Positions 1-64,000 of a stretch of 64,000 nucleotides of DNA are shown here, piece by piece. The notes beneath the pieces are model-generated. The model was given only the letters and a program-made list of their open reading frames with translations. It was not told the DNA's origin and did no database searches. The stretch is taken from assembly GCF_025118155.1 (NCBI RefSeq), contig NW_026251399.1, positions 248,001-312,000 on the forward strand, read 5' to 3'. Source of the stretch: Cokeromyces recurvatus. Lineage: Eukaryota > Mucoromycota > Mucoromycetes > Mucorales > Mucoraceae. The position numbers and the translations under genes are program-made. Position 1 is the stretch's first letter. The number at the start of each line of letters is the position of its first letter.

Positions 1-548
1 ATATATAGTTTTTAGAAGACATGTATCAAAGTATAGAGTATGCATTGCACGCATTCAATTATCCAAATGAAGCATCCTTATTTCCTTATAAAGTTTGTCA
101 TCCAAAAGTAATATAGGATACTTGTGAGGCGAAACAAAAAAAAAAATAATAATAATATCCCCTTTATGTCAATCTCTGACAGATATACATCTTTTCATAG
201 TTTTTTAATCCTCCTCTAAAACAAGACCTTATTATCGAATTTTGTATACAGGATATCTTTATTGCTTGCAATATATATGCTCTTGATTACAATTTTTTGA
301 AACATGGAACAAAAGTAATGCCTGATAATCAGCGCTCATTTGTGTAAGTTAAATAATACACAAAGGAACATTTATATATCTATCCTTTTTTTTTCTATAG
401 AACTTATAAAGATAAGCCAGTTATGATCCTGGGCGAGATAAAAAGTCAAACTCAATCACCCACTTTAACCGAGTTAAAAAGTTCTTTGAAACTAATACTT
501 GAATGGTGTCAAACTTATAAACAAATGTTGCTTCAAATTGAAGCTTAA
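1..548 (+). CDS. 3' part of an unrecognised gene (5' end outside window)
   Basis: Three exon pieces can be read on the plus strand. The first (about 9-109) contains MYQSIEYALHAF and ends in CHPK before GTAATA. The second starts after TATACAG near 252 and contains DIFIACNIYALDYN. The third starts after CTATAG near 400 and ends MLLQIEA with a TAA at 546-548. The last exon has an amphipathic, coiled-coil-like C-terminus. I do not recognise the family. The first intron (about 140 nt) is longer than most introns here, so a small exon could be hidden in it. The gene converges on the C9orf72-like gene. Confidence 0.55.
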
Positions 549-924
549 TAAATAACTTTTTTTTTTGTTTGTTTGTTTTCTAATATGAATGACAAATTCG
601 AAAACTACTACTTATTTATATAGCTATTAACATCTATGTAGATGAATGACCATAAAGCAAATTAAATCTGGACTAGTATCAACTTAATAAGCCCTATATA
701 CAACTACAGTAGATATAATAAAATATATATTTATTTGTAAAAACAAAAAAAAAAGGGAAAAATCCAAAAAAAAGGAAAAAAAAAAAAAGAAAAAGAAAAA
801 GAAAAGAAAAAAAAAAAAAAGAGTGAAAAAAACAACAACAATATATATAAACAGTAATAATAACTAGTATATAGTAGTATAGAATAAAAATTATATATAC
901 TATAAGGGTATCCATAATACATGT
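549..924. other. convergent intergenic spacer, purine-rich tract
   Basis: No gene seen. Positions about 745-832 are an almost pure A/G tract of runs of A broken by single G; the apparent reading frames opposite it (poly-Phe/Leu) are composition artefacts. The spacer presumably holds the 3' ends of the two converging genes. Confidence 0.6.
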
Positions 925-3251
925 CTAAACTTGTGCAAGTTTCTTTGAATATGTTGCAATAAATTCAACTATACCGGGCTTGATTTTCTCTGCTTGAGTT
1001 AAAACAATTATGAAATCTGCCATATGATATAAAGCTAGTGCATTCATCATCCTAGTGATCAGATCATTATCAATAGGCTGACAGAGAATGATAGGTCTTT
1101 ATATAAAAAGAGAAATTAAAACAGATGACTATCATTATTCATATTATTTTTCGCCTTACGTTTCATCCTGGACAAATTTGATCATTGCAAGTGCTCTCCT
1201 AACTAATACTCTTCTCCACTGCCGAATATAAGATTCCCTTAATCTAACAGGTAATCTATGAGCTTCATCTAATAGTGTTTGGACCATGGGCGCGATAGAT
1301 TCTGTCTTTTCCAATATATAATGCCGTTTACTAATAAATAAATAAAAGCAGGTCAGATAACGATTAAGGACTATTTTAACAAAAAACTTGACTTACTTCC
1401 AATCGTTTAAATTGAAGTTTGTTGTATTATTTTCACTAACAAAATTGACTAAATTTTCTTCTAATTTGGAAGAAATAAGGGTTTGATATTGTGATCTAAG
1501 CTGATCATAATTATTATATAATGGAGTCCTCTTAACAATGAATCGTGTCATATCAACATACGTAGTCGGAATAGCTGATTTTAGAATAGCCAACTCGATC
1601 TTTGTATCCATTTCTTCGACATCCTTCATTTAATATATTAAAAAGAGTTTTTTTTAAAAAAAAAAGAAAAAAAAAAGAATGAAACATGTACCTGTATTAA
1701 TAAGCCTTGTAAATATAAGTCAGGCATATAATGATGGTGTTTTCTAGCATGGCTTGATCTACTACGTTCTTCTACTGATAGAAATAATGCCAATGTGTTT
1801 ATTAACTAATAATAATGAATGAGATATAAATATAATTTTTTTTCTCTCTCTCTCTCTTGTTTTATTATAGATGCATATACAAACCCTGTTCATATTTGTT
1901 AATGTATTACCAACTAAGAGCGTGGAGCCAAATGTTTGTAAATGAGATGTAATAACTCTAATCAGAATAGTATCAGGTAAATACAGTTTGTACACTATAT
2001 TTGAAACATTTATATTTTACAAACTTGGCAATAAATGGTGATTCTAGCATTTGCTTTGATTCACAATCTAGAAGGGTATGGCTTGTCTATTATAAAATAA
2101 GTTCAATATATCATAATAAAGTAGAATGTATGAATATACCTTGGCGCATTCAATTGGCAATGAAACTGACTCTAAATCCATAATTGATTTTACAAAGGGA
2201 AATAACTTTTCAGTAGTAAAAAAATTCAAAGCAACTGACCATGACTATAGATAAAAAAAAAAAAAAAGATTAAACATCATCAGATAAGATAAGTTAGAAA
2301 TCATCTTACAATAGAGGAATGACGTTTATAGATTTTGCGTAACTTTAAAAGTGGCTCGACCAGTTCTGTTGGTATACGATCGCACAAAATATGAAAATAC
2401 TGAGAAAAATTTCGTAAATAACGTACAGGTACGACTAATACAAGTGCGCATAAATATTCTAAAGTAGGATCATTGAATAAAAAACCAGTACAGATAATTG
2501 CTTGTTTATGAAGAACAATCCATTTAGGCTCAACTCCATTTAATATACGTCCTATTTCACCATTCAACACTTGTCTACCGATTAACATTTGATATTCTTC
2601 TTCAAGGGGCTCAGTTGACCATACTTTTTCTACTTTAGGTCCAACAAGGTTTGACCACTGAATTAATAATATAGCAGAAAAGAAAGATGACTCAAAGAGT
2701 TGCAATTCAGACGCATTTGATGTTGTTGAACTTTTTTTATATATTTTCTTATTATTATTATTTTTTGTTTCTGTTTATATAAATAAAAAGACGGAATTAA
2801 ATAAATGTATATAAATACAAATACAACGCATTAGTTTTAGGTTACCTTTAACTGCATCTTGTAGTGCTACAATGGCCTCTGAGGGCCCTTTTGTTAACGG
2901 AATGGGCAAATGAAGTTCAGTCAACATGGCTGTATTGTTTTTATTATTATAGACATCTAATAATTGGGGAGAGGACATTGGGGAAGAAATATTAGAATGT
3001 GCTTCAAATGCAGGTGATCTAATGTGATGATGATGATGATGATGATGTGATTGTTTTCGTTGTAAATCATTGTTAACTGAGTCATCTTCATTTATGGTTA
3101 TTGGTGGATTTAGATCTAGGTGAGAATTGTCAGATGCTGCACTACCTGTCACTACTGCAGTAGTAATTATTTCAAGTGTCTGAAGGGCAGTAGTTGAAGC
3201 AGTAGCCTTTGACTTTGTTAAACGTGTACGTTGAGGTGCCTGATCAGCCAT
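925..3251 (-). CDS. C9orf72: C9orf72-like protein (DENN-family)
   Basis: A multi-exon minus-strand gene whose pieces follow the order of human C9orf72. Exon 1 (3251-2846) encodes a disordered N-terminus from MADQAPQR with a His run. Exon 2 (2770-2310) carries QWSNLVGPKVEKVW and RQVLNGEIGRILNG, equivalent to YWDNILGPRV...HTLNGEI of C9orf72. Later exons carry ITSHLQTFGSTLLVGNT (human ISSHLQTCGCSVVVGSS), LINTLALFLSVEERRSR, an IPTTYVDM block (human YPTTHIDV), RRALAMIKFVQDET and a C-terminus containing AEKIKPG. Stop TAG is at 925-927; the protein is roughly 500 residues. The animal protein acts with SMCR8 and WDR41 in a complex linked to small GTPases, lysosomes and autophagy; the fungal role is unknown. 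The junction near 2.0-2.14 kb is not settled and may contain a small extra exon. Confidence 0.85.
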
Positions 3252-3699
3252 TTTTTTTTTTTTTTTGAACAAGAAAAGAAAAAAAAAAAAAAAGGAAAAT
3301 ATAATTTTTTTTTTCTTTTTTTGATGTAAAAATAAAATAACCGAAAAACTTGAGATAATATTCCAGCATTTTTTTTTCTTTTCTTTTTTTTTTTTTTTTA
3401 GAAAACACTCAAGTGCTTTCATACCAAACCATTACTATAAACTGACTCAAGATAGCAAAAAGGGCTGTATTATATATAATAATACGTATATAAAGAAACC
3501 AAAATAAAATAAAATAAAATAAAATAAATAAAAGAAATTGTACTATACGAGATATCTATTAGTTAATATGAATACACTTTCTCTTATCTTTATATAATAA
3601 AAAGCTAGTCAATGTATGTACTACACATGTTTATATACTTTCTTTGAGATGATGTATTATTGATTTGATAATAATGATAAAAAGAAAAAGTAGCCATGT
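3252..3699. other. intergenic, upstream of the C9orf72-like gene
   Basis: No gene. A run of T starts at 3251, immediately upstream of the start codon of the minus-strand gene, followed by further A/T homopolymers to 3400. Positions about 3500-3530 are an (AAAAT)n pentanucleotide repeat. The long reading frame that extends the C9orf72-like exon upstream to 3422 is homopolymer-coded and likely 5' UTR. Confidence 0.55.
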
Positions 3700-6203
<2,504 letters not shown>

Positions 6204-7092
6204 ATCTATTATATATTTATATAAAAGAAAAAGAAAAGGAAAAAAGGAAAAAAAAAAAGAGGGAGAAAAGAAGAAAAGAAGAAAAGAAGAAGAAGAAGAA
6301 GAAAAAAAAGAAGGTTAAAAGTGACGAGACAAAATATAGAGTTTGTTTTATTTTTATTTTGTTAGTCTCTATTATAGTTGTGATGTATTTATTGTGTAAC
6401 CGTTTTTTTTTCCCTCCAATTTTATGATGATTGTTATCTACAGTAGTAACATTTAGCGCATAAAACTATGTAATATGGGTTACAACTATGATGTTAATTT
6501 CTTTATATAAACAAATAATGTTTTTTGCTACTACTGTAGTATAAACGGATTATACACAATATCATAAACATGAACATTTATTTCCTCTTAACAAAAGGAA
6601 TAAAACAAAACAATAGTATCGAGTTTTATAGCTAGTCTCGATATCACTGTTCTATATATGTATATATTTAGAGAGAGAGAGAGAGAGAGAGATTATTTAA
6701 AATGACTATTCTAGCTACATAACTAAGTAGTCCCCGTAGTTACTTTAATAATTTCTACTTGATGTTGATATAATATACATTGTTTGTACCAATATTCGTT
6801 CAGATAGTATTCAAGCATAGTAGTCACAGAGTTGTGTTCTCTAATCAAATGGTCAAAAAGAAAAGAAAATAGAATCGATACACTTGAATTTATTACTTTT
6901 TTTTTTTTCCTTATTCTATAGTTTAGCTATAATTTGTTGAATTTTTTATTTTTATTATTATTATTAAAAAAGTAAATTATGTATATTTCCATTACATGGT
7001 TCATAATCAAAATGGATTAGTAGTAAAATAATTTAATTCTTCTAAAAGTGGAATATGATTTAAATCAAGCTGCACTACACTACCAAATAAAT
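6204..7092. other. intergenic with simple repeats
   Basis: About 890 bases with no gene. Positions 6222-6318 are an A/G-rich tract next to the start of the kinase gene, and 6669-6693 is a (GA)n repeat. The frames read from the purine tract (Lys/Glu-only) are spurious. The promoter of the bifunctional kinase gene should lie at the low end. Confidence 0.6.
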
Positions 7093-8789
7093 TTACAAAA
7101 ATAGTGTAAATAGGATACCAATAGTAGCAGCAATAAGTGTAACATGTAATAGAGAGATTGTAGAAGTATATGCTCTATTTTCTATATTTTGTGCAATCAT
7201 CTTAACATCATCATCTTTAGGAATATTAATAGTTGTACTGAGAACAATTGGCTTTTGACCTTGATGGTATCCAGCTTGTTTAAAAGAAAATTTATCAGAG
7301 ACATATTCCATAGTACTATTAGCAGCTATAATAATAATAATTAATAGTGAGTATCCCCACCCTTTTTTTTTCTTTCTTTCTTCGTTTGTTTATATTCATA
7401 TATCTATTTTGCTTACATTTTTTATAAGGAATGGGATCTTTAAGACATCCATCCAAGCGAACCATCGTATAGCCTTCCTCAGCAATTGTATTCACGATAT
7501 AAGGTACAGCATCCAAGGAACCAGTATAGGGCAAATCATATTGTACAGCAATAAATGAACCTTTCGAATCATACGTATCCTTGTATTTTTTAAATGTCTG
7601 TGAATAAACATCTTGTATAGAGCCAGCACCTGTCTTGACATCTTTCTTATTATAATCTTGGCTATCTAAATTATAACCCACAAGAACAAATCCAAGTTTG
7701 TTTAATATATCTTCTGTACGACTATCTCTTTTCTCAGTATAATGAAGACGAACGTATTTAGGGGCAACCTGGATGACGGTCTCGATTGCATAAGCGTTAT
7801 TAAGAATGTCCTGTCGGAGTTCTTCATCTGTTAATTGATTCGAATCGTCGCCAGGAACGCGATACATCATGCCAATAAAGTGGCCTGCATTATATGTATT
7901 TTGGACAACGAGTGCATATTGCTGCATAGATAACCATGTTGCGTTAACAAAAAAATTGGCACGTGCATCTGCCTGGTTCAATTGACGAACGATTTTTGCC
8001 GTAGCGTCGCTAGGTCCTTCACCCTAAATTATTATTATTATTAGTATAAGGAATGCATTGATTTTATTAGAATAACTTACATAGGTTACAGCAACTTGCC
8101 CTTGAGTTTTACAATTGGTAGCTATAGCTATAGGAGCATTTATTGTTGTTGAGGTACTTTCATGATCTATATGTGTAGATAGATCAGCTTTTTCTTAAAA
8201 AAAAATAAAAAAAATAAAATAAAATAAAATAAAATAAAATAAAATAAAATAAAATACAAGTTAATAATCTTATGCAAACAGATTCTTTCTCTTTCTTTTT
8301 TTTTTAAATTCTTTACGATACCTTTTTCATAAGTAGTTGAGCTAGAAATGAAAGAGGTATCCTCATTCAGGGTCGAAGTAGCAGTAAAAGTGGGGAGAGG
8401 AATAGTAGCATCGTGTTCCTTATTTTTATCCAAGAATTCATAACCTTGAGAGGAAGGCAAGGCTGGACTACCATTTTCTCCAAATTCATCATTGGATTTA
8501 GCAATTTCATCATGAGTTTCAACTAACTCGCCCTTTTCATCTACTCTAATGACCTTGATAATATCCTCTATCATGATGGTTGGGGAAGCAAGACCATCAA
8601 CCGCTTCGCTTTCTTTAGCTGCAAGAGCATAAAGCACAAAACTGGATAAAAAAATAATAATAATCGCTGCTACCGCCAAAATAAAAATAAAAAAAAATTA
8701 TATCAATTAATTCATTTCATTTCATTACTAAGTATTCATTCTTTGATTGATTTTTTTTTTTTTTTACCTATCCTTTGAAAGTATTTCAT
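7093..8789 (-). CDS. polysaccharide deacetylase-like (NodB fold) pseudoenzyme, secreted and membrane-anchored
   Basis: Starts at 8789 with MKYFQRI joined by an intron (donor GTAAAAAA) to a hydrophobic stretch AIIIIFLSSFVLYALAA, a signal peptide or anchor. A Ser/Thr/Glu-rich linker follows, then a NodB-like domain starting NCKTQGQVAVTY. The domain keeps DARANFFVNATWL (chitin deacetylases have KATFFV) and ends with TMVRLDGCL. The C-terminus has about 18 hydrophobic residues (LIAATIGILFTLFL), suggesting a GPI signal or membrane anchor. The usual TFDDGP metal and catalytic motif reads TYGEGP, the HTxxH motif region reads GHFIGMMYRVPG with no histidine pair, and the RPPYG motif reads VRLHYTEK. So the fold is kept but the zinc ligands are gone; an enzymatic role is unlikely. 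It may bind chitin or chitosan at the cell surface. Confidence 0.8.
7099..7152 (-). other. C-terminal hydrophobic anchor or GPI signal of the deacetylase-like protein
   Basis: Encodes roughly 18 residues ending LIAATIGILFTLFL, directly before the stop. With a signal peptide at the other end this indicates a surface-anchored product. Confidence 0.6.
8215..8257. repeat. (AAAAT)n pentanucleotide repeat in an intron
   Basis: About eight copies of AAAAT in the intron of the deacetylase-like gene. The same pentamer recurs at 3500-3530, 18175-18200, 32390-32450 (as ATTTT), 61086-61110 and 63060-63095. Confidence 0.85.
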
Positions 8790-9179
8790 TACAAGAATAG
8801 TTATTTTTTTTTTAATTAATAAAAAGAAGATAAGAAGAAAAAAATATAAAAAAAAGCAGTTTTTTATATAATTACATTCTTGAGTGCAGCAGCCATTATC
8901 GAATAATAATCTTAAAATTAGAATAAATATATTTTAATATCATTCCATACATGTACGTAATATTATTATGTTTCTGCCGACTTTTATTTAAGAGTAATAC
9001 ATTAAAAAAAGTCGATACAATATTACGTAGAGAACCTTTTATGCATTTTTTTTTTTTTTTTTTTTTTTTTTTGCTATTTATTAAATAAGATTATAATAAC
9101 TGTATACATACAAAGAATACATACATACACACATACAACTAGAGTAAAATAAACATGATGTAGCAATAAATAAAAGTGA
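8790..9179. other. intergenic with T tract
   Basis: No gene. A T run of about 29 lies at 9044-9072, just downstream of the helicase gene. The high end holds the promoter of the deacetylase-like gene. Confidence 0.5.
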
Positions 9180-11749
<2,570 letters not shown>

Positions 11750-11983
11750 TCTCGAATAATAATAATTAAAGAACGACCAAAAATTTAAAATATATCCAAT
11801 TTATAAATAAATAAAATAAAGTAAAATAAAAGGCAGTCACTAATTTATGCTTTGATAATGATCTGTTGGATTATATTGTTTGCATATAATTTTTTTTTTT
11901 TTATTATTTCAATAAAAAGCAAAATACAATAGGAATTTGACAAAATGCTAATAAAAGAAAGAAAAGGGTAAAATGATGTCAAA

Positions 11984-12259
11984 TTATTCAAGACGAGCAA
12001 GCATACGATGAAGTATAGTATGTACTTTTTCCAATTCATCTGATACTTGGGCTAAACCTTCTTCTTCATAACGATCAACATCAGAGCTCGCTTTTTCACC
12101 AAAGGCACCTTCTCTATACTGGGAGTCAATGGCACGTAACCTTTCTTGTAACTTTTCAATATCATCTTCTGAATATTTTGTATGTGATAAACGATTTGAT
12201 TCCTTTGCAATATCCATCAATTCTTGATGAACAGATTCGAGTTTCTTTACCATTGGCAT
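11984..12259 (-). CDS. small coiled-coil protein, family not recognised
   Basis: Single exon, 91 residues from MPMVKKLESVHQ. An upstream in-frame extension to 12313 codes for homopolymer residues and was not used. The protein is charged and heptad-like through most of its length (LQERLRAIDSQ, DELEKVHTILHRML), with no signal peptide or membrane segment. Codon use and composition look like a real gene. Start lies 510 bases upstream of the helicase gene on the same strand. Function unknown; it could be a small subunit of a coiled-coil complex. Confidence 0.65.
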   Translation of the reverse strand: MPMVKKLESVHQELMDIAKESNRLSHTKYSEDDIEKLQERLRAIDSQYREGAFGEKASSDVDRYEEEGLAQVSDELEKVHTILHRMLARLE

Positions 12260-14344
12260 TTTTGTTTTGTTTTGTTTTTTTTTGTTAATAATAATAGAGA
12301 AAAAAAAAAGCAAAAGAAATAGAGGGAAAAGGGATCCTATTTATTTATAATGAGAATAATTTATGCAAACTCTACTAATACAGCAAGTATCCGAACATAC
12401 CATATTTAGTAATTATCATCCATTAATTTTAATTGGAAAAGAAGACATGGGTGTCGTCGTCGTATGACTTTTTAAAATGTGCCTTGAAGGAAAAAAAAAA
12501 CTTTTCTCCCACAAAAGATAAGTAGAAAAAAACTAAACAAATCAAAAATATGATTTATTGTATATAAAATCGTCCTACACACACGCACACGCACACACAT
12601 ATAACGTTTTTATATATTAAGAAAGAGAAAAAGGGAAACTAAAAAAACTAGTTTATTTTTATCACCTTCCCAGCTTATTAAAAAGATGGGAAAATTAAAC
12701 TCTACTTTGCTCTACTCTGTTCTGTTCTGCTCTGCTCTGCTCTGCTCTGAATGTGGATAAATCAAAATTGAAATTCAGATACTATGTTTGCTGGGCGGAA
12801 TTGAGGTTCACTATGCAATGCAAACTTCTAAATCCCAAATAATAGTATCTCAATTAAAATTATACAAAATCCGGATGACATTTTTTCTACTTTTTAGTTA
12901 ATGAAACGAAACAAAGGCTGTAGAAGATGTGATAGATACTTATTCAAATTACACTTTATTTTCCTTTATTAACATGTTATTTAATATACAGTCATAGCAA
13001 GAGTAATAGAAGTAATGTATTTTCTATTGCAATCATATAATATATGCAGTTTTTTTTTTTATTTTATTTTATTTTTTTAAAAATAGTAGCATTAACATTT
13101 AATAAACAGTCTTATATAATTCTAGTTACACACTAGATAGTAGTTCATAATAATACTCTTAGCTTTAGATACATTCCATTCAAAAGCTTTTAGAAATATC
13201 TGAAAAATATTTACAGACAGAAGTGTTAAAAAACAATAATACAGAGAAAGAATGATAGGGTGGATACTATCCTACAACATGAACCACTAAAGGTGGAACC
13301 TGCAAACAGTGACAAACTCGATGAATAGCTTATTCCCGGTATAGTCTAAAAACAGAAAATCATGCTGGATTATAAAGTATATCTATTCAACTATGAAGGA
13401 TAACTCTACTAACTAACTAAAAAAAAAAAAGAAAAAAGAAATACAATCATAAATGATTAGCATACACTATAGAAACATATCAGTTACTGCCTACAATAAC
13501 AATAACTAAACTATATTAAATCAGTTAATACACCTGTTGTCATATATGTTATCAATATAACCATAATATTGATAGGTCATGAAATAACAAAACAAAGATT
13601 TCATCTTATTAGCCATAAAATACAGTGAATTGCGGGAAAAAACTGGTAAATGAGGAAAATGATATTACACATTATTTATTTTACTGAGGGAGCTATCAAG
13701 TCAAAAAAAATCAAGTAATAAGGTTTATCAATCTCTTACAAATAAAATAAAGACAAAGCAATATCTGTTAATAAATACAAAATGTCAGAGATAAATTGTC
13801 TGACTATTGCCTTTATATTTACATAATATAGATTGTAGTTAATATTCAATCGTGGCGTTTATTAATCTTCACAATAGTAACGTAGACATAAATAAGATAG
13901 AGGAGAAGATCTTTATATTTCGTAATGTATTCATAAGCTGTGCCTATCTTGAATAACTTAACTTTTGTTTATTAGTTAAATTTATCTCTGTAAGTTGTTT
14001 ATGCTTTAGGCTACCTATTTTTAATGATTGCTTATTAACTCATTGTCTTTATTATTCTCTACTAAACTAAAAACACGAATACTCTTAAAGTTCTTTACCT
14101 ATAATTCAAAGTAACAGCAAAATCCTTATCTGTGACTTATTTATAAAATAAAGCCTTTTTTTTTTTTTTTTTGTAGTTCCGGGGTGGGGGAGAATCTAAT
14201 ATATCGAGCATTTTATATCAAGTAGTATTATAATAAAATAGTCATTAATTGATTGTATTATGCCCTGATACAAGGTTTTTTTTTCTCTCTTATTTTTTTT
14301 TATTTTTTATTTTTTTATAAACTTATATAATTTGCTTGTAAAAG
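12260..14344. other. 2.1 kb gene-free region
   Basis: No coding signal on either strand. A (CTCTG)n-like stretch lies at about 12708-12750, an A run at 12490, T runs at 13050-13077 and 14158-14173. At 13260-13320 two short complementary segments (GGATA/TATCC, CCACT/AGGTGG) could form hairpins, but I see no known RNA family and no tRNA box. The promoter of the small gene at 14345 lies at the high end. Confidence 0.5.
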
Positions 14345-14601
14345 ATGTCAAAGATTAGCAAAGCAATAGGTGTTTCATTTGGCGCATTAGCAGGTGGTGC
14401 TGCTGGCTTTTATTTTTTAGAAATGTATAAAATTAAGTCAAAAGTTAGTACTTGAGATGTTATTGTTTTTTTTTATTTATTTGTTCTTATTTATTTTCAT
14501 ATATTTATACGTATATATAGGAGAAGAGATTAGCTTTATTATTAGAGAAGAAAAAAGAATATGAAAATAATATACAAAATGGCAATGGCACATCACTATA
14601 G
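14345..14601 (+). CDS. small single-pass membrane protein, probably mitochondrial
   Basis: Two exons. Exon 1 starts MSKISKAIGVSF at 14345 and ends YKIKSK before GTTAGT; exon 2 starts after ATATATAG near 14520 and ends GNGTSL with TAG at 14599-14601. The product is about 59 residues: a short basic N-terminus, one Gly/Ala-rich hydrophobic segment (ALAGGAAGFYFLEMY), then a charged helix (LLLEKKKEYENN). This layout is common in small inner-membrane mitochondrial proteins, but I cannot name the family. It precedes the PPR gene on the same strand by about 300 bases. Confidence 0.5.
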
Positions 14602-14897
14602 AATTATACTTGATTTGCATATAAACATCAGAAGCATATAATATTTATTTTACGTAAACAATAGCTGTCTTTGTATATACTTTATATCAATTTATTTTAT
14701 TTTATTTTCAAAAAAGAAAAAAATATGAATATGTGTATATTTATTCATGTATCCTTGTACCTTTTTTTTTTTAATTTTATTTTCCCGCATTTTTATATTA
14801 GTGGAGAAGAGGCTTTTTATTTTTTATTTTTTATTTTTTTTTTTGCTAGGGTTATTACTTGAGACTTATTTTTTTTTCTTTAAACATTTAACTGATC

Positions 14898-17325
14898 ATG
14901 TTACAAAGAATACGTTTGTTAAACCGATCATTAAATGTTGTTTATCATCACCAAAGATCTATATCAAGATCCTATGTTGCAAAGTACAAAAAAAAAAAAA
15001 AAAAGGGGGGGGAGGGAGGGAAAAGACAAATAACTAATTAATGTCATCTACTAAAATAAGATCAGGTCTTCAGGAAGAAAGGATTAAAAAAATAACGGAA
15101 GAAATCAAGCGATTAAAATACGAAATTGAATCTAGCTTAAAACTAAAAGTAAATACATCAATAATAAAAACTAGAAACAGTTATATACATACATACATGA
15201 ATTATTAAGTTTATTACTACTTTTTTTTAACAAAAAATAGGAAGCAACAGGAATTGAAAAGATCGATGAGCAAGACATTGCCACAGTGTACAAAGAAATC
15301 TCAGCACCAATACCTGTTAAACCTAAACCTAAAATCAGTTCTGATTTTTTAGAAAAGTTAAGAATTAAATTTCTAGATACTCGTCAACTAGCAGAAAGTG
15401 AGACAAATGCAGCAGGATCTTTGCTTCCAACACCTGACAAAGCTCTTCAAGAGATTCAACAAGCAATGACAAAAACAACCAAGATTACAGGGTTGGCGGA
15501 TGTAAACATACAAGATCTTGAACAATTGATATACATGAATGCCTTAGCAAGAAAGCCAAAAGAAGCAGAGAAAGTTTTCGATTTTATAGAGGTAAAATAA
15601 AAGTGAATAGCATTTGACTTGTGGAAAAAAAAAAAGATTAACATTATTGTTTACAAGGTATTTAATTGCAGTCCAAGTATAAGATCGGTCAATCACCTTA
15701 TGGATGCTTATGCTAATGTCAACGATCTGGATAATGTTTTATCCACTTTTAAAAGAATAGAATCACTCAATTTAGAACCTGATGTTTATACGTATGCAAT
15801 TATTCTTAAAGCATTTGTTGAGAATAAGCGATTAGATGATGCATTTATTGTTTTTGAATATTTGAAGGAAAATGGCATTATTCTCAGCCAGGTAGGTTAT
15901 TTGCATGTTTATTCTATTTTAGCTAATCTTTGATGTTGTCTATATAGCCTGCATTTTCTACTTTAATTAGTGGCTGTATAAAGGCAAATAAAATAGAAAA
16001 AGCTTGGGAAATTTTTGATTCAATGAGATTATCATATCATCAACCTGATGAAGTGAGTTTCACGCTAATGCTTCACGCATGTACAAAGGTGAGAGATTAT
16101 TATTATTATTATTTATAAATGCTAATTTATTGTATAAAACTATATAAGCGAGGAGAGGTTGAAAAGGCATTGAACTTATTTGAAGATATGATTCAACAAC
16201 AACTTTATCCTACTGATGTTACATTTAATGTCCTTATTAATGCTTGTGCAAGACGAACTGATTACTTTAATGAGGCATTTAATCTTTTGGATCAAATGAA
16301 AACTCATTATGGTTTTCAACCGGATAGAATCACTTATAACACTTTAATAATGGCATGTGCAAGAAATAAAGATTTACCTAAAGCACGTGAACTCTTTCAA
16401 ATAATGTGGAATGACAATGAAGAAAAAAAAACTGATTCGCTGCTGACGCCAGATAGTTGCACATATACAAATCTATTTTGGGCTTATGCTAGTTGTAATC
16501 CAGAACTACATGACACTCAGGAGCAAAAACCGCAACATTATTTAACGACATTACCTGTTGTGCAGCAGTCAATTCTATCATCTCCACCTCCACGTAATCA
16601 GTCTGAGGTTGTAAAAGAAGCTCATCAATTATTTAACTACATGGTAGCCTCAAACATACCCGTCACATCTGTTCTTTTATTGTCTTATTTGGCTATTCAT
16701 ATTTCTCATAATCAGCCCATTTCAAGTTGTATGCACATTTATAATAATTTGTTTGATCAATATCAAGTAAAAAAAGATGCATTTACATTTAAACAGATGC
16801 TTGAGTTATGTTACAAGAGAAAGGATAAACAATTAGCTTGGAAGATATGGGAAGATTATCAAGACTTTTTAGAGTCTAGGAATAAATTATTCCTAGTTGA
16901 AGATGAATCTATTAGCGAAAAGAAAGCAATAGAAGCAGAGAAATATGCGATGGCTCTTAAAGAAGGCTGGACTGATAAACAACAGCTACAAATTGCTGTT
17001 TTAATGACAAACACATTAGCAAGGTAAATAGATAAATTAAATAGTCCAAATGATTCGATATTTACAATCCCTTTTGTTTTTTTTTTTGGTTTTTTTTAAA
17101 AAAAAAAGATCTAATGATTTAAGGAATGCAATTAGTATATTATCAAGTGAATTACGTCGTTCTAACGTTAATCCTCCTAAATTCAATAACCTTGCTCCGA
17201 CTTATAATAAATGTATTCAACTGGAAGATGAAGATGCCAAAAATAGTTTGTTAAAACTATGTATAAAAAATACCGAGAAACGACCTCTCAGCTTTAAATA
17301 TAAACGTGTTAATACAATACAATAG
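14898..17325 (+). CDS. pentatricopeptide repeat (PPR) protein, mitochondrial
   Basis: Exon 1 starts at 14898 (MLQRIRLLNRSLNV), a basic amphipathic leader typical of mitochondrial import. It joins in frame (GCA AA|A TCA) across an intron from GTACAA to TAAAATAAG to a Lys/Glu-rich helix, EERIKKITEEIKRLK. PPR units follow, with signatures such as VNDLDNVLSTFKRI, PDVYTYAIILKAF, YPTDVTFNVLINAC, PDRITYNTLIMAC, PDSCTYTNLFWAYAS. The last exon, after a T/A-rich intron near 17070-17110, ends NTIQ with TAG at 17323-17325. PPR proteins bind organelle RNA one base per repeat and control its processing or translation. An alternative start at the ATG at 15041, in the first intron, would drop the targeting leader. 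Which mitochondrial RNA it serves cannot be told. Confidence 0.85.
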
Positions 17326-17458
17326 CAGTTAAAGTCAATTCATGTACAATATATATAGATTATTATATTTAGATTTTATCTTTCTCTCTTTTTCTTTTTG
17401 TTCTTCTTCTTTAATAAAAATAAACATAGGTTGTATGTAATGCAATTTACATATCATT

Positions 17459-18809
17459 TTATATATTCAATAATCGTTTCATACGTTCATAGACAGCAAA
17501 GCTGACAGCTACCATGGGCACAACTTTAACATAACCTATAGTTAGGCCAACATAAAATCCCTTCATTCCTTTGACACGATATATATCTTTGATTGTCTCT
17601 ACAAATCCTACGAATTGATTTGGATCCAATAAACCACTCACTTGCATACGTCTTCGAATGACTTCTAGAGGATAACTACTTGTTTGTGCTACTAATCCAG
17701 CTAACCCACCACACACTAATTCAGCCCATGTCCTTAAAGGTGGTTTCTCCATGATCCTCTTTTGAACGGCTGTCAAGTCTTCTGGATGTTCAGCATCAAA
17801 TGATAAAGGTGCACGTGTATAAGGTGCAACATAAGGATTGAAACGAAAAAGTTCAGTGACAGTATGATAGGTCCAGAAAGAGACACCTGCATAAGGTACT
17901 ATACCTGCTACAGTGGGAAAGAACCCACGATAAAAGTTGAAAACCTCAAATTTTCCATGTTTTCGATGTAATGCAGCGGGTTCTTTTAGAATTTGTCGTA
18001 ATGTTCCCAGTAGAGTAGGTCTTTTGTGTCCTGCTTCTTTAACATCATATGCAAGTCGAACTCGAATAAGGTCTAATGGATAAGTGAAAAAGACAGATGT
18101 CACACCTAATTAGAATAAGAATTTAGAACCCTGTATTCAATTTTTTTTTAATTTTTTTCGAAAAAAAAAAATAAATAAAATAAAATAAAATAAAATAAAA
18201 TACCAGCTAAAGAACCAGCTATAAACTGTAACGTTGGAGTTTCTTGTGCTCGTGTAGGCATTAAAATCTATATTACATCTATTTAATATCAACTATTTAT
18301 ACGTATTGGCTGTTTCACTTTACTGCTCTATATTGTTCATAAGCTACAAATTTAATGGCGGCGTATGGGAAAATTCGAATTAAAGTGACAGAATGTCCTT
18401 GAAACAATCCCATGAACCCCGCATTTTTATAAATATCACGACCAGCTCTAAATGCGCCTGTAAATGTGCCTAAAAAAATATACATGTATACAAATATATA
18501 TTTTACTTTTAACATGCATATGTCATTATTACGCTATATATTAAACTTTATACCAGCATATTTTTCAAATATTGGATTTCTTGACTGAAAAAGAATCTTG
18601 ATTCTATCTAATGGTGCAATTGCTGTTTTTGCCTATCCAAAAAAAAAGTGTTAAATGATCTCGATTTTATTTATTCTGTTTTTCCTTCTTTTTTTTTTGT
18701 CTTCAGTACAATAAATGGGCTATACCATACAACCAGCGATCCCACCTGCTAGACCTGATCTAATCACATAATTTAAATTTTGTGTTCTCTTTTTTTCATT
18801 GTCTACCAT
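17459..18809 (-). CDS. mitochondrial carrier, Leu5/SLC25A16-SLC25A42 type (CoA carrier)
   Basis: Starts MVDNEKKR at 18809. Five exons give three carrier repeats. Repeat 1: [27 protein letters not shown]; repeat 2: [25 protein letters not shown]; repeat 3: [23 protein letters not shown]. Each has the PxD/E-xx-K/R signature. [15 protein letters not shown] is characteristic of the Leu5/Graves-disease carrier group that brings coenzyme A or its precursor into mitochondria. Length (about 330-340 residues) fits. The protein ends [10 protein letters not shown]. One intron contains an (AAAAT)n repeat (18170-18200). It diverges from the Cwc25 gene. Assignment to the group is good; substrate is inferred. 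Confidence 0.88.
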
Positions 18810-19114
18810 TTTTATTTTTTTTTTTTAAAAAAAATTAGTGTAGGAAAGAGCAAAAGTAAATAACTATTACAAATTCAATAAATATACAAAGTATCTATAG
18901 GGAATCTAAAATGATGGAATGTGAAGAATAATAATAACTACAAAGAAGGGGAGAAAAAGAAAAGAAAAGGTAAAAGAAAGAAAGAAAGAAAAAAGGGTAT
19001 ACTACCTTACATATGTAGTTTATATGTACACATGTGAAATCTATATTTAGTAGTGTCCATTTTAAAGAACAGTCCTTTTTTTTTAAAATTATTTTTTTTT
19101 CTTCTTTCTCTCTT

Positions 19115-19161
<47 letters not shown>

Positions 19162-19185
19162 CACATATAAATCTATTAATCTAAA
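18810..19185. promoter_or_regulatory. shared divergent promoter, Leu5-like carrier and Cwc25
   Basis: A 376-base interval between two start codons pointing outward. It contains an A/G-rich tract (18950-19000) and an unbroken T run of 41 (19117-19157) ending 28 bases before the Cwc25 ATG. Poly(dA:dT) of this length generally excludes nucleosomes; no factor site is evident. Confidence 0.45.
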
Positions 19186-20135
19186 ATGGGTTCATCTGAT
19201 CTTAACTTGAAAAAATCCTGGCATCCCGCCACATTTAAAAATCAAGAAAGAGTATGGAAGGAAGAGCAGAAACACAAAGAAGAACAAGCCAAGATTGAAC
19301 AGATGAGAAAAGAATTGGCAGAAGAAAGACAGCTTCAAGAACTTCAACGAATGCAAGAAGAAGCAGGAACAAAGTAAGTTGTTCATCATAAACAGAACAT
19401 AAATAAGCATACTAATGTTATATACGTATTTACTAGAAAACGATCCAATAAATTAGATTGGATGTATGCTTCTCCTAATGCTAATTTAAATGGAAATGCA
19501 AATAATGCAATGGAAGATTATCTATTAGGTAAAAAAAATGTTGACGATTTACTTCGCGCAAAACAAAAACAAGAATTGGTAATATTTTTTTTTTTAATTA
19601 TTAACTTGATATATTTATTTCTAATGTGTATGTGTGTGTGTGTGTGTGTGTTTGTGTTGGTCTTTTTTTCTAATACTTATAGGAAGCTGCTACAGTTGCG
19701 GAACAAAGTCGATTTACACTTTCCAACTCGAATGCGAATACAGAAAGAGATATTCAAGCCAAGATTCGTGAAGATCCTTTATTGATGATTAAAAAACGTG
19801 AACAAATGGCGTTAAAGGCTATTATAGAAAATCCATTAAAAATGAAAGAATTAAAGAAAAAAGAAAAGAAGGAAAAGAAGAAAAGAAGCAGTAGTTCAGA
19901 TCATAAGCATCGTCATCATCATCATAGTAGTAATAGTAGTAGTCATCGAGAGGAACGATCAAGTCGTGATCATAGCAGTCATAGAGATAAAGAAAGAGAA
20001 AGATCTAGTAAAAGTGATTATTATAGAAGAAGCGATGAAAGAAGAGAAAGGAGAAGTGATAGTCGGAATGATGATTCATATCACAAAAGTAGTAGTAGTA
20101 GGAGGAGAAGAAGTGCTTCACCTTATCGTCGTTAG
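19186..20135 (+). CDS. CWC25: pre-mRNA splicing factor Cwc25
   Basis: Three exons. The N-terminus [14 protein letters not shown] followed by [16 protein letters not shown] matches the start of Cwc25 family proteins ([14 protein letters not shown]). Exon 2 has [12 protein letters not shown]; exon 3 has [11 protein letters not shown] and [14 protein letters not shown], then a basic tail of Lys/Glu, His run, and RS/RD-like repeats ending SASPYRR. Cwc25 joins the spliceosome after Prp2 and promotes the first step of splicing, so the gene fits an intron-rich genome. Length about 260-270 residues. The intron donor after KQEL (GTAATA) and acceptor (CTTATAG) are clear. Confidence 0.92.
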
Positions 20136-20317
20136 AAAAAACAAACAAACGAATAGCATATACTTTATACACAAAATTGTAAATAAAGCAATTCTATAAA
20201 CACATCTATGTACTGTTTATATATCTATTTTTATGTTTTTTTATTATAATTCATATATACAAGATGGAAAGAAAATATATATTTATATATAAATATATGT
20301 ATATATTTATACATATA

Positions 20318-21815
20318 TCAAATAGTTATGCATTTATAAGATTTATTGCTTTTTTTGTTGGCTAACCAAGACTTGAGAAGATTGATTTGTTCTAATACGG
20401 AAGATTTAGCAGTTCCTCCAGGAGCATTACGGTTTTCAATAGAGGTCTCAAAATTCCAAACAGAAGAAACATCGCTATCAAAGGAAGGATGCAATGACTT
20501 GAGATCATTTACAGATAAATCACTCAGAGAGCATGAACGATCCTCTGCCATTTTAACTGCTGCACCAGAGATATGATGTGTCTCACGGAATGGGACGCCC
20601 TTACGAACAAGATATTCCGCTAAATCAGTCGCCAGCATATCAGCACTTAAGCTTGCACGCATCTTGTTAGGGGAGATATCCATCGTACTCAGCACACCTG
20701 CTGTAATCTGAAGGGAACCAGACAATGTATCAGCAGCATCAAACATAGGTTCTTTATCTTCTTGAAGATCTTTATTATATGTACTAGGAATACCTTTATA
20801 TGTCATCATGAATCCAGACATCTATGAAAATTTACTACTGTTTAGAAAAAGAATTTTTTTTTATATAATATAATAATATGATGATCAAAGACTTTACATT
20901 GCCAAATACACGTCCACATTTACCACGTAATAATTCTAAACTATCAGGATTCTTCTTTTGAGGCATTAAACTAGAGCCTGTACTATAGGCATCAGCTAAA
21001 CGAACAAAACCAAATTCACCAGAGGAATAAATAATTAAATCTTCTGCAATACGTGAGATATGAGTCATCATTAGGTTAGACCAAAATAAAAATTCAGCAA
21101 CAAAATCACGATCACTAACAGCATATAATGAATTATAGATTATATCACGGAACCCTAATTCCTTGGCTAAAAATGCACGATCAATCTTGAACGCATGTCC
21201 AGCCAGGGCACCACTTCCTAAAGGTAAGACATTAAAACGATCTATCAGTTGCTCTAATCGATCTGCATCTGATTGCCATAACCAGGCATAAGACAATAAG
21301 AAATGAGACCAACGTATAGGTTGAGCTCGTTGAAGATGCGTATAACCAGGCATGATCACGTCTATTTCCTTTTCAGCACGTGCAACTGTAATAGCGATAA
21401 GTTCCTTTACATGAGCCAAGATCTTGATACATTCATCACGCAACCAAAGACGCATATCTGTCGCTACTTGATCATTACGTGATCTACCTGTATGCAGCTT
21501 TCCAGCAACAGAACCTATCAATTCACCAAGACGACGTTCATTCGCAGTATGAATATCTTCATCTCCAGGCTTGATGACAAATTTGCCTGTTTCCCACTCT
21601 TCCATGACAGTTGCTAAACCTTCAAGGAGTTGGTCACGTTCTGATTCTGAAATAATCTTGTTCTTGGCCAGGGCCTTAGCATAAGCCATAGAGCCCATAC
21701 AATCAGCTGCATACATACGTTTATCAAAATGAATAGAGGCATTAAAGGCATCCATAAGAGGGTCTACAGTACCCGAAAATCGTCCTCCCCATAATTTCTT
21801 TGGTGCGTCAGTCAT
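20318..21815 (-). CDS. argininosuccinate lyase
   Basis: Last step of arginine synthesis: argininosuccinate to arginine and fumarate. Starts [15 protein letters not shown] at 21815. Signature stretches: [65 protein letters not shown], and [12 protein letters not shown] with the catalytic serine. One intron (donor GGCAAT|GTAAAG, around 20822-20898) splits the coding sequence between GRVFGN and [10 protein letters not shown]. The C-terminal exon has [14 protein letters not shown] and ends KSYKCITI. Length about 465 residues matches the family. A purine-rich stretch upstream (21840-21930) probably lies in the 5' region. Confidence 0.95.
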
Positions 21816-22091
21816 GATTATAAAAAAAGAAGAAGGAAATAAAAGAAAATAGATAAAAAAAAGAAAAGAAGAATAATGAAAAAAGAAGAGAGAGAGAGAA
21901 AGAAAGAGAGAAAGAAAGAAAGAAAAGAAAAATGTCGAGCTTATTTTTAACCCTTAACAAGCAAAAATGCTAATTTACTGAGTAGCAAAACTCTTAATAT
22001 GATATATGACTCACATTACTTCATTCAACGTCCTAATTTTTTTTTTATTCTAAAACTCAGATTAATGTTGTACTATGTGGGGGGGCAGATT

Positions 22092-23076
22092 TTATAATTT
22101 TGAATTATTATCTACCACAGCATTCGATGCTAAAAGCTTAGTAATTTGATTTGAATTTATACCAAATTCAGTCAAGATATCGATAGAATGTTTACCACTT
22201 TCAAGGAAAGGAAATTCGTTTGTTGTTGTTGTTGTTGTTGTAGTTAATAATCTTTTAGCAGGTGTTCTTGACAAAATAGGAGCAGGCTGAGGTATTGTAG
22301 CTGTTACTGCTATCTTTTCCTTTTCTTTATGATTGAACGATAAAACAGGCGTTACACATGCATCTGAGCCTTCAAAGATTGAAATCCATTCTTGTTGTGT
22401 TTTTGTAGAAAAGATATGTTGAAATTTAATTTTCATTTCAGGCCAGGAGATTCTATCCATTTGATTTGGTAGTTCATCGGTCTTTAAATTTAACTTTTCC
22501 AGTAAACAAGCATAAAACTGAGGTTCAATTGCACCACTGGCAAGTAAATTGATAAATAACATGTTATTCAACTAATTTTTTTTCCTTACACTGCCATGTG
22601 TTGATTATCTTTTGTTTTATAAACTTCATAAAAGTGAGCACCACCATCCAATAGATTTGTGCCACGTTCTCCTTCCCACATTAAACCGTGTTTTTGCATT
22701 AAATATGGAAATGTCGTTAAATATGAAGTTCCTAACGTCTTTTTTTTTTTTTTTTTTTTGTATCAGATTTACTATTCCTATTCTCTTTTATAAATAAATA
22801 ACTTACAAGATTTGCATCTATAACTTGACCTTTACCAGACTTTGAACGTTCGATTAATGCCATCAAAATCCCCATGACGCACATTAGACCGCCACCAGCA
22901 AAATCAGCTTCACGTAAATATTAGTTTCTTTTTTTTTTTTCCTTTACATATCAAAATGATGATGATGATGATTAAAAAAAAATACCTAAAATATTGACTG
23001 GAAAAAAAGGTTTTTCACCTTGACGGCCTAGTAACTACAATATTGAATAACTCATTAGTATTGGTGGTTGTGTATG

Positions 23077-23115
<39 letters not shown>

Positions 23116-23643
23116 TTTCCGTCTATCAAAGATTCAAAATAAAATATTTACACTGAGTGCACCAGAGATAGCTAAATAATTGATATCATGGCCTGCTATT
23201 TGAGACATAGGTCCTGATTGACCATATCCACTTAGACGAGCATAAATTAATCGAGGATTTAAAGTTAAAAGAACTTGAGGACCTAATCCTAATTTTTCCA
23301 TTACACCAGGGCGAAAAGGATCTAAAAGAACATCTGCTTGTTTTAATAGGTATAATAAAGTATGAATAGCTAAAGGGTTCTTTAAATCTAAAGCTATGGA
23401 TCGTTTATTTCTACCAAAAAATTTAGTATGTACAAATGATATGACCTTTTTTTATATATATATAAAGGGGGAGGAAATGAGATACCTATTTAAAACATCA
23501 GTATTCATGATTCTCGGTCGATCAATACGAATGACATTCGCTCCAAAATCAGATAAGACAAGTCCTGCAAATGGTGCAGGTGCTAAACCTGCCATTTCAA
23601 ATACAACAATATCAGAAAGTGGCGGTAATTGATTATCAGACAT
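22092..23643 (-). CDS. alpha-methylacyl-CoA racemase (CaiB/CoA-transferase III fold), peroxisomal
   Basis: Starts [27 protein letters not shown] at 23643 (shown here in parts: [20 protein letters not shown]). Further exons carry [63 protein letters not shown] and [16 protein letters not shown], the normal order of this family. The last exon begins [14 protein letters not shown] and has [13 protein letters not shown], a poly-Thr stretch, then DILTEFGI. The final three residues are SKL, a canonical type 1 peroxisomal signal. The enzyme interconverts R- and S-2-methylacyl-CoA so branched acids can enter beta-oxidation. At least six exons; one intron has a (TA)n/(TG)n repeat (23080-23116). Confidence 0.9.
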
Positions 23644-24272
23644 GAGTGAACGAAAAGAAAAGAAAAGAAAAGAAAAGAGAAACTTTCATTTTGCCCTGAA
23701 ATATAAAAAACGTAATACAATCTTTTTTTTTTCTCATAATAATAATATACTATTCACATGTTTTTTTTTGCTTTATTTTTCTTTAACATTATGTAATCAA
23801 TAAAAGTTATTTTTATTATGTAACAAAATTTTCCTTCTATCAGCAAAAAGATGAACAGGATAGTATGCAAGGTCGAACAGGACAAAAGATATCATAAATA
23901 GAATGGGAAAGTATTCCTCTCCATGATATATATACTTACTTGTTGAGAGATTAACGGTCATCATCAGATTTGATACATAAAGGGAAAGAAAAGATAATAA
24001 TGATCCTTTTTCATATATATGAGTTACACAACAGTGTTCTCCTTCTTACTACAGCAGCATGATCTATATCATCACCTCCCCCATTTTGTTGTCAATTATA
24101 ATAAAAAACCCTGTTGTTGGGAAATTAAAATATGAAACTGGTGGAGAAGATTTTTGTTTTACTGCTATTACCAAATATAGTAAAAAAGTGAAATTTTATT
24201 TCCTTTATAAATCTGTATATTTATATGTATTACCTGTTCTTCCCGCTCATAAATATATATAGTCATTTTTTT

Positions 24273-24303
<31 letters not shown>

Positions 24304-24386
24304 TTTTCTCTTCTTTAATATATAAATCTTTCTTTTTTTCTTCTTCTTCTTTTTCTTGCTATCTTCTTTTTTTTTCCTCCACTTTC
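23644..24386. promoter_or_regulatory. divergent intergenic region, racemase and phospholipase D
   Basis: 743 bases with no gene. It holds an (AAAAG)n-like tract just upstream of the racemase start (23653-23678), a long A run (24276-24296) and C/T-rich sequence directly before the phospholipase ATG at 24387, typical of fungal promoters. No specific factor site recognised. Confidence 0.4.
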
Positions 24387-26882
24387 ATGTCGAATCCTAT
24401 TGCTGATACAGCAATTTATTTTGCAGATAAAGAAGAGAGATGTCACCAATTGTCTATTCATCCTTCTACTCATTCTAATTTAAACGTTGATGATGATGTT
24501 GTTCAATTAACTTCACCAGAATCTCCTGAGAGTCGTCGACCACAAACATTACATCATGCTTTATCTGACTTTGATCCAAAATTACAATGGCAAAAAGTAT
24601 TAAAACGTATTCCCAATCTTGTACGTGAAGAGACAAAACATTCACACCATACAACAAGAACTGATACCAGTAGTAGTAGTAGTAGTAGCAGTAGTAGTAG
24701 TAGTGGTAGTAGTTGTAGTGATAACGAAGACAGTGATGGTCAGGGAGTAGATAGTCTTGATGATCACAATAAAGTAGAAAAATCAAATCGATTTAGTCAA
24801 TTAGGACATCGTCTTGAAAAGGAACGAAGAAAACATATACGTAGACAAAAGAAGGAAGAAGCACGTCAATATCATCAATATAATGCTCAAGATGATATGT
24901 TACCAGATACAAATGATTTGCATACAAAAGTGAGTAATAATAATGAAGAAGAAGAAGAAGAATATCCTCAAATTGAAGAAGGAAAGGAAGAAGAAGAAGA
25001 AGGAGAGAATCAAAATTATTTTGAAAATCCATTTCAAATCTCTGATAATCATAGAAATGAAGGCACAGTGGAGGAGGCTATGACGGAAGAAGATAATGAA
25101 AAGAAAAGAAAAAATAAAAGAAAGAAAGAACAAAAGGCGACAATACAAGATGACGTTGAAAATACGAGTGCTCCAAATAAAGTAGAAAGTGGAATAGAAA
25201 AGGCAAGAAAACAATGGGATAAAACGTTAGATAAAGTACGTTTAATTGCCAACTTGCATACATTACCTCATAAAAGAAAACTAGACATCACTTCAACTTC
25301 AAGTTTAGCGCCTTATTATCCTCCTCTCTTTGATCCTATTTTTATTTCCTTATCAAAAGATCAACGTGGACGTCCTTGGGTAATGCAAACTAATTATAAA
25401 TATAGATTTGATTATTAATGATTTTTTTTTCTTTTAATCACTCATAGCCACCTATTTTACTGCCATTTTTAAAAGTAAGTTACACGTCTGTATAATAACG
25501 ATTTTTTTTTCCCTTTTCTCATTATATACTAGGTCAATATAACGGATTCAGAATTACAGACACAAGGTATAAATCAATGGGTTTTTCGTATCGAATTACA
25601 ATATGGTGATATCAAATGGGTCGTCAAGAAAACAACATCTGACTTTGTTAGTCTTCATTATACTCTTAAATTAAAATCAAGTATCAAAGATGCTGTTCCA
25701 AGTCCACCTAGTTTTCCAAATCAACTCGAATCTTGGCTTAATTCAGCTAAAGAATCTATTCGACATGATGAACACCATCATGAAATAGAGGGTGAAAAGT
25801 ATAAAATCGCTTTAAAGAGACGGAAGGCATTGACAAAATACCTTCGTCAACTCTTGATCCGAGCTCATATGATGGCCAATTATGATATCTGTGAATTCTT
25901 TGAAATCTCTGCTGCCAGTATTGTGGAAGATATGGGTTGGAAAGGGAAAGAAGGATTCCTGGAAAACAAGGTTAATTTTGTCATTCCTCGTCTCTGTCAT
26001 GTCTTGAAACCTCATTTTTGGAACAAGCAATGGGTTTTATTAAGAGATTCTTATATGGCATTTATTGAGGATGTTTCTTCAACACAAGTAGATGATGTCT
26101 TTTTGTTTGACAAATCATTAACTGTTCAAAACAGGAAACCTGGATTATTAGGAAGATATCATCATCATATCACAATTGCAAATCTTTTTCGACGTATTGA
26201 AATTAAGGGGAGTCGACGTGAGGTAGTTGAATGGATGGAGAGTATTGAACGTGTTTTAAACGACAGTCCTTGGGTAAAGAACCATCGATTTGGTTCATTT
26301 GCCCCTATTCGACATAACGCCAAATTAAGATGGTTTGTAGATGGTGAAGATCATTTTAATGCAGTAGGGGAAGCTATCCTATCTGCTAAATCTGAAATTT
26401 ATATTGCAGATTGGTGGTTATCACCCGAATTATATTTAAGAAGACCTCCAGAAAAGAATAGAGAATTTCGTTTAGATCGATTATTGAAACGTAAAGCAGA
26501 AGAAGGTGTTAAGATTTATATTATTGTTTATAAAGAAATGGCAGTGGCCTTAACTATCAATTCTGCACATACAAAATTATGGTTACAAGGATTACATAAA
26601 AACATCATTGGTAAGTTCCTCATTCTAGTACATTTTTATTACTGCAATTAATACGACTATGTATATATACTGTTGCTGTAGTTGTTCGACATCCTGATCA
26701 TCGATCCATTGATAATAATGTCTTATTCTGGTCACATCATGAGGTAATAAACTATGTGTTTTGCTTGCTTGTTTTTCTAATCATTGCCTTTATTTTATTT
26801 TATTTTTTTTTTTTAAATAGAAAATGGTGATAGTAGACAATCGTTTAGCTTTTATTGGTGGGCTTGATTTGTGTTGGGGGTA

Positions 26883-26922
<40 letters not shown>

Positions 26923-28970
26923 ATATTCATATACACATACTGGGACCTTTATTAATATATATATAAAAAAAAAAATACTACTACTTTTACTAGTCGCTAT
27001 GATTCTCATAAACACAGATTAACAGATTATCCTACAAAAGGTCATACGGATGAAGTATTCCCTGGTCAAGATTATTCAAATCCTCGTGTAAAAGACTTCT
27101 TAAATGGTAAAATAGTATAAAATACTTGCATGTAAGATTGGAAAAATAACAGATTTCCTTTTTTGGTTAGTTGCACAATATGATTTAACTTTAGTAGACA
27201 GACACATTACACCACGTATGCCATGGCATGATATGACAGTAGGTATGGTTGGACCTATTGCACGTGATGTGGCACGCCATTTTATTCAACGTTGGAATTT
27301 CTTAAAAGCAAGTAAAGGCATGCATCGTCCTACAGTTCCCTTTTTAATGCCTAAAGGTGAATATGTAGCAGCTCGAGATGAATCTTCCTTTAAAGGATCA
27401 TGTCGTGTTCAGTTATTACGTAGTTCAGCTCAATGGAGTTCAGGTATTGAACGTGAGCATTCTATTTATAATGCATATATGGAATGTATCACTAAAGCAA
27501 AGCATTTTATTTATATTGAAAATCAATTCTTTAGTAAGTCCCCCGTACTATAAGTTTTCATTTAAGACTAATATGAATTCATTTCTAGTTAGTACAACGA
27601 CACAAGATAAATTATTAAGAAACAAGATTGCGCAAGCTCTTGTTGAACGAATTAAACGAGCCCATGAAAAGGGGGAACGATTTAAAGTATTCATCATTAT
27701 GCCATTGATTCCTGCATTTGAAGGTGATTTAGCTACAAAGGACGCAGCTGCAGCACGTAATGTAATGCATTTTCAATACATGACTATATCTCGTGGTGGT
27801 AATTCAATTATGGAAAAGCTAAAAGAAGCTGGTATTGAACCCTCAGAGTATATTGGCTGGTACAGTTTACGTAACTGGGATAAATTAGTACCCCCATCTT
27901 CTCCTAAAAATAAGTTGTCATCATCATCATCTCGTTATACAACAATGTCACCATCAGCAAACACCTCAGCTAAACAAACATCTGTGCCACCTGTAGATAC
28001 AAATCCAAATCTATCTTCCATGGATCCCTTCAATTCATCTTCACTTGATGAGTCTGAAGAGTCTTCAAAAAAGTCAATTTGGGATGATGATGATCGACAC
28101 TATTACGTAAGTGAATTAGTTTACATTCATGACAAAATAATGATTGTAGATGATCGTATTGTCTTGATTGGTTCAGGTAAAGAAAGAAAGAAAGAAAAAG
28201 ACATGAATATATATATATATGCTGCATACTCACCTATTTTACTAGCTAATATCAATGATCGATCTCAATTGGGAAATCGAGATTCAGAAATAGCCATGTT
28301 GATAGAAGATACACATACAGTTCCTTCCTTTATGAATGGGAAAGAATACAAAGCAGCCAAATTTGCTCATACCCTTCGTATGCAACTCTTTAAAGAACAT
28401 CTTGGCTTGCTTGATTTTACACAATGGGAAAAATTGATGGAGGGAACAGCGGAAGGTGCATCCAATGTAAATATCGAACATCCAATAGAAACACATCATA
28501 CAAATCAACATTTGACAGAAGAAGAAATTCAATACTTTAAATTTGCTAAACCTGATAAAGTGCTGGAACACGAAAAGCGATCAGGAGTCAAGATGTTAGA
28601 TTCAAGTGAGTTTGGACATATGGCAGTTCGATTAGATGCAAAAGCGCTTGACCCCTTAGCTGAACATTGTTATCGCGATCTTTGGAATGCTACAGCAGAA
28701 AGAAATACACTCATCTACCGTGAACTATTTCGTTGTGTACCTGATGATACCGTACATACCTTTGAACAACATCGAAAATTTTTACCCGATCCTACCAAAG
28801 TTCCTCATGGACATATTGCGGATCTTGACTTACATGGACGTGACATTCAACAAAAATTAGCAAAGATTCGAGGACATCTTGTACAGTTTCCTACTAATTA
28901 TTTAAAGGATGAAAACATGCTAGGTTCTTTGATACGGGAAACTGTGACTCCAATGGTTATCTTCACTTGA
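24387..28970 (+). CDS. phospholipase D (PX, PH-like and two HKD motifs), Spo14/PLD1 type
   Basis: Starts MSNPIADTAIYF at 24387. A disordered N-terminus with a Ser run and acidic repeats is followed by the PX domain (PFLKVNITDSELQ, WVFRIELQYGDIKWVVKK, LRQLLIRAHMM), a PH-like region (HFWNKQWVLLRDSYMAFIED), and the catalytic halves. HKD1 reads HHEKMVIVDNRLAFIGG; HKD2 reads YIHDKIMIVDDRIVLIGSA and is split by an intron within GSA before NINDRSQLGNRDSE. Both have H, K and D, so the enzyme should be active. It cleaves phosphatidylcholine to phosphatidic acid and choline in membrane traffic, and fungal homologues act in sporulation. Several introns; the one at 26879 has 36 consecutive A just after its donor. 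C-terminus ETVTPMVIFT. Total over 1200 residues. Confidence 0.93.
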
Positions 28971-29933
28971 AACCCGTATTCATTGATTGGCACGTCATTA
29001 AAGAAAGGGAAAAGGATCTATCATGTTATCTCGAATAAAAATATACCATGTATTTTTTATAATATTATCTTGTATTGTATTTACATGCAAGTAGTAGTAG
29101 TCACAATAATAAGCTTATAAATCAATCATAACGTGTTGTAGTCTATCATATATAAATAAATATGTATATGTATGTGTGTATGTGTGTACGTGTGTATATT
29201 GATTAATCATTATCTAATACGTAAAAGAGCTTTGTTGTTGCTTTCTTTACTTTTTTTTTTCTTTTCTTTTTTTTTTTATTAAAAAAAAAAGGAATTGAAT
29301 ACAAATGAATGAAACAACATGCAATAACAATCTATTATTTTATTACTCGATTGATCTTGATGGAAAAGAAGAAGAAATGAATAAAACACGATTACTCCAT
29401 CCCTTAAAAAAAAAGAAAAGGGGAGGACTATCTTATTATAAAAGGCTATCTCAAAGACTCATCATCCATCATCTAATTGTTCCTGTCGTGCGATTCTTGG
29501 TTCATATTATTCATAGTACCATTGTCAACATAGTGGGATTTCCAAATTTAGTAATTAGTTTCTAGATGCATAAATAATAATAAAAGATTTACCTGTAAAT
29601 AATACAAATAAAATAACAGGTTTCTTTTTTTTTGGGGGGGAGAGGGAAAGGAAGAGAAGGGAATGGAAGTAAAATAGTGCGGTGGGAAAAAATACTCTAC
29701 ATTTTTTAATTGGTTTACACTTGTAAACAAATATTTAATAATATTTACAGAATAGTCATGCTTTATTACATAACAAGTAAAAAAAAAAAAAAAAAAAAAA
29801 AAAATAACAATTATAATAATAATAATAATAAAAAGAGAGAAGGGGGGGAATAAATGAAAATATGTATAATGTGAATTATTTTGTATACACGCAAATATAT
29901 TTATATGTTGTATTGGAGTATAAATAAACATGT
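28971..29933. other. convergent intergenic region with one uncertain small frame
   Basis: Between the 3' ends of the phospholipase D and kinase genes. It contains (TATG/TGTG) repeats at 29158-29200, T runs at 29250-29278, a G run with A/G tract at 29630-29660, A run 29778-29803 and (AAT)n at 29813-29832. The 86-codon frame at 29305-29565 is listed separately. Confidence 0.5.
29305..29565 (+). CDS. possible small gene, unrecognised
   Basis: An 86-codon frame starting MNETTCNNNLLFYYS. The middle is basic (HPLKKKKRGG) and the end is hydrophobic with aromatic and His residues (RLIIHHLIVPVVRFLVHIIH), which could be one membrane helix. Composition is more protein-like than nearby artefact frames. 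No family recognised and no intron signal. It lies between two 3' ends, so it could also be part of a 3' UTR. Confidence 0.3.
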   Translation: MNETTCNNNLLFYYSIDLDGKEEEMNKTRLLHPLKKKKRGGLSYYKRLSQRLIIHHLIVPVVRFLVHIIHSTIVNIVGFPNLVISF

Positions 29934-31190
29934 TTAAAGCCACCATGACTCTTTTTCTTCATGATGAACAAACATATCAGTATCTTCTTCTTCTTCATCA
30001 TGACAATTATAATCGAAATCAAATGATTTTCTAGCAGCTTCTCTTTGAAGTTGTTCATCTTCTTCAACCATATCAGACCATGAAGAACCTGTAATACCAC
30101 CACTAAAGAATGCAGAATCATATGAAGTAATATCACCACGATGTTTAACAGAGGTAGTAGTAGTAGGGATAGAGACAGGAGAATCAACACGTTGTGGTTC
30201 ATCAGAAAAGTAAGCATCCTCAGATTCATCTACATAAAGTTGTTTGATGGCCAAGAATTGCTCCTTGAATTCTGAAACTGAAGGTCGATCGGAGCCATTG
30301 ATAGACAAAACGGAACTTAAAAGTCGATAAGTAGCGGTTGAAAGTTCTGGAAAGAGTTGATTCTTCAACATACGAGGACATTTCTTATATTCAGCAAAAG
30401 CAGGGTCAGCAGAGGAAGCCTCTTGCCAAGGGTTACGTCCAAACATAAGAGCCAATAATAAGATACCGAGAGACCAAACATCTGAAGCAGAAGCATCATA
30501 AGGTACAAGTTCGGTCGTAGTAGCAGCAGTAGCAGTAGTAGTAGTAGTAGTTACCGGATTATTATTATTAACAATGGAATCATTAAAATGTTCAGGAGCC
30601 AAGTAAGAAGTAGAGCCACAACCAAATTCCATAGAGTATCGTTCACGAGTAGCTAAACCAAAGTCAGCTACTTTGCAAGTAATATCATCTTCGTTCTCAT
30701 CATCTTCACATTTAAGAAGGATATTTTCAAGTTTGAGATCACGATGATAGACACCATTTGCATGCATATTTTCGACACCCTCTAGAATTTGACTAAAGAG
30801 TTTTTTAACAAGAGTTTGTTCTCGTACTGGATTTATATCTTGATCACGAATAACAAAGTCAAAGAGATCACCTTGGTCACAAAGTTCCATTACCATATAA
30901 ATATAATCCTTATCTTGAATTGTACGATGAAGAGCTAAAAGATAAGGATGCTTAAGAGAAGATTGAATATCCATTTCCAATTGTTGTAATTGGAGTTGTT
31001 GAAAATCAAGACCTAATTTTGAGAGTACTTTAACAGCTACATATGAATTATCTTTTAATGATTGACCAAGGAAAAGACAACCATAAGCACCATGTCCAAG
31101 GACTTCGAGGAGTTGAAACTCTTCACCGATAATCTTGTCTATCATTGATGTAGAAAGTTGAGACCAATATGTATTATTGTCTTGAACCAT
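29934..31190 (-). CDS. serine/threonine protein kinase, Ran1/Ksp1/Sks1-like
   Basis: Single exon, 418 residues, from MVQDNNTYWSQL at 31190. The kinase domain begins near residue 20 (LLEVLGHGAYGCLFLG glycine loop), with VAVKVLSK lysine, HRDLKLENILL catalytic loop, ADFGLAT (DFG), SYLAPEHF, SDVWSLGILLLALMFGRNPW and DRPSVSEF. All catalytic residues are present. A Thr/Ala/Asn-rich insert of about 25 residues follows the APE motif. The C-terminal tail is acidic and Ser-rich (DAYFSDEP, EEEEDTDMF). The pattern resembles fungal Ran1/Pat1, Ksp1 and Sks1/Vhs1 kinases that couple nutrients to growth or meiosis; the exact member is not certain. Confidence 0.85.
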   Translation of the reverse strand: MVQDNNTYWSQLSTSMIDKIIGEEFQLLEVLGHGAYGCLFLGQSLKDNSYVAVKVLSKLGLDFQQLQLQQLEMDIQSSLKHPYLLALHRTIQDKDYIYMVMELCDQGDLFDFVIRDQDINPVREQTLVKKLFSQILEGVENMHANGVYHRDLKLENILLKCEDDENEDDITCKVADFGLATRERYSMEFGCGSTSYLAPEHFNDSIVNNNNPVTTTTTTATAATTTELVPYDASASDVWSLGILLLALMFGRNPWQEASSADPAFAEYKKCPRMLKNQLFPELSTATYRLLSSVLSINGSDRPSVSEFKEQFLAIKQLYVDESEDAYFSDEPQRVDSPVSIPTTTTSVKHRGDITSYDSAFFSGGITGSSWSDMVEEDEQLQREAARKSFDFDYNCHDEEEEDTDMFVHHEEKESWWL

Positions 31191-33520
31191 AATTGCTTTA
31201 TATTCTATTTCTTTTTTGTTTTGTTAGATAAAATAAACTTGAGTGAATAGCAGAAAAAGAGTACGTGAAAGAGAGAGAGAGTGTGTGTGTGTGTATGTGT
31301 ATGTGACAGATTTAACAATAAATGTAAATATAAATGCCAAAGAAGAATAGGGCTATATCGAATTATGAGACTGAATGAACATAGTATGCTAATAATATTT
31401 TCTTTCTTTTTTAATTTTTTTTTTCTTTCTTTACACTTTATAAATGCGTGTAATAGTAAATGATACTGTTATTTTGCTGATAAATGGAATAATAAATTAC
31501 TGAGAGATCATGTTAAATAACTTCTGTTAATAATAATAAAAGGGATTTTGTTTGAAAAGGTTTAAAAAGAAAATAAATAAAAAGAAAAAAGAAAAGAAAA
31601 GAGAGTGGGGGAGGAAGATTATTTATAGTTAACAAATAATTCTCGTGCTTTCCTTTTTATTTGATTGGTTAATAAAATGATATGACGAATTTTGATCATA
31701 ACAAAGCTGAAGGTTTTAGCTGGGTTAAATTATTTTTATTACGGGTAAAATAAAGGCATTTTACCTTAATCATTCTTAATAAACTACTATAAACTACTAC
31801 CACTACCACTACTATTCTATAATAATTATTACTACTTTATTTCTTACAAGCCATATAATAAAAGAAAAGGAGAAAGAGAGAGAGGAATAAATATAAATGT
31901 GCATATATAATACATCATTAATAATAATATGGGCTGTTGTTGTTGTTGCGATTATTTATTAAGAATTAAAATTTTTAATTTTCATTGGTGGACAAATGTT
32001 GAGCCATAATAAGAATATTATGAGTCAAACTACCACATTATATATAATAAATATGGCGAATTTTTTGCTAAAATTGCTATTATCGGCACTTTAAACTTTA
32101 TTTTTATTATTTTTTTTTTCTCCTCCTTCCCCCCTTCCTCCCCCCAAAAAAAAAAGAAAAAAAAAAGAAAAAAATAAAAATAAAAAAGAAATTATCATTT
32201 TCCATTTAAAAAATAACAGCATAATAATAATAATAATTTAGTGCTGAATTTGATTTATTAAGCAGTAATAACTTAAAAAAATAAAAACTTTCTTTTCGGT
32301 AATAATATAAACAGAGATGTGGTGGCGTTATCTACAAATGATTGTCTCCCATGACTTATTTTCAAGATCTGATAACAAAATATGTATTTTATTTTATTTA
32401 TTTTATTTATTTTATTTTATTTTATTTCATTTTATTTTATTTTATTTATAGACTATGCATTATTGTTATTCTAGAATTTACTAGAAAGAAATGATATAAC
32501 TAACATCATCAATAATAATAATACTATTAATGCTTTCTTCTTCTCTAATAATAGAATACATTATAGTATGTTTTACACTATGCATATTGTTTTTTCCCTT
32601 ATTTATTTAGTATTATTCTAGAACAATATTAACGAGATATTTCGAATGACGTTACTGAATTTATTAATTAAATTAAATCTTTCCTCCTTTCTTCTTCTTC
32701 TTCTTCAAATAACAATAATAGAATCAAGCCACATGCTCCTATTATATTTTAATACGTGTTATAATATGCTGCGTAACATATAATGATGCTATACTTGTAT
32801 CATTTTTTTTTTGTTACACTATATTAACCAACTGGCAACATGAGTTGGAGTCTATCATTCTTTTCTTTATAACATACTATAGGCTGAGAATATAGGCCAC
32901 TTTTTGTATTTAATAGGGGATAAATTAATATATATTATTGTAATAGATGAGTCATCTCTGAGAAGAGGAAAATGAAAAGACTCGTAAAATCTAGGAGTAA
33001 GTGTGAGTTCAAGTATCCTAGAAAACTTATAGTGGTTATGATTGGTTAATATAAAAACTTCCTCCCCTTTTTCATTTGCAACTATGGCCCAATAAATCAC
33101 ATCAAGTCTTTTGTGAAACATTCTTATGTAAAAAGACAGTCTCTAAAATCTCACGTTATTTTTGGATACGAGTTAGAACTCTTATACTATTAAGCATACA
33201 TATATGATCTAGCAGTATAATAATGTCATGATAAATTAAGTGTTATTATCCCAAGTAAAGAAACCAGTTTAGTTATTAATAAATGGTGCCGTAGCTTCTT
33301 CTTAGTATTAACTGTTGACACAATAAAATAAATTCAAAAAGGTACTTTCAAGACTTAAGTGATAAAGAAAATACTTAAAAAAATTGACAACATAAGCTAT
33401 AATATTAGGACATATTTGATTTTATAGCATAAAAAAAAGAAAAAAAAAAAGAAAAAGAGTAGGGTATTATTATTATTATTATTATTTTACTCTGTTTATA
33501 TTAGATAGATGTATTTTCTT
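31191..33520. other. 2.3 kb gene-poor region
   Basis: Very AT-rich. Simple repeats: (GA/GT)n at 31270-31300, A run and A/T tracts at 32150-32190, (ATTTT)n around 32390-32450, (ATT)n at 33469-33487. One protein-like minus-strand frame at 32867-33121 is listed separately. No RNA gene seen. Confidence 0.5.
32867..33121 (-). pseudogene. orphan 84-codon frame, possible gene remnant
   Basis: The frame MFHKRLDVIYWAIVANEKGEEVF continues with NHNHYKFSRILELTLTP and FHFPLLRDDSSI. Unlike other frames in this desert it is not homopolymer-driven and has a balanced, globular-looking amino-acid mix. No neighbouring exon with matching splice sites was found, so it could be a decayed gene, a fragment of an old mobile element, or a short real gene. 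No family recognised. Confidence 0.25.
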
Positions 33521-34290
33521 TTAAAAGTCAAGTGTCATCTCGTTATCTTTTTTGAGTAATTCTAACATACCAGGAGGCATTAAAGGCTTCTTGATGGTTT
33601 TTTCTTTTCCTTCCTTTGTTGTAATGGTCTTGGTTTCTGCAATATATCTAAATGGCATTGTGACTGATTCATGTCGAGAAAAGAAAATTTCTGGATGATC
33701 AATGTAAGGAATTTTATCTAAAGGAACTATAATAATATGATTAGTGTATTTTATGGATTTAATATTATTATTATTATTTTACTTTTATCTTCTACAACTC
33801 TCTTTGTAACATTAACTGCTGTATCAGTTGTCATCTGAACGGGTCCAAGACGTCTTCCTTCAAATCCTAACTTACGTAATTCACCCGTACGATCTATAAA
33901 AGATACAAGTCAACATTACTAAGTGCGTGTATATATATATATATATATACATGTATTACCTCTTGGTGGATGATCACCCAAGATTCCTCCAAATAAAAAG
34001 TACTTGAATTTATCACCATCTTCAGGAGATAATTCTGAAGTACCAGAAGGATCCAACAAACAAACTTCTTCACGTTTAATACCAGGTATATTCAAGACAT
34101 CGACTTGATAACAATGAGCTGCTTTTAATTCTTCTGGCATGCCTTCATTTAAACATTTATCGGTTAAGGAAGTAAAATAAAGATGATCGGGTCCAATATT
34201 CTGTAACATGTGCTTGTATTCAAGAGAACACCATTCATGAATAGCATCTTCCATATGTTCAATAATATAGCATCGTTTGTTATCAGTCAT
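33521..34290 (-). CDS. Sfm1-like SPOUT methyltransferase (ribosomal protein S3 arginine methyltransferase family)
   Basis: Three exons. Exon 1 starts MTDNKRCYIIEHMED at 34290 and carries LDPSGTSELSPEDGDKF and YFLFGGILGDHPPR, then splices (AGAG|GTAATA) to DRTGELRKLGFEGRRLGPVQM and, after a further intron, IPLDKIPYIDHPEI. GGILGDHPPRDRT is the SAM-binding knot region of the DUF431/Sfm1 family. It ends LKKDNEMTLDF with TAA at 33521-33523; about 210 residues. In budding yeast Sfm1 monomethylates Rps3, an odd case of a SPOUT enzyme acting on protein. It shares a 149-base promoter with the gene at 34440. Confidence 0.85.
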
Positions 34291-34439
34291 TTTTTTTTAT
34301 TTCTGCTGTAAAACGATAAATAAAAAAATGAATTAGGAAAAAAAAAATTTTTTTATTATTATTATTATTATGGAGTTAAATTTTTCAAACATAAAAACTG
34401 TTGTTCTACCCTTTTTTTTTTTTTTCATTAATATTTATA

Positions 34440-34977
34440 ATGGCATCAAAAGCAACCCAGGAATATAGATCTTCCTTTATTACACTTATATCACAATTAT
34501 CAGAAATAGAACAAAAAGGACAAGAATTTTTTGATAAAATGTAAAAAAAAAAAAAATAAATAAAGATAATCCATTCATCAATAGACATGTTTTTAAATCT
34601 TGTTTAATTGATAGAGAGAAATCAGTTTTTATACCTTATGATCCAGCAGCTGCACAAGGTTAAATATGTTCATGCACTCTCTTAAATATGTCGCAATTAA
34701 CATGTTTTTTTTAAAAAAAAATATCTATATATATATACATACATGTATGTATATAATAGCTGATTATGACAATTTAATTAACTCTTTAGAAACACTTGAA
34801 ACACATGCTAAAAGTTGTGGTTTATTAAGTATATCAGGACAAACAAACGTACAAAATACTCGTAATCTAGCAACTCGTAATGCAGAAACATTACAAGCTG
34901 TCGATTCATTTTTCCAAGAAAAGAATCGATTACTTATGAATATTAGAGCTGCTGTCAATGCGTCCACAATAAAATAA
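34440..34977 (+). CDS. small helical protein, unrecognised
   Basis: Three exons. Exon 1 starts MASKATQEYRSSF at 34440 and ends FDKM/I at a donor GTAAAAAA; exon 2 (about 34613-34661) reads EKSVFIPYDPAAAQ; exon 3 starts after TAATAG near 34759 (DYDNLINSLETLETH) and ends RAAVNASTIK with TAA at 34975-34977. All junctions keep frame. The protein is about 118 residues, mostly alpha-helical with heptad-like spacing (LISQLSEIEQKG, VDSFFQEKNRLL), with no signal or membrane segment. It may be a subunit of a coiled-coil complex. Divergent from the Sfm1-like gene. Confidence 0.65.
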
Positions 34978-35022
34978 TTATTATATTACAAGTTGAATTG
35001 AAAAAAAAAAAAAAAGTAATAA

Positions 35023-36523
35023 TTAATGCTTTCGTTTGCGATCTGTAGCCATTTCCATAGATTCCCACATTGCATTTTCTTCTTCTTCTTCCTCATCATT
35101 CTTCTTTGGTAAAGGATATTCATAACTTTCATCCACTAATAGACACGTTAATCTTTGTTTCAAATAAGCTTTATCTGTTAAATGACGATAGACAGTCGAT
35201 GTCTCATGTACTCTTAAGAATCTGTCTAAAGATACAGTAGCTACAAAGCGTTCTTTCTTTTCATCATCTGTCATAGTAGGATGAGGTACAGTGGTGATAT
35301 CAGATACAGCACCCGTAAATCCCTTAAATTGAGCTGTCTTTTTCCCTGTTTGGATATTAAGCATAATGACATTACTCATGGTATCACTGAAGATGACATG
35401 ATTATAATCAATGCCAACTGATAATCTCTTAAATGGTTGTTTTCCAATCTCGATATTCTTAATAGGTCGACGTGCTGCCTTTGTATCATACAAACGAAAC
35501 TAATCATAAACGGGGTTATATACTTACTTGTGTGTTTGAATTCACGAATTAGCTCATCTTACCTGATGATAGTGAGTTACAAGAGCCACTTGAGTAGCTT
35601 CCTTATTCACAAATTGTAAATCATGGATCCAAATAGGTTGTCGAAGGTCTAAAAAGTCATTCTTAACATTCTTGGCTTGAAATACAAGACCAAGAGCAGG
35701 GTTATTTTGATTTTTCTTGTGAGAAGAAGTATTTTTGTTGGGTCCTATTGCTTCTTTTGTTTTATTTTGTAAGATACTGGTAAGGTCATAAATACATAAA
35801 TCACGTTCCTTGCCACCAATAGCAAAGATATGAGTTAAAATTGGATGATGACGCATAATTTCGAGATCAGGTCCAAGATTCATAATAGTTGTTGTCTCTC
35901 TATTTGTTGCATCTAAAGGTGTATATGAAAGATCGCCAGTTGATGTACATACACAAAGATGTCTATAAACAAGGGGGAAGAAGAAAAGAAAAATATAAGA
36001 TTAGGTTAAAATAAACCAGATCTACACTTACTGATCATGAACAAAAAGACCCACAAAATAACCTTGCTTTTCTTCTGTACCAACATGTTTATTTTGAAAC
36101 TCTTTAAGAACTTTTCCTGATTCTGGAGATATAAATTGAATTAATCCATTTTTACGACCCACAAGTAGCTACAGAAAAGAGATAAGATAAAACTGGAAAT
36201 ACTCATTTTTTTTTTTTGACTTACGACTTTTTCATTGTCTAGTATAGCCCATTCTAATTTTTGAATTGCTTGTGTTTTATCTACTTTTCCAAAAACGCCC
36301 ATTAATGGTTGAAGAGCTTCCGGTTTTTTGTCTTCTTTTTCATCATCATCTGTTTTGACCCTCTTAGTACGTCTTTTCTCTTCTTTAATTTTGGGAGGAA
36401 AAGCAATCCCTAAATAAAGGTGTGTTTAATTTATGAAAAAAATAAAATAAATATTTATATATAAATAAAGTTATTCAGCTTACATTTGATTAACCCGCTT
36501 TCATCACCAGTAAAATATTTCAT
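35023..36523 (-). CDS. NSA1: ribosome biogenesis protein Nsa1/WDR74
   Basis: WD40-type factor in pre-60S assembly. Starts MKYFTGDESGLIKC at 36523; at least five exons, ending ATDRKRKH at 35023. Recognisable blocks: FISPESGKVLKEFQ, DLSYTPLDATNRE, PLWIHDLQFV-like PIWIHDLQFVNKE, FRLYDTKAARRP, FKGFTGAVSDI, VATVSLDRFLRVHET and YLKQRLTCLLVDES. The last is a hallmark of the Nsa1/WDR74 C-terminus. A basic/acidic C-terminal tail (Glu run then Lys/Arg) is usual for nucleolar proteins. Homologues act with Rix7/NVL release from the pre-60S particle. It shares a 250-base divergent promoter with the PIN4 gene. Confidence 0.88.
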
Positions 36524-36776
36524 TCTTTTCTTTTTTTTTTTTTTTTGCAATGTAGAAAAGTGTCAATTGATAGAATTAGTAGTTATAAGATTGTATTTTC
36601 ATATTTAAAAAAAAAGTAAAAATAGTCACATATAATATACCGCCACCACAAACTGAATTATTTTTTTTTTTTTGGTTATTGACACCATCATAACCACTAC
36701 CCACACTATTTGGGAAGTTTACACAAATATATACATATTTATACACGCCTATTCTTTTATTTTATATTGTTTAATA
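36524..36776. promoter_or_regulatory. shared divergent promoter, Nsa1 and PIN4
   Basis: 253 bases between outward start codons. Contains T runs at 36530-36546 and 36661-36674 and a GC-richer block at 36642-36715 with repeated CCACC/CCACTACCC elements, unusual in this AT-rich DNA. Such a block could bind a factor shared by the two genes; no named site is claimed. Confidence 0.4.
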
Positions 36777-37600
36777 ATGGCTAAAGGAAAACAAGCAGCT
36801 GGAAATAAAGGCAAAGGCTCAGGAGGTAGCTTAGATTAGTAGTAAAATGACCAAGAATTAATACGATTAACACACATTTAAACTTGATAAAGAAAAAAAG
36901 AGCGATGGAAAGTTGAAACCTGCTCAAAGCATCAAAGTATGTAATAATAATAATAATAATAATAAAGCGTTATTAAACTTTCCTTGTTGAATAGGTTAGA
37001 CATATTCTTTGTGAAAAGCATAGCAAAGTATATATATTATATAAACTGCATAATTTTTTTTTTTTTGTTAATAATAATATATGTATGTATATAGGTTATG
37101 GAAGCTTTGGCTAAGATTAAAGAAGAAAATATGAGATTTGATAAGGTATATAAAAGTAAAAAATGAATGCAAATATAGAATAGTAGTATTCATTCTATTA
37201 TTGATAGGTCGCAGAAGTTTATAGCGAGGATAAAGCTAAAGCAGGAGGTAGATTTACATGTCGAGTAAAATGAATATTACATGCATATTGACGTATATTG
37301 GATAGGCTCTCTTGGTTGGATGAACCGTGGAAGTATGGTTGGTGCATTTCAAGATGCAGGTAAAATACTATCTTATAATGAAAAAGCCCCTCCCCTCCAA
37401 TCACAAGTCTATTTATATTATATTACATAGCTTTTGCTTTACAACCTAGTACTTGTGATAAGCCAATCATCACTGATCCTCCAGTAAAGACACAATTCGG
37501 ATATCATATTATTATGGTGGTAAAGTAGTATGAATGATAATAGTGTATATACATGAATAATTATTAATATGGATTTAAATAATAGGAAGACCGCAAATAA
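36777..37600 (+). CDS. PIN4: parvulin peptidyl-prolyl isomerase, Par14/PIN4 type
   Basis: Seven exons coding about 125 residues, each too short to stand out alone. Exon 1 [14 protein letters not shown]; then [90 protein letters not shown] with FGYHIIMV, and a last exon of 15 nt (37586-37600) encoding EDRK and the stop. The human protein ends YHIIMVEGRK, which supports the tiny exon: without it translation would run M-V-V-K-stop. All junctions are GT...AG and keep frame. PIN4 parvulins have a basic Gly-rich N-terminus and act in ribosome biogenesis and chromatin; they lack the WW domain of Ess1/Pin1. Confidence 0.93.
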
Positions 37601-40600
37601 TGTCATAATCATAAATAAACTTGCTTTTTTTTTTTTATAAATACACATGTATAAATTGCAAGCAGGGCAAAGAAGAGCATGCATAAAAGAATTCATTCAT
37701 ACAAGAACAATAATAAGATATATGCATGTGTAATATACTTGCATATAATGAGAGAATTGAAAATACAAAAGATTATAATTTACCGTGAATGTACCAGTTT
37801 GCCCTTTTGCGTCAACTAGGCGGCCTTGTGTTGTTGTTGGTCACTACCCCCTTTTCTCTTAGAAGAGAGACACAGAAATATCTTTTTTGTTATAAGCATC
37901 AAAAAGAGAAATAAAAATGACAAATATAACATAGTTTGATAACAGATATAGAACTAGACTACATCCTTTTTCCTTTGTATATACAGGTTTGTACTGCAAA
38001 CAGTGTATTGATCGTTATTGCCAAACAACAGTGTCAAAGATAATACATTCCTTAATAACGAACATGATCTATTTTGTGAATTATTATAAAAAGTTTGACA
38101 TATTTGTTTAAACATGGTAGACTGTTGATAATTAATAGAAAAAAGAAATAAGGTACACTTAAAAAAAAAAAAAGAAAAAAAGACCTTTCAAGCATGCTAT
38201 TTTATTATTATTATTCGTTAGCAATGATACATTAAAAATCATTTGAATCGACAAGCCATTTTAATAAAGGACGATTTTACCTGTTGTTTAAACTTATTAT
38301 TTTGAGTCATGATCAATAATAAAGCATTTTTGCTTCTTTTATGATGTGTCTATACTAGATTAGTTCAAGGAAAAGCAACAAGTTAAAAATCATCCTTGAT
38401 GATATTTTGGTGGTAGAATCTTTTTTTTTTCTCAAACTTATCTCACTCTTTTCTGTCCCAAATTTATTCCAAAAATAGTTTATAATATTTATTTGTGTAC
38501 AAAAATAAAATAATAAAAAAAATATTGCATGCAATTTACAAAAAGAAAGACATTAGTTTTTTTTTTTTTTTTTTTCCTTAAAATAACCAGTTGCGTATCT
38601 TTTTAAATAATGGAATATTTTGTTGAGAATAGAATGTTTTCTTCTTTTTATTAAAGCAAAGTGAAGTAGTACGTTGATGTGATGTCTTGTTGATGATAAT
38701 ATTATCTTCCGCTAGTTCCATTTCTAACTGAGAATCATCCCAACGTCTTATTGTTGTTACAGCAACTTGAGGTTCAGAATATCTTTTATAATGGCTACAA
38801 GAAGAAGAAAAGGAAGTGCGAGGTGATTGATTTGCATCCTGACTTGATACCGAAGAAGAGGGTGAAGAGGGTATAAATTGATAATTCATGATAAATATGA
38901 AGGAAGAAAAGAAAGGGAAAAATAAAATAAAATAAAAAAGGGTTCTATTTTATTATTATTATTATCAACTCTACTGGTTTTCTACCTTTCATCTTACGGC
39001 TTTATTATTATTAGCTGTATCATTTGCGGCCTTTGAAATACAATTATTGTTCTTCTTTGACCTTCAAAGCTTGCAGTTATGAACAAAGATAGCTCTAACA
39101 GTGTTCAATCAGTGCAGACTATTTTTCTTCTTATGGAGGAAAAAAAAAAGGATGAAAGTGAATGTTATCAAGAGGATTGAAAATAGATGTGTTTAAACCT
39201 ATCTTCTATTTATACCTACCTTAATTATTTGAGTAACCTATATTCAAAGTCTTCAAATCTGAATGGGTCTCGGTCAATAAATAGATGCATCCTAATTCTT
39301 TGATGAGGTAATGATACTATACCTTTTCATTCATTTTTTTTTTTACTGTCTCTACTAAGTGTAGGAAATTCATTATTAAATTTAACTTTTATATATATTT
39401 ATATGGCAAAATTCTTCTCGATCGAGGCATAGGGCATATTCATTATAAAAACAAAGCTGATTGGTCACTGCTATTCATTCCTCAAGTCTTTAGCGAAACA
39501 AAAGTGCTTATTTGTATAAGATAAAAGGAAATGTATTGCTATACATCATACTATCATTTATTTTGTTATATGTCTTATGACAGGCATGAAAAGTTATATA
39601 ACTTGGTGCTCTTAACAATAATGGAGCAATCAGCTGCAATGCAACGCAGACTCTTAAAAATAAAAAACAGAAATAAATAAAAAAAAAAAATAGAATTTAG
39701 AACCCCTTGATTTCATAATTCTAAAGTCCGAATAGGAAGTAAATGGTGCTTGAAATGAATAACTTGTCTCCATAAAATAAGGAAATTTGTATTGTATACA
39801 TGAATATGATGACTAAGACCCAATAAATGAGCTACTATGTGTACACTTGGATATTATAAAAATGACTTCATAATACTTTACATTTATGTATATTACCTTC
39901 ATGACAGGCTGTGTGTTATATTAGTAGTCAACATGAAATAGAAGTCGCAGATCATGATCCTTATTACTTTTTTTTTTTCATTGAAATTATAAACATTCAG
40001 ATTTGTTTAGATCATGTCAGCCCAGACTGCAGATTAAATTACTAGTAGGGCTATGAAAGCACAACTTTTTGGTAAAGATTATTTAATTAATTAATGTAAT
40101 ATGCTTAAATTATGTATGTAATCAATCGACAACCTTGTGTCATGCTAATCATTGAACTGTGCCGTATATGCTGGCAACTATGTACTGATCTAATAGAATT
40201 ATGCAAGAATTTTACATATTCTCATACATAATTTTGAAGATAATTTTTTTTTTAATTAGTCTGTTAATAACAGTCTTGGGTTTATTTAAAGCAACTATTC
40301 CAGAAAAAAAAAGGTGGTTTCTTTATAATATCAAAAGAATAATAACACTACTAATTATTCACATGATATATTGTTCTATAATACTATTCATCATCATGAT
40401 ATGATTGAATCTTTACTATTATTAATACTTTAACAATGACTAAATGTAAAATGAATATTACAATATACTAGTTTTATTTGAATAATTTCTTTATTATGTA
40501 ATAAGCACTGATTTATTTTTACTAACTTGATTATAAAGACAACAACTACAATCATAACAATTTTCATCATAGTAACATTCTTTCTAAAGCCTTTTACCTT

Positions 40601-41594
40601 TCCCCCTTATCTTGGCAACATCTGTATTTTTTTTTTCCTTTTAACTATCAAAAAGGAGTTTTTTCCTTTTTTTGATCTAACCCAGACAAATGAGTTTCAA
40701 AAATTGTATTCAATGTAAAAAAAAAAAAAAAAAAATTTATTTAATATCAGATCGTGACACTAAAACACGCTTAGGTTTGAACGTGTTTTCTAATGCTCAT
40801 TTTTTTTTTCTCTTCATGCGAGAAAAATAGCTTGTACTCAAGAAATACTGTTACTAGCTATTAACAAGAGTCGTATTTCAAAGGTTATTTTTTTTAATTG
40901 GTTAAAAGGAAAAAAAAATCCCACGTAAAGTAATAGTAACGTGCAATAAAAATTGCCTTTATCCTAATGTTACCTTTAAAAATAACTCTATTTGACAGAA
41001 CTTTGCAAGAGCACATGAAATTTTTGTACTCACACTTCTTCCATTTTTTTTTTCATATTTCTCAAGTGTGTTTTATAACCATAAAAGGCTGAATTCTAAC
41101 AAAGCTATTCTTCTTATTTCTTGTCAAATCATGAAAATAGAATGATTCAACGTTAGTAACATATCATTCTAGTTCCACTTTAATGATGTTGTTAGCTTTT
41201 TTTTTGTAAACAATAGAGAGCACCCAGGTTGCAACTGAATATAGTTTTCGAGTTGAACTTTTTTTTTTTTATTTTTTTAATTTCCAACAAAAATCAGCTA
41301 TGTCACAAACAAAAAAAAGAGCATTTTAACATTAATAAATATGTTGGAAAATGGTTTACATTTGAAGAAAAGAAATAGAAAAAAAGTAAGTTCCTAATTG
41401 TAATATTATTTTGCTACCAGCTTCGAATCCTTATAGATAAATATTATATAATTCATCTGAAAGCGCGTCGCCTTTTACAAGTGAAATGTAAGCAATGAAA
41501 AAGAAGCTTGCTGTTTCATATATGTATTATTTGTAGAGAGAAAAAAAAAAAGAAATAGCAGCCTTTTTTTTTTTCTTTATCTTATTTTTTTTTA
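37601..41594. other. 4 kb gene-poor region
   Basis: Almost no coding signal apart from the minus-strand frame at 38578-38889. Sequence is AT-rich with T/A runs (38557-38578, 40717-40735, 41260-41280). I found no terminal inverted repeats, long terminal repeats, tRNA boxes or snRNA motifs. Frames at 40201-40404 and 40527-40718 are hydrophobic translations of T-rich DNA and were not accepted. A CG-richer spot (GAAAGCGCGTCGCC, about 41459-41472) lies 125 bases before the Sur7-like start. Confidence 0.5.
38578..38889 (-). CDS. small Ser-rich protein, unrecognised
   Basis: Single exon, 103 codons, from MNYQFIPSSPSSS at 38889. The first third is Ser/Pro/Gln-rich and disordered; the middle (VAVTTIRRWDDSQLEMELAEDN) looks structured; the end is basic and aromatic (IPLFKKIRNWLF). 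Not homopolymer-coded and with its own C/T-poor upstream region. No family recognised. It is isolated in a gene desert, which lowers confidence. Confidence 0.45.
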   Translation of the reverse strand: MNYQFIPSSPSSSVSSQDANQSPRTSFSSSCSHYKRYSEPQVAVTTIRRWDDSQLEMELAEDNIIINKTSHQRTTSLCFNKKKKTFYSQQNIPLFKKIRNWLF

Positions 41595-42616
41595 ATGATA
41601 AAACAGCGAACAAAACTGAAAATAGCAGGATCTTTTTTTATATTTTCATCTTTTATACTTGAATTGTTCGTGATAATAGGTCAATTATCAAATAAACCAT
41701 TTATAAATTTGATTTATTTTCTCAAAGCAAATAATCCTCGATATGATTTATCCTATAGCTTTAGCTTATGGTAAAAAAAAAGGAAAAGAAAAAGAAAAGA
41801 GAGAGAGAGAAATAGGTCATTAAGCTCACTATTTTATTATGCACAAGGTCATACTGTCAAGGCCATTTTGATGCCCCCATTCAAAATTGTAGTGCTCCAA
41901 TTGCAGCTTATAACTGGGCAAGAACACCAGGTTTTAATCAAATGTTACCCACTTATGCATCTAGTAAGCATGTCAATCAACTATTTTTAGCATTCTTTAT
42001 TCTTTGTGCTATTAGTTTTATTTCAAGTTTCTTACTTTGGTTAACAACATTATTGCATTGTTGTAAAAGTTATTATTATTATTCTATTATCGTCTTTCTG
42101 ACTATCATGAGTGTACTGAACGTTATCATCATGCTCATCGTCTTGATTTTATCCCTCATCATCGTCATTTCGAGTGCAAAAGCAATGACAAGAGCAAGTA
42201 TCTATTGGAATGGTTATGCAGGAAATGCTATTTGGCTTACAATTGCTTCTGTCTTTACTTGGTTATTTGCAGCTACATGTTATGTAATCATTCTTCGAAT
42301 CTATTCTAATAAATCATCAAAATCTTCTCCTCGTATACATCCCATATCATCAAGACCTCAAAAGGAAAGAAAAGAAGGATATCAACACTATGATTATGAC
42401 CCATTTGATTTGACACACTATCATCAGCCTTATCGATTACATCGACAGCAGCAATTCTCACTTAATCATCATCACTACCACCACCCACAGCCTACACTAC
42501 CACAACTTTACTCTACACATGAAGGCTTACCAACTCAACACTATACAACTCCTATGTTTACTAACAAACCTAATACTATTATTAATAACCACTCAAATGA
42601 AAAGCATTATTATTAA
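41595..42616 (+). CDS. Sur7/PalI-type four-helix membrane protein
   Basis: Two exons. Exon 1 starts [15 protein letters not shown] at 41595 with a first hydrophobic helix and ends SYSFSL; the intron begins GTAAAAAA at about 41769 and ends ATGCACAAG at 41847. Exon 2 begins [16 protein letters not shown], the W-x-x-C type extracellular loop motif shared by Sur7/PalI and claudin-like proteins, followed by three more helices ([49 protein letters not shown]). The cytosolic tail is His/Tyr/Gln-rich ([14 protein letters not shown]) and ends SNEKHYY. Family members sit in plasma-membrane eisosome domains (Sur7) or in pH sensing (PalI/Rim9). Which branch this belongs to is not resolved. Confidence 0.78.
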
Positions 42617-43204
<588 letters not shown>

Positions 43205-44117
43205 TTACAGTTCTTTAGGAGAAATTAAGCCTGATTGTTGTAATAGCAATAATTGCCTTTTCTTCTTTGCAGTAGTCGTAGTCCTTTGATGAATTGAATA
43301 GACTTGATTCTTGTTCTTCTTCTTTACCATCAAATGTTTATTATTACAGAAAAGTAATGATGATGTTGTTGTTGTTTTACCCTTTTCTGTAATAGATGGA
43401 TGATAAGGAGGCGTTAATGGTAAATCAACATGATTGTGATTGGCCGAGGATATAAGCGTATTCGTTGCATGTTGATATAGAATGTTATGTTTAGAATGAT
43501 TAACAATAGGATCAATAGACATCACACTAGTTGCATGTGATAATAATTGATTTGCATAGAGTTGAAGAGTTTCCAGGTTGATATGTAATTGAAAATCAAT
43601 TAAAAAGAGCAATTCTAATTCTAATTGATTTAACTCATAAAGAGACAGTCCCCCTACTTTAGCATATCTACTATTTGTATAGTAAATATCCGAAGTACAT
43701 TTAGAAGCAACAGTAATACTAGCATAGAAATTTGATAAGTCTTATTATTATTATTATTATCATTCAATTTAGTAACTACCTTGTAACAAGTAATCGATGT
43801 ATATTATATGAGTTAATCGTAATCCCATTGGATATACGGTCAAAATAAATAAGTGTAGATAATAACACTTCATTTGTGAAAGGTGTAAATTTGTAGATTC
43901 GATCAAGATAGGATAAAATTGAAATAGTGGGTATCGTTCTTGAATGAAAATAGGTGATTTGGGTATCTTTTATATCTTGATTAGCTTCTATCATCGACTC
44001 AACTAAACTAGCAACTATTCTTATTAATGCTTGAATAGGAAACTGTGCAATATTCATCACCATCTCTTGTTGTCGTCGTTCGTCTTCTTCTTCTTCTTCT
44101 TTATTATTAAAGGACAT
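43205..44117 (-). CDS. Pho80-like cyclin
   Basis: Two exons. Start chosen at MSFNNKEEEE (44117); an upstream in-frame ATG at 44159 would add a Phe-rich stretch that looks unnatural. The cyclin box has FPIQALIRIVASLVESMIEAN, FHSRTIPTISILSYLDRIYKFTP, EVLLSTLIYFDRI and, after an intron (ACAAG|GTAGTT ... TGCTAG), VASKCTSDIYYTNSRYAKVGG and LNQLELELLFLIDFQL. The SDIYYTNSRYAKVGG block is diagnostic of Pho80/Pcl7-type cyclins that pair with a Pho85-like kinase in phosphate and carbon signalling. The C-terminal region is disordered. Its stop codon lies inside the AGTTAC repeat. Confidence 0.85.
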
Positions 44118-44159
44118 AACATGAATAATAGAAAAGAAGAAGAAATAATGCTGCTGCAA

Positions 44160-44462
44160 TTAAATTCATTAAATAGAAAAAATGGAATAACATGAACAGG
44201 GTAATATTTTCGAATATTTCTTCTTCCTCGTGTATAACTTTAGACAGATTGATTGGGCTAATTTATGGTCCAATTATATGCATATAAGCATATAAATATA
44301 TCTTTATGTCGGGGAATTTATTTTTTATTTTTTTTTTTTTGTTTTTTTTTTAAACGGGTTCTATGAACGCGTATCATTAGAAACGCGCCTTTTTTTTTTT
44401 TTGTGAACAAAACAATATTAAAAAAAAAATTTTTTTTCCCCCATTCTTGAACAGTATAAACA
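44160..44462. promoter_or_regulatory. divergent promoter with MCB-like sites (Pho80-like and MTA1-type genes)
   Basis: 303 bases between outward start codons. It contains ACGCGT at 44367-44372 and ACGCGC at 44383-44388, 90 and 75 bases upstream of the methyltransferase ATG. ACGCGT is the MluI cell-cycle box bound by MBF in fungi and drives G1/S expression. CpG-rich hexamers are rare in this AT-rich DNA, so the pair stands out. Binding is inferred. Confidence 0.5.
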
Positions 44463-45480
44463 ATGTCTTCAAGAGAATCAACACCTTTGAGTAGCTCAGG
44501 TGTAGATGAACTTCATGAAGACACTGTCACTGATAAAGATCTTCGAGCTCTACTAAGAAGAGAGATCGATCTACAACTTCAAATCGATGCTATTCAAGCT
44601 GAAATTCAACAATTAGAAGAGCGTTTGGGTACTAAAGTTGAAGAGGAAGTAGAAGAGCAAGGTAATCAAACCAAAATATATATATATTTTTTTTAGATAT
44701 ATAAAATGAGACTCATTTATTTTAAAAAAAAAATATAGATTTGGAAGAATTTGAAGCACCTGAATGGTGTATACCTATTAAAGCTAATGTCATGACATTT
44801 GATTGGGATGTAAAGTAAATGACGTTTGAATAATATTATTTATTAATCTTATTATTCTATTATAGTCTTTAGCAAAAGAAGTACAATTTGATGTCATTGT
44901 AACTGATCCACCATGGCAACTTGCAACTCATGCACCTACTCGAGGTGTAAAGTTTATTTTTTTTTATAGTTCTTGTTTGATAAAATAAATATTTATGTAT
45001 ACATACATACTAAATGATTCTGATACATAGGTTGCTATTGCATATCAACAATTACCTGATATTTGTATTGAAGATATTCCTATACCCAAACTCCAAAAGA
45101 ATGGCTTCCTCTTCATCTGGGTCATTAACAACAAATATGCAAAGGCTTTTGAATTAATGGAGAAATGGGGATACACCTATGTGGACGATATTACTTGGGT
45201 TAAACAAACAGTGAATCGTCGTATGGCAAAGGGACATGGATATTATCTTCAACATGCAAAAGAAACATGTCTTGTAGGTAAAAAAGGTGATGACCCACCT
45301 AATTGTCGTCACTCTGTTGGATCCGATGTCATCTTTTCAGAAAGACGAGGACAAAGTCAGAAACCAGAAGAATTATATGAATTAATCGAAGAATTAGTAC
45401 CTAATGGAAAATATTTGGAAATCTTTGGTAGAAAGAACAATTTACGAGATTATTGGGTTACAATTGGCAATGAATTATAA
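44463..45480 (+). CDS. MTA1: MTA1-type MT-A70 adenine methyltransferase (likely DNA 6mA)
   Basis: Four exons, about 260 residues. The N-terminus MSSRESTPLSSSGVDELHED leads into a short coiled coil (REIDLQLQIDAIQAEIQQLEE is its core, given here only as IDAIQAEIQQLEERLG). The catalytic domain has EAPEWCIPIKANVMTFDWD, FDVIVTDPPWQL (the DPPW adenine-methylase motif), APTRGVAIAYQQL, NGFLFIWVINNKYAKAF, WVKQTVNRRMAKGHGYYLQ, HAKETCLVGKKG and a C-terminal ELYELIEELVPNGKYLEIFGR with RKNNLRDYW. The DPPWQLATHAPTRG form and the short coiled-coil N-terminus match MTA1, the ciliate and early-diverging-fungal enzyme for N6-methyladenine in DNA, rather than METTL3 or METTL14. MTA1 works with partner MTA9 and small DNA-binding subunits, none of which are in this window. 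Confidence 0.85.
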
Positions 45481-45513
45481 AATAAAAGGAAAAAAAATGG
45501 GAGTTTATTATTA

Positions 45514-45771
45514 TTAAGAGTAAAATATACGATGACAATTGATTCTTGTAGCAGTTATTTGTGACATGAGTAAATTATGTCTTTCGTTACATTTGTCAAT
45601 ATATTGCATGACATCTGTTAATGTTCTTGGGGATGATTGTAAAGAGTCTAGATCACCACTTATTAATTGCTTTAAAGTGACATAAATAGTTGTAACAGGC
45701 TTTTGAATGACAACAGCTTCATCATCAAGTTGTATCAAGTTTACCTCTTCTTCTTTATTGAATTGATCCAT
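45514..45771 (-). CDS. small protein, unrecognised
   Basis: Single exon, 85 residues from MDQFNKEEEVNLIQL at 45771; the frame upstream of it is a (CAT)n repeat-coded Ile run (45775-45807). The protein has an acidic start and a helical remainder (IYVTLKQLISGDLDSL, TLTDVMQYIDKCNERHNLLMSQ). Convergent with the methyltransferase gene, only 33 bases between stop codons. It resembles a small subunit of a helical complex; no family named. Confidence 0.55.
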   Translation of the reverse strand: MDQFNKEEEVNLIQLDDEAVVIQKPVTTIYVTLKQLISGDLDSLQSSPRTLTDVMQYIDKCNERHNLLMSQITATRINCHRIFYS

Positions 45772-46001
45772 AATAATAATAATGATGATGATGATGATGA
45801 TGATGATCAAAAAAAAAAAAAATAAGCAAGTAAACAAAATGAAAATGGATTATAAATATCAATTTACAACAATTGTTGTCAAAAACAAAAAATGATTGAC
45901 TACAAGCAGCATAACATTCTCTAGGAGGATAAAGATAACTACGATAATAAGTGATTACCTGGTATTTTCTTTATTTTATTTTAGTCTTACAATAATTAGA
46001 T

Positions 46002-46424
46002 TTAAAAGGAAGATAAAGAAGAAAATGAGCGATTTAGATTGCTTGTTGAATAATAATAGTGATGATGATAGGTAGGCGGTGGTAAAGAGATCACAGAAGA
46101 AGAAGAAGATAATGATATTAAAGAGCTGTATTTCATGATAACCTCATCATGATTTAAAGTAGATGTCATACTGCAAAGTGAATTCTTCTGACGTTGACGA
46201 GTGGTAAATGATAGAAAGCTGGAAGTCTTTTCTTTTAATCGAGACATATGTTCTGGACTGTCAATGATGATAAAGTTCCAAAGCTGATTATCTCGTTGTA
46301 ATCCAAACAAATGACGTTTTTTATAAACGATAAGGAACGTTAAAAGAAGAGTGACAGAAAGCAAACTAATTAAGATGATAAAGGTGGATGTCTTTGTCGT
46401 TGTACCAAGTTGAATAACAGCCAT
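46002..46424 (-). CDS. single-pass membrane protein, unrecognised
   Basis: Single exon, about 140 residues from MAVIQLGTTTKTSTF at 46424 (an extension to 46586 translates T-rich DNA as Tyr/Phe/Leu and was not used). One transmembrane helix (ILISLLSVTLLLTFLIVY) near residues 15-35 is followed by basic residues and a Ser-rich cytosolic tail with PPPTY, a possible PY-type motif for a Nedd4/Rsp5 ligase. Ends RSFSSLSSF. No family recognised. Confidence 0.55.
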   Translation of the reverse strand: MAVIQLGTTTKTSTFIILISLLSVTLLLTFLIVYKKRHLFGLQRDNQLWNFIIIDSPEHMSRLKEKTSSFLSFTTRQRQKNSLCSMTSTLNHDEVIMKYSSLISLSSSSSVISLPPPTYHHHYYYSTSNLNRSFSSLSSF

Positions 46425-46990
46425 GATTAGGATAAAGAAGTAAATATATAAGCAGCCTATATATAATAAAGAAAGCATACTTAAAAAGGAGAAGATGTAC
46501 ATATAAAATAGACAACAGTAAATTAATATCTCTTTATTTATACATATTAAATAAAGTAGATCAAAGAAGCACTTGATGACATTCATAAGCTCCTTTGTAT
46601 ATCTACAATATTAATTGAATCACATATATCCCTTGGATAAATAACATTATTTGACAGATGATATGTGCTAACATTCAGGGGGAGAAGAAGAAAGTAATCA
46701 CCTTGTAAATAAATAAATAATTGCTTATGTAATAAACGGAAAGACTGCAAAAAAACTTATCATAAAAGTGCAGCAATACATGATTATTCTGATGGCTAAT
46801 AAATGTATCTCATTTATTAAAATTTATTATCAACCAATTAAACAAAATAAAAATTAAGGAAAAATAATCACATTACATTTTCAGGCCCCACTTTTTTTTT
46901 TATTATTTATTTATTTAATAGCCTTTTTTTTTCTTTTTATTTATTTATTTATTTATTTATTTATTTCCCCTTTCTTTATCAAAAAGTATT
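46425..46990. other. intergenic, divergent
   Basis: 566 bases, no gene. (TTTA)n repeats at 46903-46970, the last block directly before the tropomyosin start with a CCCC/TTTC stretch. Holds the promoters of the membrane protein and tropomyosin genes. Confidence 0.45.
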
Positions 46991-47503
46991 ATGGAAAAGT
47001 TTAAGGAGGTAAGGAAAAAAAAAAAAAAGAAGAGAGAGAGATATTTTATGGAATTCTAAAAATTAATTATAATAATGAATATAGAAACTCGCTACTCTTC
47101 GTGCCGAAGTTGATACTGCCACTAGACGTGCTGAAGAAATGGAACAAAAGGCAAAGCAACTCGAAGCTGAGCATGAACAAAAAGATAGCAAGTTGAATAA
47201 CCTTCAAAATCGTGCTAAAGATTTAGAGGATTCGCTTGAAACTGCTGAAGCCAATTTGAAACAAGCTACTTCTGAGTAAGTTACGAAAAAAAAAATGTAT
47301 ATGGGGAAGAAGAAAATAACACTATTTTGGTATTATATAGCTATCGTGAAGCAGATTTACGTGCTGAACAATTAAGTAAGAAGGCTATCAAATTAGAACA
47401 AGAAATTGCTGTCTGGAATAAGAAAAATGCTGAATTGGAAGCCAAATATCAAGCTGCTAAGGCTGAAATGGATGAATTAGAGGGTCAAATGGAAGGCGTG
47501 TAA
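46991..47503 (+). CDS. tropomyosin, short form
   Basis: Three exons. Exon 1 is only MEKFKE (46991-47008); exon 2 starts KLATLRAEVDTATRRAEEME; exon 3 begins YREADLRAEQLSKK and ends LEGQMEGV with TAA at 47501-47503. The whole protein is one heptad coiled coil with Ala clusters, and the start matches fungal tropomyosins (MDKLREKINAARAE in fission yeast). Tropomyosin polymerises head to tail along actin cables and guides myosin V and formin activity. It is about 123 residues; yeast Tpm2 and Cdc8 have 161. N- and C-termini align while about 38 residues, one actin-binding period, seem missing from the middle. No extra exon is visible in the two introns. Confidence 0.85.
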
Positions 47504-47674
47504 ATAAATAAACCCATTTACATGAACTTGTTTATTTTATTTTAAAACGGTCAATTTTACATATAAACAAGTAGCACAGAAAAAAAAACTATTATTTATT
47601 TATTTATTTTTATACATTTATCAAATAAGGAGTTTTGTAACAGAAAAAAAAAATAAAAAAAATAAAAAAAAAAA

Positions 47675-48771
47675 TTATGGTTCAACGGGAATATCAAGGT
47701 CAGGACCATTATTTACAGGAACAACTTGAGTAGGATTAATATGTCTATGTGACATATAATAATGTTTCTTGATGTGATCCATATGAACAGTTTCTTTGAC
47801 TATAATAAAAATAAAAAAGTGAGTATGTAATAAAACCAGATAAAAAGAAAGAAAACGAAGTCTTCGCTTACCTCCTGGCTTTTGATAGATTCGACGTGTC
47901 CATTTCAAAATATTGGGATAATTATGTTCAATTGAGCCCAAATTACACTTGAAGTGTCCAAAATAAACAGGATCAAATCTATTAAACAAATAAATAAATA
48001 GACACGAGGTAAAATAAAAATAAAAATAAATACCTGACAATAGTTGTAAATAAACGAATATCTGCTTCAGTAAATGTATCCTGAACTAAATATTTCTTTC
48101 CCTCGAGCATTTTCTCAACACGATCCAAAGATTTAAATAAAGGATATACATGATTTTCATCTATGAGAAACAAGTTAAATGATTACATAACATCGCCCTC
48201 CCCCTTTCTTTCTTTCTTACAAGCATCTTGAGTAGTAGCAAACCCAGACTTATAAACACCATTATTAATGGTATCGTAAATCCATTCATTATTTTCATCA
48301 ATTTCTTTTTGAAGATGTTCGGGATAATAATTCAATTCTGCCTTTTCTTTACTTAAAAAGCGATTAAAGGCAGTATTAAAGATACGAATAATTTCCGAAC
48401 TTTCGTTATTAACGATTGTTTTAAGCTTTTTATCCCACAAGACGGGGACAGTGAATCGACCTTGATAGTTGGGATTAACCATCAAATAGAGATCTCGAAG
48501 ATAAGAAGCATTGTTGATCGTATCTGGGATAGCACCAGGACATTCTTCAGCTGTTGAAAACTTCCATCCTTGATCTAACATTAAGAAATCAACGACAGAG
48601 AGACCAATGAAGCTGTCTAGACCTTTCAAGTTACGAACAATAGCTGTACGATGAGCCTATATCATAAGTTTAATTAAAATTTAAAATTAAACAAAAGATG
48701 TAGGGTCCATATTTTATTTTACCCAAGGACAAGCCCATGAAATGTAAAGATGATAACGATCACTAATTCAT

Positions 48772-48806
<35 letters not shown>

Positions 48807-48993
48807 CACGACCCTTATGTATAATATATAATATCACTTACCGTTCAGCAGCAAACTTTGCATTTGGATTATCTTCAATTATATCACGGAAAATAGATTG
48901 CTGACGTCTAAATTCACCATCTTTAGAAGCCCACTTGAGAATAGCAGGTTGTTCATTAGAAGACTTGTCAGTAGTAGTAGTAGCAATAGACAT
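47675..48993 (-). CDS. glutathionyl-hydroquinone reductase (Ecm4/Xi-class GST)
   Basis: Starts MSIATTTTDKSSNEQ at 48993; five to six exons, ending DLDIPVEP at 47675. The catalytic motif reads YHLYISWACPWAHRT with Cys, and is split by an intron at CPW|AHR. Further blocks: LSVVDFLMLDQGWKF, LYLMVNPNYQGRFTVPVLWD, TIVNNESSEIIRIFN, LFKSLDRVEKMLEGKKYL, TEADIRLFTTIVRFDPVYFGHF, NILKWTRRIYQ and a C-terminal INPTQVVPVNNGPDL. This is the standard order for Ecm4/YqjG enzymes, which reduce glutathionylated quinones. One intron holds a (TA)n repeat (48775-48800). The gene starts 165 bases downstream of the tandem array, so the array borders or forms its promoter. Confidence 0.9.
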
Positions 48994-49158
48994 AGTTTGT
49001 TTAAATATAAAAGTCTTTGTTGTTGATAATGTATTAAAAAATGAAGATGAAGTTTTCGATATAAAAATCCTTTTGATAACAAAAAGAGCATAAAGATGAT
49101 GATAAATAAATAAAAAGAATTAAACTTATTTATGCTGCTGCTTTAAAAAAAAAAAAAA

Positions 49159-50630
49159 ATGGGGACTGCTATTATGAACTATTTATTGATTTTTTTTGTC
49201 ATTGCTGACATCATCAGCCGTAATAAGCTTTTTCTGCGGGACTTTTTTTTTTTTTTTTATTAATGTTTGATTATAAATCTAGTAGGACATTTATATTCTT
49301 ATTATTCAAACTACATTATCTACACCAGTACCACCAAATACACTAATAATAAATATGAAATATATATTAACACATGATGTCGTACAATTAAAAAAAAAAA
49401 AAATGGGGACTGCTATTATGAACTATTTATTGATTTTTTTTGTCATTGCTGACATCATCAGCCGTAATAAGCTTTTTCTGCGGGACTTTTTTTTTTTTTT
49501 TTTATTAATGTTTGATTATAAATCTAGTAGGACATTTATATTCTTATTATTCAAACTACATTATCTACACCAGTACCACCAAATACACTAATAATAAATA
49601 TGAAATATATATTAACACATGATGTCGTACAATTAAAAAAAAAAAAAATGGGGACTGCTATTATGAACTATTTATTGATTTTTTTTGTCATTGCTGACAT
49701 CATCAGCCGTAATAAGCTTTTTCTGCGGGACTTTTTTTTTTTTTTTTTATTAATGTTTGATTATAAATCTAGTAGGACATTTATATTCTTATTATTCAAA
49801 CTACATTATCTACACCAGTACCACCAAATACACTAATAATAAATATGAAATATATATTAACACATGATGTCGTACAATTAAAAAAAAAAAAAAATGGGGA
49901 CTGCTATTATGAACTATTTATTGATTTTTTTTGTCATTGCTGACATCATCAGCCGTAATAAGCTTTTTCTGCGGGACTTTTTTTTTTTTTTTTTATTAAT
50001 GTTTGATTATAAATCTAGTAGGACATTTATATTCTTATTATTCAAACTACATTATCTACACCAGTACCACCAAATACACTAATAATAAATATGAAATATA
50101 TATTAACACATGATGTCGTACAATTAAAAAAAAAAAAAAATGGGGACTGCTATTATGAACTATTTATTGATTTTTTTTGTCATTGCTGACATCATCAGCC
50201 GTAATAAGCTTTTTCTGCGGGACTTTTTTTTTTTTTTTTTTATTAATGTTTGATTATAAATCTAGTAGGACATTTATATTCTTATTATTCAAACTACATT
50301 ATCTACACCAGTACCACCAAATACACTAATAATAAATATGAAATATATATTAACACATGATGTCGTACAATTAAAAAAAAAAAAAATGGGGACTGCTATT
50401 ATGAACTATTTATTGATTTTTTTTGTCATTGCTGACATCATCAGCCGTAATAAGCTTTTTCTGCGGGACTTTTTTTTTTTTTTTTTTATTAATGTTTGAT
50501 TATAAATCTAGTAGGACATTTATATTCTTATTATTCAAACTACATTATCTACACCAGTACCACCAAATACACTAATAATAAATATGAAATATATATTAAC
50601 ACATGATGTCGTACAATTAAAAAAAAAAAA
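49159..50630. repeat. tandem array, six copies of a 244-246 bp unit carrying the TVP18 terminal exon
   Basis: Units begin at ATGGGGACTGCT at 49159, 49403, 49648, 49894, 50140 and 50386, spaced 244-246 bases; the last ends near 50630. By eye the copies differ only in the lengths of their A and T runs. Each copy contains, on the minus strand, an acceptor (TTATTAG) and a 38-nt exon ending in TGA, with stop codons at 49306, 49551, 49796, 50042, 50289 and 50534. Plus-strand frames starting MGTAIMNYLL repeat three times because of the array and are not genes. See the TVP18 gene for why this is its last exon. Confidence 0.95.
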
Positions 50631-51488
50631 AGGTGGGGAATGAATAAAAGTTTACCTTGAACTAGCAAATGGTTGACCCTTAATTGCAGCACCAGCTATA
50701 TTATAAACAAGAAGAGTAAAATATATACATATATATAACACCACATTCTATGTTAAGTTATAATAATAATAATAATAAAGTTTTACCATAAGAAAGAGCA
50801 GCGAGAAGAAGTAAGACACCACAAGCAATTAAGCTACTAGTATGAATAAGTCTTGAAAGGAACATGACAATAGCAAAACTAGAATAATTGTTAAGAAGCA
50901 CGATACATTTATATTAGCAGTAACAGGATGATATGACTTACATAAGGTATAAGATGGCACGGAACCAAGCATTTTCAAAGTATGCAATGAATGAATCACT
51001 ATTATTATTATAAATAACATTAAATATCAATGTCTATTAATGATAACAAACATGATGAATTTTACAATTTAGGACCAGTAGGACAGCATCTTGTCAAAAG
51101 TGGTATTTCAATAAATATTAAAATGACAGCGATAATCCTAATAAATGTAAAAAACTTAATCTATGTATATACAATTAGGTATAATACCAATGTATTTTAT
51201 GATTTACCATCCAATAATACTAAATACAACATGTCCCAAAAATCCAACAATACCAAGTATAATTAGTACTAAAATACAAATATATAAAATCAGTTTTTTT
51301 TTCTTTTATATAGAATGAGAAAAAAAAAAGGTTTTACAAATAATGGAAACGACACCAAGCCTTAATAAATATTATTTATATCATTATGATTAGTTTTCCA
51401 AATCTAGGTCCATATTTATCTGCTTTTTTTTTTACCATTGACCATAAAGTGAAAAATTCATTGATTTAACTTCATCAGAGAGACCCAT
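50534..51488 (-). CDS. TVP18: Golgi membrane protein Tvp18
   Basis: Exons: MGLSDEVKSMNFSLYGQW (start 51488); LIILGIVGFLGHVVFSIIG; IIAVILIFIEIPLLTRCCP with TGPKL; DSFIAYFENAWFRAILYLM; FAIVMFLSRLIHTSSLIACG; AGAAIKGQPFASS; then SVFGGTGVDNVV and TGA. The sequence follows Tvp18 (FSIYGQW, EIPFLLRICP, GGTGV near the end), a four-helix protein of Golgi vesicles. The last donor (TCAAG|GTAAAC, exon end 50656) joins across an 84-nt intron to the 38-nt exon at 50571-50534 in the nearest copy of the tandem array, in frame. The other five copies supply identical alternative last exons further downstream. About 150-160 residues, as expected. Confidence 0.85.
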
Positions 51489-52039
51489 TTTATAGTAATA
51501 ATACCGAGAATTAAAAGAAAATAAAACAAAATAGAATAAATGAAAGAAATATCTTGTTTTATAATAATTTTTATTGTCTGCTGAATTTTAATATAAGACG
51601 TTTGAACTGAAACTTCTTTTATACAAAACAAAAACAAAAAAGAAAAAGAAAAAGAAGAAGCTTTTCCTTATTATTCATCAAATCAAGTTATGATTCACTA
51701 CTTCAAATTATTTCTTCTTTATGTTAAATACTATCAACTTGTAAAGATTTATTTTTTATTTATTTATCCATTCTATTTCATAATAAAAAAATAAAAAATA
51801 GAATTAGGATCAAATAATAATAATTTTTTCTTTAACACGTATATAATGCATAATCAATAATAATAATAGCCTTTATGTTTTTCATTATGATACTACATAT
51901 ATTTATATATAATAAACTTGATACTAAATATGGGTTGAATCCATAGAATGCTTAATTTTTTTTATTTATTTATTCATATACATATTCATATTTTTATATG
52001 CATATACATATATATACACATATATATATATATATATAT
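51489..52039. other. intergenic with simple repeats
   Basis: No gene. Contains short A/T runs and, at 51975-52040, ATATAC/TATA repeat next to the stop of the FAS1 gene. A minus-strand frame at 51966-52178 crosses that repeat and is spurious. Confidence 0.5.
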
Positions 52040-53421
52040 TTAATGTTCTTCTTCTTGATCCAATGCAATACGGCCTTGGCGACGTGTTTGATACCATCTC
52101 CAACCGAGATAAGCGGCAACAGCTAAAAGAGCAATACCTAATAAGACACCAAGAACAATTAAAGCAATAGCCCACCAAGAGAGATGATAAGGAAGGTCAG
52201 CATTCTTAGGAATCAAGACACGATCAATTTCAATGACACCACCGCGTGCACTTGATCGACCTACTTGAATCACATCTGCACTTTCTTCTGCTGTACCTTT
52301 GACTCTAACCGTAAAACCACCTCCTATATTCTTCGTAATCACAACATAATCATCATGTGAAAGTAAAGTAGGGAAATCAGTACCAATATAAGAAATATCT
52401 TTAGGTTCATCATCTTGCCATCTACCCTTCTTTTCGTCTTTCATCATCATCCAAGGTTTCTTTGATTCTTCTTCATTAGCAAGACGAGGTAAAGGAACAG
52501 GTAAGATATGTAATTTTGCAATCATTTCTAACTGGTCAGGTTTATCCTTCAAGTTACTTAAATTAAGCTTAGCAAATGCTCGATCACTAGGTGCCAAGAT
52601 AGTATAGGGTCTATCTGAATTCAAATCATCCAAGACATCCTTAGCAAATTCAGTACGTTCCAAGAGAGAAAGGAAACTATTTGTGTTATCTGCTGTCAAC
52701 AAATTACGATTGGTTACTTCAAGTGAACTTGGGATTTGAACACGATCAATAGTATGAAGGACACCATTTGATATCAGAATATCTCGATCAATGACTTTAG
52801 CAATCACATCACGATCACTGCCATCTAACGCACCATAACCACGAACAAAGAATCCATCCTGAGTTTTATTTAAAGTAATTTTATCGGAGGACAAGGTCCT
52901 TTCATGATGTTCACCTTCTGTTGTAGAGTTTTCATAAAAGAGACCTTGAACAGCATGATAAGTAACGACTTGAGCAAGTTTATCTTTAGATTCTGGTTGT
53001 AAAAGGAACTTTGATAAAAGACCTAAACGACTAAATGCATCATTGCTGGGTGCGAATAAAGTGACACCGCGGGCTTTAGTAATATTCTTATCGGAACCAG
53101 ATGCATACAAACTAGCCACAAAAGTAGTTAATTCTAAATTGACAGGAAGACGACTAAGTGGATCTCGAGGTAATGTAAGAGGTCTTGCAATAGGATAAAT
53201 TAATCTTTTATCATTTACAGAAACTAGAAAGAGATTATTATAAGAATATATACAAATAAAGTATTAACAAGTATAAATATATATGAATATGAATATGAAT
53301 ATGTATATAGATATAAAGATATAAAGATATATAGATATGTATAGATGTATATATGTAGATATATATAGATATACTTATATGTAGACATATATAGATATAT
53401 ATACATATTCATATACATATT

Positions 53422-53504
<83 letters not shown>

Positions 53505-54527
53505 TCTTATACATATACTTATACTTATATATGCTTATACTTTTATATACTTGTTTATTTATTTTACCTGGGTTGCCTAATACACCTGATTTACCAAATA
53601 GAATCGATTCTTGTCCTCCTCCTGGCTCTGACTTGATAATATGAACATCTAATCGTTGATAGAGACTATCTCCTAAATCATCATGAGATTCTGTTTCCAG
53701 TAATTGTCCATCTTGTAGATCAGAAGGCTCATAACAACCATGAATAAGATGATATTTAAGCCAGGATTTTGTAGCTAATATCATTTCATTATTGTTATCC
53801 AAAGATTCATTGGGCGGAGCTAAAATTGTAATTTTTGCATCATCATCAACGTCGTCATCATCCAAATAATGTCCCAAACCTTGATCATCAAATAATTTGA
53901 TAAATCGAGTTGAATTCATGCCAATTAATACTTTACGAGTACTTAAATGAAGGAAGTTATCTTTATGCTTTGGTAATAAAGGCTTTTCCAAGACATGAAT
54001 AACACCTGTTTAAAAGCAAGCAAAAGAAGAAGAAGAAAAAAAGAGTTAATTATAGTCATTATTTCCTTTATATATGTGTGTGTGTTTCTTTACCATTAGA
54101 TGCCAAGATATCTTTTTGAATTACTTTAACTCCATTCACTGTAATCTCTGAAGGAGCCCCTTTTTTATTCTCAACTAGAATATCAAGGTCTTCGGAGCCT
54201 TCAACAGTTTTAATCTTTGATTTTCCTTCTTTAAACGTATCACTAAAAAAGACTTGTGTAGCAATTTGATGATTTAATAAGCGAGTTAAATCTTCTTTTC
54301 CTTCTGGATGATCCAAAAGATATTTCTTTTCAAATGGATTCAATTCATCACCAAAGATGTCTCCTTTTGCAACGAAAATAGTGTTACCAACAGCGTGTCT
54401 TAATTCTTTTGTAAGATGAACCTTTTCACATTTATCATAAAAATCTTTAGTATCTTGATTAAGAAACAAAACTTCATCTAAAAGGAAAAAAAAAAGATAT
54501 AAAATACACTATTTAGTAATCAATTTA

Positions 54528-54588
<61 letters not shown>

Positions 54589-55119
54589 TAAATAATTAGG
54601 CAGTGATAAAACTTTGTCAATCACATGAATGACACCGTTTGATGTCTCGATGTCTGCTTGACTAATTTTACTTTGCTCTTCATCACCACCTACACCAACG
54701 AATAATGAATCCTTGGTTTTAGTCACTCTTAAACGCTGTTGAACTTCATCTACTTTTGCTTTTGTTTCCAAAAGTCGGCCATCCCATAATTCATTGGACT
54801 TGATTGAAACAGGAATAAGATGATACAAGATTTGTTCAACTGTCATCTTTTTACTGCGCTTTAAGATACCTTCATTTAATCCTTCTTCAATGGCTTTATC
54901 AGTTGGAGCAAATAAAGTATTCGCATTTATATCCTTGAAGACATCCACCAACTTGTTTTCTTCAATCTGATTAATAAAGAGTGAAAACCTTTTATCAGTT
55001 GTAAGGATATCCCAAACGGAATCATGTTTCTTTATTTGACCAAATATATCAGCACCATGACTGAACGTAATAAAGAATGATATAAATAACAAGAATATAT
55101 AAAGCAACTTTCTTAACAT
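52040..55119 (-). CDS. multi-FAS1 (fasciclin) domain type I membrane protein
   Basis: Starts [16 protein letters not shown] at 55119, a signal peptide ending near SHG. At least four exons. FAS1 repeats are recognisable by the paired motifs [13 protein letters not shown] / [51 protein letters not shown] / [11 protein letters not shown] and [15 protein letters not shown] / [12 protein letters not shown], giving about five domains. Near the C-terminus a helix ([21 protein letters not shown]) is followed by a short basic and acidic tail (QEEEH), so the protein faces outward or into the vacuole. Fasciclin domains mediate adhesion; yeast relatives are vacuolar or cell-surface. One intron carries a 56-base T run (54530-54585) and another an ATATAC microsatellite (about 53410-53505). 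Confidence 0.85.
53405..53510. repeat. (ATATAC)n microsatellite in a FAS1-gene intron
   Basis: About 14 copies of ATATAC/ACATAT with ATATTC variants on both sides, inside the intron between the third and fourth exons of the fasciclin-domain gene. Confidence 0.85.
54530..54585. repeat. 56-base T run at an intron 5' end
   Basis: On the coding (minus) strand this is GTA followed by about 56 A, immediately after the donor of the first FAS1-gene intron. Confidence 0.9.
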
Positions 55120-55349
55120 CCTTGTATAAAGTAATTAGAAGAAAAGGAAAAGAAAAAAGAGAACCCGTATATTGTCAAAATAAATAATTTATGCAAAAAA
55201 TAAAATAAAATAGAATAAAATTCGCCCATAATCTCATCATGTTAACGTCATTTTTTTTTTTCGTGCATTAACAAAAATGACAACAACTTGATAACAAGAA
55301 ATAATAGGTGTGTTATTATTATGCTACTGTATGCAATAATATATCATCA

Positions 55350-57387
55350 TTATCTCCTTCTTTCTTCAACTACAATAGAATCTTCATCATTTTCATCTAA
55401 TATGATTTCTTCTTTACCATGAATCATACGAACAGGCCCTGTAAACCATTTACGTCCCCAGAAATAAAAATAAGTCATAGAAGTAATCATGATGGCAGCA
55501 AATGGAACGATTGCATAATTCATGTTATCTGCACTAATCGGCGCCTCTGTAGGACAGATGAATAAAGCACAGGTAAAGATAAGCCAACCAGAGGAGATCC
55601 AACCGAATAGAATGCCAAGTCGAGGACCCAACTGAAAGGGTCCAGGGGTAAATTTGGTACGTGAGGCAGTAACACGTAATAAGATGGGAACTAGATAAGA
55701 CATTTGAGATCCAATCGTATTGACAGATACAATGGCTTCATAGGCTGTACTGTTGATCATATAGAGGATACCTACAATACCCGCTACAAGAACATTAAAC
55801 CAAACTGCATTCACTGGATTCTTCGTTTTCGTATTGAGTCTATAAAGTTGTCTAGAGAATGGCATCGCACCATCACGTGCAAAGGCATACACCATACGTG
55901 AACTACCTAATAATAATGAAGATCCACAAAAGAAAATACTAAGCATGATTAAGATCAAGAAGACCATGGTCCAGGTAGGCCCTACACCATCATAAAAGAC
56001 TTGAATCATTTGTGGTTGAATCGCATCTTCATTTAAAATTTGTATTTCAAAGTCTTTTACCATCAAACTAATCGTAATCAAAAAGACAAGACCCGAAATA
56101 ACATTTGCAGCAACAGACACGAGGATACCAAAGGGTGAGCCACTCTGTGAATCCTTAGTTTCTTCTGCCATATGTGCAGCACTATCATAACCTGAAAGTG
56201 TATATTGAGATTGAAGTATAACAAGTAAAAAAGAGAATCCATTGCTACTAAATCCAGAGCCATTATAGAATTGTGTAAACTATATAAGATGAATTTAATA
56301 AATTTATATCCTTGAAAAATAAATAAATAAAGGGTGGGGTGGGCGAGAGTTCCTCCTCCTCCCTCCTCCTTTTTATTATTATTATTATAATAATAATTAT
56401 TACTACATACAACAAATTCACCACTAGCTAAAGGCTTTGTAAGAGCAAGACCAACGATTACAATGAATGCAATACCAAGTATATTTGTAAAAACTATAAT
56501 AAGGGATATGTTTATTTAATTTATAAATAACATTTTTTTTAAAAAAAAAAATCCTTACAAGCTCCTTGATTCATAGCACCATTCCAACTAACAGCCACAG
56601 AATTAATAATACCATGAATAATAAGAATACCTACAAAGATACCATATTGAGCATAAACAGACACATGTGTCTCAGGATTCCTAATACATAAAGATATACA
56701 TAAAAATATATATATGTGTATATATCATAAATAACACAAGATATATAAAACCTGTATTACATACCAAATTGTAACAACACCTGCAATAAATTGTGAAAGA
56801 CCAAGGTCAATAGAAGAAATACCAACTAGGATAAAAAGAAAGATGAATAATGATAATAATAATATATTTGTTTAGTAATAAGTGTTGCTTTAGATACAAC
56901 ATACAACATAGACCAATCCAGTTACACCAACCAGTAACCCAACAAGCTAAAGGCATCCAGTCAGCAGTGGCAAGACGTGAAACCCAAAAATAAAGACCAC
57001 CTGTCGTTGGATATGCACTACAAATCTCTGCAAGAGATAAAGCCACTATCATTGTAAAAAGTCCGGTAATGATCCAACCCCAAATAACTCCTAATGATCC
57101 AGCATCAGTCATCGCATCACCCCACATAGGTGTTAAGCCTGAAAGTACAGAACAGCATGAAAATGCAATAGCAAAATTTGAAAATTTCGATATTGAACGA
57201 TTCAAGTCCTATTCATGAATATTATTATTTGATATATATTTTTTGTGTGAGGGAGGGGCGAGAAGAGAAGATTTACTTGTTTATAACCAAGAGACTCTAA
57301 TAAAAGTTCATCAGCATTTAATTTTCGATCAATAGTGCCATGTTCAATTTCTTTTGCAGAGGCAATTTTTTCTGCTTCTATTGCCAT
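55350..57387 (-). CDS. amino acid/GABA permease, APC superfamily (Uga4-like)
   Basis: Starts MAIEAEKIASAKEIE at 57387. About six exons give 12 membrane segments. Hallmarks: LLESLGYKQ then DLNRSISKFSNFAIAFS, SVLSGLTPMWGDAMTDAG, TMIVALSLAEICSAYPTTGGLYFW, WVTGWCNWIGL, GYDSAAHMAEETKDS, LGSSRMVYAFARDGAMPFS and NTKTKNPVNAVW. These define the amino acid-choline transporter group, whose members include the GABA permease Uga4. C-terminus ends EDSIVVEERRR, a charged cytosolic tail. Substrate cannot be fixed from sequence. Confidence 0.88.
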
Positions 57388-58017
57388 CTATAAATTGTTC
57401 GAAACTGAGCAAGATAGATTGTTATATAAAACAAGAAAGAAAAGAAAAGAAAAGAAAAAAAAGAGAGAGAGAGAATATTATGCATGTATACGAGATTTTA
57501 ATTTAAATATTACAACTATTCAAAGCAAATTTCCTATATTTGGAAATTTATATAATTGATAGGAGATATCATTATATACAAGATAGAAATGGATCTCTCT
57601 CATTATTAAAAAAAAAAGGCATATTACTACAAAACATAGAAAGACCGTGAGATCTACAAATGAGCAGCATTTGTCATCAGACCTGTCTTATTGGTTATTT
57701 AGTCTTGTTTACCATGCTAATTTCGGATATTTTATCTTTTTTTTTCTTTTTTTTTTTTTCTTGCTAAACTTGTTGAAGGAAATGTAGAGCTCCTTTTTTA
57801 TTATTATTATTTTGGGAATTTCTCATTGTACACAGAATTTAAAGATTATTGTATATGATTCATTAAAAACCATTACTACTAATAAAAATAAATAAATATA
57901 TAAATCGATGGTGGAAGAGGGATTTTGCATTGTAAGATACTTTATTTTATATTCATATACGTATAAATATATATATATATATATATATTTCAGAAATAAT
58001 AAAAAAGATAAAGGTAA
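57388..58017. other. intergenic with simple repeats
   Basis: 630 bases, no gene. Contains a (GA)n/A-rich tract (57428-57475), T runs (57738-57760) and (TA)n at 57966-57990. Holds the permease promoter and the protease 3' end. Confidence 0.5.
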
Positions 58018-59412
58018 CTAATTAGTTACTTGATTAAAAGCTAACAAGTTATTATTAGGACTAGTGCTTCTAACATAGTCAAAACTAAGCGCATTCCTTG
58101 TAGCTAATTCTTTTATATCAGAATAAACTTCGTGAGCACTTTGGTAGTCCTTCTTGCTCATCAAGTTGGCAGCAACACCCGCAACATGAGGACTAGCCAT
58201 ACTCGTACCATCCATGGATATGAAAGCCATACGATCGGTAATATAGCTACTAGTAATGTTAACACCAGGAGCATAGATATCGACACATTGACCTACATTA
58301 GAGAAAGGAGGGACAATATCGTTTATGTCTGTAGCGCCTACTGTGAAAACATTAGGATTTGACGAAGGAGAATAGAAACAAGCGTCTGTACCCGAATTGC
58401 CTGCAGAAACGAAAATAGGAATATTATATTCAAGTACTAATGAGTTTAAGGCATCATCAATCATCTTTGATTTGGGCCCACTCAAAGACAGATTGACTAC
58501 ACTCTTTCCAGGTCTAGCATTCTGAATGACATATTCAATACCTCTAAGTAAGCCTGAAGTAGAACCATCTCCCATTTTATTTAAAATTTTGACTGCTTTT
58601 ATTTGAGCATTCTTGGCTACGCCATAATCTCGGCCAATGACTTTACCTGCAACATGTGTACCTAGAAAAAAAAAAAAAAAAGAAAGAGAGAGAGAGAGAG
58701 AGTGTGAGTGAGTGAGTAAATTACTTGGGTTAATTCATCAAAGAGGAATTCCTTACCATGTCCACCAATATCATCTATAGCTTCATTCATTACGAGATTG
58801 ATAGATTGATATGCTCTGCCTTCAAAGTCTTCATGTTGAGGATAGACACCAGTGTCTAATATAAAAACATCAATGCCAATACTAAAATAAATAAATAACA
58901 ATTGAATATGAATCGAATGTAAACTTTTTTTTTTCCTTTCAAAATTTTATTTACCCTCCTAAAGAATCAAAAGTGTATTTTGTTAAATCACCTTTAGAGT
59001 GCTGGTTAATACGAGCAAGACCCCAGTTAGCAGACTTGGTTGACTTAATAGTAGTGGAATCTCTACGATTCATAGTTCTTTTTGTTAACATAGTAATATT
59101 AGGATGACTATGAATAATAGTTTCTTGATTAGGTACAGCGGTGGACTTGTAAATTTGATTTTGTTCAACATAATCAATAGCTGAATTTTTATGCAAGTAT
59201 TCCAAGAAATCACTATCAGAGAAGACGCCAGCTACAGCAACAAACCCTTTACCAATATTTATTTGATTTAAAGACATATCATTTTTAGAAGTGGCAGCAA
59301 ATAGGCCTTCTGTTCCTATCTTTCGAACAGAAGTTAAAAATTCTCTATGATGAGCCATGATCATATTATTGACTAAGTTTAACATGTATATTTAGTTTCC
59401 TTTTAAATACAT

Positions 59413-59449
<37 letters not shown>

Positions 59450-59592
59450 AGGATTACAAATATACCTGATGTCTTTGATATAGTCGATTTAAACCGAATA
59501 ATGTGAGTAGGCTCATTCCCCTCATCCACTGATTGTCCAAATACTAAAGAAATAACAGTTGAGATAATACTCAATTGTACAAGTAAATGCAT
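58018..59592 (-). CDS. subtilisin-like serine protease, proteinase K type (S8), secreted
   Basis: Starts MHLLVQLSIISTVISLVFGQ at 59592, a signal peptide. An I9-type propeptide follows (THIIRFKST, REFLTSVRK, AIDYVEQNQ). The mature enzyme begins near ANWGLARINQ and has the triad Asp (FILDTGVYP), His (GGHGTHVAGKVIG) and Ser (GTSMASPHVAG), plus the oxyanion Asn (FVSAGNSGTDA). An intron splits the His motif (GGHG|THVAG), with a (GA)n tract in it. At least four exons; ends NNLLAFNQVTN. Length about 420-430 residues matches fungal subtilases that degrade proteins outside the cell. All catalytic residues are present, so activity is expected. Confidence 0.92.
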
Positions 59593-61269
59593 TTTTTAAG
59601 AATAAACTCTGTTGCCTATATATTAGATAATAACAATAAAAAAAAAGATGAATATTTTTCTTTTTCATTTTAATAAAAAGTATTGATATTTATATATAAA
59701 ATATTTTAACATTCACTTGGTTTTGAATGTTAAATGTTTTACGAGTTGTATATAACATGGGATTATATTATATTAGCAGTATATTCTTTAAACAAAAGAA
59801 TAAGACCTAATCGTCAGTTTGTTTATCAATTATAGGTTTCTACCAACGATTTTTTTTTTTTTTTTTGGTTGAAATCTAGATGATGTAGTGAAATTATTTT
59901 GAGACATTCCAAGATAAAATTATTATGACACATTCTTATTATATTTAGCTTATAAAAGCCTTAAAAATGGTATTATATTAATTGTTGCTATCTGTATATA
60001 TAAAAAGATATTTCCTGATTGACAATAAATAGATTTGACTATTGGAATTCCAAATAATATTTTATATATCGAATGTTTTTTTATTTTTTTTTATTTTTTA
60101 TTTCTTTTCTTCTTTCGGCATCAAGACTAGTTTTAGGAACTGAGATGGTACTAGTATATATTCAATTGCTTAAGATATTTAAATTTTTTTTTATAATGCT
60201 GATAACACTTGATAATATTGATTTATAGGTCATATAACTTAAATATAATGTGTCTTACTATTATTTCGTATTTGCTACATTTACCCTTGCGTGTTTCAAT
60301 TGAAGCTTTGATTTCAAAGGTAAGGTTTACAAATAACTAATAACATATTCGCTGAAACTATCAGTCTTATCCTTCAAGAAAGATGGCTCGGTTTCAATCA
60401 TTCTTATTCAATCTTCCTTGGATAAAATTACCTGTTCTGTTCTATGAGGAAGGGGGGGAAGGTTTTGGTTATTAGATTACACAGCTCTTAATACTACATT
60501 TATTTATTTTTTAAGAACTATGTTCAAGTAGTAATTTATTATACTCGATTAGATTATAGTAAGTAATAAACATACCTGTACATTTAGAATAAAAAAAAAT
60601 GAGAATAGGAAGAAGCAACATATGTTATTCATAAAAGTAGTCTAGATAAATGATTAAATAGCAGCCAGCATATCTATTCTCTAGAGAGCGTCCTATCTAG
60701 TATGTCATAGAAATAAAGTTCAAAAATTTCAAAATAAGAACCCTAATACTATACTAATTGAATCATTACAGCATTTATTGAACGCAATCTAGTATGTTAT
60801 CTACTAACAATTAATAGTAGTAGTCATTCAATCTACTTATTCTAAGGGTTTTCTCCTATTCACTATCCTACTGTCTCTAGATACATTATTAACATTTCTC
60901 TCTTCTTTCTTACTTTATCTCTTTCTTGGACAATCCTTCGTACACGTGATTATTATTTTTTTTCCACTATTACGATTTACCCTTACTATCATTACGGCCT
61001 TGATAAAGATTTACTTTTGCTTGACTTTTTTTTTTCTTTCTTCCACGAATAATATAAATAATATACTCTTCTTCGTTCACATGTTTGAATAAAATAAAAT
61101 AAAATAAAAAGAGAGGTTTTATTTTACATTTCATTTCTTTGATCTGACTGGGGCAATTTTAATTTAATCAGCATTTTATGCCCAATTAAATGATCAAAAA
61201 TGATGGGTGAAAAGGGTAAAAAAAAAAAAAAGGAAATTGGCGGAACTTTGATTTCTAGAATGATACAGA

Positions 61270-61303
<34 letters not shown>

Positions 61304-61322
61304 CATGCCAAAGCTAAATTAA
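59593..61322. other. 1.7 kb gene-free region
   Basis: No coding signal on either strand. T runs at 59850-59866 and 61270-61294, A run at 61219-61231 and (AAAAT)n at 61086-61110. No RNA gene recognised. The transposon inserted at the high edge. Confidence 0.5.
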
Positions 61323-61324
61323 TA

Positions 61325-61425
61325 CACTATTTCCGGAAATTATTCGTTCATAAAAAATAAAAATTTCGTTCACAAAAAAATTAAAAAATAGTTCACAAAA
61401 AGATTTTAAAATTCATTCGTTTTTA
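61325..61425 (+). repeat. left terminal inverted repeat of the transposon
   Basis: Begins CACTATTTCCGGAAATTATT and contains TTCGTTCA and TTCGTTCACAAAA units and AAAGATTTTAAAA, all repeated in inverse at the right end. TTCCGGAA is a perfect palindrome. Confidence 0.88.
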
Positions 61426-61446
61426 ATGAACGAAATAAGCGAAATA

Positions 61447-62763
61447 TTAAACTGGCTTTCGATTCAAGCAATCATTAAACTTATCAACAGAGTAGCGGCA
61501 GAAACCTTGAAGGTCACTGAGCAAAATATTGTTGCATGAATCTCGGATTCTTGATGTCATTGTCTCTTCCTCCAATAACCTTTCTCGCTTAAGTTTACTT
61601 TTGACTACTGACCAAAATTGTTCAATAGGGTTCAATTCAGGTGAGTAAGAAGGAAGATATATGCAACGATATCCACGACCTTCAATATACTTCTGTATAT
61701 CTTCGTGTTTATGAATGGGGGCGTTATCCATTACCAGATAATAGTCCTTAAATTTTGGATGTAAATCCATGACATCCAAACAGCTAGCAATGAAGTTAAA
61801 ATAATGACCAGTAACTGTGCCCCCTTTCGTTGCTTGTTTAGGAACAGGTTTACTTCCCTCTGCTTTTCTTTTTTTATTTGGAGCCTGAATTTTTGGTCGT
61901 CTTACTCTAATATTAATTACGCCATGTGCACATATGGCTCCTAGTATAGTTGTTGTTTTTGCCCTAGTTTTAGGTACAACAACTACAGCCCTTTTTCCTT
62001 TTCTAGACCAAGCTACTGATCTCTTCATGTTAATATGAAACGCAGCTTCATCTATGAAAACGCAATTGCTGAAATAATCCATATCAGTTTCAAGTATCTT
62101 TTTCACCCAGTGGCACCGCTCCTCAATTTTTTCAGGACTATTTCTTTCTATTGAGTGGAAATGAGCTCGTTTAAGGGTGATATTGCATTTCTTGGTTACA
62201 AAGTTATGAACTGCTGATTTTTTTATTTCAATACCGGGGAATTGACTAGTGAGACCTTCTATCATTTCTTCCAATGTAGAAGATGACTTTTCGTCAATGA
62301 AATTGATCAGAAACTGTTTATGTTTCTCTGTAAGAATAGGAGGTCTACCAGCTTTTCTACCACTTCCAGTTTGTCTCAGACTCATTTCTTCATCCCCAGC
62401 AAGCTCTGCTTTCTTTTTCCAAGTTTGTGCCGTACTTTGAGGCACTTTTATTTCCTCAGCAGCGGCACGTACACTCATCCCTTTCTCATAAATAAGGTAA
62501 AAAAAGTAGTTTTTGACTTCAGGCTTATAAGTTCGATATGTTCTTTTATTTTCATTGTTATCTTTTTTTTCTTCGTCCTTCGTAACCACTTGTTCAATCT
62601 TGGCAGGTTTTTCAGGTGGCTTCAAGTCCAAGTACGTGTCGTAATTAGTAACATCCTCAAGAGGATATTCTAATTCATCAACTTCCATCTCAAGAACTGC
62701 AACTGGTTCGCCTTCTTCATTGCGAAGGTTTCCTTTACCATCTTCATGTATAAATTGGTCCAT
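61447..62763 (-). CDS. DD34E transposase (Tc1/mariner/IS630 superfamily)
   Basis: Single exon, 438 residues from MDQFIHEDGKGN. The N-terminus is acidic, followed by a helix-turn-helix DNA-binding region (YEKGMSVRAAAEEIKVPQ, STAQTWKKKAE, GRKAGRPPILTEKH). The catalytic core has Asp in CVFIDEAAFH, Asp in YLVMDNAPIHKH and Glu in ELNPIEQFW, with 34 residues between the second Asp and Glu, the Tc1-type spacing. A basic insert (VRRPKIQAPNKKRKAEGS) lies between the first two catalytic Asps. It is longer than typical Tc1 transposases (about 340) because of the N-terminal extension and this insert. No stop or frameshift. Both inverted repeats lie outside the gene. Confidence 0.92.
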   Translation of the reverse strand: MDQFIHEDGKGNLRNEEGEPVAVLEMEVDELEYPLEDVTNYDTYLDLKPPEKPAKIEQVVTKDEEKKDNNENKRTYRTYKPEVKNYFFYLIYEKGMSVRAAAEEIKVPQSTAQTWKKKAELAGDEEMSLRQTGSGRKAGRPPILTEKHKQFLINFIDEKSSSTLEEMIEGLTSQFPGIEIKKSAVHNFVTKKCNITLKRAHFHSIERNSPEKIEERCHWVKKILETDMDYFSNCVFIDEAAFHINMKRSVAWSRKGKRAVVVVPKTRAKTTTILGAICAHGVINIRVRRPKIQAPNKKRKAEGSKPVPKQATKGGTVTGHYFNFIASCLDVMDLHPKFKDYYLVMDNAPIHKHEDIQKYIEGRGYRCIYLPSYSPELNPIEQFWSVVKSKLKRERLLEEETMTSRIRDSCNNILLSDLQGFCRYSVDKFNDCLNRKPV

Positions 62764-62814
62764 TGTTAAAAAAAAATTATTTTCAAAAAATGAACGAGAT
62801 TATTTCCTGCGAGT

Positions 62815-62953
62815 AATCAACTTTAAAATCTTTTTGTGAACTATTTTTTAATTTTTTTGTGAACGATTTTTTATTTTTTTTTTAATGCATTTTTTTTTCT
62901 TTTGTGAACGAAATTTTTATTTTTTTATGAACGAATAATTTCCGGAAATAGTG
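62815..62953 (-). repeat. right terminal inverted repeat of the transposon
   Basis: Read on the minus strand it repeats the left end (CACTATTTCCGGAAATTATT, then GTTCACAAAA and AAAGATTTTAAA modules). An extra stretch of about 50 bases with another TCGTTCACAAAA unit separates the outer and inner modules, so this end has one more candidate transposase-binding unit than the left. Confidence 0.85.
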
Positions 62954-62955
62954 TA

Positions 62956-63268
62956 ATAGAAATTCTTTTCTTTTTTTGTTTGCATAAAGTAAATTTATTA
63001 TCCAATGATATCTAGCACATGCAGCCATAGCGGTGATTTAATTCAGTGTTTACTCAGCAAAAAAAAAAAAAAATAAAATAAAATAAAAAAAAAAAAATGA
63101 AAAATAAAAAAAAAAAATATATAAATATAAATATAAAATGGTATAAACCAAGTTTTCTAATATTACAATTACACTTTTTCCTTTTTCTTTTGTGATTTAT
63201 TATTTTAAAAGGACACAACTACTTTAATCTTTATTTATTTATTTTTTTTGATTCTTTCATTACACAAC
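62956..63268. other. intergenic between transposon and partial gene
   Basis: 313 bases, no gene. A-rich with (AAAAT)n at 63060-63095 and T-rich sequence before the ATG at 63269, likely promoter of the partial gene. Confidence 0.45.
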
Positions 63269-64000
63269 ATGAATTATAATAATTTAGTAAACACATTGTC
63301 ACACAATGATTTGGTAGATGAACGTTGGGATGATGACTTTGACTATTATTACTCTGAAGCAAAAGGACCTAAATTAGACGTTTTATTTCAAAATTTAACT
63401 ATGAATCATAACCAACAAACGACCAAAGAGGTACAGAAATGAAAGAATAAATAAAAAAAAAGGAACGATTACATAAGTTGTTGACATTATTTTAACTCAA
63501 CAGGTTTCAGGAGCTGATAAGGAAAAAAAAGAGATGAGTAATGATGATAGTTTAAATACAATATGCTTTAAAGAAGATATAACACCTGATGATGAAGATC
63601 AAGATAAGCAAATTTATTTCAATGATTACCCTACCATTGAAATTAATTTAGCGACTCCATCAACGACACCTTCTATGATTGAAGAAGAAGAAGATTATGA
63701 CTATTTGACAACTACACAAACACAACCTAATAGGACTACTAAAAAGGAAGAAGAAGGAGAAGATTTCTCTATTATTCCATTGAATGAATTTGATAACTAT
63801 GATGAATTAAATGAAGAATTGATGCTTAATGAATGCGTCACTATTAAACCACAAGAAGTCAGCAAAGAAACCAACAAAAAAGACAGAACGCCCTTAAATT
63901 TGTACACATATCACTCAAGTCTTGTTCAATATTATATGGACATTATTTTACATAAAACAGATCCACTTTCTATATCTTCTCAAGTCTCTGAAACGTTACC
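63269..64000 (+). CDS. 5' part of an unrecognised acidic protein (3' end outside window)
   Basis: Exon 1 starts MNYNNLVNTLSHND at 63269 (an in-frame ATG at 63248 is an alternative), has ERWDDDFDYYYSEAKGP and splices (AAAGAG|GTACAG ... CAACAG) near 63430-63505 to VSGADKEKKEMSNDD and a long acidic stretch (EEEEDYDYLTT, EEEGEDFSII). The last part seen, LYTYHSSLVQYYMDIILHK, looks structured. No family is certain; a WDDDFD motif in an acidic N-terminus is seen in mitotic-exit GAP subunits of the Bfa1/Byr4 kind, a weak suggestion only. It runs off the window. Confidence 0.65.

What the first reader, a model, noticed from the sequence alone, without database searches (positions are those of the whole stretch)
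49159..51488. The terminal exon of TVP18 has been amplified into six tandem copies
A 244-246 bp unit is repeated six times. Each copy holds, on the minus strand, an acceptor and a 38-nt exon coding SVFGGTGVDNVV plus stop. The nearest copy joins in frame to the preceding TVP18 exon (QPFASS) over an 84-nt intron, and GGTGV is where Tvp18 proteins end. So the unit is acceptor + last exon + 3' region, amplified beyond the gene. All six acceptors should be usable, giving one protein but up to six transcript ends, and the array also occupies the upstream region of the next gene (Ecm4-like). The copies differ only in A/T run lengths, implying very recent or ongoing expansion. A tandem array of interchangeable last exons is not something I know described.
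Basis: partly seen in the sequence, partly recalled or inferred. Interest (0 to 1): 0.88.

Follow-up and report, generated by a model that had tools for sequence, protein, structure and literature searches.

The report
Six-copy repeat of a gene's end
In a Mucor-like fungus the last small exon and the tail of the gene TVP18 stand six times in a row; the nearest copy most likely does the work, and the other five look like recent passengers in front of the next gene.

Summary
Six units spaced 244-246 bp lie at 49145-50631, identical outside homopolymer runs. Each carries, on the minus strand, a splice acceptor, a 37-nt (not 38) terminal exon and two AATAAA signals. My 8-exon TVP18 model gives a 144-aa protein identical to a deposited Cokeromyces recurvatus protein whose contig length equals that of the window's contig. 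A second TVP18 copy on contig 11 ends in the same GGTGVDNVV, with no terminal intron or array in my hand-made model.

Six usable alternative last exons are not shown. All 18 introns in my models of TVP18, its paralogue and ECM4 are 53-91 nt; the next acceptor would need 330 nt, and the nearest copy already holds the stop and AATAAA signals.

Most likely this is a recent tandem duplication seeded by A-run plus TGGGGA direct repeats, with the nearest exon used and the other five lengthening the TVP18-ECM4 interval from 312 to 1,541 bp. Tandem duplications of terminal exons are already in print (oyster AOX; Drosophila Y kl-2). Unusual here: six copies without one substitution. No RNA, reads or other strains could be examined.

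The parts
49145..50631 (.). Whole array, six units with the bounding A runs
49160..49389 (-). Unit 1 (nearest to ECM4, farthest from the TVP18 donor); terminal exon copy 49306-49342
49404..49634 (-). Unit 2; terminal exon copy 49551-49587
49649..49879 (-). Unit 3; terminal exon copy 49796-49832
49895..50125 (-). Unit 4; terminal exon copy 50042-50078
50141..50372 (-). Unit 5; terminal exon copy 50289-50325; would need a 330-nt intron
50387..50618 (-). Unit 6 (nearest to the TVP18 donor); terminal exon 50535-50571, most likely the one used
50572..50655 (-). Terminal intron (84 nt, GT-AG) of TVP18; contains the right-hand array boundary
50656..51488 (-). TVP18 exons 1-7: 51436-51488, 51338-51360, 51208-51268, 51066-51137, 50942-50998, 50787-50878, 50656-50695
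   Evidence: translation identical to P0001
49145..49165 (+). Left boundary direct repeat: A15 TGGGGA
50619..50639 (+). Right boundary direct repeat: A13 GG TGGGGA
50485..50490 (-). First AATAAA of unit 6, 45 nt beyond the stop codon (second at 50414, 121 nt beyond); two per unit, 12 in the array
47675..48993 (-). ECM4-like gene (glutathione S-transferase domains), 6 exons in my hand-made model; next gene downstream

Best explanation
A stretch running from within TVP18's last intron, through the last exon, stop codon and 3' flank, to an A run about 150 bp upstream of ECM4 was duplicated in tandem between two imperfect direct repeats (A13-15 then TGGGGA) and then expanded to six copies by unequal exchange or slippage. 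TVP18 pre-mRNA splices to the nearest acceptor (84-nt intron) and is cleaved at a signal in that same copy, so the protein is unchanged. The other five exon copies lie beyond the gene end and are passengers that lengthen the TVP18-ECM4 interval from 312 to 1,541 bp. Shown: the repeat, identity of copies, the TVP18 model, boundary repeats, spacing. Inferred: use of the nearest copy only, the route of expansion, neutrality.
For: Units identical outside homopolymers. TVP18 model matches the deposited protein. Nearest intron 84 nt; 18 of 18 introns in my models of TVP18 (7), TVP18b (6) and ECM4 (5) are 53-91 nt; average intron in Rhizopus oryzae 79 nt (PMC2699053, one passage). Two AATAAA signals in the nearest copy. 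Direct repeats at both array ends: in 288 kb, both strands, the motif (12 or more A, up to 3 nt, TGGGGA) gave 8 hits, 7 at the unit boundaries and 1 elsewhere (L042). T-run lengths 16,17,17,17,18,18 along the array, one of 2 monotone orders among 60 (noticed after the fact, so weak).
Against: No RNA was available, so choice of the nearest acceptor is not shown. Acceptors are identical and could compete. In Drosophila mauritiana many duplicated terminal exons of kl-2 are substantially expressed (PMC8794474, passage). The intron lengths come from three genes only, two of them modelled by hand without RNA. A zero-difference array may be kept uniform by continuing exchange or selection rather than be young and neutral.
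Confidence: 0.7

Rival explanations
1. One reading: an array of interchangeable last exons, several acceptors used, one protein with up to six transcript ends.
For: All six acceptors, exons and AATAAA signals are identical in sequence. In Drosophila mauritiana many duplicated terminal exons of kl-2 show substantial expression (PMC8794474, passage), and oyster AOX uses its duplicated terminal exon by alternative 3' splicing (PMC5589949, passages).
Against: Distal use needs introns of 330-1313 nt where 18 of 18 introns of the three genes modelled are 53-91 nt, and skipping of a nearer complete last exon with its own signals. In D. simulans most extra kl-2 exons have low or no expression (same passage).
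Confidence: 0.1
2. The array matters for ECM4: repeated A/T tracts, bZIP-like TGACATCATCAGC sites or terminators upstream of ECM4 alter or insulate its transcription, as promoter tandem repeats do at fungal cyp51 genes.
For: The five extra units lie between TVP18 and ECM4, which point the same way; the array holds 19 A/T tracts of 8 or more and 12 AATAAA signals. Precedent for promoter tandem repeats: TR34 in cyp51A and the 126-bp repeat in Penicillium digitatum (PMC4954732, passages).
Against: TGACATCATCAGC has 9 matches in the genome, 6 of them in the array; the other three all lie within open frames of 77-246 aa, so no regulon is seen, though their genes were not identified. That the site is bZIP-like is my recall, from no call. 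The 312 bp next to ECM4 are as in a one-unit allele. No expression data.
Confidence: 0.13
3. Assembly artefact: a single or fewer units expanded in assembly.
For: Copies differ only in homopolymer length, which is also what sequencing error produces.
Against: 64 contigs for 28 Mb and no N in the 288 kb examined suggest long reads, which would span 1.5 kb. This is an inference: I did not establish how the strain was sequenced (one search listed 4 papers with Cokeromyces and PacBio; of them I had opened only PMC9540331, for other terms).
Confidence: 0.07

Closest known systems
Tandem duplication of terminal exon 10 plus part of the 3' UTR in oyster alternative oxidase (PMC5589949; passages)
   Same: Last exon with 3' UTR sequence copied in tandem at the gene end
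   Different: Two diverged copies there, both used and giving two protein variants; six identical copies here, one protein, use of the extra copies unknown
Duplicated 3' exons of Y-linked kl-2 in the Drosophila simulans clade (PMC8794474; passages)
   Same: Multiple copies of 3'-terminal exons at the periphery of a presumed working gene; expression low or none for most in D. simulans, substantial for many in D. mauritiana
   Different: Exons 8-12 on a Y chromosome there; one 37-nt exon in a fungal genome with short introns here
Drosophila lola alternative last exons (PMC10551640; passages)
   Same: Many last exons, each with its own 3' end
   Different: 20 different last exons giving different proteins; here all copies identical
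Promoter tandem repeats of fungal cyp51 (TR34 of Aspergillus fumigatus, 126-bp repeat of Penicillium digitatum; PMC4954732, passages)
   Same: Tandem repeats upstream of a fungal gene
   Different: There linked to resistance or expression; here the unit derives from the neighbouring gene's 3' end and no effect is known

Membership tests
Tandem duplication of a terminal exon | Two or more head-to-tail copies including acceptor, last exon with stop and 3' flank | tested here: met
Tandem duplication of a terminal exon | The exon is the true last exon of the gene | tested here: met
   144-aa model identical to deposited P0001; paralogue and homologues end alike; no RNA
Alternative-last-exon gene (lola-like) | More than one last exon used in mRNA | not testable with these tools
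   No RNA data held; intron lengths speak against it
Alternative-last-exon gene (lola-like) | Last exons encode different C-termini | tested here: not met
   Six exon copies identical
Regulatory promoter tandem repeat (cyp51 TR-like) | Repeat lies upstream of the gene | tested here: met
   Array begins 151 bp upstream of the ECM4 start codon
Regulatory promoter tandem repeat (cyp51 TR-like) | Repeat carries a bound activator site and changes expression | not testable with these tools
   One candidate site looked at; no regulon seen
Length-polymorphic tandem array (VNTR) | Copy number differs between isolates | not testable with these tools
   The C. recurvatus B5483 assembly (GCA_000697235.1, a table row in PMC9540331) could not be searched

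The most novel reading that the evidence does not exclude
A fast-changing array of identical last exons serves as a tunable 3' end: distal copies are sometimes used, copy number changes TVP18 mRNA 3' processing and at the same time sets the distance and insulation of the ECM4 promoter, so one repeat length tunes two neighbouring genes.
Probability: 0.08. Interest if true: 0.62.

Novelty: new member of a known kind. Interest (0 to 1): 0.3.

Why it matters
It is a clean natural example of a gene end becoming a repeat unit because its boundaries fell in an intron on one side and an intergenic region on the other, so the coding sequence stays intact at any copy number of one or more. If copy number varies among isolates, it would be a ready-made test of how acceptor proximity and repeated 3'-end signals set last-exon choice in a fungus with short introns.

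Tried and rejected
Site TGACATCATCAGC as a regulon mark for ECM4: 9 genome matches, 6 in the array; the other three lie within open frames of 77-246 aa. Unit as a mobile or dispersed repeat: matches only in this array. One 30-base piece of the unit in viral contigs: 0 exact matches. Plus-strand open frames across the units (up to 101 aa): taken as by-products of repetition, not pursued. ECM4 paralogue: only the window's own gene matched the 145-aa exon used. A first ECM4 model had one exon border off by a base and lost the frame; corrected.

Literature on tandem last exons: 4 of 4 papers listed; 2 of 2; 10 of 10; 15 of 27 listed. TVP18 with tropomyosin: (0 papers). The species and its sequencing: 15 of 15 listed; 4 of 4 listed; passages of PMC6784888 (the species only as a co-culture host), PMC4961843 and PMC9540331 (strain B5483) were read. 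Mucorales introns: (10 of 10 listed), one passage of PMC2699053.

Full report
What is there. The window is C5:248001-312000 of a 28.05-Mb, 64-contig assembly. The TVP18 protein spliced from it is identical over 144 aa to a deposited protein of Cokeromyces recurvatus (Mucorales) whose contig length, 707,975, equals that of C5. Tandem Repeats Finder gives 6.1 copies of a 246-bp unit at 49143-50639. Exact parsing gives six units spaced 244, 245, 246, 246 and 246 bp; after collapsing runs of 8 or more A or T, all six are the same sequence, 206 bases per unit and 1,236 in all outside those runs. They differ only in an A run (13-15) and a T run (16-18).

The gene. TVP18 lies on the minus strand in eight exons; exons 1-7 span 51488-50656, and the terminal exon of the nearest unit is 50571-50535, 37 nt with the stop, after an 84-nt GT-AG intron. 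Pfam PF10233 matches the protein at 100.3 bits. A second copy on C11 encodes, in a model I made by hand, a 144-aa relative that also ends GGTGVDNVV, with six introns, no terminal one and no array. In an alignment of 30 of the 69 homologues found, G136, G137, G139 and V140 never vary. So the repeated exon is the true end of TVP18. Whether the terminal intron was gained here or lost in the paralogue cannot be told from these data.

How it arose. The left end of the array is A15-TGGGGA and the right end A13-GG-TGGGGA. The right one lies inside TVP18's last intron, the left one between TVP18 and ECM4. A run of 12 or more A followed within 3 nt by TGGGGA was found 8 times in 288 kb on both strands: at the seven unit boundaries and once in L042. 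This fits a first duplication between two imperfect direct repeats and later expansion by unequal exchange or slippage (inference). T-run lengths run 16,17,17,17,18,18 along the array (2 of 60 orders are monotone), as expected if neighbours are closest kin; this was noticed after the fact and is weak. No other array with a period of 100 bp or more was found in 224 kb of the same genome, 23 stretches of which 3 were not chosen at random; that bounds the rate only loosely.

What it does. Only the nearest acceptor gives an intron of ordinary size: 84 nt, against 330, 577, 823, 1,068 and 1,313 nt for the rest. The 18 introns in my models of TVP18 (7), its paralogue (6) and ECM4 (5) run from 53 to 91 nt; only the TVP18 model is confirmed by a deposited protein. 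The average in Rhizopus oryzae is 79 (PMC2699053, one passage). The nearest unit has AATAAA 45 and 121 nt after the stop. Nearest-copy use is therefore the likely state; it is not shown, as no RNA was held. For ECM4 (glutathione S-transferase domains; a single match in the genome for the 145-aa exon tested) the five extra units lengthen the distance to TVP18's stop from 312 to 1,541 bp, while the 312 bp next to ECM4 are as in a one-unit allele. A candidate site in the unit, bZIP-like by my recall, showed no sign of a regulon.

What is known. Tandem duplication of a terminal exon with part of its 3' UTR is described in oyster AOX, where both copies are used (PMC5589949). Promoter tandem repeats are known at fungal cyp51 (PMC4954732). 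I read passages of these four, not the whole texts. Four searches (in the last, 15 of 27 papers were listed) brought up no array of identical last exons by title or abstract; the library lacks most subscription papers. I file this as a new, high-copy member of a known kind.

Limits. No RNA, reads, other strains or other fungal DNA could be reached. The sample for background arrays is under 1% of the genome. Six identical copies may mean youth or continuing homogenisation; the data do not separate these.

Noticed in passing
proteins P0020, P0051, P0053, P0054, P0056, P0058, P0059, P0061, P0068, P0070-P0075, P0082, P0091: 17 deposited protein models from ten Mucorales genera carry both TVP18 (PF10233) and tropomyosin (PF00261) in the precomputed Pfam column (9 of 69, 16 of 75, 8 shared). 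In the 7 of the 17 that were aligned the join is ...GGTGV(D/S)NV followed by KL or RL of tropomyosin, and 5 of the 7 also lack a 19-20-residue TVP18 segment that P0020 keeps. Tropomyosin's first coding exon appears to be only 18 nt in this genome (46991-47008, read by eye), so a repeated annotation fusion of neighbours is one explanation; a real fusion or read-through transcript is another.
   Followed up: partly
window 46991-47503 and C11 (L012): Both TVP18 copies in this genome lie near what reads by eye as a tropomyosin-like gene on the opposite strand (the C11 one was not searched), which suggests a duplicated segment; ECM4 was found on C5 only.
   Followed up: partly
window 61320-62960: What looks like a Tc1-type DNA transposon of about 1.64 kb: a 438-codon frame (61447-62763, minus; read as transposase by eye, no family search), inverted end regions with 23-bp tandem repeats, and four other nearly full-length copies at 98-100% identity. 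A C. recurvatus element CreTc1 of 1,672 bp is listed in PMC5630946 (passage); identity with it was not tested.
   Followed up: partly
window 42715-43030: A 316-bp ATATAC microsatellite (52.7 copies).
   Followed up: no
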